Positions 1 to 46,763 of a stretch of 46,763 nucleotides of DNA are shown in pieces. The stretch is taken from the NCBI GenBank assembly GCA_023129535.1, contig JAGMBW010000162.1, positions 1 through 46,763 of the forward strand, given 5' to 3'. The stretch comes from Desulfobacterales bacterium. Lineage in GTDB: Bacteria; Desulfobacterota; Desulfobacteria; Desulfobacterales; C00003060. A program made the position numbers and the translations under genes. Below the pieces are notes generated by a model. That model worked only from the letters and a program-made list of their open reading frames with translations. It was not told the origin of the DNA and made no database searches. How positions within the stretch are numbered: the first letter of the stretch is position 1; every line of letters begins with the position of its first letter.

Positions 1-12
1 TTCGCTCGCTAA

Positions 13-56
13 CCCCGCAGCCCGCAAAGCACTGCCGTCAGGCAGAACCTGCGGGG
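13..56. repeat. Two-tier hairpin at window start
   Basis: An outer stem CCCCGCAG/CTGCGGGG encloses an inner stem CTGCC/GGCAG with a GTCA loop. No coding region is visible in 1-118. It lies just past the 3' end of the response-regulator gene on the minus strand. It has no T-run, so it is more likely a dispersed palindromic repeat than a terminator. Confidence 0.5.
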
Positions 57-118
57 AATGCGCTCGCTTTTGCGGTTCAAAGGTCCTCCAGAGTCGTTGC
101 CTACAAACTGTAAATAAA

Positions 119-1552
119 TCAACCGTTTTTCTTTGTTTCAATGTTAAGTTTTTTTAGCCGGTGCCAGAATGAATGCAGGCTTACCCCAAGAAGCTCTGCG
201 GCCTTCTGCTTGACCCCACCTGCGACCTTCAATGCCTTCAACAAATATCCTCGCTCCGCATCGGCCAGCACGGAGTCCAAATCAAGGCCGGTCGGCGGGA
301 TGTCAAACTCCAGGAATTCGTCTTTTCTTGCCCTTTTTCCTTCCCTCTTGTACGTGGAAAGGGCAAGGCTTTCAGGGAGAATAATGTTGGTAGTGGCAAG
401 GGACACACTTCGTTCGATCATGTTTTCAAGTTCCCTGATATTTCCTGGGAAATCATATCGTTCAAGCATGTCCAGGGCATACGATGAGAGTTTCTGGATC
501 GATTTGCCCATTTCCTTGGCATATTTTTCCAGAAAATGTTGGGCTAAGGCCGGCAGATCCTCCATCCTTTCCCGGAGCGAAGGGATATCAATATGGATAA
601 CGTTCAGGCGATAGAAAAGGTCTTCCCTGAAGTTTCCGGCAATCACCTCACCTTCCAGATTCTTATTCGTGGCTGAAATGATCCGGACGTCTACCTCAAT
701 ATCGCGGGTCTCTCCCACTGGCTTGAAGGCCTTTTCCTGGACTACCCGGAGGATTTTAACCTGGATAGCAGGTGTGAGCTCTGCAACCTCATCCAAGAAT
801 ACCGTGCCGCCGTCACCCGCCTCAAAAAGCCCCTTTTTGTGATCAATGGCTCCTGTAAAGGCCCCCTTTTTGTGGCCAAAGAGTTCGCTTTCCATCAAGG
901 TTTCCGGAATGCCGCCACAGTGAATGACCGTAAATGGTTTATCCTTTCTGGCGCTATTTTCATGGATCGCCCGTGCGATCAACTCCTTTCCGGTGCCACT
1001 CTCTCCGGTAATGAGGAGATTGGTTCGTGTATCAGCCACCTGCTTAACTGTGCTGTAGATCTTCATCATGGCGGGGCTGTTACCCACAATGTTTCCAAAG
1101 TGGTACGTCTTTTTCAGTTCGGCATCCAGGATCTCCTTTTCGCGTTCAAGGGTCTTTCTCTCCAAGGCGTTTCTGATCGTCTGTTTGACCTCATCAACGT
1201 CAAAAGGTTTGGGAATGTAGTCATAGGCGCCCTCATTCATGGCCTCCACTGCGGTTTCGGTGGTTGCAAACGCTGAAATCATGATGACCACGGTTTGGGG
1301 CCGACGGCTCTTCGCCTCACGGAGGACCTCGATGCCTCCTACAGATCCCATTCTGATATCGCAAAGGATGAGGTCATAGTCCGTCTTCTCCAGCATGCGG
1401 ATCGCCTTTGTGCCGTCCTCTGCACAGTTGACATCATATCCCTCTGATGCAAGCATGACCTCCAGCATCTCGCGCATGCTCAGGTCATCATCTACAACGA
1501 GCAAATGCGGGTGTCCGTTGTCCGTTGTCCGTTGTTCGTTGTTATTTGTCAT
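119..1552 (-). CDS. Sigma-54-dependent two-component response regulator (NtrC family)
   Basis: A 477-residue activator with the full NtrC layout. The N-terminal receiver domain (about 16-135) has the acidic pocket VVDDD at 19-23 and the phospho-acceptor Asp65 in LCDIRM. The central AAA+ domain has Walker A GESGTGKE and the sigma-54 contact loop GAFTGA. The C-terminal Fis-type helix-turn-helix ends in ELLGVSLHSFWHRLKKL. When phosphorylated it should oligomerise and drive open-complex formation by RpoN, whose gene lies at 11129. The cognate histidine kinase is not in the window, so the signal is unknown. Residues 2-15 are encoded by a 7-bp tandem array, so the very N-terminus is probably repeat-derived and the start may be a little downstream. 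A PilR assignment is possible but not supported by neighbours. Confidence 0.93.
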   Translation of the reverse strand: MTNNNEQRTTDNGHPHLLVVDDDLSMREMLEVMLASEGYDVNCAEDGTKAIRMLEKTDYDLILCDIRMGSVGGIEVLREAKSRRPQTVVIMISAFATTETAVEAMNEGAYDYIPKPFDVDEVKQTIRNALERKTLEREKEILDAELKKTYHFGNIVGNSPAMMKIYSTVKQVADTRTNLLITGESGTGKELIARAIHENSARKDKPFTVIHCGGIPETLMESELFGHKKGAFTGAIDHKKGLFEAGDGGTVFLDEVAELTPAIQVKILRVVQEKAFKPVGETRDIEVDVRIISATNKNLEGEVIAGNFREDLFYRLNVIHIDIPSLRERMEDLPALAQHFLEKYAKEMGKSIQKLSSYALDMLERYDFPGNIRELENMIERSVSLATTNIILPESLALSTYKREGKRARKDEFLEFDIPPTGLDLDSVLADAERGYLLKALKVAGGVKQKAAELLGVSLHSFWHRLKKLNIETKKNG

Positions 1553-1576
1553 TGGTCACTGGTCAGTGGTCAATGG
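1511..1576. repeat. Imperfect 7-bp tandem array
   Basis: About nine degenerate 7-bp units run TGTCCGT, TGTCCGT, TGTTCGT, TGTTATT, TGTCATT, GGTCACT, GGTCAGT, GGTCAAT. The array overlaps the first codons of the response-regulator gene. It is one of many such arrays in this window. Confidence 0.8.
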
Positions 1577-1586
1577 AGCTTTGCTC

Positions 1587-1648
1587 CGCATAGCGCATGG
1601 CGCATAGCATTTTTTTTACGCTATGCGCTCTGCGCCATGCGCTATGCG
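1587..1648. repeat. Inverted repeat built of GCGCATA-like units
   Basis: The left arm (1587-1608) is GCGCATA/GCGCATG units and the right arm (1620-1648) is their reverse complement with a short insertion. A T-run (about 1610-1617) sits in the loop. It lies between the pyrC stop codon and the response-regulator start, so it could attenuate or terminate pyrC transcripts, though the T-run is in the loop rather than after the stem. Confidence 0.6.
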
Positions 1649-1654
1649 TTAATG

Positions 1655-2953
1655 TTACTCCCGTGCCTCATCAAAGACTATCTTCCCTCCCACCATGGTC
1701 AAGACCGCCCTCCCTTTGAGCTCCCGGCCGTTAAAAGGCGTGTTTCTGCTCTTGGATTGAAAGGCGTTGGCATCAACGGTGAATCTCTTTTTTAGGTCAA
1801 TGATTGTCAGGTCGGCGGGGTTTCCGGGCTTCAGACCAATGTGGGCGAGATTGAGAATCCGGGCCGGGTTGATCGACATCCTGGCGACCAGGTCATTTAG
1901 CTTCATCAGGCCCATCTCCACCAATTGCAAGCTCAGGGGCAGAGACGTCTCCAGTCCGATCATGCCGTTGGCCGCTTGCTCGAACTCCAAATCCTTTTCA
2001 ATACTGGAGTGTGGCGCATGGTCGCTGGCAATGACATCAATCGTACCATCGGCGAGGGCCAGCCGGATTGCATCTCTGTCCTTTGCCGTGCGAAGGGGTG
2101 GATGCACCCTGGCATTTGTATCATAGTTAATCACGGCCTCTTCGGTCAGGGAGAAATAGTGAGGTGCAGTTTCAGCCGTAAGCGGTAGTCCGCGCGCCTT
2201 GGCCTCGCGGATCAGTCGTACTGAGCCTTCGGCACTCACATGAGCGATGTGGAGAGATGCGCGTGTGAGTTCACACAGGGCGATGTCTCTGGCCACCATC
2301 ACGGTCTCTCCGGCATTAGGTATGCCTGGAAGCCCTAAACGGGTGGCCGTAATCCCCTCGTTCATAACCCCGTTTGCCGTAAGATTTCGGTCCTCGCAGT
2401 GGGCGATGACCAAAAGCCCGAACCCTTTAGCGTACTCCAGGGCGCGCCGCATCAACTGAGCATTCATAACCGGGTTCCCGTCGTCAGAGACAGCCACAAC
2501 ACCGGCTGCCTTCAGCTCCCCGTAGTCGGCCAGATTTTCCCCACGGAGTCCCCGGCTTATAGCGCCCACAGGGTAAACACGGACGGTCTCAGCCATTCTT
2601 GCTTTCTTGAGGATGTAATCTGTGACTGACTGATTGTCATTCACCGGGTCTGTATTCGCCATGCAGCATATGGTTGCAAATCCTCCGTGGGCGGCGGCCA
2701 AACAGCCCGTTTCAATGGTTTCCTTGTACTCGTGGCCTGGTTCCCGCAGGTGGGTATGCATGTCAATAAGACCGGGTGTGACAAGTTTGCCAGTGGCGTC
2801 AATGATTTTGGATTTTGGATTTTGGATTGCGGATTGCGGATTTTCGATGGAAGCTATTTTCCCATCCTCAATGAGGATATCGAATAAGCCGTCAACACCA
2901 GTTTCGGGGTCGATGACGCGTCCGCCTTTAATCAGGTATCTCGAGATTTCCAT
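1655..2953 (-). CDS. pyrC: Dihydroorotase, class I
   Basis: Converts carbamoyl-aspartate to dihydroorotate in de novo pyrimidine synthesis. The 432-residue protein has the amidohydrolase metal motif HTHLREPG (His66, His68), the SDDG segment of class I enzymes and the downstream DHAPHS motif. The start at 2953 is chosen because it lies 4 nt past the pyrB stop, is preceded by a GGAGG-containing leader, and begins with the family-typical MEISRYLIKGGRVIDP; a longer reading frame into pyrB exists but looks spurious. Residues 38-50 (NPQSAIQNPKSKI) are encoded by six consecutive 7-bp repeat units (2804-2845), inserted in the N-terminal beta-domain where homologues have a short loop. It is co-transcribed with pyrB. 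Confidence 0.95.
   Translation of the reverse strand: MEISRYLIKGGRVIDPETGVDGLFDILIEDGKIASIENPQSAIQNPKSKIIDATGKLVTPGLIDMHTHLREPGHEYKETIETGCLAAAHGGFATICCMANTDPVNDNQSVTDYILKKARMAETVRVYPVGAISRGLRGENLADYGELKAAGVVAVSDDGNPVMNAQLMRRALEYAKGFGLLVIAHCEDRNLTANGVMNEGITATRLGLPGIPNAGETVMVARDIALCELTRASLHIAHVSAEGSVRLIREAKARGLPLTAETAPHYFSLTEEAVINYDTNARVHPPLRTAKDRDAIRLALADGTIDVIASDHAPHSSIEKDLEFEQAANGMIGLETSLPLSLQLVEMGLMKLNDLVARMSINPARILNLAHIGLKPGNPADLTIIDLKKRFTVDANAFQSKSRNTPFNGRELKGRAVLTMVGGKIVFDEARE
2804..2845. repeat. 7-bp repeat array inside the pyrC coding sequence
   Basis: Six units (GATTTTG x3, GATTGCG x2, GATTTTC) total 42 bp, an exact multiple of three, so the pyrC frame is kept. The same unit type occurs in the spacer at 24413-24447. 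Confidence 0.9.
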
Positions 2954-2957
2954 AACC

Positions 2958-3878
2958 TCACCGGCCTCCCAAAAGAAGATAAAGGAGCGCCATTCGGACA
3001 GCCACGCCGTTGGCAACCTGTTCTAAGATAACCGAGTAAGGACCATCAGCAACCTCAGGTGCTATTTCAATGCCTCGGTTAATTGGTCCAGGGTGCATGA
3101 TCAGGACATCTTCCTTAGCTCCAGCAAGCTTTTCCTCGGTCAATCCATAACATTGTGCATATTCCCGCTCAGAAGGAAATAGAAATGCCTCCTGGCGCTC
3201 TTTCTGAATACGCAGTACCATGACAACATCAGCATCCCTGGTCGCCTCCTGAACATGATACCTAACAAGTCCGCCTAAAGCGTCAATCCCCATCGGGATC
3301 ATGGTGGGTGGGCCAGCCAGGATAACCTTTGCCCCCATTTTGATGAAACCGACGATATTAGAACGGGCTACACGGCTATGGGCAATATCACCGATAAGGG
3401 CGATCCTGAGTCCGGCAAGGCGGCCCTTTTTCTCCCGGACAGTCATCATGTCCAGGAGCGCTTGCGTGGGGTGGGCGTGCATACCGTCACCGGCATTGAT
3501 TACAGAGGCCTGGATCAGGCGGGCCAGCATATGAGGTGCCCCGGCGGCAGGGTGGCGGAGAACAATGGCATCCGGGTTCATGGCTTCAAGATTCCTGGCA
3601 GTATCAACCAGGGTTTCGCCCTTGGCAATGCTGCTCGTGGAGGCCGAAATACTCACTGTATCGGCACTTAGCCTTTTTGCTGCAACCTCAAAAGAGGTTC
3701 TGGTTCTGGTACTCGGTTCGTAGAAGAAGTGGATAACGGTCTTGCCGCGGAGGGTCGGCACTTTTTTAATAGGACGGGTCGATATCTCTTTCAGGGTTTC
3801 CGCAGTATCCAGGATGGTCTGAATTTCCTCAACGGAAAGACTTTCCACATCGAGGATATCTTTCTTGGCAAATTTCAT
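2958..3878 (-). CDS. pyrB: Aspartate carbamoyltransferase catalytic subunit
   Basis: Condenses carbamoyl phosphate with aspartate, the committed step of pyrimidine synthesis. The 306-residue length is normal for the catalytic chain. It carries the carbamoyl-phosphate signature [12 protein letters not shown] (52-63), HPTQALLD, the [11 protein letters not shown] segment and the C-terminal MHPGPINRG. It is directly followed by pyrC (4-nt gap), a common pyrBC arrangement. No pyrI regulatory subunit is present nearby. Upstream (3879-4007) lie only tandem arrays, so the promoter is not obvious. Confidence 0.97.
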
Positions 3879-3880
3879 AG

Positions 3881-3978
3881 GTTTGTTGGGTTCATTGGGT
3901 TTGTTGAGTTTGTTGAGTCGTTGAATGTTTCAGTCCGACTCGACTACTCGACCTTGCTCCCTGCTCCCTGCTCCCTGC
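3881..3978. repeat. 9-bp array followed by a 7-bp array upstream of pyrB
   Basis: Positions 3881-3925 hold 9-bp units of the form GTTTGTTGG/GTTCATTGG/GTTTGTTGA. Positions 3956-3978 hold three GCTCCCT units. Between them lie GACTCGACTACTCGACC sequences related to those at 17540-17746. The stretch fills the pyrB-lepB spacer. Confidence 0.8.
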
Positions 3979-4007
3979 TTCTTTCAACCACTCGACCATT
4001 GCCGGCT

Positions 4008-4649
4008 TCAGTGTATAAGGCGTCCCAATCGTCTCCACCTGATACCTGAATTTTCCTTGTCCCATGACCAATACATAATAAAGGCTTTCCCTTTGACCGC
4101 TGACAGGTTCACGAACCCCCAAAATCGGCTATCGTAGCTGTGATCGCGGTTGTCTCCCATGACAAAGAGGGAATTGGGGGGAACGGTGACAGGACCGAAG
4201 TTATCGCGCGGTTGAGCCGCGCCCCGGATAGAGTGAGGATCAAGATGGGTGCCATAGGGATCCTCCATGGGCCTGTCATTTATGTAGACCTTTTTGTTGC
4301 GGATTTGGACTGTATCGCCCTCTACGGCAACAACCCGTTTTATAAAATCTTTCTTGGGGTCTTCAGGGAATTTGAATACCACGATATCCCCTGACTTGGG
4401 CTTCTTGAGAGGGATAAGAGTGATGTTTAAAAATGGAATTTTTATACCGTATATAAACTTATTTACCAGAATATGATCCCCGACCAAAAGCGTTGGCTTC
4501 ATGGAACCGGAGGGGATTTTGAATGCCTGCACGACAAAGGTGCGGATGAAAAGGGCAAGGATAACCGCGATGAAGATTGCCTCGCCATATTCTCGAAGGA
4601 TGTTCTTTTTCGCCCGGACAGGACTCTCTGACAAGGTGTTTTCTTTCAA
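4008..4649 (-). CDS. lepB: Signal peptidase I
   Basis: Membrane protease that removes signal peptides from exported proteins. The 213-residue protein has one N-terminal membrane segment (about 23-40), the catalytic Ser49 in IPSGSMKPTL, the general-base Lys104 in FIKRVVAVEGD, and the C-terminal box VMGDNRDHSYDSR. The start appears to be TTG at 4649, about 12 nt after an AAGGAAAGG purine tract, so the start is only moderately certain. It is separated from pyrB and the DUF39 gene by repeat arrays, so operon membership is unclear. Confidence 0.95.
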   Translation of the reverse strand: MKENTLSESPVRAKKNILREYGEAIFIAVILALFIRTFVVQAFKIPSGSMKPTLLVGDHILVNKFIYGIKIPFLNITLIPLKKPKSGDIVVFKFPEDPKKDFIKRVVAVEGDTVQIRNKKVYINDRPMEDPYGTHLDPHSIRGAAQPRDNFGPVTVPPNSLFVMGDNRDHSYDSRFWGFVNLSAVKGKAFIMYWSWDKENSGIRWRRLGRLIH

Positions 4650-4705
4650 AGTTATTGGTTACCTTTCCTTAGCCCTGTCGCTCAAATCGCTCCAGAGTTA
4701 ATTGC

Positions 4706-4805
4706 GTTTATTGGGTCTATTGGGTCTATTGGGTCTATTGGGTTCATTGAGTTTATTGCAATAGATAAGTAAGAACACGACAGACACGACAGACACAACA
4801 AACAC
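4706..4805. repeat. Paired 9-bp arrays (T1-spacer-T2)
   Basis: T1 (4706-4758) is repeated TTGGGTCTA-type units. T2 (4775-4805) is CAGACACAA-type units. T2 is an imperfect reverse complement of T1, so the pair could form a long mismatched hairpin with a loop of about 17 nt. The same composite recurs at 13150-13296 (opposite orientation) and 37362-37488. Confidence 0.8.
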
Positions 4806-4807
4806 AT

Positions 4808-5977
4808 TTACACCGAAGAAAGCAACTGCTGGGGTTCACCCAGGGTAAACCTCCCTTTCTGTATCCATTTCTTCAGCGTCTGTGCAATCTCCCTTGCCCG
4901 AACCACACTCGAAAGAGGCACAGTCGGCACGTCCTGGCCGTTGAATCGGATGGCGCCACTCTTTAGCTCGCTATAACTAACCTCCCCATAGCTCTTTGAT
5001 ATACCCCGCGGATAGTCGATTCCATAGTCTACAATCTGGGTAAATATCTCATCATCTGAAATGCCCGTGAATTCAGCAATCTCTTCATTTAGGATTGGAA
5101 TCGGAACACCCAGGCCGACAGCCAACGAGCAGCCATACCCCTGGATACTCACGCCCACAAGCCACCTTGGGCTCATCTTTTTCAGGTTTCCCATCACGCA
5201 TAGGGTGCCGGCCGGGACAAGGGGAATTCCTTTCTTAGTTCTCCTGACCCTGGATTTGTGCTGGGTGCCGTGCCACGTGACAAATCCCTGGCTTCCCCCA
5301 AGGAAGATCTTTGTGCCTATGCCGATGGTCTTGCAATAGGGATCGTTCATCAATGGGCTGAGCTGTCCAGCAGAGCAATAGTTTGCGTTTCCTGCATTCG
5401 GGCGAAGCGTACCCATATAGGTGTAAATGGTTTTATTACTCAAGTTTATTGCACAGTTATAGTTTTGATACCCATTCCTCGGGTTACACAGAACGGCCTG
5501 TGGGAGGGTTCTCAGGCTAACATCCTTTTCGATGGATCGATTGGGATAACAATCGGTTCCGTAGGCAGTCGCCTTGAGGTGAACCGTATGGCCGGCAACA
5601 AGGTCGTGAATCACATGGCCGCCACCATACTTGAATTCTCCGGGGTGGACCTTGTTCAGTGGGTCTTCCTCACACGGTTCAGAGGCCCCGATATAGCAGT
5701 CCACAGCAGCTATGCCAGCGTACGCCGGGACATTATTGAACCATACCTTAGAGGCTTTAATCCCCGGGACAGAGTGGCCAAAATTGATAAAGGCCCCGGA
5801 TGAACACATGACCGAAAAGGTTCCGGTGGTAACGACATCCACTTCGCGGGCTGTCTCGACCGGGCCATTTCCTTTCAGGATGTCGATAAGTTCCTCAGCC
5901 GTGACCACGACGACCTCGCCATCTCTGATCTTCTGGTTGATCTGCTGGTAAGTCTTCTGCACCTTGTAGCGCTTCAT
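4808..5977 (-). CDS. Homocysteine biosynthesis protein (HcyBio/DUF39), L-aspartate semialdehyde sulfurtransferase
   Basis: A 389-residue member of the DUF39/HcyBio family, recognised from the N-terminal KTYQQINQKIRDGEVVVVTAEE and the conserved TGTFSVMCSSGAF, FNNVPAYAG, GGGHVIHDLVAG and GGSQGFVTWHGTQH blocks. In methanogens and Desulfovibrio such proteins help convert aspartate semialdehyde and sulfide to homocysteine, bypassing homoserine. In methanogens the domain is followed by CBS domains; here the protein ends without them. The usual ferredoxin/NIL-domain partner is not within this window. The start at 5977 has a GAGGAAG ribosome site. Family membership is firm; the substrate is inferred from the family. 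Confidence 0.88.
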   Translation of the reverse strand: MKRYKVQKTYQQINQKIRDGEVVVVTAEELIDILKGNGPVETAREVDVVTTGTFSVMCSSGAFINFGHSVPGIKASKVWFNNVPAYAGIAAVDCYIGASEPCEEDPLNKVHPGEFKYGGGHVIHDLVAGHTVHLKATAYGTDCYPNRSIEKDVSLRTLPQAVLCNPRNGYQNYNCAINLSNKTIYTYMGTLRPNAGNANYCSAGQLSPLMNDPYCKTIGIGTKIFLGGSQGFVTWHGTQHKSRVRRTKKGIPLVPAGTLCVMGNLKKMSPRWLVGVSIQGYGCSLAVGLGVPIPILNEEIAEFTGISDDEIFTQIVDYGIDYPRGISKSYGEVSYSELKSGAIRFNGQDVPTVPLSSVVRAREIAQTLKKWIQKGRFTLGEPQQLLSSV

Positions 5978-6064
5978 TTCTTCCTCAACTTGTAATTATT
6001 CAGCCACTAAGACACCAAGGCACTAAGATTACAGAATTATTCTGTAACTATTCAGGTCGTCAGC

Positions 6065-6127
6065 CTGCCCTGGCGCGACTTGATATGCATTCTTGATGGA
6101 ACAGGGAAGCCAAGTCTGGGCCAGGGG
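6065..6127 (+). repeat. 63-bp dispersed repeat, copy A (diverged)
   Basis: Begins CCTGCCCTGGCGCGAC and ends AAGTCTGGGCCAGGGG, with an unrelated middle. The terminal CCCTGGC and GCCAGGG can pair. It is the most diverged complete copy in the window. Confidence 0.7.
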
Positions 6128-6130
6128 TCC

Positions 6131-6269
6131 ACGGTTCAAGGTTCCGGGTTCAAGCCCGCCCTGGCACTTCGGCTTATTATGAGCTACCAAGCCAGTAATC
6201 CAGGTCTGGGCCAGGGGTTCAACGGTTCAATGGTTGTTTGCTGAACCGTGAACCCCGGAACTTTGAACC
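6131..6269. repeat. Inverted GGTTCAA-type arrays enclosing repeat copy B
   Basis: The left arm (6131-6153) and right arm (6243-6269) are nearly reverse-complementary and built of GGTTCAA/GGTTCCGG units. Copy B of the 63-bp repeat lies between them. The right arm also encodes the last residues of the adjacent M23 peptidase gene. Confidence 0.75.
6154..6217 (+). repeat. 63-bp dispersed repeat, copy B
   Basis: Starts GCCCGCCCTGGCACTTC and ends AATCCAGGTCTGGGCCAGGG. The middle closely matches copy D (TTATGAGCTACCAAGCC versus TTATGGGCTATCAAGCC). It sits in the loop of an inverted array. Confidence 0.85.
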
Positions 6270-7654
6270 TGACTAGTTACGATTTTTTTGAGTTTATCTG
6301 TCACATTGTGTTTTATCCAGGCCGGGTCCCACCATTCTACTGGATTGACAAAGGTATGGCCAACTATCATCGCATAATGGAGATGATCGCCTCCAGCCAA
6401 CCCTGTAGTTCCTGTGAAACCGATGGCATCTCCCCTGGAGACTACCTGATCTCTTGTAACTTCGATTCGGCTGAGATGTCCGTACATGCTAAAAAGACCG
6501 AAACCGTGATTCAAGACGACGGTCTTACCATAAATACCCAGGTATTCGGCAAATACAACACGTCCATTGTTGGCGGCAGGCACTGGTGATCGGGCAGTGG
6601 AGGCCAGATCTATTCCGAGATGGACTTGCTCGTCCACAGTTATGCCGTTGTACAGGTACTTGCGATGGTCTGCAAACCCCGCCTTTCGCATAGAGCGTGG
6701 AAGCCTGAGAAAGGGACCATCCCAGTACTGCTTGGCCTCGCACTTTTTACAGGCATCTATGAGCGTCCTATTGCTGGCCTGACGTAGTTCCCGGTTGACT
6801 GCTATGAACTTGTTGATGAGGGATGCAGAAGTATTTTCTATGTTTAAGGCATGTTCAAACTCGGGCATCTTCGCCTTGAGAAAGGCATCTGAGATAGTGA
6901 GAGTGTCCTGTTTGAAATGCCTTGGATTGATATGATAGGCCAATCCGGTCTGGCAGGTATTGCCAGCCGGGTCTGCCGCTCTTACAGAGAGCTCTGAGCC
7001 CGGTCCTTTGTCATAGGGTATAGCAAAAAAGGCTATGTAGAGAGCGGGATCGCTAAAGAATCCACTATAGCCTGGAAAAAAACGATCAGCTACCTGGACG
7101 CCATTAACAGTACCGGGCTCAGAGATTCGGTAGATGGCTAATCCGGCGCCACCTTGATTGAGATTGTGGGTGCGCGTAAGGACGTCAATGACCGGCGGCT
7201 GAGTATCGATAAGGATCTTTTGTTCCGCATAAATGCGATTGCCAGCGCCCCAGCCCCGATAGGAATAGTCCCACACTGCTGTCCTGAGGAGCGCGTCTCC
7301 ATCGGAAAGGCCGAACGCGTCTGCCTTGATTTCAAGGGAAACGAGTTGCTTTTGTACCAACCCCCCTCTCAAGAAACCCTTAGAGGGGAACGTCTGATCC
7401 AAGAGGACCCTTTCCTTTCCCTGATGAAGAATTGCGATCCATACCCTACGGAGTCCACTTTTCTGATCTGTGGCCCATCCTTTCAGGGTGTAAGATGTGC
7501 CTATGGTATGAACGGGGCTCTCCAGTTGAAATTTAGGCATTTCCCCTTCGAGCCTCATGACGATCATCCATGCCAGCGGAATTGCCAGCCCGCACAAAAG
7601 GAGTGCAATTAGAATGCGTAGAGGCTTTAGAAGCTTAGATTTGTTTGCAGCCAT
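6227..7654 (-). CDS. Envelope M23 family metallopeptidase
   Basis: A 475-residue protein with an N-terminal membrane anchor (about 11-31), a long extracytoplasmic beta-rich region and a C-terminal LytM/M23 domain. Zinc ligands are visible as His345 and Asp349 in HLGIDLAS and as the HLH motif at His424/His426. This predicts a peptidoglycan endopeptidase or an amidase activator. The start at 7654 is chosen so that the membrane segment is near the N-terminus; a frame extending to 7786 also exists. No strong ribosome site is seen. The last residues (VQSSGVHGSANNH) are encoded by a repeat arm, so the tail is probably not functional. No operon partner is evident. Confidence 0.85.
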   Translation of the reverse strand: MAANKSKLLKPLRILIALLLCGLAIPLAWMIVMRLEGEMPKFQLESPVHTIGTSYTLKGWATDQKSGLRRVWIAILHQGKERVLLDQTFPSKGFLRGGLVQKQLVSLEIKADAFGLSDGDALLRTAVWDYSYRGWGAGNRIYAEQKILIDTQPPVIDVLTRTHNLNQGGAGLAIYRISEPGTVNGVQVADRFFPGYSGFFSDPALYIAFFAIPYDKGPGSELSVRAADPAGNTCQTGLAYHINPRHFKQDTLTISDAFLKAKMPEFEHALNIENTSASLINKFIAVNRELRQASNRTLIDACKKCEAKQYWDGPFLRLPRSMRKAGFADHRKYLYNGITVDEQVHLGIDLASTARSPVPAANNGRVVFAEYLGIYGKTVVLNHGFGLFSMYGHLSRIEVTRDQVVSRGDAIGFTGTTGLAGGDHLHYAMIVGHTFVNPVEWWDPAWIKHNVTDKLKKIVTSQVQSSGVHGSANNH

Positions 7655-7829
7655 AAATGTAACGTCTACGGTCTGTCGGTTACGCTGCTCGTTACGTTTA
7701 GCGGCTACCTGCCCGCCATTGCCAGAAATGCCGGCACATAAGCTGAATGCTGTCTCAGGCGTCGGCAGGCGGGTCGGTTGCGTCATTCCTGCCTACCGGC
7801 AGGCAGGTTTCAAAGCCGTTTGACGTGAA

Positions 7830-7892
7830 CCCTGGCCCAGACCTGGTTAAGGAGCGTGATAGCCTCTTGCGAGCGTGTCGCGCCAGGGCGGG
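7830..7892 (-). repeat. 63-bp dispersed repeat, copy C
   Basis: Reverse orientation: on the plus strand it begins CCCTGGCCCAGACCTGG and ends TCGCGCCAGGGCGGG. It belongs to the CGCGAC-type subgroup shared with copies A, E and F. Confidence 0.85.
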
Positions 7893-8062
7893 CCGAGCAC
7901 CGACACGAAGTGTAATGTTCTCAAGCCGCCAGGCGCAACCCTGCGCTAAACGAGCTGCGCAACCGCAACCCTTTGACGAAGGTTGAGTATTGCCTTCTCA
8001 AATTGAAGCGGACAATACCAGTTCGTTAATAAGGAATCAAGGTTGTTTTTTTATGCTGATTC

Positions 8063-8091
8063 TTGACATTTGTTAGAACGTAAGCTAAGAT
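8063..8091 (+). promoter_or_regulatory. Sigma-70 promoter for the kdsA-lpt-rpoN block
   Basis: A perfect -35 TTGACA (8063-8068), a 17-bp spacer and -10 TAAGAT (8086-8091). Transcription would start near 8098, leaving a leader of about 25 nt. The -10 overlaps a palindrome AAGATTTTT/AAAAATCTT (8087-8106) that could be an operator. Confidence 0.75.
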
Positions 8092-8121
8092 TTTTTTAAA
8101 AATCTTCCAAGAAGCCTCTGA

Positions 8122-8952
8122 ATGAGACATATCGTTAAAATCGGAGAAATCGTCATTGGGCACGGAAACCCCCTGGCCTTGATTGCAGGACCATGTGTGA
8201 TCGAGACTTTTGATGCCACCATGGAGACCGCGGCCTTCCTGAAGGATTTAACCGATGAACTTCAAATCCCGTTCATATTCAAGACATCGTATGACAAGGC
8301 TAATCGGACCTCGCTCGGTTCGTACCGTGGGCCGGGGTTGTCCAAAGGATTAGAGATCATTTCTACCATCAAGGAAAAACTTGGCATACGGGTGATTTCT
8401 GATGTACATCGATTTCATGAGATTTCCGCTGCCGCCCAGGTCCTGGACATATTACAGGTTCCGGCCTTCTTATGTCGGCAAACCGATTTCATCTTAGCTG
8501 TTTCTCAAGCCGGAAAACCTGTCAACATCAAGAAAGGGCAATTTCTGGCGCCATGGGATGTAGAACATGTTATAGAAAAGGTGGTTTCCACGGGCAATCG
8601 TCAGGTCCTGCTGACTGAACGTGGCGCCACTTTCGGTTATAACAATCTGGTGGTTGACTTTCGCAGCCTGGCTATCATGCGAGAGCTGGGGTGGCCCGTG
8701 ATATTTGACGCGACCCACAGCGTCCAGCTTCCAGGAGGTGCAGGAAAGACCTCGGGTGGAGAGAGGCAATTTGTTCCCTCGATGGCCCGCGCCGCCACTG
8801 CTGCTGGTGTGGACGGAATCTTCATCGAAGTTCACAAGAATCCTGAATGTGCGCTGTGTGATGGTGCCAATTCGCTTCCATTACAGGCCATAAGGCCACT
8901 TGTGAAGCAACTGAAAGCAATAAGGAAGGCCCTGTTATCATGCGAAGCTTAG
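8122..8952 (+). CDS. kdsA: 3-deoxy-8-phosphooctulonate synthase (Kdo-8-P synthase)
   Basis: Condenses phosphoenolpyruvate and arabinose-5-phosphate to Kdo-8-phosphate for the LPS core. The 276-residue protein carries IAGPCVIE, FKTSYDKANR, GPGL, LTERGATFGYNNLVVD, FDATHSVQLPGG and the C-terminal ECALCDGANSLPL. Cys25 in AGPC marks the metal-dependent subclass (the E. coli type has Asn there). It heads an envelope block with lptC-lptA-lptB downstream. No clear Shine-Dalgarno precedes the ATG. Confidence 0.97.
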   Translation: MRHIVKIGEIVIGHGNPLALIAGPCVIETFDATMETAAFLKDLTDELQIPFIFKTSYDKANRTSLGSYRGPGLSKGLEIISTIKEKLGIRVISDVHRFHEISAAAQVLDILQVPAFLCRQTDFILAVSQAGKPVNIKKGQFLAPWDVEHVIEKVVSTGNRQVLLTERGATFGYNNLVVDFRSLAIMRELGWPVIFDATHSVQLPGGAGKTSGGERQFVPSMARAATAAGVDGIFIEVHKNPECALCDGANSLPLQAIRPLVKQLKAIRKALLSCEA

Positions 8953-8967
8953 GGGCCTTGCCCCAAT

Positions 8968-9031
8968 TGGAGTGTTGGAGTACTGGAGTGATGGGTTTCA
9001 ATACCCACTACTCCAGTACTCCAACACTCCA
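8968..9031. repeat. Near-perfect 29-bp inverted repeat between kdsA and lptC
   Basis: The arms (8968-8996 and 9003-9031) are built of TGGAGTG-like units and match at all but two or three positions around a 6-nt TTCAAT loop. It is a strong hairpin in the transcript and could be a processing or partial termination site, but it has no T-run. Confidence 0.85.
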
Positions 9032-9062
9032 TTACTCCATGTGGATTGATAGAGGGTCGTAG

Positions 9063-9620
9063 ATGTCAAGGGTCAAGATATTCCTGTGTTGCTTGATATG
9101 CCTGATGGTTGCCGGGATTGGGTTAGTAGGTTATCAACGTCTCAGGGAAGAGCCCAGGGCATTCCTTTCGGTTCTGCCAGAAAAGAAAGAGGTGAGCCTA
9201 AATCATATTCATCACGTCGCAACTCGAGACGGAGTTAAGGAATGGACGCTTGATGCTGGGTCAGCACAATATGAGAAGGGAGACGGCAAGGCCGTGTTCA
9301 AAGATATTGTTGCCACTTTTTTTCTGGACGATAGTAAGACTATACAACTTAACGGTGCTGAAGCGGTTCTTTTGTCCAATACCAGCGATATGGAAATCTG
9401 GGGTGATGTGGTAGTGCAAAGTGGTCGATACGAGTTCAATACCGAAAACCTACGTTACGAACACAAAACCCGTACAATTTCCACGGAGACATCGATTGTA
9501 ATCAAAGGGAATGGCATGGAGATCAGGGGCGACAGTATGATCTTTAACCTTCAAACAGAGCAGGTTGTAGTGTGTGGCAGAGTGAAGGCTGTCCTTGAAG
9601 GATTGAAGATTGAAGATTGA
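9063..9620 (+). CDS. lptC: LPS export ABC transporter periplasmic protein LptC
   Basis: A 185-residue bitopic inner-membrane protein that links the LptB2FG extractor to the LptA bridge. One N-terminal membrane segment (about 6-24) is followed by an OstA-like beta-jellyroll region. Sequence identity in this family is low; the call rests on size, topology and position directly before lptA and lptB. The last residues and the stop codon lie in a 7-bp array (GGATTGAAGATTGAAG), so the C-terminus is repeat-derived. Confidence 0.88.
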   Translation: MSRVKIFLCCLICLMVAGIGLVGYQRLREEPRAFLSVLPEKKEVSLNHIHHVATRDGVKEWTLDAGSAQYEKGDGKAVFKDIVATFFLDDSKTIQLNGAEAVLLSNTSDMEIWGDVVVQSGRYEFNTENLRYEHKTRTISTETSIVIKGNGMEIRGDSMIFNLQTEQVVVCGRVKAVLEGLKIED

Positions 9621-9765
9621 AGATTGAAGATTGAAGATTGATAATTGTTTGAAAGGTGTCAGGTGTCAAAACCCTGAACACTGTACTCTTCTCAAGGCGT
9701 AAGCCGCAAACCTGAACACTGAAAAAGGTCTTCAATCGACAATCTTCAATCTTCAATCGACAATT
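9601..9765. repeat. Inverted pair of 7-bp arrays between lptC and lptA
   Basis: The left array (9601-9645) is (ATTGAAG)n and the right array (9729-9765) is (TCTTCAA/TCGACAA)n, its near reverse complement. The loop of about 83 nt holds two CCTGAACACTG copies flanking the 19-mer TCAAGGCGTAAGCCGCAAA (9692-9710), which recurs at 34912-34930. Confidence 0.85.
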
Positions 9766-9777
9766 AGAGGCATTGCT

Positions 9778-10335
9778 ATGAAAAGCCGAGACTACACGAA
9801 ATGGGGTCTGTTGATTATCTTGGTGTGTCTTGCATATCCGGCCGCTGCTGTCTCAGGCGAGACCCAGGCGGCGGGGTGCGAAAGGGAGGGGGGTCCTGAA
9901 ACTGCCATACGCATTATGGCCGACAGGCTGGAGTCGGACCATAAGATGAGGTGGGTGGAGTTTATAGGAAACGTGACGGCGACCCAAGAGGACATCGTTA
10001 TTACCGCTGATCGCATGAAGGTCTTTTATAAGTCTGATGAACATGCATCAACCGGCGCGGCCACGATTGAAAAAATCATCTCTCAAGGAAATGTCAAGAT
10101 CGTTTTTGACAACAAGACCAAGTCGGCTCTGGCTGACAAGGCGGTTTATCTGGCTGACCAAAAGGTGTTGGAGCTTAGCGGAGAGGATCCAAGGGTCTGG
10201 TCTGGAAAGAACATGGTCCGGGGAAAAAAGATCACGCTCTTTCAAGCTGAAAATCGAACTTTGGTGGAAGGGGCCGGCAAAGACCAGGTGGAGGCCACTC
10301 TTTATGTCAAAGAAGGGGGCGGCCTGACGAAATAA
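9778..10335 (+). CDS. lptA: LPS transport periplasmic bridge protein LptA
   Basis: A 185-residue periplasmic OstA-domain protein. A signal peptide (about 1-27) is followed by the family-like pattern [26 protein letters not shown] and [13 protein letters not shown]. It should polymerise into the beta-jellyroll bridge carrying LPS to LptD. Its stop shares one base with the lptB start (TAATG), implying translational coupling. Confidence 0.93.
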
Positions 10336-11057
10336 TGGCAGGCTTGCTGGCTAAAGATTTGGTCAAGATTTACAAACGCAGACGTGTGGTTGACTCGGTT
10401 AGTCTGGAGGTGCAAAGCGGTTGTGTTGTAGGACTCCTTGGCCCCAATGGGGCTGGAAAGACCACAACCTTGTACATGATCATCGGACTCATGCGGCCTG
10501 ACAGCGGGAAGGTGTTCCTGGATGGGGAAGACATCACTTCATGCCCCATGTACGTTAGGGCGCGCAAGGGGATCGGATACCTTCCGCAGGAGGCCTCCAT
10601 TTTTCGAAAGTTAACTGTGAAAGACAACATCATGGCGATTTTGGAAACCCTTCCTCTTAACAGTTCTGAACGGCACAGCCGCCTCGGGGAACTCCTTGAA
10701 GAATTGAATATCGGGCACCTGGCAGGACATAAGGCGTATACTTTGTCAGGCGGGGAGCGACGACGTGTAGAAATTACGCGAGCCCTTGTAACCACCCCTT
10801 CATTTATTCTCCTTGACGAACCCTTTGCCGGGATTGACCCTATCGCCGTTGTTGATATACAGAAGATCATTGGACAGCTCAAGGCGCGAGGGATTGGCGT
10901 GGTCATATCAGACCACAATGTGCGGGAGACCCTGGGGGTGTGTGACCGGGCGTACATTTTGAGCGAAGGCGTGTTAATTGAATCAGGGCCTCCAGAGACT
11001 ATTGCCGCAAGCAGCGTGGCTCGAGAGGCCTATTTAGGGGACGATTTTCGACTATAA
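10335..11057 (+). CDS. lptB: LPS export ABC transporter ATP-binding protein LptB
   Basis: A 240-residue ATPase powering LPS extraction from the inner membrane. It has Walker [10 protein letters not shown], the Q-loop [10 protein letters not shown], signature LSGGERRR, Walker [14 protein letters not shown] and the H-loop SDHNVRETL, which are all standard for LptB. lptF and lptG are not nearby, as is usual in Gram-negatives. Confidence 0.97.
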
Positions 11058-11068
11058 CCCCAATTCAA

Positions 11069-11120
11069 TTTTGGATTTTGGGTTTTTCAATCGACAATCT
11101 TCAATCGACAATCTTCAATT
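11069..11120. repeat. 7-bp/14-bp array between lptB and rpoN
   Basis: Units TTGGATTT, then TCAATCGACAATCT twice (14 bp, two heptamers), ending 8 nt before the rpoN ATG. The array occupies the place of an rpoN ribosome site; none is seen. Confidence 0.75.
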
Positions 11121-11128
11121 GAGTTGCA

Positions 11129-12598
11129 ATGCCTTTAGAACTTAGACAACAACTTCGCCTTACCCAACAGTTGGTCATGACACCCCAGCTTCAGCAGGCC
11201 ATTAAGCTTCTGCAATTGTCCCGGCTGGAACTGTTGGATGCAATCAATCAAGAAATGGAGGAAAATCCGTGCCTTGAGGATGTGCCAGAGGAGATGCCTG
11301 CTGAAGGGGACGCCGGTGTTGAGTCAACAATTCTTCCGACAGAGCCTCCTCCGTTAAAGCCAGTAACCGTGGAGGAAACGGCCCGGGCAGATATCGACTG
11401 GTCCAGCTATTTGGGGGAATACAATACTCCTGGACCTGTCTATTCTGAACGTGAAGAACGGGAACTGCCGGAATACGAGAATTTTTTGGCCCGGCGAGAG
11501 TCCTTGAATGAACATCTGATGTGGCAACTTCTGCTTTCTCTTCCAGGCAGTAGAGAGGAAAGGATTGGCAGTGCGATCATTGGCAACCTCAACAAGGATG
11601 GCTATCTTCAGGCTACTGTGGACGAGATTGCAACCCTGGCTGAGGCAGACAAATCAGAGGTAGAAAGCGTCCTGAGCAAAATGCAATCCTTTGATCCACC
11701 GGGTGTGTGTGCTCGAGATCTAAGAGAGTGCCTGTTGATTCAGGTGAGAAAGCTGGCGTTGCATGATTCGATTGTGGTTCGCATTATCGAGAATTATCTC
11801 AAGCATCTTGAGAATAAGAACTACAAGGCGATTTCCCGTGCCCTGGGTGTCGGCGTTGATGATGTCTTTTCTGCTGTCGAAATTATAATAAGGATGGAAC
11901 CGAAACCTGGCCGAGAGTTCAGCGACGAAGAGCCCCAATACATCAGTCCAGATATCTTTGTGTACAAGGTGGGGGATGAATTTGTCATTGCCTTAAACGA
12001 CGACGGCCTGCCTAAACTTCGTATAAGCTCCTTTTACAAGGAAGTCTTGAATAATAGGGCAGAGGAGTGTCCCAGCCATACAAGGGAGTACATCCAAAAT
12101 AAACTTCGGTCTGCGGTATGGCTCATTCGCAGCATCCACCAGCGCCAGAGGACCATTTACAAGGTGGTTGAAAGTATTATCCGTTTTCAATATGATTTTC
12201 TGGAAAAAGGGATCACCCATTTGAAACCAATGGTATTGCGCGATGTGGCTGAGGATATCGGGATGCACGAGTCGACCGTGAGTCGCGTTACAACGAACAA
12301 ATACGCCCATACCCCGCAGGGGATTTTTGAATTGAAGTTCTTTTTCAACAGCTCTATTAGCCGATTCGATGGAGAGGCGATTGCCTCGGCAAGTGTCAAA
12401 GAAAAGATTCGGCAGATTATTGGGTCTGAAGATTCTACGAAACCATATAGTGACAAGAAGATGGTTGACATTTTGAAATCTTCGAACATTAATATAGCCC
12501 GCAGGACAATCGCCAAATACCGGCAGATGCTGGGGGTGCTGCCTTCTAAGCAACGCAAAAAGATACGGGGAGGTCAATCAATATGCAAACGTCGGTGA
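11129..12598 (+). CDS. rpoN: RNA polymerase sigma-54 factor
   Basis: 489 residues with all three sigma-54 regions. The N-terminal activator-interacting region is MPLELRQQLRLTQQLVMTPQLQQAIKLLQ. An acidic linker is followed by the core-binding domain. The DNA-binding domain has helix-turn-helix DVAEDIGMHESTVSRVTTNKY and the RpoN box ARRTIAKYRQ (family consensus ARRTVAKYRE). It directs transcription from -24/-12 promoters together with activators such as the NtrC-type regulator at 119-1552. It overlaps hpf by 16 nt. The linkage lptB-rpoN-hpf-ptsN-rapZ is conserved across proteobacteria. Confidence 0.98.
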   Translation: MPLELRQQLRLTQQLVMTPQLQQAIKLLQLSRLELLDAINQEMEENPCLEDVPEEMPAEGDAGVESTILPTEPPPLKPVTVEETARADIDWSSYLGEYNTPGPVYSEREERELPEYENFLARRESLNEHLMWQLLLSLPGSREERIGSAIIGNLNKDGYLQATVDEIATLAEADKSEVESVLSKMQSFDPPGVCARDLRECLLIQVRKLALHDSIVVRIIENYLKHLENKNYKAISRALGVGVDDVFSAVEIIIRMEPKPGREFSDEEPQYISPDIFVYKVGDEFVIALNDDGLPKLRISSFYKEVLNNRAEECPSHTREYIQNKLRSAVWLIRSIHQRQRTIYKVVESIIRFQYDFLEKGITHLKPMVLRDVAEDIGMHESTVSRVTTNKYAHTPQGIFELKFFFNSSISRFDGEAIASASVKEKIRQIIGSEDSTKPYSDKKMVDILKSSNINIARRTIAKYRQMLGVLPSKQRKKIRGGQSICKRR

Positions 12599-13131
12599 CT
12601 TTCATAAACCTTGATCCCTCAGAAACTCTGAAGGCATATGCGTGTGAGAAGCTGGATCGATTTGATAAGTACGCGGACAATCCGGCCACAGCAAACGTCG
12701 TACTAACGGTGGAGAAATTCCGTCACATTGCGGACATAAACATTAATGCAGATGGATTTGTTGTGAATAGTCATGAGGAAACCTCAGACATGTATTCGGC
12801 CATAGACATGGCCCTGGACAAGCTTGAGAAACAGATTATAAAGAACAAGAAGAAATTTAAGAAGCGTCGGTCAACAGCTGCAAGATCAAAAACATTTCGA
12901 TATGAGGAGGCGAATCTAGCGTCACCCGGGGATCTGGAGCAGGAGGGAGTGCGCGAAATTGTCAAAATCAAAAATATCGAGTATAAACCTATGGATATTG
13001 ATGAAGCGATTCTGCAAATGGACCTGATCAAGGACAGCTTCCTGGTCTTTACTAATGCTCAGAGCTCAGAGGTCAATGTCTTGTATCGCCTGAAAGACGG
13101 CAATTACGGATTGATTCAACCCAGTTCTTAA
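12583..13131 (+). CDS. hpf: Ribosome hibernation-promoting factor, long form
   Basis: At 182 residues it is the long type. The N-terminal ribosome-binding domain (1-105) is followed by a linker and the C-terminal dimerisation domain (IKNIEYKPMDIDEAILQMDLIKDSFLVFTNAQ). Long HPF dimerises 70S ribosomes into inactive 100S particles in stationary phase. The start lies inside the 3' end of rpoN and is preceded by GGGGAGG, giving translational coupling. Confidence 0.95.
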   Translation: MQTSVTFINLDPSETLKAYACEKLDRFDKYADNPATANVVLTVEKFRHIADININADGFVVNSHEETSDMYSAIDMALDKLEKQIIKNKKKFKKRRSTAARSKTFRYEEANLASPGDLEQEGVREIVKIKNIEYKPMDIDEAILQMDLIKDSFLVFTNAQSSEVNVLYRLKDGNYGLIQPSS

Positions 13132-13149
13132 AGCAGGAGCTCGTTTCTT

Positions 13150-13296
13150 GAGTTTCTTGTGTCTGTTGTGTCTATTGTGTCTGTCGTGTTTTGGCTCATT
13201 TAACTCAATAAACCCAACAAACTCAATAGACTCAATAGACCCAATAGACCCAATAAACCCAATAGACCCAATAGACCCAATAAACCCAATAGACGC
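13150..13296. repeat. Paired 9-bp arrays before ptsN (T2'-spacer-T1')
   Basis: The left array is TTGTGTCTG-type units and the right array is ten units of CCCAATAGA/CCCAATAAA. This is the reverse-complement arrangement of 4706-4805. Read in the ptsN frame the right array would encode an Ile-Asn-Pro/Ile-Asp-Pro repeat peptide, which is not believed to be translated. Confidence 0.85.
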
Positions 13297-13306
13297 TATA
13301 TATGAT

Positions 13307-13765
13307 ATGAAAATTTTGGACACCCTGAGAGAAGAGGCCATCATCTCCGAACTGAATGCTACCGACAAGAAGGAGGTGTTGGAAGAGCTCACGGGCCCTG
13401 TGGCAAAGGCCTCTGGAGTCAGCCAGGAGGAAATGGTTCGCGTACTCTTGGAACGTGAGCGCCTTGGCAGCACCGGCATTGGAGGCGGCATCGCCATCCC
13501 ACACGGAAAGTTGAAGTCCCTCGATTCGTTGTTGGTTGGCTTTGGACGAAGTCTCGAGGGTGTTGACTTTGAAGCCATCGACGGCAAACCCGCGCACCTC
13601 TTCTTTTTGTTAATGGCTCCCGAAAACTCGACAGGCGCTCATCTGCGCATGCTTGCCAGGATATCCCGATTACTCAAAGACAGCACCTTTAGACAGCGGC
13701 TGATGTCTGCTGGCGACCGAGTCGAGCTTTACATGGTAATAGCAAATGAAGACCATGAATTTTGA
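13307..13765 (+). CDS. ptsN: Nitrogen-PTS EIIA protein
   Basis: A 152-residue EIIA of the fructose/nitrogen family, phosphorylated on His66 in GIAIPHGK. It is regulatory rather than a sugar carrier in most bacteria. The start MKILDTLREE is chosen because it matches the family's N-terminus. The frame stays open upstream only through the 9-bp array, and no Shine-Dalgarno precedes the ATG. Its position after rpoN and hpf and before rapZ is typical. Confidence 0.93.
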   Translation: MKILDTLREEAIISELNATDKKEVLEELTGPVAKASGVSQEEMVRVLLERERLGSTGIGGGIAIPHGKLKSLDSLLVGFGRSLEGVDFEAIDGKPAHLFFLLMAPENSTGAHLRMLARISRLLKDSTFRQRLMSAGDRVELYMVIANEDHEF

Positions 13766-13827
13766 ACCGGGGCTGGATTGGTCTGAACTCATTCAAAGGT
13801 CAATTACAGGGGGCTATGCCGAGATAG

Positions 13828-14694
13828 TTGAGACAGGGAAAGATTATCATCGTCAGCGGTCTTTCCGGATCTGGAAAAAGTACGGCTATAAAGGCATTAG
13901 AGGATATCGGGTTTTTCTGTGTGGATAACCTGCCGGTCGTACTCTTGCCCAAGTTCTTAGAACTTCGAACGGGGATCGATTCGGAAATTTCTAAGATAGC
14001 CCTGGTGATGGATATCAGAGAAAAGGGGTTTCTCTCAACGTATTCAAATATCCTGTACAGGTTAGGGAAGCAAGGATATCGGTTCGAAATACTTTTCCTT
14101 GAAGCCTCAGAAGAAATTCTTTTGAGACGGTACAGCCAAACCAGAATGCATCACCCCTTGGCCGGCGGAGAGAGCCTTCTGGAAGCGATACGTAACGAAA
14201 GGGAACAGCTTGAAGGACTTAAGCGAATCGCTGACAAAATTATTGATACTTCGCACTACAATGTCCATGAACTGAAAGCTGTCATCCTGGGCCATGTACT
14301 TAAGGTAGATCATACAGGGTATCTGGAAGTGCATGTCCTGTCTTTTGGTTACAAGTACGGCATTCCCCATGACGCGGATTTGGTAATCGATGTTCGTTTT
14401 TTACCAAATCCGTATTTTGTCCATGAATTAAGGGGACTTGATGGCACAGCGCCTGAGGTCCAGGCGTTTGTGAAAAAATGGGACGAAACCCAAATTTTTT
14501 TGAAAAAATATCTGGATCTGCTCGAATACCTTATACCTTTATATGAAAAGGAAGGAAAATCCTATTTATCCATCGCGGTTGGTTGCACAGGTGGAAGGCA
14601 TCGCTCCATCGTGATCGCTGATGAGATCTTCCACCATTTCGAAAAGAAGATTGATCGCATCAATTTGGTCCATCGAGACGTTGAGTTGAGTTAG
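13828..14694 (+). CDS. rapZ: RNase adapter / nucleotide-binding protein RapZ
   Basis: 288 residues. A P-loop (GLSGSGKS) lies near the N-terminus, DNLP and TSHYNVHEL follow in the middle, and the C-terminal domain has FGYKYGIPHDADLVIDVRFLPNP and GCTGGRHRSIVIAD. In E. coli RapZ senses glucosamine-6-phosphate status and guides sRNA decay; its role in deltaproteobacteria is not established. The start appears to be TTG at 13828, as no ATG gives this N-terminus. Confidence 0.95.
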   Translation: MRQGKIIIVSGLSGSGKSTAIKALEDIGFFCVDNLPVVLLPKFLELRTGIDSEISKIALVMDIREKGFLSTYSNILYRLGKQGYRFEILFLEASEEILLRRYSQTRMHHPLAGGESLLEAIRNEREQLEGLKRIADKIIDTSHYNVHELKAVILGHVLKVDHTGYLEVHVLSFGYKYGIPHDADLVIDVRFLPNPYFVHELRGLDGTAPEVQAFVKKWDETQIFLKKYLDLLEYLIPLYEKEGKSYLSIAVGCTGGRHRSIVIADEIFHHFEKKIDRINLVHRDVELS

Positions 14695-14875
14695 TAACTA
14701 AGTGAGCTAAAGTTATGGGATTTAGGAATTTAGGGATTGGGGGATTGCGGATTGAAGGTAATTTGCTTGATGTGAAATTCCTCAATTCCTCAATTCGCAA
14801 TTCCTCAATTCGGTTCTTCGTAATTCATCAATTCCGGTTTGTCCCGGTTAGGCACTTTAGTTCACTTTAGGCACT
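14695..14875. repeat. Nested inverted 8-bp and 11-bp arrays after rapZ
   Basis: The outer pair is TAAGTGAGCTAAAGT (about 14700-14714) against CACTTTAGTTCACTTTAG (about 14852-14870). The inner pair is GGAATTTAGGGATTG-type units against AATTCCTCAATTCCTC-type units. No gene lies in this spacer of about 200 bp. The outer unit recurs at 23310-23350. Confidence 0.75.
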
Positions 14876-14898
14876 CCTTCTTGTTGGAGGTCAGACCT

Positions 14899-15312
14899 AT
14901 GGTAGCCCTTGTCATTGTAACTCATAGTGGTTTGGGAGAAGCGCTTATTGAAGCAGCCGAATCGATCCTTGAACAACCTCTGGGAGCAGCCAGTGCTGTT
15001 TCCGTAGATCTAAGGCAAAGCGCTGAACAAATGAGAGAAAAGATAAGCACCGGGATCAAGGCGGTTGACCAGGGGGGAGGCGTGCTTATCCTGACGGATA
15101 TGTTTGGGGGGACGCCATCCAACCTCAGCCTTTCGTTTCTTGAGGAAGGGCGGATTGAGGTACTCACCGGGGTTAATCTTCCTGTGGTTATCCGAGCTGC
15201 CAAAATACGGGAAGACAAAAACTTGAGCGAGATTGCAGAGAGTTTACAGGCTTATGGAAGAAAGAGTATTTCATTGGCCAGCGGCGTGTTGAAAGGAAAC
15301 AAGAGAACGTAA
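14899..15312 (+). CDS. PTS EIIA component, mannose family
   Basis: A 137-residue EIIA-Man-type protein (compare DhaM and ManX N-domains) with the phospho-acceptor His9 in VIVTHSGLG and the GGVLILTDMFGGTPSNL core. The start ATG at 14899 has GGAGG 8 nt upstream. No EIIB, EIIC or EIID genes adjoin it, so it is more likely a regulatory phospho-relay element than part of a sugar permease. It is followed after 9 nt by gap. Confidence 0.92.
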   Translation: MVALVIVTHSGLGEALIEAAESILEQPLGAASAVSVDLRQSAEQMREKISTGIKAVDQGGGVLILTDMFGGTPSNLSLSFLEEGRIEVLTGVNLPVVIRAAKIREDKNLSEIAESLQAYGRKSISLASGVLKGNKRT

Positions 15313-15321
15313 GGAGGGCTT

Positions 15322-16326
15322 ATGGGCATTCGTGTTGGTATTAACGGGTTTGGACGTATAGGGAGACTCGTCTTGAGAGCTGCCCTCGAAAACAATGCTG
15401 TTGATGTTGTAGCAATCAATGACCTGACAGACGCTTCAACTATGGCTCATTTACTCAGATACGATTCGGTTCATGGGATACTTAATGCAAACATCAAAGC
15501 CGCTGATGATGTCATTGAGATAAATGGCCGATCCGTAGCTTACAGCGCGATTAAAGACCCGGCCGAGTTGCCCTGGAGAGAGCTTAACGTGGACATCGTT
15601 ATGGAATGTACCGGGTTTTTTCGAGACCGAGAGAGTGCCACCAAACACCTGAGAGCGGGAGCTCGCAAGGTGATTATCTCAGCACCTGCCAGTGATCCGG
15701 ACATAACCATAGTCATAGGGGTCAATGAATCACTCTACAATCCCAAGGAACACCACATTATATCGAATGCGTCGTGTACCACAAATTGTTTAGCTCCTGT
15801 GGCAAAAGTGCTTTTTGAACACTTCGGTGTAAAAAACGGACTCATGACAACGATCCATTCGTATACAGGAGACCAGCGGCTCCTCGATTTTCCCCATAAG
15901 GACCTCAGGCGTGCCAGAGCAGCGGCTGTTTCCATGATACCAACCACGACAGGGGCTGCAAAGGCGGTTGGCCTGGTTATCCCTGAGCTAAAAGGAAAAT
16001 TGAACGGGCTGGCCATACGGGTGCCGACCCCCAATGTATCCCTTGTAGACCTGGTGGTAACCGTGGAGAAGGAGGGATTGACCACGGTTGATGTAAATGG
16101 TGCTTTAAGGGCCGCGGCTGAAGGCCCCATGAAGGGGATCTTAGAATATAGCGATTTGCCGCTGGTCTCGGTCGATTTTAACAGCTCTACGTATTCCTCC
16201 ATCGTGGATGCTCCTACGACCCATGTAATTGACAAGTTGGTAAAGGTTCTTGCCTGGTACGACAACGAGCGTGGCTATGCCACACGCATGGTGGATCTGG
16301 CAGCACTGATCGGAAAGGAGCTTTAA
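15322..16326 (+). CDS. gap: Glyceraldehyde-3-phosphate dehydrogenase, type I
   Basis: 334 residues. It has the NAD-binding [10 protein letters not shown], the specificity segment INDLTD, the catalytic Cys152 in SNASCTTNC, and the C-terminal [15 protein letters not shown]. It catalyses the oxidative phosphorylation step of glycolysis and its reverse. AAGGAGGG lies upstream of the ATG. It is followed after 13 nt by tpiA, making a small glycolytic operon that follows the PTS-type gene. Confidence 0.98.
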
Positions 16327-16339
16327 CGGATAACGAATT

Positions 16340-17122
16340 ATGGCTAAGCGGAAACCCTTGATTGCTGGAAACTGGAAAATGTACAAAACCGGTCCACAGG
16401 CCGGCGAGCTGACAGGCCGGCTGAAATCCCTGGTCTCTGACGTGGTGGATGTGGATGTCATGGTTGCCCCTCCCTTTACGGTCCTTGGGGTTGTGGCAGA
16501 GATTCTGAAAGGCTCGGGCATATACTTAGGTGGGCAAAACTTGTTCTGGGAAGCCGAAGGGGCCTACACCGGAGAGATCTCGGCTCCTATGTTAAAGGCT
16601 GTTGGATGCACCTATGTAATCATTGGGCATTCCGAGAGGCGTCAGTACTTTGGCGAGACCAATGCCTCTGTGAACAGGAAGATCCGGGCAGCCCTTGTCG
16701 GAGGCCTGATCCCCGTCGTGTGTATTGGAGAATCTGAAGCTGAAAGGGAATTGGGTCAGACCTTTTCTGTGGTGCAAGAGCAATTGGAAGAAGGTCTGGA
16801 AGGCCTCATTTCCGATGACGTTCAGAAGCTGGGCATCGCCTATGAGCCTGTTTGGGCCATCGGTACTGGTAAGACAGCAACCACGGATCAGGCTCAGGAG
16901 GTGCACGAATTTATCCGGGGCCGCATGGGAACGGTCTATGGAAATTCGGTTGCAAATGCTGTCCGGATACTGTATGGTGGAAGTGTAAAACCTGAAAACA
17001 TCGGCGATCTCATAACCATGGCCGACATTGATGGTGCGTTGGTAGGAGGCGCCAGTCTGAATGCCGATTCCTTTGCAGCCATTGTTCGTTCATGTGTAGA
17101 TTCTGTCACTGACAAAGCCTGA
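16340..17122 (+). CDS. tpiA: Triose-phosphate isomerase
   Basis: 260 residues with the substrate-binding GNWKM, the catalytic His in IIGHSERR, the catalytic Glu in AYEPVWAIGTGKTA, and the phosphate-binding YGGSVKP. It interconverts dihydroxyacetone phosphate and glyceraldehyde-3-phosphate. Length and motifs are normal. Confidence 0.98.
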   Translation: MAKRKPLIAGNWKMYKTGPQAGELTGRLKSLVSDVVDVDVMVAPPFTVLGVVAEILKGSGIYLGGQNLFWEAEGAYTGEISAPMLKAVGCTYVIIGHSERRQYFGETNASVNRKIRAALVGGLIPVVCIGESEAERELGQTFSVVQEQLEEGLEGLISDDVQKLGIAYEPVWAIGTGKTATTDQAQEVHEFIRGRMGTVYGNSVANAVRILYGGSVKPENIGDLITMADIDGALVGGASLNADSFAAIVRSCVDSVTDKA

Positions 17123-17141
17123 GAATCGGAGCAGTTTTGCT

Positions 17142-17495
17142 ATGTCAAGTTTCATGATTATAATCCATATCATCGTGGCCGTAGCCCTCGTATTGATTGT
17201 GCTTTTGCAGACCGGAAAAGGCGCGGATATGGGAGCAGCCTTTGGAGGGGGATCGAGCCAGACCATGTTCGGGGCCAGTGGCGCATCAACCTTCATGAGT
17301 AGACTGACAACGATTGCTGCCATCATCTTTATGCTCACATCCTTAGGGCTGGCCTATCTGTCGAGCCATCGGGGAACTAAATCGGTGATGTCCGAAATGC
17401 CTGCTCCAATGACTCAGCAAACAGAGCCGGCACGAGCGGAGGCCCCGGTTCAACCTGCGGCCAAGAAGGCCGATGTAGCAAAAGAAACACCTTGA
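17142..17495 (+). CDS. secG: Preprotein translocase subunit SecG
   Basis: 117 residues with two membrane segments (about 5-24 and 53-73) around the SecG-typical LLQTGKGADMGAAFGGGSSQTMFGASGASTF loop. A Pro/Ala/Glu-rich cytoplasmic tail follows. It assists SecYE protein export. The tpiA-secG adjacency is widespread in bacteria. Confidence 0.95.
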   Translation: MSSFMIIIHIIVAVALVLIVLLQTGKGADMGAAFGGGSSQTMFGASGASTFMSRLTTIAAIIFMLTSLGLAYLSSHRGTKSVMSEMPAPMTQQTEPARAEAPVQPAAKKADVAKETP

Positions 17496-17557
17496 CAAGC
17501 TGGGGAAAATAAACCCATTCAAGAATCTAACTAGGACTTTAGTCGAGTAGTCAAGTG

Positions 17558-17620
17558 GCCCGCCCTGGCGCTTCATCTTGTTATGGGCTATCAAGCCGAT
17601 AATCCAGGTCTGGGCCAGGG
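17558..17620 (+). repeat. 63-bp dispersed repeat, copy D
   Basis: Begins GCCCGCCCTGGCGCTTC and ends AATCCAGGTCTGGGCCAGGG. It is closest to copy B. Confidence 0.88.
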
Positions 17621-17657
17621 TCGAGTGGGAAAGTGGTCAATCGGTTAACGACTCGAC

Positions 17658-17721
17658 CCCTGGCCCAGACCTGGTTTGCACGGATTACAGCTTGATTCAG
17701 GCATGTCGCGCCAGGGCGGGC
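17658..17721 (-). repeat. 63-bp dispersed repeat, copy E
   Basis: Reverse orientation: the plus strand begins CCCCTGGCCCAGACCTGG and ends GTCGCGCCAGGGCGGGC. It pairs head to head with copy D. Confidence 0.88.
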
Positions 17722-17778
17722 ACTCAACGACTGGACTACTCGACCAATTGCGGAGCGAAGTGGAGCCAAGTTCATTAT

Positions 17779-17865
17779 GCCGAAGTGGTGGAAGCTGGTA
17801 GACACGCTGTCTTGAGGGGGCAGTGGGTTATGCCCGTGCGGGTTCAAATCCCGCCTTCGGCACCA
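17779..17865 (+). tRNA. tRNA-Leu, anticodon GAG
   Basis: Acceptor stem GCCGAAG/CTTCGGC with encoded CCA (17862 is the discriminator A; CCA ends at 17865). The anticodon stem CTGTC/GGCAG encloses loop TTGAGGG, giving anticodon GAG. A long variable arm (GGG/CCC stem) and T-arm GCGGGTTCAAATCCCGC confirm a class II leucine tRNA. It reads CUC and CUU codons. Confidence 0.97.
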
Positions 17866-17883
17866 TTTATAAGGTTTATTCCT

Positions 17884-18444
17884 TCAATAACCACCCCTGC
17901 CTCTTCCGCCACTTTTGCCCATGCGTTGTTTGCCCTTGCGCATAGCTTTGGCCCCGCCTTTAGCCCTGCCATTGCCTCTAATTCGCCCTTGCCTCTGGTT
18001 TAGCCCCCGTGGGTCTACTTCAGGCTTTACTTCTGTCTCAGGAGGAAGCTGAGTCACAACGACGCGGCGCAGTGTTTTATAGAGATAGGAGCACACGCCC
18101 AAGATCATTCGTGTACCTGCTTCAACTGCGGCTTCTGTTCTATCCTTTGCTTCAGCCTTTGCTTGAGTCTTATCATACTCCGGCTCAGCTTTTGCTGGGG
18201 GCGATCTTTTCTGTTGTGGCCCTACGACTTGTTTTGAGGATAAAAATGATTTCAACATCTCATAGGCCATGTTAACTTGTTTTAATTTTGCCTCGGCCTT
18301 TTGTTTGAGCCGACGGTTGTTAGAGAAGCGATCTGGGTGCCAAATATTGACTAAATCTTTGTAAGCTTGCTTTGCATCATCTGGCGAGGCGCCAGGGTCA
18401 AGCTCAAGTATTTCAAAACATCGCTGAATATCTATTTTACTCAT
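17884..18444 (-). CDS. J-domain protein with Gly/Arg-rich C-terminal tail
   Basis: 186 residues. An N-terminal J domain (about 4-62) contains the HPD motif at 36-38 (NIWHPDRF), so it should stimulate a DnaK ATPase. A charged Lys/Ala/Glu linker and a short hydrophobic patch (MILGVCSYLYKTL) follow. The last 35 residues are rich in Gly, Arg and Lys (GRIRGNGRAKGG, GGRGRGGY), resembling an RNA/DNA-binding tail. The start at 18444 is chosen over 18477 because the longer start lies within a hairpin. It lacks the zinc-finger and C-terminal domains of true DnaJ. The client is unknown. Confidence 0.85.
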   Translation of the reverse strand: MSKIDIQRCFEILELDPGASPDDAKQAYKDLVNIWHPDRFSNNRRLKQKAEAKLKQVNMAYEMLKSFLSSKQVVGPQQKRSPPAKAEPEYDKTQAKAEAKDRTEAAVEAGTRMILGVCSYLYKTLRRVVVTQLPPETEVKPEVDPRGLNQRQGRIRGNGRAKGGAKAMRKGKQRMGKSGGRGRGGY

Positions 18445-18467
18445 CGCTTGAATATCCTCAAATGCAC

Positions 18468-18501
18468 AAGACCCCACCTCTCTCTTAAGAAATGGGGCCT
18501 T
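18468..18501 (-). terminator. Hairpin after the HU/H1-like operon
   Basis: On the minus strand a stem AAGGCCCCA/TGGGGTCTT encloses a 16-nt loop, 16 nt past the stop of the H1-like gene. There is only a weak U-rich tail, so it may be a processing hairpin rather than a full terminator. Confidence 0.5.
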
Positions 18502-18516
18502 GGTATGTGGTTAGGA

Positions 18517-18882
18517 TTACCCTGCTACATAAATTCCTCTGGCAGCTCTCTTGATTTTCCCCTGCTTTGATGCCCTCATCAAAATATTCCTGATTTTCTT
18601 GTCTTCAAACCCTGTCTTTTTTTTCAGCGTGGGAACATCGCCGCCTTTTTTTGCCCGTTTGATGATATTGACGATCTGATCAGTGGCAGTCAACTCAGCA
18701 AGTTTCTTTATTGCGGGTCTCTTAGCAGCAGCCTTTCTTGTTGTTTTAGCCTTAGTTTTTCTTCTCCCGGCACCTTGAGCCTTTTCAAGTTTGTCAATGG
18801 CCTTCATAATTTTTTCCGTCTTCTTTGCGAGCGCCTTAAGTTCCTTGTATACCGCCCGGAGATCCTTTTTCAACTGTTTCAT
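18517..18882 (-). CDS. Histone-H1-like small basic protein
   Basis: 121 residues, very rich in Lys and Ala. An N-terminal coiled-coil-like helix (1-35) is followed by a basic KTKAKTTRKAAAKRP segment and a C-terminal domain (about 62-121: TATDQIVNIIKRAKKGGDVPTLKKKTG...) that looks like a small winged helix. The start codon directly follows the HU stop (TAAATG), with the ribosome site GGAGGAGG inside the HU gene, so the two are co-translated. A nucleoid or DNA-binding role is inferred from composition and from the HU partner; no enzymatic motif is seen. Confidence 0.8.
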   Translation of the reverse strand: MKQLKKDLRAVYKELKALAKKTEKIMKAIDKLEKAQGAGRRKTKAKTTRKAAAKRPAIKKLAELTATDQIVNIIKRAKKGGDVPTLKKKTGFEDKKIRNILMRASKQGKIKRAARGIYVAG

Positions 18883-19185
18883 TTACACCCTCCTCCTTTT
18901 TGGGGTTTGTTTGTAATCTACCCTGTCTTTTAGCTCCTTGCCGCATTTGAAAAAGGGGAGCTTTTTTGGTGGTACATGGGTGGGTTCTCCTGTTTTTGGG
19001 TTTCTGCCCGCATACGCCTTGTAGGCCTTGGCATAGATGCTACAAAAACCCCTCATTTCGACCCGGTCACCACTTGCGAGGGCATTTGACATATCATCAA
19101 AAAAAAGCTCAATCACCTCCTTGGCTTTGGTTCTTGAAAGGCCGGTCTCCTGTCTAAGAGCTTCTACAATCTCTGCCTTGTTCAT
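18883..19185 (-). CDS. HU/IHF-family DNA-binding protein
   Basis: 100 residues with the HU fold: N-terminal MNKAEIVEALRQETGLSRTKAKEVIE, the central RVEMRGFCSI, and the beta-arm with GRNPKTGE...PPKKLPFFKCGKEL. The tail is basic (TPKRRRV). A strong AGGAGGAG ribosome site precedes the ATG. It bends and compacts DNA and is the first gene of a two-gene operon with the H1-like protein. Confidence 0.95.
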   Translation of the reverse strand: MNKAEIVEALRQETGLSRTKAKEVIELFFDDMSNALASGDRVEMRGFCSIYAKAYKAYAGRNPKTGEPTHVPPKKLPFFKCGKELKDRVDYKQTPKRRRV

Positions 19186-19216
19186 ATGCTCCTCCTGAAA
19201 TATTTGTTAATATTGG

Positions 19217-19245
19217 CTAATAAAAGAATAATTGAGAATTGTCAA
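19217..19245 (-). promoter_or_regulatory. Promoter for the HU/H1-like operon
   Basis: On the minus strand -35 TTGACA (19240-19245) and -10 TATTAG (19217-19222) are separated by 17 bp in an AT-rich stretch, about 30 bp upstream of the HU start. Confidence 0.6.
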
Positions 19246-19466
19246 TAGATATTTACTGCTTATTCAGAAACTTAGTAACTCAATCAACTCGGGTTGGTGT
19301 CATTGCGAGCCTCCGGCCCGGAGGGCATACAAGCCCCAGCGTTGCTTGTTTCTCCCGTGCTTGACAGTTTTTAATTGATTTTGTATTTAAACGTAGCTTA
19401 AGTTCACATTCGCGTACTTTAACTCTGAATCTTGGGGCTGCCACAAGGCTGAAGGGGGAGGAATCC

Positions 19467-20453
19467 GTGCCTGCAAATCTACCCCCGGAGTATTTCGAGG
19501 TTGAAAAGCGATATCGCGAGGCCAAGGCCCCAGCGGAAAGAATTGAGGCCTTGGAGCAGATGCTTGCCGTCATCCCCAAGCACAAGGGGACGGACAAGCT
19601 CAGGGCAGATCTTAGACGTCGCGTCTCCAAGTTGAAGTCTAAGCAACAAGCAAAAAAGGCAACAAGTAGGGGAGATGTAGGATACAGGATCGACCGGGAA
19701 GGGGCTGGGCAGATTGTGCTTATCGGTGCTCCCAACGTAGGCAAATCCGCTTTAGTGGCGGCGCTTACCAATGCTGCTCCCGAAGTGTCTAATTTTCCCT
19801 ATACCACCCGGATACCGACCCCTGGTATGATGCGCTTTGAAGACATCCAGATTCAACTGATTGACACGCCACCAATTATCCGTGAGGATGTGGAGCCGTG
19901 GTTTCTCGACATGGTTCGCAGGGCCGATGTGGTTCTGTTGGTTGTGGATGTTACCGCAGACCCGGTTCAAGAACTCGAAGACACGGTCGTCCTGCTTGAA
20001 GAGAAACGCATTGCACCCTTGCGCTTGGCTCAGTTGTATGAAGGAAGGCAGGGTTGGACTTTCAGGCCTGCGCTGGTGGTGGCAAACAAGAACGACAACG
20101 CCTCTGCCCAAGAAAACTTTCAGATCTTCAAAGACCTGTTGGAAGATGACTGGTCAATGGTGGCGGTTTCCGCAACCACAGGGCGTAACCTCGCAGTACT
20201 GAAACAAATGCTGTTTGAACGGCTTCAGATCATCCGGGTCTATACCAAGGTGAGAGGTAAGGCTCTGGAGCGCAACGCTCCGTTTGTGCTCAAAAAAGGG
20301 GCTACAGTGGAAGATCTTGCTGGCAAGATCCACAAGGATTTCGTAGACAAGTTCCGATTTGCCAAGGTATGGGGCAATGAGGTTTATGACGGGCAAATGA
20401 TCCAGAGGGACTACGTGCTCAAGGATGGAGACATAGTCGAGTTGCACGTGTGA
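19467..20453 (+). CDS. OBG/DRG-type GTPase with C-terminal TGS domain
   Basis: 328 residues. A helical N-terminal region (1-75) precedes a GTPase domain with G1 GAPNVGKS, G3 DTPP (in LIDTPPI, the usual Gly replaced by Pro), G4 NKND and SATTG. A C-terminal TGS domain (about 255-328) ends in YVLKDGDIVELHV. It most resembles the DRG branch known from archaea and eukaryotes but also present in some deltaproteobacteria, and is probably ribosome- or RNA-associated. The start is GTG at 19467, preceded by GGGGGAGG. Confidence 0.87.
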   Translation: MPANLPPEYFEVEKRYREAKAPAERIEALEQMLAVIPKHKGTDKLRADLRRRVSKLKSKQQAKKATSRGDVGYRIDREGAGQIVLIGAPNVGKSALVAALTNAAPEVSNFPYTTRIPTPGMMRFEDIQIQLIDTPPIIREDVEPWFLDMVRRADVVLLVVDVTADPVQELEDTVVLLEEKRIAPLRLAQLYEGRQGWTFRPALVVANKNDNASAQENFQIFKDLLEDDWSMVAVSATTGRNLAVLKQMLFERLQIIRVYTKVRGKALERNAPFVLKKGATVEDLAGKIHKDFVDKFRFAKVWGNEVYDGQMIQRDYVLKDGDIVELHV

Positions 20454-20455
20454 CA

Positions 20456-20528
20456 ATTCTTGATTGTTGATTGTCGATTGATGATTGTCGATTGACGATT
20501 GGCGATTGATGATTGTAGATTTTCATGA
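20456..20528 (+). repeat. 7-bp array, left arm flanking the S23-like gene
   Basis: About ten units of the form ATTGNNG (ATTGTTG, ATTGTCG, ATTGATG, ATTGACG, ATTGGCG and so on), starting right after the GTPase stop codon. It is the reverse complement in type of the array at 20895-20931. Confidence 0.9.
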
Positions 20529-20545
20529 TTTTTGGAGGGTAAGAA

Positions 20546-21787
20546 TTGGATGCTGAGAAATTGAAGCAGAGAACAAAAGGATTCGCACATAGATGCGTCA
20601 AGCTGGCTATTGCACTGCCAAGGACCGCATTGGGAAATCACACAAAACAACAGCTAATACGATGTGCGACATCTGTCGCAGCAAATTATCGGGCCGCTCT
20701 TTTGGCTCAAACAAAGGCGGTCTTTATTTCAAAAATAAGTATCGTTATAGAAGAAGCAGATGAATCTGAGTTTTGGCTGGAATTTATTATGGATGAAAAA
20801 GTAATGGAAAGGAAGAGGCTTTTACCTCTTTTGAACGAAGCCCATGAACTATCATCAATTTTCATCACAACAAGAAAGACAGCACAGAGAAAAAAATCAA
20901 TCAACAATCAACAATCAACAATCATCAATCGGAAAAAGACCGATTTTCCCGTGATCCCTCCAGAGAGAGAGGACGACCTTCATAACCTGGATTTTGCCGA
21001 TTCCGCGGACCTGGTGCTATTTATGGCAGGCAACCAATTCATGGTCATGCACGAACTGATTCGTGTGTTTCAAGAAGAACACCCCGACGTAAAGAGAATC
21101 TTCTATGAAACACTTCCACCCGGCCTGGAACTAAAACAGATCCTGGCGGGTGGCGCTCTTTTTCGGGATAGGGTTATAGACGTGGTTCCCGATATCTACG
21201 CATCTGTCACTGAGAAGGCCATGGAGCGCCTTGAAAAGGATGGGATCATTACAAAGGGGGACTATTTTCTCTATCTTCATAACCGTGTTGTGTTGATGGT
21301 GCCAGAAGGCAACCCTGCACAGATTGTCTCTGTTGAAGATTTGCGGCGAGATGAAGTACGCGTCTCACAGCCGAATCCTCAATATGAAGACATTGCCTAT
21401 TATATTATCGACATGTATAGGGAGGCAGGTGGGGAGGACCTTGTGCATCGCATTATGGAGGAAAAAAGGGCCGAAGGGACAACCTTCCTGACGGTTGTAC
21501 ACCACAGGGAGACGCCACTGAGCATCGTAAAGAAGACGGTCGATGTGGGGCCGGTCTGGGCCACGGAGGTTATACATGCGCGGCAAAGCAATCTTTCGGT
21601 GGATATGGTTGAACCCGGAGAGGATCTGGATCAGAGGGACAGGATAAACTACTATATTTGCAGATTAAAGAATGCTCCCCATCCTGAAAACGCCGAAAAG
21701 TTCCTTGACTTCATAAGATCACCCCGCTCTCAGGGGATCTATGAAGCTCACGGCTTTGTGCCTCATTTTGAGAGTTCTGCCGAATAA
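20546..21787 (+). CDS. Chimeric ORF: S23/four-helix-bundle protein fused to a substrate-binding protein
   Basis: 413 residues made of two unrelated parts. Residues 1-116 are a complete S23/four-helix-bundle protein (LIRCATSVAANYRAALLAQTKAVFISKISI, EADESEFWLEF, NEAHELSSIFITTRKTA), the family found in 23S rRNA intervening sequences and related to Avd of diversity-generating retroelements. Residues 117-129 (KSINNQQSTIIN) are encoded by a 7-bp array. Residues from about 136 on form a ModA-like periplasmic-binding-protein fold (DLVLFMAGNQF..., GVVP-like VVPDIYASV, C-terminal FLDFIRSPRSQGIYEAHGF) without a signal peptide. The start is TTG at 20546 with GGAGGG 6 nt upstream. A GTG at 20951 could be the original start of the binding-protein gene. 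No transporter genes adjoin. The fusion is read directly; its cause is inferred. Confidence 0.8.
   Translation: MDAEKLKQRTKGFAHRCVKLAIALPRTALGNHTKQQLIRCATSVAANYRAALLAQTKAVFISKISIVIEEADESEFWLEFIMDEKVMERKRLLPLLNEAHELSSIFITTRKTAQRKKSINNQQSTIINRKKTDFPVIPPEREDDLHNLDFADSADLVLFMAGNQFMVMHELIRVFQEEHPDVKRIFYETLPPGLELKQILAGGALFRDRVIDVVPDIYASVTEKAMERLEKDGIITKGDYFLYLHNRVVLMVPEGNPAQIVSVEDLRRDEVRVSQPNPQYEDIAYYIIDMYREAGGEDLVHRIMEEKRAEGTTFLTVVHHRETPLSIVKKTVDVGPVWATEVIHARQSNLSVDMVEPGEDLDQRDRINYYICRLKNAPHPENAEKFLDFIRSPRSQGIYEAHGFVPHFESSAE
20895..20931 (+). repeat. 7-bp array, right arm, inside the chimeric ORF
   Basis: Units AATCAAT, CAACAAT x3, CATCAAT: the reverse complement of ATTGTTG/ATTGATG units of the left arm (20456-20528). 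The two arms and the S23 gene between them span about 475 bp. Confidence 0.9.
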
Positions 21788-21867
21788 TTCAACATAGTCA
21801 AAACGTCTTTGCAAATGGATGTCCCCACTCCTTTACATGAATCTGGCCAATTGGGCTCATGCCGAAC

Positions 21868-23139
21868 TCATCGCCTAAACCTTTTAAAAAAGAAGATGGT
21901 GTCACGCAGGCCACCTTTCATCTCCTGCCACTTGGGCGATGTCTCGGGGTCCTGGCCAACCCTGTGCGTGTACTCAAGGAAAAAGACCAGGAAGATTCCC
22001 ACAAAAAGGCCCACCACCGCCCCCAGCATGATATTCAGCTTGAGCCTTGGTTTGATAGGCATTTCAGGAGGCTTGGCCCAGTCAAGCACATTGATTGTGG
22101 GCATGTCTCTGGCCTCATCCAGCCTGGCCTGTTCAAGCTGGGTGGTGAGCATGGTGACCACCCCGGTCTTGGCCTTGACCTTCAGCAAGAGCCTGCTCTC
22201 ATCAAAATTTAAGGCCGGGATCTGCGTAAGCGGAATATAGAACTCTACCTTGCCCTTTTCACGCTCAACTACCACCCTCGGCACGTCAGAGTAGGTGAGC
22301 CGGTTGATGTTCTTCTGAATCGCCTCCATCTGGGCCTTCAACTGCTCAATCTCTATGTGTGGGCCCCTGTAAAAGCTTTCCTTGGCTGCTTTTTCTACTT
22401 CAAGGGCCACCCGCTGGGCTTCAAGCTCTGACAAGACCTTCAGGGTGGCCTCAGCCTGCTTAGATATGGAGATCGCCTTGTTTTCTTCCTGGAATCTACG
22501 CAGATCCTGTTGCGCTTGTTCCAGCTCCCTATTTGCAGCGCTCAAACGCTCTTCAATATATTTTCGCAAACGCTGTGCCGAGGTGACCGTGTTTGTGCGG
22601 TTATATTTGTCCAGCTCCACGATATATGTATTGGCTAAGTCACCAGCTAAGATAGGGTCATGGGACTGGATACTCACAGATAGCGTTGGTTCTTTTCTCC
22701 CTTTTGTAATCTTAGCGGCCACGGCAAACCCTTCGACGGCCTTTTTTTCGCCGTCTCTACCAATGCCCATCATGGAAAAATAATTGTAGCGCCTTAAAAC
22801 CCCTCGAGCCAACTCTCTGCTCTTAAGCACACTTTCAAAGACCGCGGACGGGGTTGCCGTGCTGCCTCCTAACCCCGAGATACCGAATTGCTGGAGAAAG
22901 GCAGCCTTTAGTTCCGAGCCTGAACCGCTTTCTTTAGCCTCAGGGAGGATGACTGCGGTGGCCTCATAGATCTTGGGCATTCGGAGGGTCACAACGCCTA
23001 CAGTTGCCACCACGACAAAACAAAACAGGGTCAGGAAGGTTCGACGTTTGTAAATAGGGTAAACAAGATCGATTAGGTTGATTTCGTCATCCACCTGGTC
23101 GAGCTGATTTGTTGGGCTTGTTTCGTTCTTTTGGTTCAA
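21868..23139 (-). CDS. Wzz/GNVR-type polysaccharide chain-length determinant
   Basis: 423 residues with the polysaccharide co-polymerase layout. An N-terminal cytoplasmic segment precedes TM1 (about 35-55), then comes a large periplasmic alpha-helical coiled region (about 190-290), the proline-rich NVLDWAKPPEMPIKPR motif before TM2 (about 372-392), and a short basic tail. No tyrosine-kinase domain is fused. It regulates the length of an O-antigen or exopolysaccharide. It is the last of three minus-strand genes with two lipoproteins, and sits opposite the SLBB and YjbH-like genes, consistent with an envelope polysaccharide locus. Confidence 0.9.
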   Translation of the reverse strand: MNQKNETSPTNQLDQVDDEINLIDLVYPIYKRRTFLTLFCFVVVATVGVVTLRMPKIYEATAVILPEAKESGSGSELKAAFLQQFGISGLGGSTATPSAVFESVLKSRELARGVLRRYNYFSMMGIGRDGEKKAVEGFAVAAKITKGRKEPTLSVSIQSHDPILAGDLANTYIVELDKYNRTNTVTSAQRLRKYIEERLSAANRELEQAQQDLRRFQEENKAISISKQAEATLKVLSELEAQRVALEVEKAAKESFYRGPHIEIEQLKAQMEAIQKNINRLTYSDVPRVVVEREKGKVEFYIPLTQIPALNFDESRLLLKVKAKTGVVTMLTTQLEQARLDEARDMPTINVLDWAKPPEMPIKPRLKLNIMLGAVVGLFVGIFLVFFLEYTHRVGQDPETSPKWQEMKGGLRDTIFFFKRFRR

Positions 23140-23338
23140 TGACGTGCCTCTTATTCCATTTCGGATTTTAGATCTCTGCCCGCCCTGGCGCTCGGTCGGG
23201 TATAAAACCCGACCCTACGTAAGAGAACTTCGTTTTACCTCTGGCTGTTAGCTATTAGCTGTTAGCTAAAGTTGGGCCAAAGGCCCTTATGCCACTCTTG
23301 CACCCCTATACACTTTAGCTCATTTTAGGCACTTTAGC
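23140..23338. repeat. Spacer with mixed repeats between Wzz and the propeller lipoprotein
   Basis: Holds a left-end fragment of the 63-bp repeat (TGCCCGCCCTGGCGC, 23176-23190), a hairpin GTCGGGT/ACCCGAC (23193-23212), 7-bp units TAGCTGT/TAGCTAT, a GGGCCAAAGGCCC palindrome and 11-bp units CACTTTAGCTC (about 23312-23350). No gene is seen. Confidence 0.65.
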
Positions 23339-24460
23339 TCACTTTAGCTCACTTTCAATGAGGATGCTGGTGATGGCCGTGCGTGGCAGGCCATAACTCT
23401 TGCTGGCCCAGACGGCCTCGTCCACATCCATGCTCATGAAGACCCCTTTGGAGCCAGCAGCATAGACCACATCCATGCCATCAGCTATGTGTGCTATCTC
23501 AATATCGAACACTCTCAGCCCATTCGGAAGACCCCCTGTCGTCTTTGACCAATCCTGTCCACTATTGGTTGATCTATACACACCATCTGATGTGCCAAGA
23601 TAGATCCTTTCAGGCCGTCTGAGGTTGACGGCAATCGTATAGATCAGGGCCCCATCAGGAAGCCCCTTGTGCCATCCCGTCCACGTGAGCCCCGCATCCA
23701 GGCTCCTATAAAGACACGGGATATCCTCAAAACGCCCTCTTTTCCCCTCGTATGCCCCTGAGCCTGCAAACACGGTTTTCCCCTCTGGATCAGCCGCCAT
23801 GGAGAGAATGTTCTTGTTCTTGATCCCTCTTGAGGCAGGCACCCATTGCTTTGAGGATTCTCCCCACTTGAACAGACCTTTCACAGTGCCGGCATACAGG
23901 ACCTTGCCAGAGGCAAAAAGCACATTTACGTCACGAAAGGTGAGGCCCTCATTCCATGGTTGCCAGGCCCCAAGTGCACCCGGAGCCTTGGAGACACCAC
24001 CTCCGTTCATCCCCACCAGCACCTCTGCCCTGGCTTTCAGATCGGACGCGGTACCTCGAAAGGCAACAGATCTCACGTTTTTATCCTTGAATCGCCCCAC
24101 CCTCTCCAGGTGACCTGTTTGCAGGTCCAATGTAAAGAGACCGCCCCCCGTGGTTGTAACGTAGAGTACATCCCTGTCATGCAAGCCCTGGTACAGCCGT
24201 TTGTAATAGGCATAGATCGCCTTTTGGTCCGCGTCTATCGCAAACCAACTGGTCCCGCCGTTGTCACTCTTGTAAATCCCCTTGCCATATGAGGCTGCAT
24301 AGCAGGTGATATTATAGTCCTTTGGTGCGGAAAGCTCCTTGTTGCAGCCTGCCGCAAAAGTCAAAAGCATCAGGGCCAACAAATAAACAGGGCCTGCTCG
24401 CTTGCCACCATAGGATTGCGGATTGCGGATTGCGGATTGCGGATTTAGGTTATGTATCAT
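23339..24460 (-). CDS. Beta-propeller lipoprotein (BNR/YCF48-like repeats)
   Basis: 373 residues. A lipoprotein signal peptide (YLLALMLLTFAAGC, lipobox AAGC) leads to repeated propeller blades with Asp-box-like turns: KSDNGGTSWF, YRSLDAGLTW, YRSTNSGQDW. Such proteins act as extracytoplasmic assembly or binding factors; no catalytic residues are recognisable. The start at 24460 gives MIHNLNPQSAIRNPQS before the hydrophobic core, and those residues are encoded by a 7-bp array, so the n-region is repeat-derived. Co-oriented with wzz downstream and the small lipoprotein upstream. Confidence 0.8.
   Translation of the reverse strand: MIHNLNPQSAIRNPQSYGGKRAGPVYLLALMLLTFAAGCNKELSAPKDYNITCYAASYGKGIYKSDNGGTSWFAIDADQKAIYAYYKRLYQGLHDRDVLYVTTTGGGLFTLDLQTGHLERVGRFKDKNVRSVAFRGTASDLKARAEVLVGMNGGGVSKAPGALGAWQPWNEGLTFRDVNVLFASGKVLYAGTVKGLFKWGESSKQWVPASRGIKNKNILSMAADPEGKTVFAGSGAYEGKRGRFEDIPCLYRSLDAGLTWTGWHKGLPDGALIYTIAVNLRRPERIYLGTSDGVYRSTNSGQDWSKTTGGLPNGLRVFDIEIAHIADGMDVVYAAGSKGVFMSMDVDEAVWASKSYGLPRTAITSILIESELK
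24413..24447. repeat. 7-bp array in the lipoprotein signal-peptide region
   Basis: Four identical GGATTGC units followed by GGATTTA. It is the same unit as in pyrC (2804-2845). Confidence 0.9.
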
Positions 24461-24519
24461 TTGACGATTCTTTATTGAAGATTGAGTCAACAACTTTTCA
24501 AGTTTTAAGTTTCAACTAT

Positions 24520-25032
24520 TCAGCCTGGAGGCTGGCTTTTGCCTTTCTTAAAGACTATCTTGATTCCGTTCTTCTGACAAAGTGCGGAGAATTCTTTTTG
24601 CCACCGCTCCCCCTTTTGCCGGCCTTCGGTAATATACCTGTTTGCAAGTTGAGCTAAGCTGGGATCTTTTTTCTCTATGGCTGACAACAAAATGCCAAAG
24701 CCTGTTTGAAACGAGCGTGCACTTTGAACATAGATATGGTGTAACCGTCTTAGATTATCGTTTGAAGTATGAATCTGTTGTAACAGGTTGACAAACCTTG
24801 AATAGGTCGGTATCACCCTGTCCTTGAGGGCCTCATAAAGGGCCTGATCACCGGTATAGTTTTTTCCAGTTACGCTCGTATACCATTTCAGGGTGCTTTC
24901 TTCAAGTTCATAAATTCGAAGAATATCATTGTTGAGGTAGTTGATGACTTGCTTCCGACCTTCATGATCTCTACAACCCAGGATCAAGAGAAACAGAACC
25001 ACACATGTTACAAAAAATGCTATTCTTTTCAT
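24520..25032 (-). CDS. Small helical lipoprotein of unknown function
   Basis: 170 residues. The signal peptide MKRIAFFVTCVVLFLLILGC has a clear lipobox (LILGC). The mature part is predicted all-helical with many charged residues and no known motif. The start at 25032 is preferred over 25053 because it gives a compact signal peptide. It is encoded upstream of the propeller lipoprotein and Wzz on the same strand, so it probably belongs to the same envelope operon. Confidence 0.75.
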   Translation of the reverse strand: MKRIAFFVTCVVLFLLILGCRDHEGRKQVINYLNNDILRIYELEESTLKWYTSVTGKNYTGDQALYEALKDRVIPTYSRFVNLLQQIHTSNDNLRRLHHIYVQSARSFQTGFGILLSAIEKKDPSLAQLANRYITEGRQKGERWQKEFSALCQKNGIKIVFKKGKSQPPG

Positions 25033-25159
25033 ACAAAATACCTTTTTAACCATAAACCAGGGTCATTCTTATGGCCAGATTTTACAATGGAAGCCCTTTT
25101 GTGTCAATATAATAAAGCCTCATTAGACCATCTTACCCGGTTCGATGAGCTTATACAGC

Positions 25160-25188
25160 TTGATTTGTATAGGCAGTTCTGATACAAT
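25160..25188 (+). promoter_or_regulatory. Promoter for the SLBB/YjbH-like genes
   Basis: -35 TTGATT (25160-25165), a 17-bp spacer and -10 TACAAT (25183-25188). The start site would be near 25195, giving a leader of about 70 nt to the GTG start at 25266. Confidence 0.55.
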
Positions 25189-25265
25189 CCCCAAGAATAC
25201 TATTTTATTCCCAAAGGCTTCTTTCTGGCTGAAAGCTCAAAGACAAACCCCAATGGAGGAAATGA

Positions 25266-28007
25266 GTGGTGATCAGACAACAGTTTACGTATAGGGCCGG
25301 GCTTAAGGTACTTTTTGTAGCTTCTTTCTTAATCCTCTTCTTTTGCCCGGTTAAGGTGTGCCAGGCCGTCGAGCTTTACAAGATCCCGTCATCGTATACG
25401 GGAGTTAAAAAACTTTTTGACAAGGAGAAGGCACGAAAAGAAAAAGAGCCAGAAAAAATTAAATTAAAGGAAGAAGAAATAGAAGCCAGAAGAAAATTGC
25501 CTCCCGAGAAAATCCAGGCACTGACCCCTGGGGAAATCGAGTCACTGACTCCTGAGGAAATACAGCCCCTTACCCCCGGAGAATTGAGAGCATTCTTGCC
25601 GGAACAATTGCGATTATTCTCTGAGCAACAACTCAGGGCTATCCCCGCAAACGGGCTCTGGGCCCTTAGCAGGGAACAGCTTTTGGCTCTTGCTCCAAAC
25701 CAGATTCAGGCCTTTACCCCGGAACAGGTAAAGGCCCTTTCATTTGAACAAAAAAGAATCTTATTCAGAGAAGTAAGATCAGATTTTGAAAAATTTGTGG
25801 CCGGGGTGCTCCCTGAAGAGATATCTCCAATGGTGAGTCAGTTTGGATACGATTTATTTAGAAAGAGAGATCAAGCCTTTTTGCCGTTTGAGTATGTTCC
25901 TGTCTCTCCCGAGTATGTGATTGGCCCGGGCGATGAGATAAAAATAAATCTATGGGGAAAGGTGGAAGAAGAATACCTTCTTGAAGTAGACAGGGATGGT
26001 AAAATAACAATTCCCTCCGTTGGCGTCCTTTCTACAGCCGGCCTGACCTTTAAAGAACTCAAGGAGGTTTTAAGAAAAAAGTTCCAACAATATTTTTCCG
26101 GTTGCTCCGTAAATGTTACCCTGAGCCGCATACGCACCATAAGGATTTACGTGGTGGGAAAGGCCAAAAATCCTGGCACTTACAATGTTTCCGGCATGTC
26201 AACCTTGATTAATGCGCTTTTTCTGACAGGCGGCCCGAGCAAGATTGGCTCCATGCGACACATTCGGCTTATCAGAAATCATCAGCTAATAACTGAACTC
26301 GATCTGTATGATTTTATCCTGAAAGGGGATAAATCAAAGGATGCCAGATTGGAACCGGGTGATGTGATTTTTATTCCATCCATAGAGGATCTGGTTGCTG
26401 TTGTAGGAAACGTAAAAGATCCGGCTATTTACGAGCTGAAAGATGAAACAAGATTAATGGACCTCCTCGAATTGATTGGTGGTATTAGCGCCACGGGCTA
26501 CCTGAGACGCATACAGGTAGAACGCATAGAAGATAGCCAGTTTAAGAAACTTATCGATAAAGACCTCTCCGAGTTTATTGAAGAAGATAACATTATCTTG
26601 AAAAATGGCGATATTATTAAAGTCTTTCCTGTTTCCACGGTTGTGGTGAACAAGGTGACCCTGAAGGGTAATGTGGTGCGCCCGGGGGATTATGAATGGC
26701 ACGAGGGAATGAAAATTAATGATATTATCCCATCCAGGGATTTGAAAGTGTTGAAGGAGGATACCCTGCTTGAATTTGCCAGGATCGAACGGCGGATCCC
26801 CCCTGATTTTCATCCTGAAGTTGTCCATTTTAATCTTGGCAAGGCCACAGAACAAGATCCACGGGAGAATGTCGAGCTAAAACCATTTGACGTGGTTACT
26901 GTATTTAATAAGTGGGAAGTGAAGGAAAAACCCGTTGTATGCATTGCAGGGGCAGTCAATATCCCAGACACGTATGAATACAGAGAGGGTATGAAGCTCT
27001 CAGACCTTATCAAGTTGGCAGGTGGGCTGAAAAGATATGCCTATAACCAGGCTGAACTCACTCGGGTTCATATCACCCGGGCCGGCCCTGTGACAGAACG
27101 CTCGGTCTTGGATATCTCCAGAAAGCCTGATAGAACCCCTGAGGAGGACACCACCTTGAGGCGTGATGATTACGTGTTCGTAAAAACTATACCCGATTGG
27201 CACCTCTACTACCAGGTCGCGGTTCGGGGTGAGGTTCGCTTCCCGGGAACCTATCCGGTTAAGAAAGGAGAGCGTCTGGCAGATCTGCTGGAACGTGCAG
27301 GCGGCTTTACTGAAAATGTCTACCTTAAGGGGAGTCTGTTTACGCGCAAGAGTGTGCAGGAAACACAGCAAAAAATGCTTGAAAAGGCAATCGACCGACT
27401 GGAGCAAGAAATTCTATCTGCCGCTGCAACCAAAACCGCCACAGCCTTTGCCGAAGAGGAATCCAGGATCTTAGAGGCACAAACAAGGCAGTATCGGGAG
27501 TTGATAAAAAAACTTCGCTCGGTCAGGGCGATCGGCAGGCTTGTTATCAGTATACAGCCTTTGAGCGTTCTGAGGGACACGCCAGCCAATGTTGAGCTCG
27601 AAGATGGAGATGAAATCTTTATTCCCTCAAGGCTCTCCACAATCAATGTCATGGGATCGGTTTATAATCCTTCCACCTATATTTACGACCCTGAAACCAA
27701 GATTGATTCCTATATCGAAGTGGCGGGCGGCCCCAGTGAAAATGCAGATACTGACAGGACCTATGTGATCAAGGTAGATGGTTCGGCCCTCAGTCACAAG
27801 AAGATTAAAGGAAGTTTCTTTGGATGGAGCAACAAGACCTACCGGTGGGAAGTCAGCAGCCTTTCCAAGACCAAGCTCGACCCCGGGGACACCATTATCG
27901 TGCCGGAAAAATTTGACCGCCTGGCCCTGATGCGCAATATCAAAGATATCTCTCAAATGATATTCCAGATGGCCGTCACAGCAGGTGTCGTAGTGAATCT
28001 ATTTTGA
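25266..28007 (+). CDS. Large SLBB-domain polysaccharide export protein
   Basis: 913 residues. A signal peptide (about 1-34) is followed by a charged segment, then residues 79-166 form eleven exact 8-residue repeats of the type TPEQIQAL. The Poly_export (Wza-like) domain starts near 213 (YVIGPGDEIKINLWGKVEEEY), followed by several SLBB beta-grasp domains (for example around 292, 375, 460, 560, 640 and 790, many with GG.. or AGG.. turns), a coiled segment (about 700-750) and a C-terminal hydrophobic helix (MIFQMAVTAGVVVNLF). It is predicted to form a periplasm-spanning, outer-membrane-associated export channel. The GTG start has GGAGG upstream. It overlaps or adjoins the YjbH-like gene. Confidence 0.9.
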   Translation: MVIRQQFTYRAGLKVLFVASFLILFFCPVKVCQAVELYKIPSSYTGVKKLFDKEKARKEKEPEKIKLKEEEIEARRKLPPEKIQALTPGEIESLTPEEIQPLTPGELRAFLPEQLRLFSEQQLRAIPANGLWALSREQLLALAPNQIQAFTPEQVKALSFEQKRILFREVRSDFEKFVAGVLPEEISPMVSQFGYDLFRKRDQAFLPFEYVPVSPEYVIGPGDEIKINLWGKVEEEYLLEVDRDGKITIPSVGVLSTAGLTFKELKEVLRKKFQQYFSGCSVNVTLSRIRTIRIYVVGKAKNPGTYNVSGMSTLINALFLTGGPSKIGSMRHIRLIRNHQLITELDLYDFILKGDKSKDARLEPGDVIFIPSIEDLVAVVGNVKDPAIYELKDETRLMDLLELIGGISATGYLRRIQVERIEDSQFKKLIDKDLSEFIEEDNIILKNGDIIKVFPVSTVVVNKVTLKGNVVRPGDYEWHEGMKINDIIPSRDLKVLKEDTLLEFARIERRIPPDFHPEVVHFNLGKATEQDPRENVELKPFDVVTVFNKWEVKEKPVVCIAGAVNIPDTYEYREGMKLSDLIKLAGGLKRYAYNQAELTRVHITRAGPVTERSVLDISRKPDRTPEEDTTLRRDDYVFVKTIPDWHLYYQVAVRGEVRFPGTYPVKKGERLADLLERAGGFTENVYLKGSLFTRKSVQETQQKMLEKAIDRLEQEILSAAATKTATAFAEEESRILEAQTRQYRELIKKLRSVRAIGRLVISIQPLSVLRDTPANVELEDGDEIFIPSRLSTINVMGSVYNPSTYIYDPETKIDSYIEVAGGPSENADTDRTYVIKVDGSALSHKKIKGSFFGWSNKTYRWEVSSLSKTKLDPGDTIIVPEKFDRLALMRNIKDISQMIFQMAVTAGVVVNLF

Positions 28008-28037
28008 TTCCGGGGTCTTTATCCTTGCCGCGTACTG

Positions 28038-28203
28038 ATCTATCGTCATTCGTCATTCGTTATTCGTTATTCGTTATTCGTTATTCGAAAGTCGTTGTCC
28101 TCTTCGTGTATAAGGTTCTCCGTTTCTTGTCCTTACTGCCTACTACTTACTGTTTACTGGTCACCGCCTGCTGCGTACTCCTTACTGCTTACTTCTTACT
28201 CTT
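28038..28203. repeat. Two 7-bp arrays at the 5' end of the YjbH-like gene
   Basis: The first array (28038-28088) is CATTCGT/TATTCGT units. The second (about 28131-28203) is ten units related to CTGCTTA/CTACTTA/CTTCTTA. The second lies inside the signal-peptide coding region. Confidence 0.85.
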
Positions 28204-30208
28204 TGCGCCCCGCTGCCTTGCCGGCGACAAGCCCTTTAACAACGCCTCCAACTGGGGAGGGACCGGCCTCATGGAGATCCCTACTGCCAGGATCTTAGAT
28301 GACGGTGAAATTCGTGCAGGTGTTGCTCATGCCTATCCGTACAGATGGTATAGTGGGGCCATGGGGATCTTGCCAGGCCTGGAAGTTGACTTCAGGCTGA
28401 CCGAGCTTCTTAACATGCCGATAGACAAGCCTGGCTGGAAAGGTTATGGCAACTACAAGGACAAGTGTCTCGATTTTAAGTATCAGATCCTTCCCGAAAG
28501 TAAGCCCCTGCCTGCTATTGCGATTGGCTTTCACGACTTCCACGGCACCGAGCTCTTTCCGGCCAAATACCTTGTTTTGAGCCGCCAGATCTTTCCCTTT
28601 GATCTTACTGTCGGAATCGGCGACGATCGATTAAAAGGGGCAAGCTCTTTGCCCTTTCTGGATAAACTGGATATATTTCAGGATTTCGGCATGTTTGGTG
28701 GAATAGAACTGGCCCTGACCGACCGTCTCAACATCATGGCAGAGTATAACCCCATAGAATACGAGAAAGACAAAAAGGTGGCAGTTAAAGGAGGCGCTCG
28801 TTCTAAATTCAACTTTGGTCTCCGGTTCAAAGTCCTTAAAGGAATTGACCTGGGACTTTCTTACCAGAGGGGAGATACCATGGGGATGATGCTCCACGTA
28901 CAAACCGAACTGGGCAGGCCACTCAGGCATAAGAGGCTGGATCACCCACCGCTTGCTCCGGTTGATACCAGGCCGTTTGCAGAGCGAAACAAAAAAAGGA
29001 TGGTCGATGAATTGCAAAGGGCCATCCATCAAAAGGGGTTTAGCAATGTAAAGGTCTACACGGACGGGACCGATGTCACTGTTGAATTTGAAAACACTAA
29101 GTACCTGTCAGACCAAAAGGCAATTGGCAGGGTCCTTAGGACGGCACTTCTTTATTCACCTAAAGAGACACGCAAACTGATTGTCATTTCCAAAAGGTTA
29201 AATCTGCACGTTCTGAAGGTATCTGTGCGTCGAGAAATTGTTTCTGATTATTTTCAGGGAAAGATAACTCCGGAAACATTCTCAAAGCTGATCGATGCAG
29301 AAATAGCCAGAAGTGACCCAAAAGGCAGGAATAGCTCTGAATACACATACTCCAGAGAATATGCCGGAATGGATCTCTTTTTGGGTTTTAAGCCAGATTT
29401 TGAACCATACCTGAATGATCCTTCTGGATTCTTCAAGTATCGTTTGAGCATAAAACCGTTCATTAAGGAATACCCGTGGGATGGCGGCATGGCCTATGCC
29501 CGTTACAGCCTCCCCCTCTATTCTAATATAAGTACCAGCCTTCCCCCGCCTCCGGAAGATGCTATCAGAAGCGACCTTGTAGACTATGGCGGAACGGATT
29601 ATACGTTCGACAGATTGTTGTTCGAGCAGATTGCCCACCTAACCCGGCGCACTTTTGGCAGGATAAGCGTTGGGTATTTTGAACACATGTTTGCTGGTAT
29701 TGGCGGAGAAATCCTCACCTTTCTGGGAGACGGGAAACTCGCTTTGGGGCTCGAAGGAGACTGGGTAAGGAAACGAAAGGCGGCCACGCTGCTCCAGCTT
29801 GAGGATCTGCAAGCACATTCTCTACTCGGAAACATTTACTATTCGATTCCCGGGCTTAACACGGTTTTATGTGCGCAGTACGGGGAATTCCTGGCCAAGG
29901 ACAGGGGGTGGAGATTGACGGTAAGCAGAGAATATGACACCGGAGCTGTTGCCGGTGCGTGGTATAGTATCACGGACACAGACCACCTTACAGGCTTTAA
30001 TCGCGGCTACCACGACAAAGGCTTCTTTGTGAGTTTACCACTCGAGATGTTCAAAACCACCAGTGATCCTCGAAGATACCAGTATTCTGTATCGCCCTGG
30101 ACCAGGGATGTAGCCCAGACTATGCGACACACCACGGAGATTTACGGAACGAATGTCGGCTTGATGCCCTTTAGATTCAAGCATAATATCAAGGAATTGA
30201 GGGATTAG
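28106..30208 (+). CDS. YjbH-like outer-membrane exopolysaccharide protein
   Basis: 700 residues from the GTG at 28106; a TTG at 28004 overlapping the SLBB stop codon is the alternative. The signal peptide (MYKVLRFLSLLPTTYC...APRCLAG) precedes the family-typical NNASNWGGTGLMEIPTARILDDGEIRAG. A beta-strand-rich barrel follows with alternating aromatic residues (for example WRLTVSREYDTGAVAGAWYS). Most of the hydrophobic core of the signal peptide is encoded by a 7-bp array, and the last residues (KELRD) lie in another array. YjbH family members accompany exopolysaccharide secretion; pairing with an SLBB protein supports a joint outer-membrane role. Confidence 0.85.
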   Translation: MYKVLRFLSLLPTTYCLLVTACCVLLTAYFLLFAPRCLAGDKPFNNASNWGGTGLMEIPTARILDDGEIRAGVAHAYPYRWYSGAMGILPGLEVDFRLTELLNMPIDKPGWKGYGNYKDKCLDFKYQILPESKPLPAIAIGFHDFHGTELFPAKYLVLSRQIFPFDLTVGIGDDRLKGASSLPFLDKLDIFQDFGMFGGIELALTDRLNIMAEYNPIEYEKDKKVAVKGGARSKFNFGLRFKVLKGIDLGLSYQRGDTMGMMLHVQTELGRPLRHKRLDHPPLAPVDTRPFAERNKKRMVDELQRAIHQKGFSNVKVYTDGTDVTVEFENTKYLSDQKAIGRVLRTALLYSPKETRKLIVISKRLNLHVLKVSVRREIVSDYFQGKITPETFSKLIDAEIARSDPKGRNSSEYTYSREYAGMDLFLGFKPDFEPYLNDPSGFFKYRLSIKPFIKEYPWDGGMAYARYSLPLYSNISTSLPPPPEDAIRSDLVDYGGTDYTFDRLLFEQIAHLTRRTFGRISVGYFEHMFAGIGGEILTFLGDGKLALGLEGDWVRKRKAATLLQLEDLQAHSLLGNIYYSIPGLNTVLCAQYGEFLAKDRGWRLTVSREYDTGAVAGAWYSITDTDHLTGFNRGYHDKGFFVSLPLEMFKTTSDPRRYQYSVSPWTRDVAQTMRHTTEIYGTNVGLMPFRFKHNIKELRD

Positions 30209-30248
30209 GGAATTAAGAATTGAGGAATTCAGGAATTGAGGGATTTAG
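30192..30248. repeat. 8-bp array at the end of the YjbH-like gene
   Basis: Units such as GGAATTGA, GGGATTAG, GGAATTAA and AGGAATTC. The array includes the stop codon of the gene. Confidence 0.8.
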
Positions 30249-30306
30249 ATCCGCAGATTACACGGATTACACGGATTTACAATGATATAGTCAATCTTAC
30301 GTATAG

Positions 30307-30456
30307 TTAGTGCCTGAACGAAAACCGGTGAATTTCCTTACAAATCCCCCTTTTGTAAAGGGGGATTTAGGGGGATTTCAATCGATTGCCAAAATCCCCC
30401 ACGGCCCCCCTTTTTCAAAGGGGGGAGATTTGGAGGGTTTTCGTTCAAGCACTAGT
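30307..30456. mobile_element. MITE-like element of about 150 bp with 20-bp terminal inverted repeats
   Basis: The left end TTAGTGCCTGAACGAAAACC (30307-30326) and the right end (30436-30455), whose reverse complement is CTAGTGCTTGAACGAAAACC, match at 18 of 20 positions. The interior holds CCCCCTTTT/AAAGGGGG palindromes (a CCCCCCTTTTTCAAAGGGGGG-type repeat common in bacteria). No coding capacity. Confidence 0.65.
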
Positions 30457-30500
30457 TAATAATCTGCGAAATCTGCCCCAATAAACACAACAAACACAAA

Positions 30501-30532
30501 AGGCCGAAGGAGAAATCTGACTCCTTCGGCCT
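30501..30532 (-). terminator. Rho-independent terminator of the CFI-box protein gene
   Basis: A perfect 12-bp stem AGGCCGAAGGAG/CTCCTTCGGCCT with an 8-nt loop lies 24 bp past the stop codon. On the minus strand it is followed by the T-rich TTTGTGTTTGTTG. Confidence 0.85.
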
Positions 30533-30556
30533 GTGCGGTTTCAAGTAGTTGAACTA

Positions 30557-33500
30557 TTAATGATGCGTCGCCGTGCTGTGATGACTCGGACTTATGTGAT
30601 GACTCGGCGTGACAGGCGGGTGGTAAGGGGCCAGGTGATGGCTCGTGGTCTCTTCCCCTGGTTCATGAGGTTGCTCAGGTTCCGGGGTTTCGTGAGAGGT
30701 GGAAAACCCGAGCACGCCAATTCCTGAATCATCTCCAGACAATGCGCCTGCAATGATTGCAGCCGCAGCCGCAGCCGAAATACCAGCCACTGCTGCAGCG
30801 CTAATCCCAGCGGCCCCACCTGCCCCGGCTCCTGCGGCTTCAGCACCCACCCCGGCTGCAGCTGTGCCACCCTCTGCCAGACAAACAGATTGGCCAAGAA
30901 AAAGAGTCAGGGTCAAACAAAGTAGCAGAACAGTCAAATACTTAAACATACTGCATCCTTTCTCCCGGCACCGCCAGTACACAACAGTCAACAGGACGAA
31001 CATGGCAAGACCAAGCAGCATGGCCATTGACCATCCCAGCCCGGCATGTAGCATGACATAGCTCATCCCAACGACAGGCGCCAGTCCCACACGCACCGCT
31101 GCTTTGAGGGTGTCATGCTTTGAGATAAAATCAGCTATTGGCGGCGAGAATCTGTAATATGCATTTACAAAGGTCTGGCCGATTTGATGCGGCATCAGGT
31201 ACACATCCCTGAAATCCCTCAGTATTTCCACAGAGGCCTCAAAAGGAGATCCATAAGCCGCTGTGGCTATAAAGCACCCCCCCCCGCCGCCGTCACCAAC
31301 AGGAGCAGCAGCAGGCACAGAGACGCTCCCGCCCGAAAACGATGACAAATGGTTAAGCGCTACACCAACCGTATAGGTAGTCTGGGTGGCTCCGGCAGTC
31401 TGAGTATAGGTCTTCCCACCCGGAACGAGAGTCACGTCATAGTTTCCTCCGACAAGAAGCCATGACTTAAGAGTATCCTTATTCACGGTCCAATCAAGCT
31501 TATCGGCAACACCGGCCTTTTCGGCTTTATTCTTGTTTGGATCGAGATAGTAGATCGTCGGTATTATATTGGCAGTTATAACAGGTTTAAGGAAAGCGTT
31601 CTTACCAAGTGATAACTTCATGCCGGGATCCAGCGGGTTGCCCATCTCAAATACCACTGCACCCTTCTTAAGGTTAGGATAATCTTCCAACGCCTTGGCC
31701 GAAGCAACCTGACATGGTGGGTTGATAATTCCGGTGTAGGCGACCCCATTAGATTTTACTGTAGTACCCGCCGCAAAGCCGACACTCGCCGTAACGCTGT
31801 TTTTCTCTGTCACAGTGGAAAAAGCAGCACCACTGAGGGTGAATGGGACGGGAATTGTCCCAAGGGTACCCGACAAGTCCACCCCCACGGTAAGGGTGGC
31901 ACCGGCCGCGACAGTCGTCAAATCTATCGGCGCATACAGTATAAATTTGGCTGTGCTTATCGGATTAGTGTTGCCTATTCCGTTTGTTACCCGGATATCG
32001 TAAGTCGCGGCTGTATAGGCTGGAGTGGCGCTGGGCACAGTAGCTGTAAGTTCAGTAGAACTCACGGGTACAACCTTGGTCAGTGCAATGGTTCCGGCAT
32101 CTGCCGCGAGCACAACGCTCATCGCTCCTTCGAAATTTTTACCGGTAATAGTCACGGGGATGTCTATTGTGTTTGGCCCCATACCCGGGCTGATACCCGT
32201 CACGTCGGGAAAGGGCTTAGATGCATCTACCGTGACCTTATAAGTAATATCATCCGTCGTTAAGTCAGATGTGCCGTTTGCATTGATCACCATCAGGTTG
32301 TAAGTCCCTTGAGGGGCCCCTTTCGGCATATTAACATCGATTGTAATGGAAGTGCTCGTTGCCTCGCTCGAAAGCTCAAATCCTGCACCGGTAGTTGACT
32401 CTATAAACCTGACAGTATTGTTTGCTCCCTCGATAAAACCCGTGCCTGTGATTTCGATCGGAACCACGGCCGTATTACGTCCGAACGCAGGAGATATACT
32501 GATTATGGTCGGTGCTGCTGCAGCCTGAACGTAGACAGTTCTCGTGTACGTATTGTCTGTTTCGTCAGACTCAGTCACCTGGGTGTTTACATCCACCACA
32601 AGTGAAAGGGTCTGCGATCCGGAAGAGGCAAAGATATATTGCGTGTCTATGTCTTGATCGTAGTAGCCGCCTGCTAGGGTGGTCGTCAGACTGTAAATCT
32701 CGGCTTCGTCTGCATAAAGCACTACGGTGTGAGCGACCGCCGCGGTTTCACTGGTATTTTGCCAGGAAATGTCAATATAGGCGGCCTGCCCGGCAGTGGG
32801 TGTATAGTCTGTGGTGGTTCCTGATTGGTTCGAAACGACTATAGGGCTATCCCAACCTGGGGGGGTATATGGCTTTAGATTGACTACATCGCCACGAACA
32901 TTGATCGTCCGTGTGTATGTATATTCTTGCGCATCGCCATCGGCCTGGACACCCAGGGTAAGGGTGTGATTTCCTGAAGAGGTAAAGATGTATGACCAAT
33001 CTGTTATTGCACGATATGTGTTCGGGTTTGTAAGATAGGCATTCGCGTCGATTATCAAGTTGCCATCCAAATATACATTCGCGGTGTAGATTCCCGCATC
33101 CGCAGCAGCATCACCAATATTCATCCACGCAAAATTGACGTATGATATCTCATTTACATAGATGTCGGAATCGCTGGTAGCCCCCGTGGCACTGGAAACC
33201 ACGATTTTGTCCGACCAGCCTGTGGGTTTATAGGGCCGCAAATGAGCTTTGCTGTCCGATTGAACAGTAACTGTCCGTGTGTATTTGCTTTCATCTGCGA
33301 CCGTTCCTCCTGCCTCGATCTCAACTCTAAGGGTGTGGTTCCCTGAAGTCTCAAACGCATATTCGAAGCTTGTATCTAATTTCATCCAGTTACCAGCCGC
33401 CAACTGACCAGCATCTACCTGGGTGTAAGTGACCTCCTGTCCATCGATGTAAAGTCGCGCCGTGTGTGCCACGGCAGCCGAACCACCAAAATTTTTCCAG

Positions 33501-33715
33501 GCAAAGTTAATGTACACCTGCTCCATCTGGGTGACAGCACCGGTGTACCCGTAATTTGTGCTGGAGTCCATGACCACAATCTCGTCAGCCCACGCGGCTG
33601 GCTGAACTGGCCGCAAGTTAGAATCAGCGGCCCGAGCAAACCCCTGGCACACCAAAAGAGATGTGGCAACCACCATAGCCAACAGAATCAAGCCGTGTGA
33701 CCTATAGTTCTTCAT
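30557..33715 (-). CDS. Large secreted/anchored CARDB-IPT protein with CFI-box and fused His-rich tail
   Basis: 1052 residues. A signal peptide (about 1-29) leads to three CARDB-like adhesion modules, each opening with LRPVQPAAWADEIVV, LRPYKPTGWSDKIVV or LKPYTPPGWDSPIVV. Two IPT/TIG domains follow (TIISISPAFG, VTGISPGMG), then a beta-rich region, a Gly5 linker, and the CFI-box region from Cys814 (CFIATAAYGSPFEASVEILRDFRD) with hydrophobic segments for anchoring. Residues 923-1052 look like a separate small secreted protein: own signal peptide (MFKYLTVLLLCLTLTLFLG), Ala/Gly-rich helix and a His-rich end (HHLAPYHPP, SHHISPSHH). AAAGGA precedes Met923 (30949), so internal initiation is possible. 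Predicted cell-surface adhesion or matrix role. Confidence 0.82.
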   Translation of the reverse strand: MKNYRSHGLILLAMVVATSLLVCQGFARAADSNLRPVQPAAWADEIVVMDSSTNYGYTGAVTQMEQVYINFAWKNFGGSAAVAHTARLYIDGQEVTYTQVDAGQLAAGNWMKLDTSFEYAFETSGNHTLRVEIEAGGTVADESKYTRTVTVQSDSKAHLRPYKPTGWSDKIVVSSATGATSDSDIYVNEISYVNFAWMNIGDAAADAGIYTANVYLDGNLIIDANAYLTNPNTYRAITDWSYIFTSSGNHTLTLGVQADGDAQEYTYTRTINVRGDVVNLKPYTPPGWDSPIVVSNQSGTTTDYTPTAGQAAYIDISWQNTSETAAVAHTVVLYADEAEIYSLTTTLAGGYYDQDIDTQYIFASSGSQTLSLVVDVNTQVTESDETDNTYTRTVYVQAAAAPTIISISPAFGRNTAVVPIEITGTGFIEGANNTVRFIESTTGAGFELSSEATSTSITIDVNMPKGAPQGTYNLMVINANGTSDLTTDDITYKVTVDASKPFPDVTGISPGMGPNTIDIPVTITGKNFEGAMSVVLAADAGTIALTKVVPVSSTELTATVPSATPAYTAATYDIRVTNGIGNTNPISTAKFILYAPIDLTTVAAGATLTVGVDLSGTLGTIPVPFTLSGAAFSTVTEKNSVTASVGFAAGTTVKSNGVAYTGIINPPCQVASAKALEDYPNLKKGAVVFEMGNPLDPGMKLSLGKNAFLKPVITANIIPTIYYLDPNKNKAEKAGVADKLDWTVNKDTLKSWLLVGGNYDVTLVPGGKTYTQTAGATQTTYTVGVALNHLSSFSGGSVSVPAAAPVGDGGGGGCFIATAAYGSPFEASVEILRDFRDVYLMPHQIGQTFVNAYYRFSPPIADFISKHDTLKAAVRVGLAPVVGMSYVMLHAGLGWSMAMLLGLAMFVLLTVVYWRCREKGCSMFKYLTVLLLCLTLTLFLGQSVCLAEGGTAAAGVGAEAAGAGAGGAAGISAAAVAGISAAAAAAIIAGALSGDDSGIGVLGFSTSHETPEPEQPHEPGEETTSHHLAPYHPPVTPSHHISPSHHSTATHH
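31277..31285 (-). repeat. G9 homopolymer tract in the CFI-box gene
   Basis: Nine consecutive C on the plus strand (G on the coding strand) encode the Gly linker directly before the CFI-box Cys814. A one-base slip would remove the anchor and tail from the protein. Confidence 0.8.
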
Positions 33716-34132
33716 TTTGCCCCTCCTACTTGTGTATGTTTGCCAGAAACCAAGGCCTACGCATCCATTTCCGACAAAAAAAATTCTCTAAGGCCGAAAG
33801 GCCCAACCCTGTTTGCCTGTTGCTGTCCACGTAACTTGTCAAAAAGTCAGAGTAGATCATGTTCTGTGAACATTTCCTGGATTCCCGCTTTCGCGGGAAT
33901 GACAGGAACTTACGTTAATTCGTCATTCCCGCGTAGGCGGGAATCCAGGAGGCTTACCCCCATTAATTGAGATGTTACATGTCCACCTGATAAATCGAAC
34001 GAAAACTTAAGAGTTAAAGGTGCCTACTAACAAGGTTTGGGGGAAAAGTCAATAGAAAATGTTACAGCATCCGTGTGAAATCCATCACGGTCAGCAAATC
34101 CCATCGGTTGGCAACGCCGCGCGTGAGAGTCT

Positions 34133-34284
34133 GTGCAAAAAATTTTCCGCTCGCAGGGCAAATGGTATGGCATTGCCACCCTAACTATGGCAGCCGCGCC
34201 GCCATGGTTGGGCCACCAGTGGCTAATTGTACCCTGAGCTATTCTTCCAGCCCGATTAAGGGGAAGAAACCAAGCAATTTTGCA
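34133..34284. other. Unassigned block with strong secondary-structure potential
   Basis: The outer stem TGCAAAA/TTTTGCA encloses a GCTC-AGGG/CCCT-GAGC stem, a TGGC/GCCA hairpin, a long hairpin (CCC-AAC-ATGGC paired with GCCAT-GTT-GGG, about 34179-34212), a GCCAC/GTGGC hairpin and a TTCTTCC/GGAAGAA hairpin. It does not match a riboswitch or ncRNA class I can name. It may be part of a decayed insertion sequence. Confidence 0.35.
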
Positions 34285-34452
34285 TAGTATGAACCTCTCC
34301 CCATTGTCAAGACAAAAAACGCCTGTATTTGAATAAACTGCGTATCGAACTCGATGTCAAGAAGCGCCGAAATCTACCCCGCAGCATTTGTGCCAGACGG
34401 ATTCATCAAGATGGAGGCTAAGGCCCTGGCAGACAGTGGTTGTGAGCTATAG

Positions 34453-34542
34453 TCAGCAAACTTGCTTGAGAGATCTTCTCAAGAAGTGGGCACTTTCCAG
34501 GATGGCCAACTTCTGTTTCTGATTGAACTGCTTTGTACGCAT
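34453..34542 (-). pseudogene. Transposase OrfA N-terminal remnant
   Basis: A strong ribosome site (AAAGGAGGAAG) and ATG open a 29-residue peptide MRTKQFNQKQKLAILESAH... that matches the start of IS3-type OrfA helix-turn-helix proteins. It then goes out of frame and stops. A hairpin AACACTT.CTCC/GGAG.AAGTGTT (34543-34578) covers the ribosome site. No OrfB or DDE sequence is recognisable downstream. Confidence 0.5.
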
Positions 34543-34840
34543 AACACTTCCTCCTTTCTTTTTGCCGGAGAAAGTGTTACCCCTGATTTTGTCGATTTTG
34601 TATAGATGTTTACTATCACGCCCAGCTAATAAGTTTTGACCTGCTTTTAGATTCTCATATTCTTGTTCCCATGCTCTGCGTGGGAACGCATACCGACGCG
34701 CAACGCAGGCGCTCGCGCCGCGTGTAGGCGCTCTGCGCCGAGTAAGTAGCTACACGTATTGGACGCAGGCTACGCCCCGGAGGGAGCGTCCAGCGGTTGG
34801 GTTACAACGGAGAGCATTGTAACCAGAGTAAATATAGACG

Positions 34841-34881
34841 AGAGATTAAGGGATTGAGGGATTAAGGAATTTAGGAATTGG
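34841..34881. repeat. 8-bp array before the small hypothetical gene
   Basis: Units GAGATTAAG, GGATTGAG, GGATTAAG, GAATTTAG, GAATTGGG. It is followed by AATCCGAAATCCG units flanking a second copy of the 19-mer TCAAGGCGTAAGCCGCAAA (34912-34930). Confidence 0.75.
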
Positions 34882-34959
34882 GCTTTTTGAAATCCGAAAT
34901 CCGTAGTGTTTTCAAGGCGTAAGCCGCAAATCCGAAATCGCATATCTAAGGAGGGAGCG

Positions 34960-35175
34960 ATGTCTGACAAAGACAAGTTTTTGATGTTTTTTAAAGAAGT
35001 TGGGATCAAAAGCACCAATATACAACCGGAAGATGTTTTTATTGAAATGGACGAAGATGTGGCGTGGGAGGCCGCCCTCAGCGTAGGCCAGTTGTGGTTT
35101 TTGTTTGGCAAGGATGACGAGTACCTTGGATTGCTTAATGATGAAACCATGGAGTTTGAGCCAAGGGAGAAGTAG
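34960..35175 (+). CDS. Small acidic hypothetical protein
   Basis: 71 residues (MSDKDKFLMFFKEVGIKSTNIQ...), acidic, no signal peptide or membrane segment. AAGGAGGG precedes the ATG with good spacing, and the reading frame is well formed, so it is probably expressed. It contains a GQLWFLFGKDDEYLGLLNDET stretch suggestive of a small alpha/beta domain. No family recognised. Convergent with the RNB gene. Confidence 0.7.
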   Translation: MSDKDKFLMFFKEVGIKSTNIQPEDVFIEMDEDVAWEAALSVGQLWFLFGKDDEYLGLLNDETMEFEPREK

Positions 35176-35199
35176 GGCTCTCTATGCCAGTGAGAGCCC
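35175..35199. terminator. Hairpin between convergent genes
   Basis: Stem GGGCTCTC/GAGAGCCC with a 9-nt loop at the meeting point of the small hypothetical gene and the RNB gene. It has no T-run, so it is a weak terminator candidate. Confidence 0.35.
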
Positions 35200-37167
35200 G
35201 ATCGTGTCAGACCTGGCGCTGACGCGTTCTATCTTGACCAATATGGTGTCCTCCGGCTTGAGATCTGCCCCGCAGTTTAAGGGGAGCGAGCATTCAATCA
35301 TGTAGTTAGTCAGGAGTACGACGTACCTGTGACGGCGTTTCTCAAGGACCAGCGCCTCTTCTTTCTGCCTCACATGCCGTTCAAGGTACCTTAGAATCCA
35401 GTAGCGTAGGCGTTCTCGCTGGAGCACAGTAATGTAACTCATGGGCTGCTCAACAGCCTGGATAATGAATTTAAGGTCCTCATCAGAATATAAGGCATCC
35501 AGACTCAGGAGGCCCCTCATCTGGCGTTGGGTGGCCAGATCAAGATATTTCCGTAAAGGAGAGGTCAGGGTGATATAGACGTCGAGTCCAAGACCTGCAT
35601 GGGGTTCGGGCTCAAGCCCTATGATGACCCGGCTCAAAAGCCTCCGCTGCATCCAGTTTTGATAAAGTGTCCCACCGCTTTCGTCAATGAGACGTCCACG
35701 TGGTTCCAATTGTGACCTGTAAATGGTTGATTGTCCATGGTCTCGGAAGAATCGAGCTGCCAGCCAATTGGCCATGATCATACATTCAGATACCATGAAG
35801 CGACCCGGGCTTTCCCGGTTTATCTGACTTACCGAGATTTCTCCGTTGTTGTTTATCCAGACATGCATCTCGGGCAGGCTGAGTTGAATGGCCCCGGCGT
35901 TCAAGCGGAACTGGCGAAATTTTTGGGCCACTTCATAGATTGCTGCAAGCTCTGGATCTTGATCCACTGCCAAGTTGACACCATAATAGGTCATCTGTCG
36001 GTTTACCCGGATGATACTCGGAAAGATTTCGTACTCCAGCACCCTTGCCGAGTGGTCAAGACAGGCCGCAACACTTATAGCCAGGCGATTTTGGCCATCC
36101 TTCAAACTGCAGAGGTCTTCTGCCAGAGGCCGGGGGAGCATGGGGATGCGCTTATCAGGCATATAGATGGAACTGCCCCTGGCCAGGGCCTCTTCGTCCA
36201 CTGCACCTTCCTTTTCCAGGAAATGTGACACATCGGTTATGTGTATCCAAAGCCGAAATCCATCTCCTTCTGGCTTGATACTGATGGCATCGTCAAAATC
36301 GAGCGTACCCTGGCCGTCAATAGTGATGGTTGACAGATGTGTAAGGTCTCGTCGTGTTCCATCCGGCTTTACCTTTGTTTCCTCGTAGTCAAGCTGCTTT
36401 ACGGCCCCCATGACCTCGGCAGGGAAGGTATCGGATATTCCGAATCTATGGAGGTTCAAGTTTTCATCGTGGTTCCAAATCCCTAATTTGACCAGGACGT
36501 GAAATGGACCATCCTTTGGGTCCACACCAGAGCGTGACACGATCTCCTTACCAATGCTATAGTGGGGGCTGTCTTTTCCGAAGAGATAGAAAGACTTTAG
36601 TATTTCAATGATCTCTTCCTTCTCAGGTGGGACTGAGGGATGCCGAGTCTCCAGGACCTCCTTTATCCACCTGCTTCCATCCTCGATAGTATGGGCCTTT
36701 CTGGCTTCAAGGGCTGCTTGGGCTGCAACCTGGGCCACCCGTTCAGGACTGTTCGGGAAAAATCGATGGGTGTCAAACTTGAAATAGAGGCGATCCTCAA
36801 AAAGTGCCCGCATGACCGCGGACGTATGGTCATTGGAGATATCGCCATCAAAGGAGAATTCTGCCATGGTCTGCGAGTCAATCCATGTGGCTTCCGAATG
36901 AAGTACCTCCCAGAGTGCTTCAACATCTATTTGCTTCTGCAGTTGCCTTCTCCTTGCCACTCTGTTCTTGAGATGGTTAATTAAGGCATCTCTACCTATC
37001 CTGGGATCAAGTCGCTCACTGCTGACATGTGCAAGGCGTTTTTCTGCATGGCCTACCTCGCGGTTGTGCTCGGTGAGCATACGAAGCTTTTGATTCTTGT
37101 TACCCAAGACGACAGCGCAAACAATCTGCTTTCGATCAATATATTCGACGATAGTTCCTATCTCCAT
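35182..37167 (-). CDS. RNB-domain 3'-5' exoribonuclease (RNase II/R family)
   Basis: 661 residues. A short N-terminal beta domain and helical region are followed by the RNB catalytic domain, with the metal-binding aspartates in TIDGQGTLDFDDAISI and the downstream SRLIDESGG-type/LTSPLRKYLDL segment. It ends in a reduced S1-like region (TILVKIERVSARSDTIGLSLA). It lacks the long basic C-terminus of RNase R. The start MEIGTIVEYIDRKQIVC at 37167 is used because the longer frame (to 37284) reads through a palindromic repeat. It degrades single-stranded RNA from the 3' end; this branch is common in deltaproteobacteria. Confidence 0.9.
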   Translation of the reverse strand: MEIGTIVEYIDRKQIVCAVVLGNKNQKLRMLTEHNREVGHAEKRLAHVSSERLDPRIGRDALINHLKNRVARRRQLQKQIDVEALWEVLHSEATWIDSQTMAEFSFDGDISNDHTSAVMRALFEDRLYFKFDTHRFFPNSPERVAQVAAQAALEARKAHTIEDGSRWIKEVLETRHPSVPPEKEEIIEILKSFYLFGKDSPHYSIGKEIVSRSGVDPKDGPFHVLVKLGIWNHDENLNLHRFGISDTFPAEVMGAVKQLDYEETKVKPDGTRRDLTHLSTITIDGQGTLDFDDAISIKPEGDGFRLWIHITDVSHFLEKEGAVDEEALARGSSIYMPDKRIPMLPRPLAEDLCSLKDGQNRLAISVAACLDHSARVLEYEIFPSIIRVNRQMTYYGVNLAVDQDPELAAIYEVAQKFRQFRLNAGAIQLSLPEMHVWINNNGEISVSQINRESPGRFMVSECMIMANWLAARFFRDHGQSTIYRSQLEPRGRLIDESGGTLYQNWMQRRLLSRVIIGLEPEPHAGLGLDVYITLTSPLRKYLDLATQRQMRGLLSLDALYSDEDLKFIIQAVEQPMSYITVLQRERLRYWILRYLERHVRQKEEALVLEKRRHRYVVLLTNYMIECSLPLNCGADLKPEDTILVKIERVSARSDTIGLSLA

Positions 37168-37494
37168 AATATATTTTATACTAACAGGTTCGACAAAAGT
37201 CAACAGAACCGGTTCAGGCAGCAATTCTCTGTGAATTTGTAATGCCCTGAGATTGCGTCGCTTCGCTCGCAATGACAGAACCATTTTCGCGATGTCATTG
37301 CGAGGAGCGATAGCAACGAAGCAATCTCATGTTGATTTTGACCGAGAATTGCTGGGCTTCAGGGGTTTATTGGGTTTATTGAGTCTGTTGAGTTCGTGAA
37401 AGAAACAGTGTAAACACAACAGACACAACGAACACAACAAACACAACAAACACAACAGACACAACAAACAGTGTAAACCCAACAAACACAATTG
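37168..37494. repeat. Spacer with TCATTGCGAG palindromes and paired 9-bp arrays
   Basis: Two inverted copies of the widespread TCATTGCGAGGAGCGA-type repeat (about 37250-37275 and 37293-37330) come first. Then T1 units TTTATTGGG/TTTATTGAG (37362-37395) and T2 units ACACAACAA/ACACAACAG (about 37415-37488) run up to the ABC-transporter start codon. Confidence 0.8.
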
Positions 37495-39252
37495 ATGAAA
37501 TCATACCGCCTTGTTAAACCGTACTTTTTGGAAAAGAGAGCTGTTATCCTTCTTGGCCTTTTTTCCCTGTTTGTGGTTGATATCCTTCAACTCTTTATCC
37601 CTCGTATCATCAAGTGGGCTGTCGATGACCTTGCAATCTATTGCGTTACGGGTACAAAGCTTCTTCGGTATGCCCTCTACATTGTGGGTATTGCCCTGTT
37701 AATCGGGCTGTTTCGCTTTGTTTGGCGGCGCTGTCTCATAGGAACCTCGCGACGGGTGGAGGAGGGGATCCGAAACCGCCTCTTTTTCCATATTCAGAGC
37801 CTGTCTCCATCCTACTTTGCCGAGACGAGAACCGGTGACCTCATGGCACGGGCAACCAATGACATTCAGAATGTGCGGATGGCCGTAGGAATGGGGATGG
37901 TAGCACTCACCGATGCCATCGTGCTTGGCCTTTCTGCCGTTGGTTTCATGCTCTACATCAACATTACCCTCACCGTGTTTGCGCTCCTGCCCATGCCGAT
38001 TATTGTCGTGCTGGCATGCGTGTTGAGCAGGCGCTTGCACCGCCTTTATCAAGAAGTCCAGGCCTCATTTGCTGACTTGACCGAGGTGGTCCGAGAACGT
38101 TTTGCCGGTATCCGGATAGTGAAGGCCTACAATCGTGAGGAGGTGGAAGCCAAAAAACTTTCTGACATCTCCAAAGATTACATCGGCAAAAATCTTCGGT
38201 TGGTTCGGGTTACGGGGGTATTTTTTCCTGGGATGATGTTCTTTTCCAACGTCAGTGTGGCCATTGCGCTCTATCTGGGTGGCCGACAAACCATTCATCT
38301 TACGATCACACCAGGTGATTTTGTGGCCTTTATAAGCTACCTGGGCCTTCTCACCTGGCCCATGATGGCTATGGGGTGGGTCATTAACCTGATTCAGCGA
38401 GGAGCTGCTTCCCTGGACAGGATCAATGTGATCCTGGAAACCAGGCCTCAGATTGTCAGTACCACGAGGCCAGGTGTGGTGAAACCTCTAAAGGGGGACA
38501 TTGTATTTGATGAGCTGAGTTTCAAATATGGTCCGGATCAGCCTTCTGCCCTTTCAAAGATCTCATTTTCAGTGACATCAGGCCAGACGCTCGGTGTGGT
38601 TGGAACCACAGGAAGCGGTAAAACCACCCTCTGCCATCTGATTCCAAGGCTGTTTGAGGCCACAGAAGGCAATCTTTTGATTGATGGGGTGGACATCCGC
38701 CGGGTCCCACTCGAAACCCTGAGATCGCACATGGCAGTCGTTACGCAGGACGCCTTCTTGTTTTCCGGCAGCGTCCGAGAAAACCTCTGTTTTGCCAGGG
38801 ACAATGCCTCTGATGAAGATATGATTCGGGCTGCTCGTGCGGCCCATCTATATGAGACCATCATGGGATTCCCTGATCAATTCGATACACTTATCGGAGA
38901 GAAGGGGGTCATTCTCTCTGGGGGTCAAAAACAGCGGCTTGCTCTGGCACGAGCCCTTCTTATCTCAGCACCCATCCTGATTCTGGATGATGCCCTGAGC
39001 CAGGTAGATACAGAGACCGCTGCGATCATCCAGTCCAACATACGAGATCTTCGCCCCGAACGGACCGTGGTGATGGTCTCTCACAGACTCAGCCATGTGC
39101 GACACGCTGACTTGATCATCGTGCTGGAAGCAGGACGTATCACCGAGGCCGGCACCCATGAAGAACTCTTGGCCCAGGAGGGATTTTACAGCAGGATGTA
39201 TCGCTGGCAGGAGATTGAAGAGGAGTTGAATAAGAAAACTCATGCGAGTTGA
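37495..39252 (+). CDS. ABC exporter half-transporter, subunit with degenerate ATP site
   Basis: 585 residues: six membrane segments (about 15-310) and an ATPase domain with Walker A TTGSGKTT, the signature LSGGQKQR and Walker B ILILDDALSQVD. The catalytic Glu after Walker B is Asp, as in the degenerate half of heterodimeric exporters such as TM287/288 and BmrCD. The ATG at 37495 directly follows a 9-bp array and has no Shine-Dalgarno. It overlaps the next gene by 11 nt. Drug or lipid export is likely; the substrate is unknown. Confidence 0.93.
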   Translation: MKSYRLVKPYFLEKRAVILLGLFSLFVVDILQLFIPRIIKWAVDDLAIYCVTGTKLLRYALYIVGIALLIGLFRFVWRRCLIGTSRRVEEGIRNRLFFHIQSLSPSYFAETRTGDLMARATNDIQNVRMAVGMGMVALTDAIVLGLSAVGFMLYINITLTVFALLPMPIIVVLACVLSRRLHRLYQEVQASFADLTEVVRERFAGIRIVKAYNREEVEAKKLSDISKDYIGKNLRLVRVTGVFFPGMMFFSNVSVAIALYLGGRQTIHLTITPGDFVAFISYLGLLTWPMMAMGWVINLIQRGAASLDRINVILETRPQIVSTTRPGVVKPLKGDIVFDELSFKYGPDQPSALSKISFSVTSGQTLGVVGTTGSGKTTLCHLIPRLFEATEGNLLIDGVDIRRVPLETLRSHMAVVTQDAFLFSGSVRENLCFARDNASDEDMIRAARAAHLYETIMGFPDQFDTLIGEKGVILSGGQKQRLALARALLISAPILILDDALSQVDTETAAIIQSNIRDLRPERTVVMVSHRLSHVRHADLIIVLEAGRITEAGTHEELLAQEGFYSRMYRWQEIEEELNKKTHAS

Positions 39253-41260
39253 CTACGGATATTTTGAAGAGGATCAGTTGGGCAAGCCGTACGACGTGAG
39301 ATTGCTCAGGAGACTCTTTACTTACGTTCGCCCATATAAGTTCTTGTTTTTGCTTTCCATCGGGCTCGTCACAGCCATTACGGTTTTTGACCTGGCGCTC
39401 CCTTATCTAACCAAGATAGCCATTGACCGCTATATTGTGCAGGACATTCAGAATGACAAGCCCGGGGTTTCGGAGCAACGGAGGTTTTATGAGAGCGACC
39501 TACGTAAGCCAAGGGTTGAAAGGGTGGTCAGCCGGTATCCCTCCCTCTTTGAGGTTCAGCAGCCTTACGCAAGGATTCTCTACGAAGATCTTTCTAAACT
39601 GGACAAGGCTGATCTCGAGGATCTCCGGGCGGGAGATTATGTGGGCGTGGCCTGCATTGCCCTTGTTTTCGTTGCTGTTGTCATTTGCCATTTTGTTTTC
39701 AGTTTTGGTCATGTGATCATTATGGAATACGGCGCACAATCGATCATCCACGATCTTAGACTAAAACTTTTCAAACACATCCAGGATCTTTCCGTGGCGT
39801 TCTTTACCAGAAATCCAGTGGGGCGCCTGGTCACTCGCGTAACCAGTGACGTTCAGAATCTTCACGAATTTTTTACTTCTATTATCACAGTGGTTTTCAA
39901 GGACATCTTTCTCCTGCTTGGCATTACGGTGGTACTTCTGGTCATGAACTGGCGACTTGCGCTCATTTGTTTCTTGATGCTTCCGGTCATCTTCTTAGCC
40001 ACAGCGCACTTCAGCCGCCTGGCGCGCGATGCCTTTCGTGAACTTCGCGTTAAGATCGCTCAGATCAACGCAACGCTTCAGGAAACCATTTCTGGCATTC
40101 GTATCATCCAGTTATTCCTACAGGAGGCAAGAAATTACGAACGCTTCCGCAAACTCAACCACGAAAACTACCTGGCGGGCATGCGCCAGATCAACATATT
40201 TGCTGTATTCATGCCGGTCATCGAGCTGTTGGGTTCGATAACTACAGCCCTGGTCATATGGTATGGCGGACTGCACGTTCTTTCCGAGAGCCTCAGCCTG
40301 GGGGGGCTGGTGGCCTTCATTTCCTACATGAGGATGTTTTTCCGGCCCGTCCGCGATATCGCGGAAAAATACAATATCATGCAGTCAGCCATGGCCTCCT
40401 CTGAACGGATTTTTCTGCTTTTTGACAGCCAGGAGCGAATTCCCGAGCCCAAGATTCCCAGTAGGACACCGGACGTAAGAGAGCAAGAGGTTTTCCGCGC
40501 CTCAGATGGCGGACGATTACGAGGGGACAAATGGGCCACCGTTTGCTTTGACAAAGTCTGGTTTTCCTATGTGGGAAAAGAGTGGGTTTTGAAAAATATC
40601 TCATTTACGGTTCGCCAGGGTGAGAATGTGGCCATTGTGGGGCCAACCGGGGCGGGGAAATCGAGTCTGCTCCACCTTCTTGAACGGTTTTATGATCCTA
40701 CCAAAGGAAGCATCCGCTTGGGTGGAACTGACATTCGCCAGGTTCCCAAAGCCTTGCTGCGTGCCCACATGGCCTTGATTACCCAGGATGTGTTTCTGTT
40801 TGCAGACACCATACGAAATAACATTACGGAAGGAAACCAGCAGATCCCACCTGAACGCCTGCAACAGATTGTTGCAGCGTGTAATCTTGATCGGTTGATT
40901 CAAGGCCTTCCTCATGGGCTCGATACCGTACTGACAGAAGGGGGCCGCAACCTGTCAAGCGGTGAGCGTCAGCTGGTGGCCTTTGCCCGGGGCCTTGCCC
41001 GCGATCCTGAGATCCTAATCCTGGATGAAGCGACTTCAAGCGTGGATACAGAGACAGAACGGTTAATCCAGGAGGCAACCGTAAGAGTGATGCGAAACCG
41101 CACGGCCATTGTAGTGGCCCACCGGCTCTCCACCATACGCCATGCCGACCGTATCATCGTTCTCCACAGGGGCCGTATCAGAGAAGTTGGCTCCCACGAC
41201 GAACTCATAGCCAGGCATGGGCTGTACTATGAGTTGTACCAGTGGCAACGGGTATCATAA
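39242..41260 (+). CDS. ABC exporter half-transporter, catalytic subunit
   Basis: 672 residues: membrane domain with an insertion of about 70 residues after TM1 (residues 64-135), then the ATPase with Walker A GPTGAGKSS, Walker B ILILDEATSSVD with an intact catalytic Glu, and an altered signature LSSGERQL. The canonical Walker site here would pair with LSGGQ of the partner, while LSSGE faces the partner's degenerate site. The gene is translationally coupled to it. Confidence 0.93.
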   Translation: MRVDYGYFEEDQLGKPYDVRLLRRLFTYVRPYKFLFLLSIGLVTAITVFDLALPYLTKIAIDRYIVQDIQNDKPGVSEQRRFYESDLRKPRVERVVSRYPSLFEVQQPYARILYEDLSKLDKADLEDLRAGDYVGVACIALVFVAVVICHFVFSFGHVIIMEYGAQSIIHDLRLKLFKHIQDLSVAFFTRNPVGRLVTRVTSDVQNLHEFFTSIITVVFKDIFLLLGITVVLLVMNWRLALICFLMLPVIFLATAHFSRLARDAFRELRVKIAQINATLQETISGIRIIQLFLQEARNYERFRKLNHENYLAGMRQINIFAVFMPVIELLGSITTALVIWYGGLHVLSESLSLGGLVAFISYMRMFFRPVRDIAEKYNIMQSAMASSERIFLLFDSQERIPEPKIPSRTPDVREQEVFRASDGGRLRGDKWATVCFDKVWFSYVGKEWVLKNISFTVRQGENVAIVGPTGAGKSSLLHLLERFYDPTKGSIRLGGTDIRQVPKALLRAHMALITQDVFLFADTIRNNITEGNQQIPPERLQQIVAACNLDRLIQGLPHGLDTVLTEGGRNLSSGERQLVAFARGLARDPEILILDEATSSVDTETERLIQEATVRVMRNRTAIVVAHRLSTIRHADRIIVLHRGRIREVGSHDELIARHGLYYELYQWQRVS

Positions 41261-41348
41261 TCGCCCTATCCTCCACTTTTACTTAACCATACAAAATATT
41301 TGCAGATTACCGCAAGCAACAAAAGTTTTGAATTTTTTCCTTGCAATA

Positions 41349-41395
41349 TGACAATATATAGTATTAAAAAGAAAATTCATTACAATATGTTGTGG
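41349..41395 (+). promoter_or_regulatory. Tandem NrdR boxes upstream of nrdD
   Basis: Box 1 (41349-41364, TGACAATATATAGTAT) and box 2 (41380-41395, TTACAATATGTTGTGG) match the NrdR consensus ACACWATATATWGTGT at about 13 and 12 of 16 positions. They start exactly 31 bp apart, the usual spacing for cooperative NrdR binding. They lie in an AT-rich region about 155-200 bp upstream of nrdD. Confidence 0.75.
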
Positions 41396-41435
41396 AAAAT
41401 TGCCAACTTGTCAAAAGGCTGAGTCGCGGGACAGT

Positions 41436-41488
41436 CCCCCCTCACCCAAACCCTCTCCCCCGCGGGGGAGAGGACAGGGTGAGGGGGG
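41436..41488. repeat. CCCTCACCC-type palindromic repeat
   Basis: Arms CCCCCTCACCC and GGGTGAGGGGG with a second CCTCTCCCCC/GGGGGAGAGG stem inside. It is a widespread bacterial intergenic palindrome and sits between the NrdR boxes and nrdD, in the leader if the boxes mark the promoter. Confidence 0.75.
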
Positions 41489-41549
41489 AATATTGCCCTA
41501 AGATATTTAGAGGATAGGAAAATTTACATTTTCAAACGGGGGAAGGGAC

Positions 41550-43640
41550 ATGCACAGTAAGATAAGAAAAAGGGATGGCCGGTATGTAAAATTCAATGCC
41601 GACAAAATCACCAATGCCATTGAAAAGGCAGGAACGGCAACAGGTCAATTCGACGTCAAGACGGCCAGAAGATTGACCATTAGAGTCGTTAACCTGGCAG
41701 AGAAGCTTTTTGGCGACAAAATCATGGGTGTAGAGGACGTGCAGGACATCGTTGAAGAGGTCCTTCTATCTTCTCCATATCGCAGGACAGCCAAGGCATA
41801 TATCATTTATCGTGATCAGCACGCCCGGTTGAGAGAAATTACCAACAAGATGGAGGTCGATTTGGTTGATCAGTATCTGAAAAAAATCGACTGGAAGATC
41901 AATGAGAACAGTAACATGGCTTATTCTTTGCAGGGACTGAACAATTACATTTCCTCTGAGGTGAGTAAGGTCTACTGGTTAAATGAAATCTATCCACCGG
42001 AAATCAAAAACGCGCACCTGGGGGGAGACTTTCACGTTCACGATTTGAGTATTCTCTCTGTCTACTGTGTAGGCTGGGATCTCTTTGACCTTTTGATGGA
42101 AGGATTTAAAGGCGTATCAGGAAAGGTAGAAACGAAACCGGCTAAACACCTCCGCAGTGCACTGGGACAGGTGGTAAACTTTTTCTATACCCTTCAAGGG
42201 GAGGCGGCAGGGGCACAGGCGTTTTCAAATTTTGATACCCTTCTGGCCCCATTTATCAGATATGACAATTTGAATAGCAGAGAGGTCAAGCAGGCCCTTC
42301 AGGAGTTTATCTTCAATATCAATGTACCAACAAGGGTCGGTTTCCAGACTCCTTTTACCAATGTTACTCTTGATGTAACTGTTCCGGAATATTACGCCAA
42401 TCAAAGTGTTATCGTCGGCGGAAAGGTGCAAAAAGAAACGTATCAAGATTTTCAGAAGGAGATGGACCTCCTCAATAAGGCTTTTCTAGAGGTGATGGCA
42501 GCCGGGGATGCCAAAGGAAGGGTATTTACCTTTCCCATTCCCACTTATAACATAACTAAAGAATTTGACTGGGAGAATCCAAATCTGAATTCTCTATGGA
42601 AAATGACTGCCAAGTACGGCGTGCCCTATTTTTCCAATTTTATAAATTCCGATATGAACCCGGAAGATGCAAGGAGCATGTGCTGCAGGTTGCGCATTGA
42701 TAACAGGCAATTAGAGGTAAGGGGCGGTGGACTTTTCGGCTCCAATCCCCTGACGGGTTCTATTGGCGTCGTGACCATCAATATGCCCAGAGTTGGCTAT
42801 TTGAGCGAAACAGAAGACGAATTCATCGTGCGACTGGGAAAGGTGATGATCCTTGCCAAAGAAAGTCTGGAAATGAAAAGGAAGGTTCTCGAAAAGTTCA
42901 CCGACGGGAGCCTTTATCCTTACACGAGATATTACCTAAGAGGGGTAAAGCAACGTTTTAACGAGTACTGGAAGAATCACTTTTCCACGATCGGTCTGGT
43001 GGGGATGAACGAGGCCTGTTTGAATTTACTTGGTAAGGATATCGGCGATAAGGAAGGTCAGGAATTTACCAAAAGGGTCCTCGATTTTATGAGAGCCGAA
43101 CTGATCGAATTTCAGAAAGAAACAGGAAACAATTATAATCTTGAAGCAACGCCGGCCGAAGGGACATCGTACCGGCTGGCGAAAATTGATCATGAAAAAT
43201 ATCCTGACATCATATCTGCAAATAAGCATGAACACAAGAAAGAAAACGCTCCTGTATTTTATACCAACTCTACACAACTGCCGGTTAATTTTACGGATGA
43301 TATTTTCGAGGCCCTTGATCTGCAGGAAGATCTCCAGGCAAAATACACCGGGGGAACTGTATTTCATGCCTATGCCGGTGAACGTATTGGTAATTCTGCT
43401 ACCGTTAAGCTGCTGGTGCGCAAGGTCTGTGAAAATTACCGTTTGCCCTATTTTACTTTCAGTCCCACTTTCAGCGTTTGCCCGACTCATGGGTATTTGG
43501 CCGGAGAGCAGGAAACGTGTCCCGAGTGTCAAGAACCGTGTGAAATATATTCACGGGTTGTGGGTTATCTACGTCCTGTGAAGCAATGGAACAAAGGGAA
43601 GCAGGAAGAATTCAGAACAAGAGAGGTGTTTCATTTTTAG
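41550..43640 (+). CDS. nrdD: Anaerobic (class III) ribonucleoside-triphosphate reductase
   Basis: 696 residues. An N-terminal ATP-cone (about 3-95: IRKRDGRYVKFNADKITNAI) senses dATP/ATP. The catalytic barrel has the FHVHDLS and NVPTRVGFQTPFTN segments. C-terminal cysteines (CPTHGYLAGEQETCPECQEPC) form the zinc site. The glycyl radical is Gly672 in SRVVGYLRP. It makes dNTPs under anoxia. It is paired with its activase nrdG 3 nt downstream and preceded by NrdR boxes. Confidence 0.97.
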   Translation: MHSKIRKRDGRYVKFNADKITNAIEKAGTATGQFDVKTARRLTIRVVNLAEKLFGDKIMGVEDVQDIVEEVLLSSPYRRTAKAYIIYRDQHARLREITNKMEVDLVDQYLKKIDWKINENSNMAYSLQGLNNYISSEVSKVYWLNEIYPPEIKNAHLGGDFHVHDLSILSVYCVGWDLFDLLMEGFKGVSGKVETKPAKHLRSALGQVVNFFYTLQGEAAGAQAFSNFDTLLAPFIRYDNLNSREVKQALQEFIFNINVPTRVGFQTPFTNVTLDVTVPEYYANQSVIVGGKVQKETYQDFQKEMDLLNKAFLEVMAAGDAKGRVFTFPIPTYNITKEFDWENPNLNSLWKMTAKYGVPYFSNFINSDMNPEDARSMCCRLRIDNRQLEVRGGGLFGSNPLTGSIGVVTINMPRVGYLSETEDEFIVRLGKVMILAKESLEMKRKVLEKFTDGSLYPYTRYYLRGVKQRFNEYWKNHFSTIGLVGMNEACLNLLGKDIGDKEGQEFTKRVLDFMRAELIEFQKETGNNYNLEATPAEGTSYRLAKIDHEKYPDIISANKHEHKKENAPVFYTNSTQLPVNFTDDIFEALDLQEDLQAKYTGGTVFHAYAGERIGNSATVKLLVRKVCENYRLPYFTFSPTFSVCPTHGYLAGEQETCPECQEPCEIYSRVVGYLRPVKQWNKGKQEEFRTREVFHF

Positions 43641-43643
43641 AAT

Positions 43644-44333
43644 ATGAATATTGGTGGCTGGCAGAGAGTCTCTTTGATAGATTATCCGGAAAAGATCTGC
43701 GCTATTCTATTTACTCAGGGGTGTAATTTTAGATGCCCCTATTGTCATAATCCGGAACTCGTGGATCCCGACCTATTCCACGAATGTCTTGCGGAGGAAG
43801 ACATCTTTTCCTTTTTAAAGAGGCGCAAGGGAAAACTTGATGCGGTGAGCATTACAGGTGGTGAGCCCACAATACAGCCAGACCTGGTCCGGTTTATTGA
43901 ACGGATTAAAGATATAAGCTACTTGATCAAGATAGATACAAACGGATCACACCCTGAAGTGCTGGAAAAACTCATCAACCGGAAACTTCTGGATTATATT
44001 GCAATGGATGTGAAAGCCCCTCTTGGGAAATATCGTACAATTGCCAGATCCAACGTTGAGCCCGATAAGATTCAAAAAAGCATCGAAATGATCATGGATT
44101 CAGGTGTGGGATATGAATTTCGTACGACGGTCGTTAAATCACTTTTGAATAAGAGAGATTTGCAAAAGATCGCAAGCCTAATAAAAGATGCACGATTGTA
44201 TGTCTTACAGAAATTTATTCCTTCAAAATCCCTGCACACAAGATTCTCAGGTGAAGCCACGTACTCTGACGAGGATTTCGAGGCCCTGAAGGAAAAACTC
44301 AAAGATCACGTTCAGTGTGTTGTCGTGCGATGA
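43644..44333 (+). CDS. nrdG: Anaerobic ribonucleotide reductase activating enzyme (radical SAM)
   Basis: 229 residues with the radical-SAM CxxxCxxC cluster motif in GCNFRCPYCHNP and GGEPTIQPDL. It generates the glycyl radical on NrdD. Although longer than E. coli NrdG, the size is typical of the NrdG2 type found in anaerobes. It starts 3 nt after the nrdD stop. Confidence 0.95.
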   Translation: MNIGGWQRVSLIDYPEKICAILFTQGCNFRCPYCHNPELVDPDLFHECLAEEDIFSFLKRRKGKLDAVSITGGEPTIQPDLVRFIERIKDISYLIKIDTNGSHPEVLEKLINRKLLDYIAMDVKAPLGKYRTIARSNVEPDKIQKSIEMIMDSGVGYEFRTTVVKSLLNKRDLQKIASLIKDARLYVLQKFIPSKSLHTRFSGEATYSDEDFEALKEKLKDHVQCVVVR

Positions 44334-44347
44334 TCCCGTAACACATC

Positions 44348-45358
44348 GTGTACGAAGTCGATTTTTTAACTGATGCGCAGTTGGCTGGCCAGCGCCTGAT
44401 GGTTGGTTTCAGCGGCAAGGTCTTGGACGATGACTTGCGATTCATGATCAGGGAGATGCACATAGGAGGGCTTATCCTCTTCAAGCGCAATGTGTCCAAT
44501 CCCTCCCAGGTGGCCGAGCTTTGCGGGGCGGCACAGGCCTATGCGCTGGAAAGTGGCAACCCCCCACTTATGATTGCCATTGATCAGGAAGGTGGGCCGG
44601 TGGCTCGGCTGGGACCACCTTTTACGGTTTTTCCGGGAAACCGCGCCATAGGGGCAGCCAGATCAGCAAGAGCTGCCAGGGAGTTCGGTATGATAACGGC
44701 ACGGGAACTGAAAGGGGTGGGGATTAACATGAATCTTGCGCCAGTATTAGACGTGGCACCCGAGGGGCTGAATTCCGTTGTGGCAGATCGGGTCTTTGGG
44801 GAGGAGCCAGAACTGGTGGCATACCTTGGCAAGACAGTTATTCAAACACTTCAGAACAACGGGGTTCCAGCTACTGCCAAGCATTTCCCCGGTATAGGTC
44901 GGACAACAGGCGATTCTCATGTTGATCTTCCTTGCCTTGACGTGGAGCGCGAGGTACTTGATCTGACTGACCTGGTTCCTTTCCGCTCTGCCATCGGAAG
45001 CGGTGTGGAGGCTGTGATGCTGTCGCACGTGGTCTATCGAGATCTTGACCGGCAATGGCCGGCGAGTCTCTCCTCCATCATTGCGAAGGATCTGTTGCGG
45101 GAGACCATGGGCTTTAAGGGAATCAGCATGACTGACGACCTTGATATGGGGGCCATTGACAAACACTTTCATATCGAAGCCACGGTCCAGAGAATTTCAG
45201 GCGCTGAAATTGATGTCGCATTGATATGTCATGATCGCTTGAAAATGGAGAATGCCTATGGGGCCCTGTTAAAGGCTGTGCAAGGATCAGAGGATGCAGG
45301 GAGAAAGGCAACTACGTCGGTTCGACGTATTTTGAATATGAAACAAAAATATCTGTAA
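44348..45358 (+). CDS. nagZ: Beta-N-acetylhexosaminidase (GH3)
   Basis: 336 residues of glycoside hydrolase family 3: IDQEGGPVARL, KHFPGIGRTTGDSHVDLP (catalytic His loop) and the nucleophile Asp in SMTDDLDMGAI. Without a signal peptide it is cytoplasmic and should remove GlcNAc from anhydromuropeptides in cell-wall recycling. The start is GTG at 44348, 14 nt after nrdG, so co-transcription with nrdDG is likely although functionally unrelated. Confidence 0.93.
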   Translation: MYEVDFLTDAQLAGQRLMVGFSGKVLDDDLRFMIREMHIGGLILFKRNVSNPSQVAELCGAAQAYALESGNPPLMIAIDQEGGPVARLGPPFTVFPGNRAIGAARSARAAREFGMITARELKGVGINMNLAPVLDVAPEGLNSVVADRVFGEEPELVAYLGKTVIQTLQNNGVPATAKHFPGIGRTTGDSHVDLPCLDVEREVLDLTDLVPFRSAIGSGVEAVMLSHVVYRDLDRQWPASLSSIIAKDLLRETMGFKGISMTDDLDMGAIDKHFHIEATVQRISGAEIDVALICHDRLKMENAYGALLKAVQGSEDAGRKATTSVRRILNMKQKYL

Positions 45359-45733
45359 AACCCTTCGGGGAATTACAGGTATACGCACCCTTGAACAGCG
45401 CGTTAAGGTAGCTGATAACAAGATGGCAGAATACCGTGTGAGAATGGAGATTATTTTTGTCCTGGAAGACTAGACGTCTAAATAGCTCAAGATCTTCATA
45501 TTTATGTCAAGTTTTTGAATTTACAGTTTGGTGCAAAATATCACAAGATGCTGGATGCTGGTCTCTGGATGCTGGATAAAGCAAGGAGCGATTTTTTTCT
45601 TTATCCAGTATCGAGTATCGCTTCGCCTCAAGCAATGGGATATTCACTCCATCAACCTGGTCGGTTTGAGGCGGAGCTTCGCTAATTTTTATTGAAAAAA
45701 AGAGGGTTGCGACATTCTGAGGGAGTGAGATCC
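45359..45733. repeat. Spacer with dodecin fragment and GGATGCT array
   Basis: After nagZ comes the dodecin remnant (45372-45473). Then follow 7-bp units GATGCTG/GATGCTG/GTCTCTG/GATGCTG (from 45547) forming an inverted pair with CTTTATCCAGTATCGAGTATC (about 45599-45620). An outer palindrome GCGAAG...CTTCGC-type lies up to 45682. No intact gene. Confidence 0.65.
45372..45473 (+). pseudogene. Dodecin C-terminal fragment
   Basis: An open frame without a usable start codon encodes ITGIRTLEQRVKVADNKM, then AEYRVRMEIIFVLED and a stop. This matches the C-terminal half of dodecins, small dodecameric flavin-binding proteins that end in patterns like AxYRVxLKVxFxLED. The N-terminal half (IEIVGTS...) is missing and the nagZ end takes its place. 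Confidence 0.55.
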
Positions 45734-46012
45734 ATGAAAGACGAACACGGCTTGTATTATTATCCTTTTCCCCAAAACAGACGTGTCCACATGTATGTGC
45801 GTGAAGCTGAGGGCATCATCTGGTTCAGACTATGGAGTGCCGATGACCCTGATCTCTGGGAGAAACACGGCTGGGTGCCCTACGGCGCGATTAAACAAGC
45901 CGCGGCCATGTACAAGGGTGACAAGTTCCTGCCGAACCGGGCTTACGACATCGAAGTGGCGAAGATGCTGGTTAAGGAGAACGCAAGCGATTCGGAGGAC
46001 GTCCCGACCTGA
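45734..46012 (+). CDS. Small conserved-looking hypothetical protein
   Basis: 92 residues starting MKDEHGLYYYPFPQ, with GAGGGAG a few bases upstream. It is rich in Trp and Tyr (IIWFRLWSADDPDLWEKHGWVPYGAIKQAA) with a basic-acidic mix and no signal or membrane segment. The compact single-domain look and good ribosome site support a real gene; the family is not recognised. Confidence 0.7.
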   Translation: MKDEHGLYYYPFPQNRRVHMYVREAEGIIWFRLWSADDPDLWEKHGWVPYGAIKQAAAMYKGDKFLPNRAYDIEVAKMLVKENASDSEDVPT

Positions 46013-46051
46013 TGAACTTTCTTGGGAGACGCTTGTTTTGGGAGGGTGGTG

Positions 46052-46480
46052 TCAGAGTGTCGCCATACACTCACTCAGGGCTGCCTGCAGTGTCTCGGCA
46101 GCCAAATAGGCACAATGGACATCGTTTTCAGGAAGGCGTCCGAGGACCTGGACAATCATTTCACCGGTGACATCTGCAACTCCTTCGGGCTCCTTTGCAA
46201 TAGCCAATTCACAGGCGACTGAAGCGCATACGGCGCTGCAGCCACAGCCGTCTGTGGTAAAGGAAGCGTCTGACACAATACCGTTCTCAAGGCGCAGAAA
46301 AATTTCCATGGTGTCACCGCAGCTTCCGGTCACACGACCGTATCCTGTGGGACTTTCCATACATCCCGCGAATCTTGGATTGCGCCAACGTTCATATACC
46401 TTTTCTCCATAGGTTTGAATGATGTCCTGATTGATTTCCTCCTGCAACTTAGCGGCAAACTCATCAAACGAAGGGCTCAT
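46052..46480 (-). CDS. NifU/IscU-like iron-sulfur cluster scaffold protein
   Basis: 142 residues. After a helical N-terminus (YGEKVYERWRNPRFAGCMESPTGYG) come the three scaffold cysteine regions: GSCGDTMEIFL, DGCGCSAVCASVACELA and NDVHCAYLAAETLQAAL. These are in the order and spacing of IscU/NifU N-domains, with extra cysteines (CGCSAVC) as in the variant found in anaerobes. It assembles and transfers Fe-S clusters. No iscS or nifS is adjacent. Confidence 0.88.
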   Translation of the reverse strand: MSPSFDEFAAKLQEEINQDIIQTYGEKVYERWRNPRFAGCMESPTGYGRVTGSCGDTMEIFLRLENGIVSDASFTTDGCGCSAVCASVACELAIAKEPEGVADVTGEMIVQVLGRLPENDVHCAYLAAETLQAALSECMATL

Positions 46481-46763
46481 CCTGGTTTAATCTCCTTAAT
46501 AATAGAATTGGTGTCTTTTGTGGCAGGGAATTCTATTGCACCCGGAAAACTCTTTGAAAATTAGCATGTTAAATTCGAAATCCGTAACTTCTCAAAAAGT
46601 TCGGGTAATTCCTTGACAATGGCGTTTGCTGTCATTGCGAGGAGCGAAGCGACGTGGCAATCTCATGGCCTGGAGCCCGCCCTGGCGCGACGTGCTTGAA
46701 TTAATCTGCCAAGCCTATGATCCAGGTCTGGGCCAGGGATTGCTTCGCTCTGCTCGCAATGAC
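46481..46763. other. Terminal spacer
   Basis: Holds AT-rich upstream sequence of the scaffold gene, an ATTCGAAATCCG unit, and a TCATTGCGAG inverted repeat (46631-46662 and 46738-46763) enclosing copy F of the 63-bp repeat. The window ends within or at the edge of this palindrome. Confidence 0.7.
46675..46738 (+). repeat. 63-bp dispersed repeat, copy F
   Basis: Begins GCCCGCCCTGGCGCGACG and ends GATCCAGGTCTGGGCCAGGG. It lies in the loop of a TCATTGCGAG-type inverted repeat. Confidence 0.88.

Follow-up and report, generated by a model that had tools for sequence, protein, structure and literature searches.

An S23 gene between inverted heptamer arrays in a Desulfobacterales genome: a candidate mobile hairpin outside ribosomal RNA

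The window analyzed here, a stretch of 46,763 nucleotides from the genome of a Desulfobacterales bacterium (contig JAGMBW010000162.1), contains an S23 coding region framed by two inverted arrays of heptameric repeats and located between a GTPase gene and the coding region of a substrate-binding protein (Table 1). The left array begins 3 bases after the GTPase stop at 20453, and the S23 part, which has a basic C-terminal tail (KTAQRKKS), opens with a TTG start at 20546 that is preceded by GGAGG. A single ORF of 413 aa (20546-21787) encompasses the S23 part and, in frame with no intervening stop, the binding protein, so that the right array is read as INNQQSTIIN. Elsewhere, the window contains further arrays and hairpins whose units belong to other families, some of them 9-mers, at 13143-13291, 37363-37470, 1512-1576, 24413-24445 and 28043-28087.

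Table 1. Features of the S23 locus and of ATTGNNN-family repeats in the window
Feature	Coordinates	Strand	Basis and remarks
TGS-domain GTPase gene	19467..20453	+	upstream neighbour; profile match, ortholog comparison
Left (5') array, ATTGNNN heptamers, ~8 units	20456..20515	+	two detectors; inverted match to right array
S23 coding part (S23 / 23S-rRNA-IVP / four-helix-bundle)	20546..20899	+	Pfam domain 20564-20860
Right (3') array, CAATNNN heptamers, ~4.7 units	20898..20930	+	two detectors
SBP_bac_11 / ModA-like binding-protein part, fused	20933..21787	+	domain 21011-21757; TAA stop
S23-free hairpin, ATTGNNN family, between lptC and lptA	9601..9758	.	arms 9601-9641 and 9733-9758
Lone array, ATTGNNN family (TTCAATCGACAATC), without partner	11086..11119	.	

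The S23 part meets the cut-offs of both family profiles, TIGR02436 (5e-17, 62 bits, cut-off 24) and PF05635 (2e-10, 41 bits, cut-off 33.8), and has relatives in the PDB (2gsc, which is XCC0516 of Xanthomonas, and 2rld); the binding-protein part matches PF13531 (6e-35), and no Pfam domains besides this fused one were found in the remainder of the window ORF. The inverted-repeat alignment of the two arms scores 48, compared to a 95% level of 22 at random spots of the genome, 1.6% of which reach 30, and the predicted fold of the sense RNA, with the arms paired, beats 100 of 100 shuffles (z -3.3). The sequence-only reading of this stretch had claimed an S23-type gene enclosed by inverted heptamer arrays that form a long stem, with a frame running through the right array into a substrate-binding protein. 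The protein identity and the fusion held, as did the inverted arrangement (two detectors, inverted match, and RNA fold), with the units now defined as ATTGNNN and CAATNNN.

This architecture is not peculiar to the window. Inverted arrays flank, at the threshold used, 16 of the 18 genes with PF05635 matches in the same genome, compared to 7 of 205 other small ORFs (Fisher 3e-17), and the units vary from gene to gene, including GTCAGTG, GTTGCAG, GCGCANA, TATTCGT, GTAACCTG, AATGATA, and others. Across all sources, namely, this genome, its relatives, 80 GTDB loci from many phyla and 13 plasmid loci, such arrays are present at 117 of 139 S23 loci, with an arm period of 7 in 104, 8 in 7 and 9 in 3, although the sample is biased in that 80 of the 139 belong to the window's own S23 clade. 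The elements are spread over phyla at 58-87% amino acid identity; no rRNA was detected near or around S23 in the loci scanned, and a search for S23 in phages yielded no match. Between co-oriented genes, 89 elements are in sense and 2 in antisense orientation (with ORFs from a simple finder), a bias that could also be expected from selection for S23 expression and that resembles the bias of ordinary operon genes. The S23 proteins are under purifying selection, as indicated by dN/dS values of ~0.04-0.26 (0.16 between the two fused copies). Several plasmid elements (L257, L259, L256, L249) lie between genes of apparent operons, encoding DUF1156 and Swt1-HEPN, drmD (DISARM) and MmeI, and at one locus between the two ribonucleotide reductase genes. 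Two near-identical elements (L011 and L012, 0.95 identity) both adjoin tRNA genes, and on contig C200 (locus L019), a stretch of ~4.4 kb holds three S23 elements, each with a different unit, among numerous interleaved GTCCAAN hairpins.

Comparison of orthologous sites exposed presence and absence, decay, and replacement. Between the GTPase and binding-protein genes, one relative (G021) has no insert, the empty site lying at the GTPase stop codon; two (G003 and G018) carry an intact, unfused S23 gene with its own stop between ATTGNNN arrays; and one (G007) has a decayed S23. In all four, the binding protein has its own start, and among the genus orthologs, the fusion is found only in the window genome and G017. 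Because the orthologs in the genus show empty, separately stopped, and decayed states, the fusion is a derived accident of the lineage, common to one relative, rather than part of the element design. The second site, between hemB and a radical SAM gene, is home to another ATTGNNN element (L014). Within the same genus, this site is empty in G018, G011, G016, G014 and G004, contains intact elements in G000 and G017, a broken one in G020, a hairpin with the S23 gene nearly fully deleted, leaving an apparent remnant, in G021, and leftover units in G009 and G001, and is occupied by arrays of other unit families in G005, G007, G008, G019 and G012; here, hemB, the gene upstream, can draw its stop codon from the array. 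Thus, the element is present or absent at orthologous sites and has spread between lineages, as is required of a mobile element, and the S23 gene and its arrays behave as a single unit in their horizontal movement. Empty and filled sites are highly diverged at the junctions, and a target-site duplication could not be defined.

The sequence-only reading proposed a mobile stem-loop, located outside rRNA, with an S23 gene as its cargo, and this proposal is supported by the flanks elsewhere and the orthologous empty sites. Two of the checks that it suggested came out in its favor: S23 genes in the genome and its relatives are nearly always flanked by inverted arrays, and a GTPase/binding-protein locus without the insert was found in G021. 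Neither of the observations that it named as refuting, a fusion conserved without repeats or S23 genes elsewhere lacking flanks, was made, and G017, the sole other fusion copy, retains its repeats.

The repeat unit is private to the S23 subfamily. Similarity between S23 proteins predicts similarity between units in the same strand sense (Spearman 0.67, Mantel 0/999). Within single genomes, where base composition is common to both members of a pair, the unit is shared by all 14 S23 pairs with at least 60% amino acid identity and by ~4% of the pairs below 60%; the rank correlation over all within-genome pairs is weak (0.08), and therefore the relation between protein and unit is one of threshold. 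It remains possible that the sharing of units stems from mere physical linkage, not from binding. In the unit-register test, in-register complementarity of the arms did not exceed that of shuffled units, so exact stem maintenance was rejected, and the long stem had to be corrected to one that is not specially complementary in register; hence, the conserved feature of the arrays is the unit and not exact pairing.

Arrays without S23 are far from rare. A sample of 814 kb of the window's genome, taken by place, holds 249 strict arrays, and Markov-shuffled sequence holds none. S23-free arrays with a length of 28 bp or more number 197. Of these, 60% have a unit matching that of a resident S23 element, compared to 12% (maximum, 23%) in the control with permuted units, and the share is 77% when S23 elements of related genomes are included. 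All but one of 43 S23-free hairpins have the motif strand on the 5' arm (42:1; the exception joins two neighbouring hairpins), as do S23 elements; at one locus (L350), hairpins are nested inside one another. Thus, S23-free hairpins and arrays with the units and polarity of S23 elements litter the genome, and some are deletion products, including at least one deletion derivative, in support of the earlier suggestion that the arrays elsewhere are empty versions. The hairpin between lptC and lptA in the window is likely to be such a remnant, of an ATTGNNN-family element. G005, G017, G020 and G015 hold many GTCAGTG arrays but no detected cognate S23, and therefore arrays outlive, or do not need, their cognate; strict cognate dependence across genomes was accordingly rejected, given that these arrays occur where no close S23 was found.

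On balance, we interpret the window element as a mobile hairpin of ~475 bp, consisting of one S23 gene between inverted arrays of 7-nt units and inserted sense-wise between two co-transcribed genes, right after the upstream stop. The closest known counterparts are the S23-encoding intervening sequences (IVS) of 23S rRNA in Coxiella and Leptospira, in which the same gene family occupies the loop of an inverted-repeat stem, within ~430 nt. The window element shares the defining S23 ORF in such a loop but fails the second requirement, location inside an rRNA gene, being flanked by the GTPase and binding-protein genes. In Coxiella, tandem GACAGAT heptamers precede the S23 ORF and differ in copy number between strains (PMC4990558), the only case of heptamers beside S23 in the open-access literature searched. 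The elements described here differ from the rRNA IVS in that they lie between protein genes, have stems built of tandem arrays specific to the S23 subfamily, and occur in many copies per genome together with S23-free derivatives. Purifying selection acts on their S23 gene; the Coxiella ORF, by contrast, has been reported to be decaying.

The arrays also resemble the heptanucleotide STRRs of cyanobacteria, Xanthomonas, Nostoc and Beggiatoaceae, which are likewise intergenic heptamer arrays, and qualify as such, being tandem 7-nt units dispersed over the genome. The GGGAATC heptamers of Xanthomonas and Nostoc prefer about four units, and two Xanthomonas genomes contain 70 and 75 inverted pairs (PMC4692102), and the Beggiatoaceae heptamer is TAACTGA (PMC4679880); neither paper mentions S23. 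Here, S23 genes were found inside heptamer arrays on cyanobacterial and other plasmids, a likeness of kind. REPIN/RAYT systems consist of repetitive hairpins with a dedicated transposase. They share with the present elements the many short hairpins, fixed arm polarity and less frequent gene copies that have the motif on both sides, but differ in that the window element holds no transposase (no RAYT (Y1) transposase, PF01797, was found in it), its gene encodes a four-helix bundle without enzymatic function, and its motif occurs in tandem. Diversity-generating retroelements include Avd, a pentameric four-helix bundle similar to S23 that functions with nucleic acid; unlike those retroelements, the window genome has no reverse transcriptase.

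The reading that we favor, with moderate confidence, is an S23 IVS-like mobile hairpin outside rRNA in which S23 probably recognizes its own repeat, where recognition, RNase III cleavage and transposition chemistry are all inferred. An S23 pentamer would bind its repeat as single-stranded RNA or DNA, an inference without binding data, perhaps with about one unit per subunit, as suggested by arrays holding 4-5 units (median, ~4.4); the PDB entries 2gsc and 2rld contain five chains each. In the transcript, the arms would pair and be cut by RNase III, by analogy with the 23S rRNA IVS of Coxiella (PMC4990558), and under this proposal, insertion would therefore do little harm; excision by RNase III without ligation is a hallmark of the rRNA IVS. 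S23 would confer the specificity when hairpins are copied or moved, and host enzymes would perform the chemistry. The window copy subsequently lost its stop and was fused to the next gene. The loop holds S23 only, with no transposase in the element, and PF00078 reverse transcriptase has 0 matches in the window's genome and none in the S23-rich G035, G037 and G023, so that retrotransposition by a resident enzyme is rejected and the mover is not identified. Targeting of hairpin tips is not claimed; most arms end sharply. Three loci (L082, L091, L282) show unique complementary sequence outside the arrays, extending in part into host start or stop codons.

One rival explanation, possible but unlikely, is that arrays are landing pads, such that heptamer hairpins spread alone and S23 genes home into those with a recognized unit. 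In its favor, S23-free hairpins are far more numerous than S23 genes, the hemB site holds arrays of different units depending on the species, and GTCAGTG arrays are present without cognate S23. Against it, array-free empty sites exist at both loci studied, the hemB hairpin of G021 retains an apparent S23 remnant, which implies loss, and the GTPase site shows no hairpin precursor. Cis-regulation, whereby S23 would bind its own transcript at the arrays to regulate itself or to process the RNA, and nothing beyond ordinary horizontal transfer and recombination would spread the cassette, is consistent with the sense orientation within transcription units, the basic tail, purifying selection, and the subfamily-specific unit, but is unlikely, accounting neither for the hundreds of S23-free arrays that share units and polarity with S23 elements nor for the repeated insertion after the hemB stop codon. 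Replication slippage that builds intergenic heptamer arrays in which S23 genes lie by chance would suit an array-rich genome (249 arrays in 814 kb) but is all but excluded by inverted pairing specific to S23 genes, units that follow S23 protein subfamily and strand, and the fixed polarity (42:1).

The favored mobile-hairpin reading can be extended to a bolder one, which we regard as tentative and would not, at present, bet on: that S23 proteins are the specificity factors of an unrecognized, multi-phylum class of mobile hairpins. As parts of this same joint conjecture, each S23 subfamily would read a private word of 7 to 9 nt, repeated four to five times and wound round the pentamer ring, and would spread S23-free hairpins with that word, and the cyanobacterial, Xanthomonas and Beggiatoaceae heptamer repeats, together with the rRNA IVS, would be footprints of one class.

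Separately, 13 of 26 GxxExxY (PDDEXK_3; PF13366) genes of relatives (L218-L247) are enclosed by inverted arrays whose units, 8 to 10 nt long (CACACAGAC, CACGAAAGT, CACAAAGAC), are again apparently subclade-specific. Long inverted repeats also flank a DUF559-like gene (L025:6866-7213; GGGGGGATTT) and a GIY-YIG-like nuclease gene (L076:4545-4838; CATTGCGAGCGGAGCGAAGCAATC), both named by eye; these nuclease genes might possibly represent further kinds of cargo.

For decades, S23 genes have chiefly been seen as passengers of rRNA IVS, and to our knowledge, no maker of bacterial heptamer repeats has been identified. The link between S23 and heptamers offers a candidate protein for the repeats and a candidate ligand for S23, and yields natural pairs of protein and word that are open to direct testing. 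The architecture of the S23 flanks points to widespread, little-recognized mobile DNA that, if the reading is true, would account for much of the variation in intergenic DNA, for breaks in assemblies, and for the occasional fusion of genes like the one in the window.
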